A stretch of 9,277 nt of DNA from a bacterium (lineage in GTDB: Bacteria; UBP7; UBA6624), in contig JACNFQ010000035.1 in the NCBI GenBank assembly GCA_014384545.1, forward strand, positions 1-9,277. Reading direction: 5' to 3'. Both the position numbers and the translations under genes were made by a program. Positions 1 through 9,277 of this stretch are shown one piece after another (within the stretch, counting starts at the first letter, position 1; each line of letters starts with the position of its first letter). The notes below the pieces were generated by a model. The model had not been told where the DNA came from. It saw only the letters and a list, made by a program, of their open reading frames with translations, and searched no databases.

Positions 1-1350
1 GCCCGGAAGTGTGCGGTAGGGGATTCCGTCTCCATCCACATCTTTGTATCGCCCCCAATCCTCTATGGCGTCAAGATCGTCCTCAGAGAGAACTTTCCCT
101 CTGTCCATCGGCAAATCAGGATAAGGAAAAGGTTCGGTCATCCAAGGGTTCATCCCCAAGTCCAAGTCAGAAAGAACGAAGAGGGGTGTTTGAAATCTCT
201 CGGCAAAGTCAAACGCTTTCCAGCCAAACTCAAAGCACTCTTCAACAGTGCCTGGAAGGAGAATGGGATGGCAGGTGTCTCCATGACCCAAGTGATGCAC
301 AAAAGTCAAATCACCTTGTTGCGTGCGGGTGGGAAGCCCCGTAGATGGTCCTGCTCTCTGGACATCCCAAATGACCGTGGGAATCTCGGCGTAGTATCCA
401 TATCCAGCAAACTCAGCCATAAGACTAATACCCGGACCACTCGTAGCGGTCAAGGAACGAACCCCAGCCCAACCACCACCCAGAATGATACCAATAGCGG
501 CGAGTTCATCCTCGGCTTGGACCACAGCGTAGGTCGCTTTTCCTTCTTTCCTTCGCAAGAGGGGAAGGTAATGCTTGATCTGTTCAGGAATGGAAGAAGA
601 AGGGGTAATGGGGTACCAAGCCAAAAGGGAAACCCCCCCCCAAATCGACCCCAGTGCAGCAGCGGTATTTCCGTCAGTCAGTATCTTCTCGCCCACCAAG
701 TCTCTTCGCTCCACCCTAAAGGGAGAATCCAAACCTAGGGATTGGATATATTGGCGACCTGATTCAACGGCCTGAAGATTGATATCAATGACCTTTTCCT
801 TTCCGGAGAATTGGTGGTTCAGAGCTCCCTGTAGGGCATCTTGCTCAATACCTAGAAGCTGTGCCAAAGCACCCACATAAACGGTATTCGTTAGGAGACG
901 AGCCAACTTGGGGTTGATAGCCCGAGCCAAGGTTGTACAGGGAATGCCGACCGAAATGAGGTCTCCGTCGAAAGGAATACCCAAGTCGCTATTGAAGAGG
1001 GCAAGTCCATCGGAGGGCAACGATGCCACATCTTCCTCCCAAGTTTGACCGTTCATCAATACCGCAATCTGATGGTGGTCGGATGCACCCACAAATCCCC
1101 TTTCCGAAACGCGCAAATTGAACCACGTGGGTAGACCGGCAATATTGCTCGGAAAGAGATTCTTTCCACCCACCGGAAGCCCCATATTGAAGAGGGAACG
1201 GAGAAGAATAAGGTTGGCAGACTGCGAACCAGAACCATTCACTGTCGCCACTGAAATGGAGAACTCATTGAGAAAGGGAGTCATTGGGTTGCGCATCACG
1301 ATTCTACGCTCAAGCCTCTTGGTATGGTGTGAAGAAAGAGACGATGACAT
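1..1350 (-). CDS. korA: 2-oxoacid:acceptor oxidoreductase, fused gamma-alpha subunit (3' partial)
   Basis: The frame is open for 450 codons from an ATG at 1350-1348 to the left edge; an in-frame TAA lies upstream at 1374-1372. Residues about 28-195 form the gamma-type domain, with NGSGSQSAN near residue 38 and a KNLFPSNIAGLPTW segment typical of this fused family. Residues about 215-450 are the alpha (pyrimidine-binding) domain: GNTAAALGSIWGG, then YPITPSS at 246-252 and TSGPG at 303-307, ending in the family's YRTLPG. Relatives are roughly 600 residues long, so about 150 C-terminal residues are off the window, and the thiamine-diphosphate-binding beta subunit would be expected next. The complex oxidatively decarboxylates a 2-oxoacid with CoA, reducing ferredoxin or another acceptor; I cannot tell 2-oxoglutarate from pyruvate, so the symbol is provisional. 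The ATG at 1296 (residue 19) is an alternative start, because residues 1-18 look non-conserved and no clear Shine-Dalgarno precedes either ATG. The gene is divergent from the Lon gene. Confidence 0.9.
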   Translation of the reverse strand, partial: MSSSLSSHHTKRLERRIVMRNPMTPFLNEFSISVATVNGSGSQSANLILLRSLFNMGLPVGGKNLFPSNIAGLPTWFNLRVSERGFVGASDHHQIAVLMNGQTWEEDVASLPSDGLALFNSDLGIPFDGDLISVGIPCTTLARAINPKLARLLTNTVYVGALAQLLGIEQDALQGALNHQFSGKEKVIDINLQAVESGRQYIQSLGLDSPFRVERRDLVGEKILTDGNTAAALGSIWGGVSLLAWYPITPSSSIPEQIKHYLPLLRRKEGKATYAVVQAEDELAAIGIILGGGWAGVRSLTATSGPGISLMAEFAGYGYYAEIPTVIWDVQRAGPSTGLPTRTQQGDLTFVHHLGHGDTCHPILLPGTVEECFEFGWKAFDFAERFQTPLFVLSDLDLGMNPWMTEPFPYPDLPMDRGKVLSEDDLDAIEDWGRYKDVDGDGIPYRTLPG

Positions 1351-1372
1351 AGAGCATAAAAAGGCATAGGAT
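1344..1372 (+). promoter_or_regulatory. Probable sigma70-type promoter of the Lon-family gene
   Basis: ATGACA at 1344-1349 matches 5 of 6 bases of the -35 consensus TTGACA. Exactly 17 bases later TAGGAT at 1367-1372 matches 4 of 6 bases of TATAAT and the TAnnnT form. Only 8 bases separate it from the ATG at 1381, so transcription would start at or just before the start codon, giving a leaderless or near-leaderless mRNA. The AGGA inside the motif could instead act as a Shine-Dalgarno 9 bases from the ATG. The -35 lies over the start codon of the divergent oxidoreductase gene. Confidence 0.5.
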
Positions 1373-1380
1373 TAGACTTT

Positions 1381-3879
1381 ATGGCAAAGAAGAAAATGAA
1401 AGCATCAGCAAAACAAGGAACCGCAAAGAAGCGATGTGCTTTGAAGGTCTCCGAATGCACTTTTCAAGGGGATGGGGTTCCTATGAAAACAGAATGTAAA
1501 CCTCTTGACCATATCATCGGGCAAGATCGGGCAGTAGAGGCGATTCGGTTTGGGCTTTCTATGGATCGTAGAGGGTATAACATCTTCGTTGCTGGAGATA
1601 GTGGGATGGGGAGAGACTCAACAGTCAAGAGATTTCTTTCGAGACTTGCCTCCACAAAGGAGTCCACTGATGATTGGGTATTTGTTCATCACTTTGCCGC
1701 AAGAGATAAGCCAAAATGGCTCAAATTCCCTACAGGTACGGGAAAGGTCTTCAAAGAACAGATGGAAGAGCTCGTTGCGAGGTTGCGCGACGAAATCCCG
1801 AGCGCTTTTGAGGGGGGAGATTACAAAGAGCGCCTAGAGGCACTCCAAAAGGAATCCAGAGAGAAAAAGAAAGAGATATTCCAGAGTATGGAAGCAAAAG
1901 CGGAGGCACGTGGCTTTCGTCTAAAGAGGACGAGTATGGGGATTCTCTCCATTCCTACATGGGAGAAGAAGCCGATTGATGACAAAGCTTTCTTGGCGCT
2001 TCCCGAAGATGTTCAGCAGAAGATCAAAAGTGAAAAAGAGGCTTTACAGGACGATTTGAATGACCTACTTGAGGAGATTCAAGGGGTGGATGATGAGATT
2101 GGGAAGAGTGTCGCTGAACTGGATCGTCGGGTGCTCCTCTTTTCGGTAGGAAGACATATAGACAATTTGTTAGAAGAATATGGCGCAAACGAGAGGGTTT
2201 TGGAATGGTTGAATGAAGTCAAAGAAGATGTGCTTCTTCACGCTGATCAGTTTCGGTCGGAGAAGAATGGAGGGATGCCGATGATGATGGGGATGCCGAT
2301 GCCAGGAATGGACTCGGACTTTCGCCGTTACAAAGTCAATCTCCTCGTGGATCGAACAGATTGTCAAGGTGCGCCTGTTGTCCACGAACTCAACCCCTCT
2401 TTCCCCAATCTTGTGGGGAGAACTGAAAGGCGTGTTGAAATGGGGATGATGACGACCGATTTTACGATGATTCGGGGAGGCGCACTCCACGAAGCGAACG
2501 GAGGGTATCTCGTTCTAGATGCCTTGGATTTGTTGAAACATCCTTTGGCTTGGGAAGGGCTCAAGCGTGCACTCAGAGATGAATGTATCTGTATTGAAGA
2601 TATCGCAGAGCAGATGGGGTATGCGGCTACTAAGTCGATTGATCCTGAACCGATCCCTTTGGATGTCAAAGTCATCCTGATTGGAAACGCATGGATTTAT
2701 CACCTCCTCTACCAACATGATGAAGATTTTAGGGAACTATTCAAGATACGTGCCGATTTTGATGATCAATACGATTCGGGGAAAGACGCGAGGAACGATT
2801 ATGCTTGTTTCGTTCAGGCCCGTGTCGATGAGGAAGATCTGTTACCCTTTTCTGGAGCAGCGACAAGTAGGCTTTACGCGTATGGGGTTCGGATGGCAGG
2901 AGACCGTGAGAAAGTAACGACAAGGTTTGGGATTGTGACTGATTTGATGCGCGAGGCCGACCAGTGGGCTAGGTTGGAGAAGAAATCAGAAGTAGGAAGC
3001 GAAGATGTGCGTAAGGTTTGGATGATGAGAAAAGAGCGGGAAGGGCTCTATCCAGAAAGGATGGAGGAGATGATGCTACGGGACCACATTATGGTTTCCA
3101 CAGAAGGAAGCCGCGTTGGGTGTGTGAATGGTCTGGCTGTTTATCAACTGGCTGGGCATGCATTTGGTAAACCGAGCCGAATTACGGTCAATACATTCTT
3201 TGGCAAGAGTGGAGTTGTGAACATTGAGAGAGAGGCTAACCTATCGGGCACCATCCATACGAAAGGGCTCCTTATCCTTTCTGGTTGGTTGAATGAGACA
3301 TTTGGAAAAGAGAAGCCGATTCCGATTTCTGCAACGATTACCTTTGAGCAGTCTTACGGTTCGATTGATGGAGATTCGGCGTCTAGTACTGAACTTTACG
3401 GACTCCTTTCCTCCTTAGCCGAAGTGGGGATTGATCAAGGAATTGCTGTAACTGGCTCGGTCAACCAAAAAGGAGAGATTCAACCTATTGGAGGAGCTAA
3501 TGAGAAGATTGAAGGTTTTTTCTCACTCTGCAAGTCAAGGGGTTTGACAGGGACACAGGGTGTCATGATTCCAAGTAGGAATGTGGAGAATCTCGTTTTA
3601 GACGACGAAGTCATTGAAGCGATTAAGGAAGGGACATTTCACATTTGGGCTGTTTCTACCCTTGAAGAAGGGGTTGAGATTCTGACAGACAAGAAAGCAG
3701 GAGTTTGGAATCCCAAGACGAAGAAATGGACCAGAGGCTCCCTCTTTGCTGCCGTGGCAAAAAACTTTGAAGACCGATTCAAGGCGATAAAAGAGGAGAT
3801 GAAAGAGGTGGGAAAGAAGAAGAAGAAAGGGAAGAAAAAATCCCCTAAGAAGAAAACCCCCTCTAAGAAAAAGTCTTAG
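1381..3879 (+). CDS. Lon-family ATP-dependent protease, AAA_32 type (COG1067)
   Basis: This 832-residue protein is probably a cytosolic ATP-driven protease; no signal peptide or membrane segment is visible. A GQDRAVEAIRFGL segment at 47-59 leads into a Walker A-like loop, GDSGMGRDS (72-80), with Arg in place of the usual Lys, as is common in this family. A charged, probably coiled-coil helical insert spans about 145-250. A Met-rich stretch (299-310) precedes the conserved block RYKVN...GAPVV...NLVGRTE, and GGYLVLDA (374-381) is Walker B-like. The Lon proteolytic domain covers about 565-770, with catalytic Ser666 in GDSASS and Lys709 in GGANEKI. Their 43-residue spacing equals that of E. coli Lon (679/722). 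Family similarity runs nearly end to end, so the protease should be active. The N-terminus (1-18) and C-terminus (811-832) are both lysine-rich and look lineage-specific. ATG 1381 is the chosen start because of the promoter motif just upstream. The TAG stop shares bases with the stop of the opposing gene. Confidence 0.95.
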   Translation: MAKKKMKASAKQGTAKKRCALKVSECTFQGDGVPMKTECKPLDHIIGQDRAVEAIRFGLSMDRRGYNIFVAGDSGMGRDSTVKRFLSRLASTKESTDDWVFVHHFAARDKPKWLKFPTGTGKVFKEQMEELVARLRDEIPSAFEGGDYKERLEALQKESREKKKEIFQSMEAKAEARGFRLKRTSMGILSIPTWEKKPIDDKAFLALPEDVQQKIKSEKEALQDDLNDLLEEIQGVDDEIGKSVAELDRRVLLFSVGRHIDNLLEEYGANERVLEWLNEVKEDVLLHADQFRSEKNGGMPMMMGMPMPGMDSDFRRYKVNLLVDRTDCQGAPVVHELNPSFPNLVGRTERRVEMGMMTTDFTMIRGGALHEANGGYLVLDALDLLKHPLAWEGLKRALRDECICIEDIAEQMGYAATKSIDPEPIPLDVKVILIGNAWIYHLLYQHDEDFRELFKIRADFDDQYDSGKDARNDYACFVQARVDEEDLLPFSGAATSRLYAYGVRMAGDREKVTTRFGIVTDLMREADQWARLEKKSEVGSEDVRKVWMMRKEREGLYPERMEEMMLRDHIMVSTEGSRVGCVNGLAVYQLAGHAFGKPSRITVNTFFGKSGVVNIEREANLSGTIHTKGLLILSGWLNETFGKEKPIPISATITFEQSYGSIDGDSASSTELYGLLSSLAEVGIDQGIAVTGSVNQKGEIQPIGGANEKIEGFFSLCKSRGLTGTQGVMIPSRNVENLVLDDEVIEAIKEGTFHIWAVSTLEEGVEILTDKKAGVWNPKTKKWTRGSLFAAVAKNFEDRFKAIKEEMKEVGKKKKKGKKKSPKKKTPSKKKS

Positions 3880-4388
3880 GGCGTTTTAGAACGAAACCGT
3901 ACGGCAAGAACGACGCCCACCTCATCTTCCTGAATCTCTAATTTGAGGTCAGAGAGGGTAGCTAGTTGGTAGAGGAGGGGCAGAGATTGCATCTCTCCCA
4001 CAAAGGTGGTCTCTTTCTCTAACGCGGTGACGAGAACAGGGTTCTTGTTGTCCCACTCCACAGAGAAACTAACGAGCGACTGAATCTTTAGGAGAAGTTC
4101 TCTCAGCGTCCCTTGATGAGAAATGACCAGCCAACCCTCTGGCCCCACCTTGACTTCGTCTTCAGGGGAGGCAACTGGAGATGGGGTATCCATGGTGGTG
4201 GGGTCGTTGGGCGAGGGAATCGTTCTGCTCCCCATCCAAAAGGCGATGCCAATGAGGAGTGGAAAGAGTGCCCATAAGAGCCAAGGCTTACGGGGTAAAG
4301 GGGGTGAAACAGGTGATCCCTTATCACTCATCTTAGTCTTTGAAGGGAGTTCGTCGTAAGGCTCCATGTCGTTTGCTGGTCTATGCAC
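3876..4388 (-). CDS. Single-pass membrane protein with probable STN/secretin-N-like domain
   Basis: This 170-residue protein has a polar, Pro-rich N-terminus (1-34) and one strong hydrophobic segment at 35-53 (WLLWALFPLLIGIAFWMG). It has no signal-peptidase or lipobox site that I can see, so it is probably an N-in signal anchor. A Pro/Ser/Thr/Asp-rich linker (54-85) leads to a small C-terminal domain (about 88-165). The alternation of beta and alpha segments, with TLRELLLKIQ early and a LPLLYQLATLSDLKLEIQ helix-strand near the end, resembles the STN or secretin N-domain that presents an extracytoplasmic binding surface. That assignment is by pattern only and no function can be given. GTG 4388 is chosen because TAGGATT ends 3 bases upstream; ATG at 4367 or 4331 would also retain the membrane segment. 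Its TAA overlaps the Lon-gene TAG, leaving no room for a terminator between the convergent genes. Confidence 0.75.
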   Translation of the reverse strand: MHRPANDMEPYDELPSKTKMSDKGSPVSPPLPRKPWLLWALFPLLIGIAFWMGSRTIPSPNDPTTMDTPSPVASPEDEVKVGPEGWLVISHQGTLRELLLKIQSLVSFSVEWDNKNPVLVTALEKETTFVGEMQSLPLLYQLATLSDLKLEIQEDEVGVVLAVRFRSKTP

Positions 4389-4393
4389 ACCAG

Positions 4394-4428
4394 AATCCTA
4401 CGTCTTGGGACGAGATATTGGTAGGATT
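4394..4428. promoter_or_regulatory. Divergent start region with perfect 8-bp inverted repeat
   Basis: The 45-bp gap between the STN-like gene (minus) and the phosphodiesterase gene (plus) contains AATCCTAC (4394-4401) and its exact reverse complement GTAGGATT (4421-4428), separated by 19 bases. Each arm presents TAGGAT towards its own gene, 6 bases before the TTG at 4434 and 4 bases before the GTG at 4388. The arms can be read as a back-to-back pair of -10 elements giving leaderless or near-leaderless transcripts, as AGGA ribosome-binding cores, or as an operator. I found no good -35 hexamer at normal spacing on either strand. Confidence 0.4.
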
Positions 4429-4433
4429 ACCCC

Positions 4434-5798
4434 TTGAAGCGTGTCGCTGTATTGTCCATTGACGGGGTTCCCATCGACTTGTGGAATCGATTCATGGATG
4501 AAGGGCTATTGCCTAGGTTCTCTGCTTTTTCGGAAGCGTGTGGGTCTAAAGCTGTACGGATGCGTTCGGTTCACCCATGCGAATCAGCCACAGCCTGGAC
4601 CTCTTATGCTACAGGAAACAACCCCGGAAGACATAATATCTATGGATTTACCGACAGGGATTTGGATGGGGATGGTCGGATGATTCTGAACAATGCGATG
4701 AGACGAACGGGATCTACGATTTGGTCTCGGCTGAGTGAATCGGGGAAACGTGCTGTCGCCATCAATGTGCCCGTAAATTTTCCTCCCGAAGAGGTGAACG
4801 GGACGATTATCGGGGGGTTCCTAGCACCTGGGATTGATGGTATCGTTCATCCCCGTTCTCTTGAAAAAGAGCTCCATAGGAGGGGATACAAAGCAGACCC
4901 TGACAACAGCTTAGTGCGCACAGATCTAGAAGCTTGGTATCAGGACTTAGTCCATACCGAAGAAGTACGCGTTAGGCTGGGGCAAGACCTCTTTGATGAA
5001 GGGGGGTGGGACCTCTTCCATCTCCACATAATGGGGACGGATCGGTTGCACCATTTTCTGTGGGAACAACATGAGAACAAAGAGCAACCATGGGAAGAGA
5101 AGTTCCGTTCCTTTTACAGGAAAGTAGATGCGTGGTTGGGTTCCTTCTTTGACCGGGATGATGGAGAGACCCTTTGGGTCGTTCTCTCGGATCATGGTTT
5201 TTGTGGCATCAAATCAGAGGTTGACATCAATGCACTCCTTGAAAGAGAAGGGCTCCTTCTTTTGGGCGATCATCCTTTTGAATTCTGTAGAAATGTCCTT
5301 CCTGATTCTCTCTGTTATTCGATGTTGCCCGGTCGTATCTATATCAATCTTCAGGGTCGAGAGCCGAATGGAACCGTTCCCGTGGGAGATTATCATGATG
5401 TCCGAGAAAGGGTGAGAGACGCTCTCATGGATATGAGGACAGAGCATGGGTGTCCTCTATTCAAGGAGGTCTTTCGGAGAGAGGAGATTTACAGAGATGC
5501 CTCGGGGGAGCATTCCGATGGTTATTTGAAGGGGAAACCCTTGGGAACTTCATACGAGAAAGCACCCGATCTATTGGCCTGGAATGAAGAGGGCTTTGAC
5601 TTGAAGGCAGGATTCTCTTCAGGGGCGACTCCCTTCCGAAAAGAGCATATCAATGGGATGCATACTTGGCATGATGCACTCCTGTGGGTGTCAAAGGGGG
5701 AAGTGATTGCTGATGCCTCTATCCAAGATGTCGCTCCTGCCATCCTGAGTATTCTGGGTGTTGAGGGATTGGGGATGGATGGAAACCCTAGCTTTTGA
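4434..5798 (+). CDS. Alkaline-phosphatase-superfamily protein (type I phosphodiesterase/nucleotide pyrophosphatase-like)
   Basis: This 454-residue protein is likely a two-metal phosphohydrolase acting on phosphodiesters or related esters; the substrate cannot be read from the sequence. The metal and catalytic sites of the fold are recognisable. Asp10 lies in LSIDG, and the nucleophile region SATAWTSYATGNNPGRH (51-67) most likely uses Ser51, where relatives often have Thr. Asp203 and His207 lie in GTDRLHHFLW, Asp253-His254 in LSDHG, and a C-terminal His, probably His410, in GMHTWHD. Residues 74-81 (DRDLDGDG) resemble a calcium-binding DxDxDG loop. No signal peptide is present, so the protein is probably cytoplasmic. 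TTG 4434 is the start because the first strand (KRVAVLSIDG) needs it and TAGGATTA lies just upstream. The stop overlaps the start of lepA, so the two are probably co-transcribed and coupled. Confidence 0.88.
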   Translation: MKRVAVLSIDGVPIDLWNRFMDEGLLPRFSAFSEACGSKAVRMRSVHPCESATAWTSYATGNNPGRHNIYGFTDRDLDGDGRMILNNAMRRTGSTIWSRLSESGKRAVAINVPVNFPPEEVNGTIIGGFLAPGIDGIVHPRSLEKELHRRGYKADPDNSLVRTDLEAWYQDLVHTEEVRVRLGQDLFDEGGWDLFHLHIMGTDRLHHFLWEQHENKEQPWEEKFRSFYRKVDAWLGSFFDRDDGETLWVVLSDHGFCGIKSEVDINALLEREGLLLLGDHPFEFCRNVLPDSLCYSMLPGRIYINLQGREPNGTVPVGDYHDVRERVRDALMDMRTEHGCPLFKEVFRREEIYRDASGEHSDGYLKGKPLGTSYEKAPDLLAWNEEGFDLKAGFSSGATPFRKEHINGMHTWHDALLWVSKGEVIADASIQDVAPAILSILGVEGLGMDGNPSF

Positions 5799-7576
5799 TG
5801 ACGGCATCCATCCGCAATTTTGCCATCGTTGCTCATATTGACCACGGGAAGAGCACCCTCGCTGACCGTATTCTTGAACTAACGGGTGCTGTGGGAGATC
5901 GGGAGATGCGGTCCCAATTCCTGGACAGGATGGATATTGAGAGAGAACGGGGTATTACGATCAAGGCTCAGACAGTTTCGGTCGTGTGGGAAGGCGCAGG
6001 AGGCTCCTGGCATCTCAATCTCATTGACACGCCAGGGCATGTTGATTTTACCTACGAAGTCTCACGGGCATTGGCAGCGTGTGAGGGTATCATTCTTGTG
6101 GTAGATGCCTCCCAAGGAATCGAAGCCCAAACAGTCGCCCATTTCAACACGGCAAAGGAGATGGGATTGGTGGTGTTACCCTGTGTCAACAAGTGTGATA
6201 TTGAGGGGATTGATGTGGATGAAGCAGTGATTGAGTTGGCTGATTGGATTGAGTGCGACCCCGAAGAGGTGGTGCGGGTGAGTGCCAAGAGTGGATTTGG
6301 ACTAGAGAACTTATTGGAAGCCGTCGTAGAGAAGATACCCCCCCCTTCTGTTGATAAAGAAGGTTTGAGAGGACTGGTCTTTGATTCAGAATATGATAAG
6401 TATCGGGGTGTGGTTGCTCATGTCAGGATGGTAGGTGGGCATCTTGAAACGGGTGTTCCTTTGAAGATGATGGGTGCAAAAGCGCCCTTTGAAGCACTTG
6501 AAGTGGGCACTTTTGGTGCGAAGCGCATTCCCACTAAGGGGTTGGATGAGGGACAAGTGGGGTACATCGTAACCAACCTCAAAGAGATCTCTCTTTGCCG
6601 TGTAGGAGATACAGTGGGCCATCTCAAGGCAGAGTGCGAGGCCTTGCCCGGGTATGAACCCGCCAAGAGGATGGTATTTGCCAGTCTTTACCCTGTAGAA
6701 AGTGATGATTTTGCAAAGTTGCGAACGAGCATCGAGAAGCTCTCTTTGAATGACGCTAGTCTCTCGTGGGAAGTAGAGAATAATCCCAGTTTTGGGTTTG
6801 GTTTGCGTATGGGATTCCTTGGTCCCCTCCATAAGGAGGTGATTCAAGAACGACTAGAGAGAGAGTTTGATCTAGAGCTTATCTCTACAGCACCCACAGT
6901 CGCCTACCGGATTACCCCTAATAACGAAGAGCGAAGGGATGTAGCTCGCGTGGGTGATGTCCCTCAAGATATCGCCATCGAGAAATGGGAGGAGCCGATG
7001 GTGGAAGCGACTATTTCGTGTCCCGATGAGCATTTGGGCTCGGTCTTGGCATTGGTTCAATCACGGAGGGGCGAGTTCTTGGGCATGGAGAATCCTGGTT
7101 TGCGGGTATTGGCTAAGTATCGCATGCCCATGGCGGAGATTGTCGCCAATTTCTTTACGGCGTTGAAGTCGGCTACACAGGGGTATGCTGGTTTGGATTA
7201 CAGGTTTTCGGGGTGGCAAGAAACGAAACTCCAAGTGGTGGAAATCTTCGTTGCGGGTGACAATGTGGAGGCTTTGGGGATGATACTTCCCGTAGATCGT
7301 GTTTACTCCACTTCTCGCATTCTGGTGGACAAGTTAGCAGAGGAGATTCCTCGCCACCAGTTCAAAGTTCCAGTCCAAGCTTTTTCGGGTGGACGAATTG
7401 TTGCAGCTAAGACGATTCCTCCTTTTAGGAAGGACGTAACCGCAAAGTGTTATGGCGGGGATATTACGAGGAAGAGGAAGTTGCTCAAGAAACAGAAAGA
7501 GGGGAAAAAAAGGATGAAGAATGTAGGGCGAGTTGCGATTCCCCAAAGTGCACTTCTAGCCCTCTTGGATGTATGA
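5795..7576 (+). CDS. lepA: Elongation factor 4 (LepA), ribosome back-translocating GTPase
   Basis: This 593-residue protein is full length for the family (about 600). The G-domain motifs are AHIDHGKST (13-21), the switch-I RERGIT (51-55 region), DTPGH (78-82) and NKCD (132-135), followed by SAKSG. EF-G-like domains follow, then the LepA-specific C-terminal domain with AKCYGGDITRKRKLLKKQK and GRVAIPQSALLALL. LepA binds the ribosome, hydrolyses GTP, and helps translation or 30S maturation under ionic and cold stress. Translation can begin at TTG 5795, overlapping the upstream TGA by TTGA, or at the adjacent ATG 5798 (TGATG); both imply coupling to the phosphodiesterase gene. A run of eight C at 6338-6345 encodes Pro-Pro-Pro in frame. 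The final ATGA overlaps the start codon of the truB relic, so lepA and truB were once coupled. Confidence 0.98.
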   Translation: MMTASIRNFAIVAHIDHGKSTLADRILELTGAVGDREMRSQFLDRMDIERERGITIKAQTVSVVWEGAGGSWHLNLIDTPGHVDFTYEVSRALAACEGIILVVDASQGIEAQTVAHFNTAKEMGLVVLPCVNKCDIEGIDVDEAVIELADWIECDPEEVVRVSAKSGFGLENLLEAVVEKIPPPSVDKEGLRGLVFDSEYDKYRGVVAHVRMVGGHLETGVPLKMMGAKAPFEALEVGTFGAKRIPTKGLDEGQVGYIVTNLKEISLCRVGDTVGHLKAECEALPGYEPAKRMVFASLYPVESDDFAKLRTSIEKLSLNDASLSWEVENNPSFGFGLRMGFLGPLHKEVIQERLEREFDLELISTAPTVAYRITPNNEERRDVARVGDVPQDIAIEKWEEPMVEATISCPDEHLGSVLALVQSRRGEFLGMENPGLRVLAKYRMPMAEIVANFFTALKSATQGYAGLDYRFSGWQETKLQVVEIFVAGDNVEALGMILPVDRVYSTSRILVDKLAEEIPRHQFKVPVQAFSGGRIVAAKTIPPFRKDVTAKCYGGDITRKRKLLKKQKEGKKRMKNVGRVAIPQSALLALLDV

Positions 7577-7891
7577 ACGAAGCCGCTCCTTCGGGGCTCT
7601 TATTGGCAGAGAAACCCCAAGGGTGGACCAAGCCAAGATGTCGTCTCAAGAATCAGGCGTGTTTCGGGGATTAGATAGGCAGGGCATGAGGGGACTTTGA
7701 TCCCACAAGAGATACTTTAGGGATAGCTACGAACTTTGATTCGTCGCTGACACGGCTCGAAAAGGGCTACAAGGGGTGGCCGTTGGGGGTCTCTAAACAA
7801 GCTAAGACTTTCGACTTCGCCATCAACGAGGCGATTGTTCCCTGTCCGACTTGAGGAGAGGAAATGGTCGTTTCTTGAGACCGGAACAAAC
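7573..7891 (+). pseudogene. truB: Decayed, 3'-truncated truB (tRNA pseudouridine-55 synthase)
   Basis: The ATG at 7573 overlaps the lepA stop as ATGA and begins MNEAAPSGLLLAEKPQGWT, the TruB N-terminal SGxLLxxKPxGxT motif. One extra A near 7630 shifts the frame, and the +1 frame continues with the family's SQDVVSRIRR and then GIR-stop-AGHEGTLIP, a damaged version of GxRKVGHAGTLDP, with TAG at 7676-7678. A one-base loss near 7700 removes the catalytic Asp codon (LDP read as LIP) and restores the first frame. That frame reads LGIATNFDSSLTRLEKGYKG, LGV and TFDF, fitting the later TruB core, up to TGA 7852-7854. Weak similarity persists to about 7890. Only about a third of a normal TruB (roughly 300 residues) remains before the opposing gene. 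The relic cannot make an active enzyme. Several independent lesions within 300 bp make sequencing error unlikely, although the neighbouring genes are intact. Confidence 0.82.
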
Positions 7892-7906
7892 CTAGAAGTC
7901 TAGGTT
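7889..7906. repeat. Imperfect 18-bp palindrome at the truB relic / opposing-gene junction
   Basis: AACCTAGA (7889-7896) and TCTAGGTT (7899-7906) are exact reverse complements separated by AG. The palindrome spans the TAG stop (7894-7892) of the minus-strand gene and the last recognisable bases of the truB relic. The loop is too short and no T-tract follows, so it is not a convincing intrinsic terminator. It may be coincidental or mark an old junction. Confidence 0.5.
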
Positions 7907-8392
7907 CAAGTCGCTCTTTGGGCGCATGGGGAACGCCTTGATCTCTGAAGGCGGAGCACCAAAAGCTTTCACCAGCCAAAGTTCCACATGGTAGAGATTG
8001 CGAAGAATATGACGGACCGAACGGGCTAAGTAATCAGCGGTCAAACCATCTTCTCGAATCGGAACCGAGTGTTGAATACGCCAAACCCGTCTTTTTTCGT
8101 TTTGAACGAATCCCGTTTCGGGAGGTCGCTTGTTTAGGTCCAAACGTAGATCTGTCTCAAACGCTTTATAGGCAGGATCGGGGAGTCCTTCAAGTTTTTC
8201 GACGAGTTTGGGCGCAATCTCTTGATTCGCCATAATGACCACCAAGTCTTCTTTCCCTATGGGATTCATCGCGATCAATCGAAAGGGTTGTTTGGGAAAC
8301 TGAATCTCCCAGGCCCAATCTGCTTCTCGAATAGGAGCCTCTTTCAGGATGGCACCTTCGTCCATCAACCATTGGCGAACGGTCGCTTTCAA
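7892..8392 (-). CDS. Small uncharacterised protein, possibly DUF2299-like
   Basis: This 166-residue soluble protein has no signal peptide or membrane segment. An N-terminal helix (VRQWLMDEGAILKE) is followed by a strand-rich part (ADWAWEIQFP, FRLIAMNPIG, DLVVIMANQ), helices, a second strand pair (LRLDLNK, WRIQHSVPI) and a long C-terminal helix (TADYLARSVRHILRNLYHVELWLVKAFG). This order resembles the T3S-chaperone/YbjN-like fold and especially DUF2299, which I know mainly from archaea. The match is by memory of pattern and is tentative; no function is assigned. The TTG start at 8392 overlaps the TGA of the upstream glycosyltransferase by TTGA, which, together with the N-terminal helix, favours it over the ATG at residue 10. 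The two genes are therefore probably coupled, with the glycosyltransferase first. Confidence 0.75.
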   Translation of the reverse strand: MKATVRQWLMDEGAILKEAPIREADWAWEIQFPKQPFRLIAMNPIGKEDLVVIMANQEIAPKLVEKLEGLPDPAYKAFETDLRLDLNKRPPETGFVQNEKRRVWRIQHSVPIREDGLTADYLARSVRHILRNLYHVELWLVKAFGAPPSEIKAFPMRPKSDLNLDF

Positions 8393-9277
8393 AGGGACGG
8401 ATGGAGCTCTCTAAGGGATTGGACTTGTCTCTTCATGAGGAAAGGCAATGATAAGTCCCTCAAAGCGATTCCTTGCGCCCTATTGGCCAACCTCTTCCGA
8501 AGGGTGGGGTTGTCCAAAAGGGTGCAAATGGCACGAGCAGCGCTTTCGTGGTCACCCGGAGGGACAAGGAGCCCTGTCTCCTTATCCAGAATGAAATCCA
8601 GAGGACCTCCATGGGCTGCCGAGACAACAGCGCGACCACTCGCCATCGCTTCTAACAAAGTTCTTCCAAACGCTTCAGGTGTAATGGGGGGGAGAGAAAC
8701 GACGACAGTGGCTCGTTGATACCACGGTCGTGGATCGGATACTGCAGGGACGAAATGGAAGGAAGAGGATAGCTGGTACTCCTTGATCAAGTCATGGGCA
8801 TCGTCATAAGCTCGTTGGGATTCAATGGGACCCAACCAAACGCCATGGAGTGAGGGATGTCTCTCTTTAGCCAAAGCGAAGGCGCGGACGAAGAGGGAAA
8901 CTCCTTTCTGTTGGGTAAGCCGACCCACCCCTAGAACGACATCAGAAGTCCCCCAAACTTCCACAGCAGCGGGTGAAATCTCAAATTGAGTGGGGTCAAT
9001 CCCTCGTGGATGGACCTCTATCTTATGACCAGAAACGCCCAACTTCTCACGGGCATGGGAAGAGGCTGATGAACTCGCTACCCAAACGCGAGTCGCCCTA
9101 GAGAGAACCTTGGAGAAAGCGTGGGGGCGATAGAGCCCCCACATTCCAGCGACCCACGGTCGAGATGGAGTTGAAGTCATTAAACCGATCAGGTGAGGAA
9201 CCCGACTGTGGGTCAATAGCAGGGCGGGTTCATTCCCAAATAGTCGCATTAGTTTGACACTCGCCTTGAGAATAGAA
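8389..9277 (-). CDS. GT4-family (GT-B fold) glycosyltransferase, 5' partial
   Basis: The frame is open to the right edge, giving 295 residues to the TGA at 8391-8389. An ATG at 9249 is probably internal: the residues before and after it (ILKASVKLMRLFGNEPALLLTHSR) fit the middle of the N-terminal Rossmann domain, which usually reads PDVVHAHSR, so about 80-100 residues are missing. Counting from that ATG, VWVASSSASSHARE (about 55-68) and the IEVHPRGIDPTQFE segment (77-90) form the domain linker. LGVGRLTQQKG (106-115) opens the nucleotide-sugar-binding domain, and PEAFGRTLLEAMASG (191-205) carries the EX7E motif with Glu192 and Glu200. GGPLDFILDKETGLLVPPGD (214-233) is also typical. The enzyme should transfer a sugar from a nucleotide donor, probably at the cytoplasmic face for a polysaccharide or glycolipid; donor and acceptor are unknown. 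It is coupled to the DUF2299-like gene downstream. Confidence 0.9.
   Translation of the reverse strand, partial: SILKASVKLMRLFGNEPALLLTHSRVPHLIGLMTSTPSRPWVAGMWGLYRPHAFSKVLSRATRVWVASSSASSHAREKLGVSGHKIEVHPRGIDPTQFEISPAAVEVWGTSDVVLGVGRLTQQKGVSLFVRAFALAKERHPSLHGVWLGPIESQRAYDDAHDLIKEYQLSSSFHFVPAVSDPRPWYQRATVVVSLPPITPEAFGRTLLEAMASGRAVVSAAHGGPLDFILDKETGLLVPPGDHESAARAICTLLDNPTLRKRLANRAQGIALRDLSLPFLMKRQVQSLRELHPSL

Follow-up and report, generated by a model that had tools for sequence, protein, structure and literature searches.

A truncated and probably decayed truB gene downstream of lepA in a genome of the candidate phylum UBP7

TruB is the enzyme that makes pseudouridine-55 (Psi55), a nearly universal mark on bacterial tRNA. 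Losses of its gene have been published for the hemoplasmas, M. genitalium, and M. pneumoniae (PMC4014445) and for a Coxiella-like endosymbiont of ticks (PMC4494066), so that truB loss as such is already known from other bacteria; and in E. coli the gene is non-essential under most conditions, though contributing to fitness in co-culture (PMC10969862). The locus described here comes from UBP7, or 'Candidatus Bimafiota', a lineage with six genomes listed, 0.83–1.39 Mb in size, which come from saline and marine waters (PMC11382960); the source assembly, a draft of 1.394 Mb in 107 contigs with an estimated completeness of 78.8%, fits the top of that size range. This genome resembles those of the hemoplasmas, M. 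genitalium, M. pneumoniae (PMC4014445), and the Coxiella-like endosymbiont (PMC4494066) in being small and in having also lost, or in lacking, other tRNA-modification genes; but unlike those host-bound organisms, the records of UBP7 are from saline and marine water (PMC11382960), and a partly decayed truB is still visible in its genome.

Within the window—by which term we mean the whole stretch of 9,277 nucleotides analyzed—a frameshift-aware local alignment matched positions 7594–7822 of the forward strand to residues 4–87 of the TruB from two relatives, with scores of 86 and 89 and identities of 34–35 out of 74 aligned residues. The references for that comparison were the intact 231-residue orthologues of the two nearest genomes, G001 and G002, which belong to the same family as the source genome, though to a different genus, and whose database records read 'bacterium UBP7_UBA7824' and 'bacterium isolate SP4379.' Among 500 shuffles of the DNA the top score was 52, and among 500 shuffles of the protein 56 (mean 30 and s.d. 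4.3 in both controls); the reverse strand scored 31, and the best TruB score on either strand of the window, once the tiles overlapping the remnant were removed, was 49. The similarity that the sequence-only reading had proposed to seek by such a frameshift-aware comparison is accordingly present, and the three-frame translation of 7573–7911 bears out its description of TruB motifs in alternating frames. The motifs G-LL-KP--T, S-DVV-RIRR, and GH-GTLDP occur in the same order as in TruB (PF01509, TIGR00431). Table 1 collects the features of the locus.

Table 1. Features of the truB remnant and of its neighborhood in the window
Feature	Position	Strand	Basis
Lon-like (LonC/LonB-like) protease, intact, syntenic	1381–3879	+	domain profiles; about 56% identity to relatives
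Protein of the type I phosphodiesterase family, intact and in synteny	4434–5798	+	PF01663; 47–48% identity to relatives
Intact lepA (elongation factor 4), the upstream member of the coupled pair	5795–7576	+	NCBIfam TIGR01393, 764 bits; 65–66% identity to relatives
Probable truB pseudogene (residues about 1–87 of 231)	7573–7822	+	frameshift-aware alignment to intact orthologues and junction comparison
Frame break after the ...KPQGWT motif	7630	+	frameshift-aware alignment
In-frame TAG stop	7676–7678	+	frame translation and alignment; stop inside match also in TIGR00431 and orthologue-protein searches
Lost base within the codon for the catalytic Asp of GHxGTLDP, where the reading frame changes	7697–7702	+	alignment
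Deletion of ~18 nt (six codons) relative to the relatives	7715–7740 (about 7725)	+	alignment
Remaining sequence, in which TruB homology is no longer detectable; C-terminal ~144 codons absent	7823–7891	+	
DUF2299 protein, convergent neighbor	7892–8392	-	PF10061
Glycosyltransferase group 1, new neighbor past the synteny break	8389–9249	-	PF00534

The genomic position of the remnant is that of the relatives' intact truB. The start codon of the remnant overlaps the lepA stop in an ATGA at 7573–7576, and the same overlap joins lepA to an intact truB in both G001 and G002; this finding, along with the homology in excess of the shuffled controls, upholds the earlier claim that a truB coupled to lepA is decaying here, and likewise answers the suggestion that close relatives be compared. 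The order POR–Lon–phosphodiesterase–lepA–truB is common to the window, from its start, and to G001, the POR (an oxidoreductase) being 57–60% identical to the relatives' proteins; the upstream order in G002 is the same, with the compared stretch ending inside the POR. A scan of genome contigs by phosphodiesterase alignment recovered only two loci, which were those already known from synteny, and the same type of scan among viral contigs revealed no relatives of the phosphodiesterase. As to the Lon-like protease, that protein combines LonC helical and LonB AAA domains with a lysine-rich tail, and its scores against the known Lon equivalog models fall far short of their curated cut-offs. By the above-chance homology of its N-terminal domain and by its orthologous position, the remnant is best classed, on sequence comparison, as a pseudogene of truB rather than as a functional TruB.

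The sequence-only reading had listed an insertion near 7630, a TAG at 7676–7678, a deletion near 7700 hitting the catalytic Asp codon, and a TGA at 7852–7854. The alignment places a frame break at the first of these positions, confirms the TAG, and puts the base loss at about 7697, within the catalytic Asp codon of GT-L-D-P. The TGA exists, but lies past the last alignable residue, detectable homology stopping at about 7822. That list was moreover incomplete: it omitted the six-codon gap, an additional weak frame break that the alignment shows at about 7807, and the largest lesion of all, which is the loss of the C-terminal ~144 of the 231 residues, or about 60% of the gene. When residues 88–231 of TruB were compared with the window by tblastn, only chance-level matches were obtained, and a search of the whole assembly recovered no C-terminal TruB fragment elsewhere, the remnant in the window being the sole match. 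The remnant thus differs from a functional TruB in having a broken frame, with no single open reading frame spanning the N- and C-terminal domains, and a catalytic Asp codon that has lost a base. Rescue by programmed frameshifting or stop read-through was considered and rejected, because the catalytic codon is damaged and most of the protein is missing.

Synteny with the relatives ends at truB. There, the DUF2299 and glycosyltransferase genes, which overlap by 4 bases, point convergently at the remnant, and the genes downstream from truB in the relatives are unrelated to either one. We found no match to the DUF2299 protein in G001 or G002, no match to the glycosyltransferase in the truB regions of the relatives, and no credible match in the window to the relatives' three tested downstream proteins. 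Given that the DUF2299 protein is unmatched in both relatives, the DUF2299–glycosyltransferase block may have been acquired or rearranged; and the simplest reading of the missing 3' part of truB is that it was removed by a deletion or a rearrangement.

Regarding the consequences for Psi55, the sequence-only reading had left three alternatives: a second copy of truB, a replacement enzyme, or a lineage devoid of that modification. In the source assembly the PF01509 profile gave no match, though 55 of the 60 genomes compared were positive, and searches of the 1.39 Mb with the TIGR00431 profile and with the orthologue protein matched only the remnant in the window; in the same assembly, 79% complete, Pus10 (TIGR01213) likewise had no match. 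Because neither a second truB nor Pus10 was found there, the last of the three alternatives is the most likely: the gene would have decayed during genome reduction and Psi55 would be absent. We assign a probability of roughly 0.85 to the reading that this truB is a pseudogene, whose 3' 60% was deleted in this species subsequent to an ancestor with a coupled lepA–truB pair and whose stub has since decayed.

The notion that Psi55 is supplied from elsewhere in the genome, by an intact paralogue or by a truB acquired horizontally, is improbable. Such a copy could lie unseen, as only 79% of the genome is estimated to be assembled and about a fifth is accordingly missing; no tRNA gene for His was recovered among the 42 found, which together serve 19 amino acids, and this absence indicates that the missing part is real, although perhaps smaller than the completeness estimate implies. 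Against a second copy stands the lack of any TruB match beyond the remnant in the assembled sequence, along with the rarity of genomes having two PF01509 matches (4 of the 367 positive genomes listed). We consider it more improbable still that Psi55 is made by a synthase of the RluA family with a changed specificity, or by an enzyme of some unknown family. Two proteins of the PF00849 family are indeed present, and U54–U55–C56 in a normal T-loop is kept in all 42 tRNA genes; but the conservation of U55 would be expected whether or not that base is modified, and is thus silent on its state. Two Arg tRNAs that the T-loop script had flagged as odd proved to be misplacements, their 3' ends showing ordinary GGTTC T-arms. 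The best family matches of the two synthases are to the RluA subfamily, with RluD the nearest, and to the RsuA/RluB type, so that both are best read, from those matches, as rRNA enzymes; G001, whose truB is intact, also has two PF00849 proteins, so that these are no obvious replacement, and Pus10, as stated, is absent from the assembly.

That truB is in fact intact, and only looks broken through an assembly or sequencing error, is the least credible of the alternatives. The assembly is a draft in many contigs and indels are a classic type of error; nevertheless, the frames of lepA, Lon, the phosphodiesterase, DUF2299, and the glycosyltransferase are all open on this contig, which integrity of the coding genes in the window argues for a good sequence quality. 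Since the neighboring genes are intact and some 60% of truB is missing outright, such an error is unlikely, and the mixture of lesions—a stop codon, insertions or deletions of differing length, and that extensive loss—together with the failure of the missing C-terminal part to appear anywhere else in the assembly, weighs in the same direction.

The absence of TruB in bacteria is uncommon but recurrent. In a broad sample with a requested completeness of at least 97%, PF01509 was missing from 19 of 386 other near-complete genomes; with the source genome as the twentieth negative, 367 of 387 were positive. The negatives include G004, G213, and G286 of family f3; G099, G188, and G332 of f98; G148 and G300 of f40; G058; and others; in G058 all that remains is a weak match to the C-terminal part of TruB, 36 residues long. 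As families f3, f98, and f40 are negative repeatedly, the absence seems to be clade-wide in some groups.

TruA, the synthase of tRNA Psi38–40, was also undetected in the three UBP7 genomes (the source, G001, and G002; 79, 86, and 62% complete) with the PF01416 and TIGR00071 profiles, which among 14 control genomes were positive in only 12; if the gaps in the assemblies are independent, the probability that TruA was missed by chance in all three is ~1%. This result suggests that TruA was lost in the UBP7 lineage before truB. The ancestor of that lineage would have carried lepA and truB as a translationally coupled pair; the 3' 60% of truB would then have been deleted in this species, probably along with the rearrangement bringing in the DUF2299–glycosyltransferase block, and the remaining N-terminal stub would have gathered the frame breaks, the stop, and the damage to the catalytic Asp codon, although we infer this order of the large deletion relative to the smaller lesions. 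The tRNAs of the organism would now carry an unmodified U55. The loss would have been tolerable, given that E. coli can dispense with truB under most growth conditions, and would be consistent with tRNA modification eroding in general in a small genome.

The remnant itself is an ordinary pseudogene, well supported, in an unusual lineage, and does not indicate a new system. Its value resides in documenting a truB loss in progress in a little-studied marine candidate phylum, where intact orthologues at the same position are available for comparison. Tentatively, and with somewhat less than even confidence, we envisage a marine lineage not bound to a host that lost TruA earlier and TruB recently, leaving almost no pseudouridine in its tRNAs, and in which the loss of truB has been caught part-way between sister genera. 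In conjunction with the apparent absence of TruA, the decay of truB suggests that tRNA pseudouridylation may be largely dispensable outside the parasites and endosymbionts.
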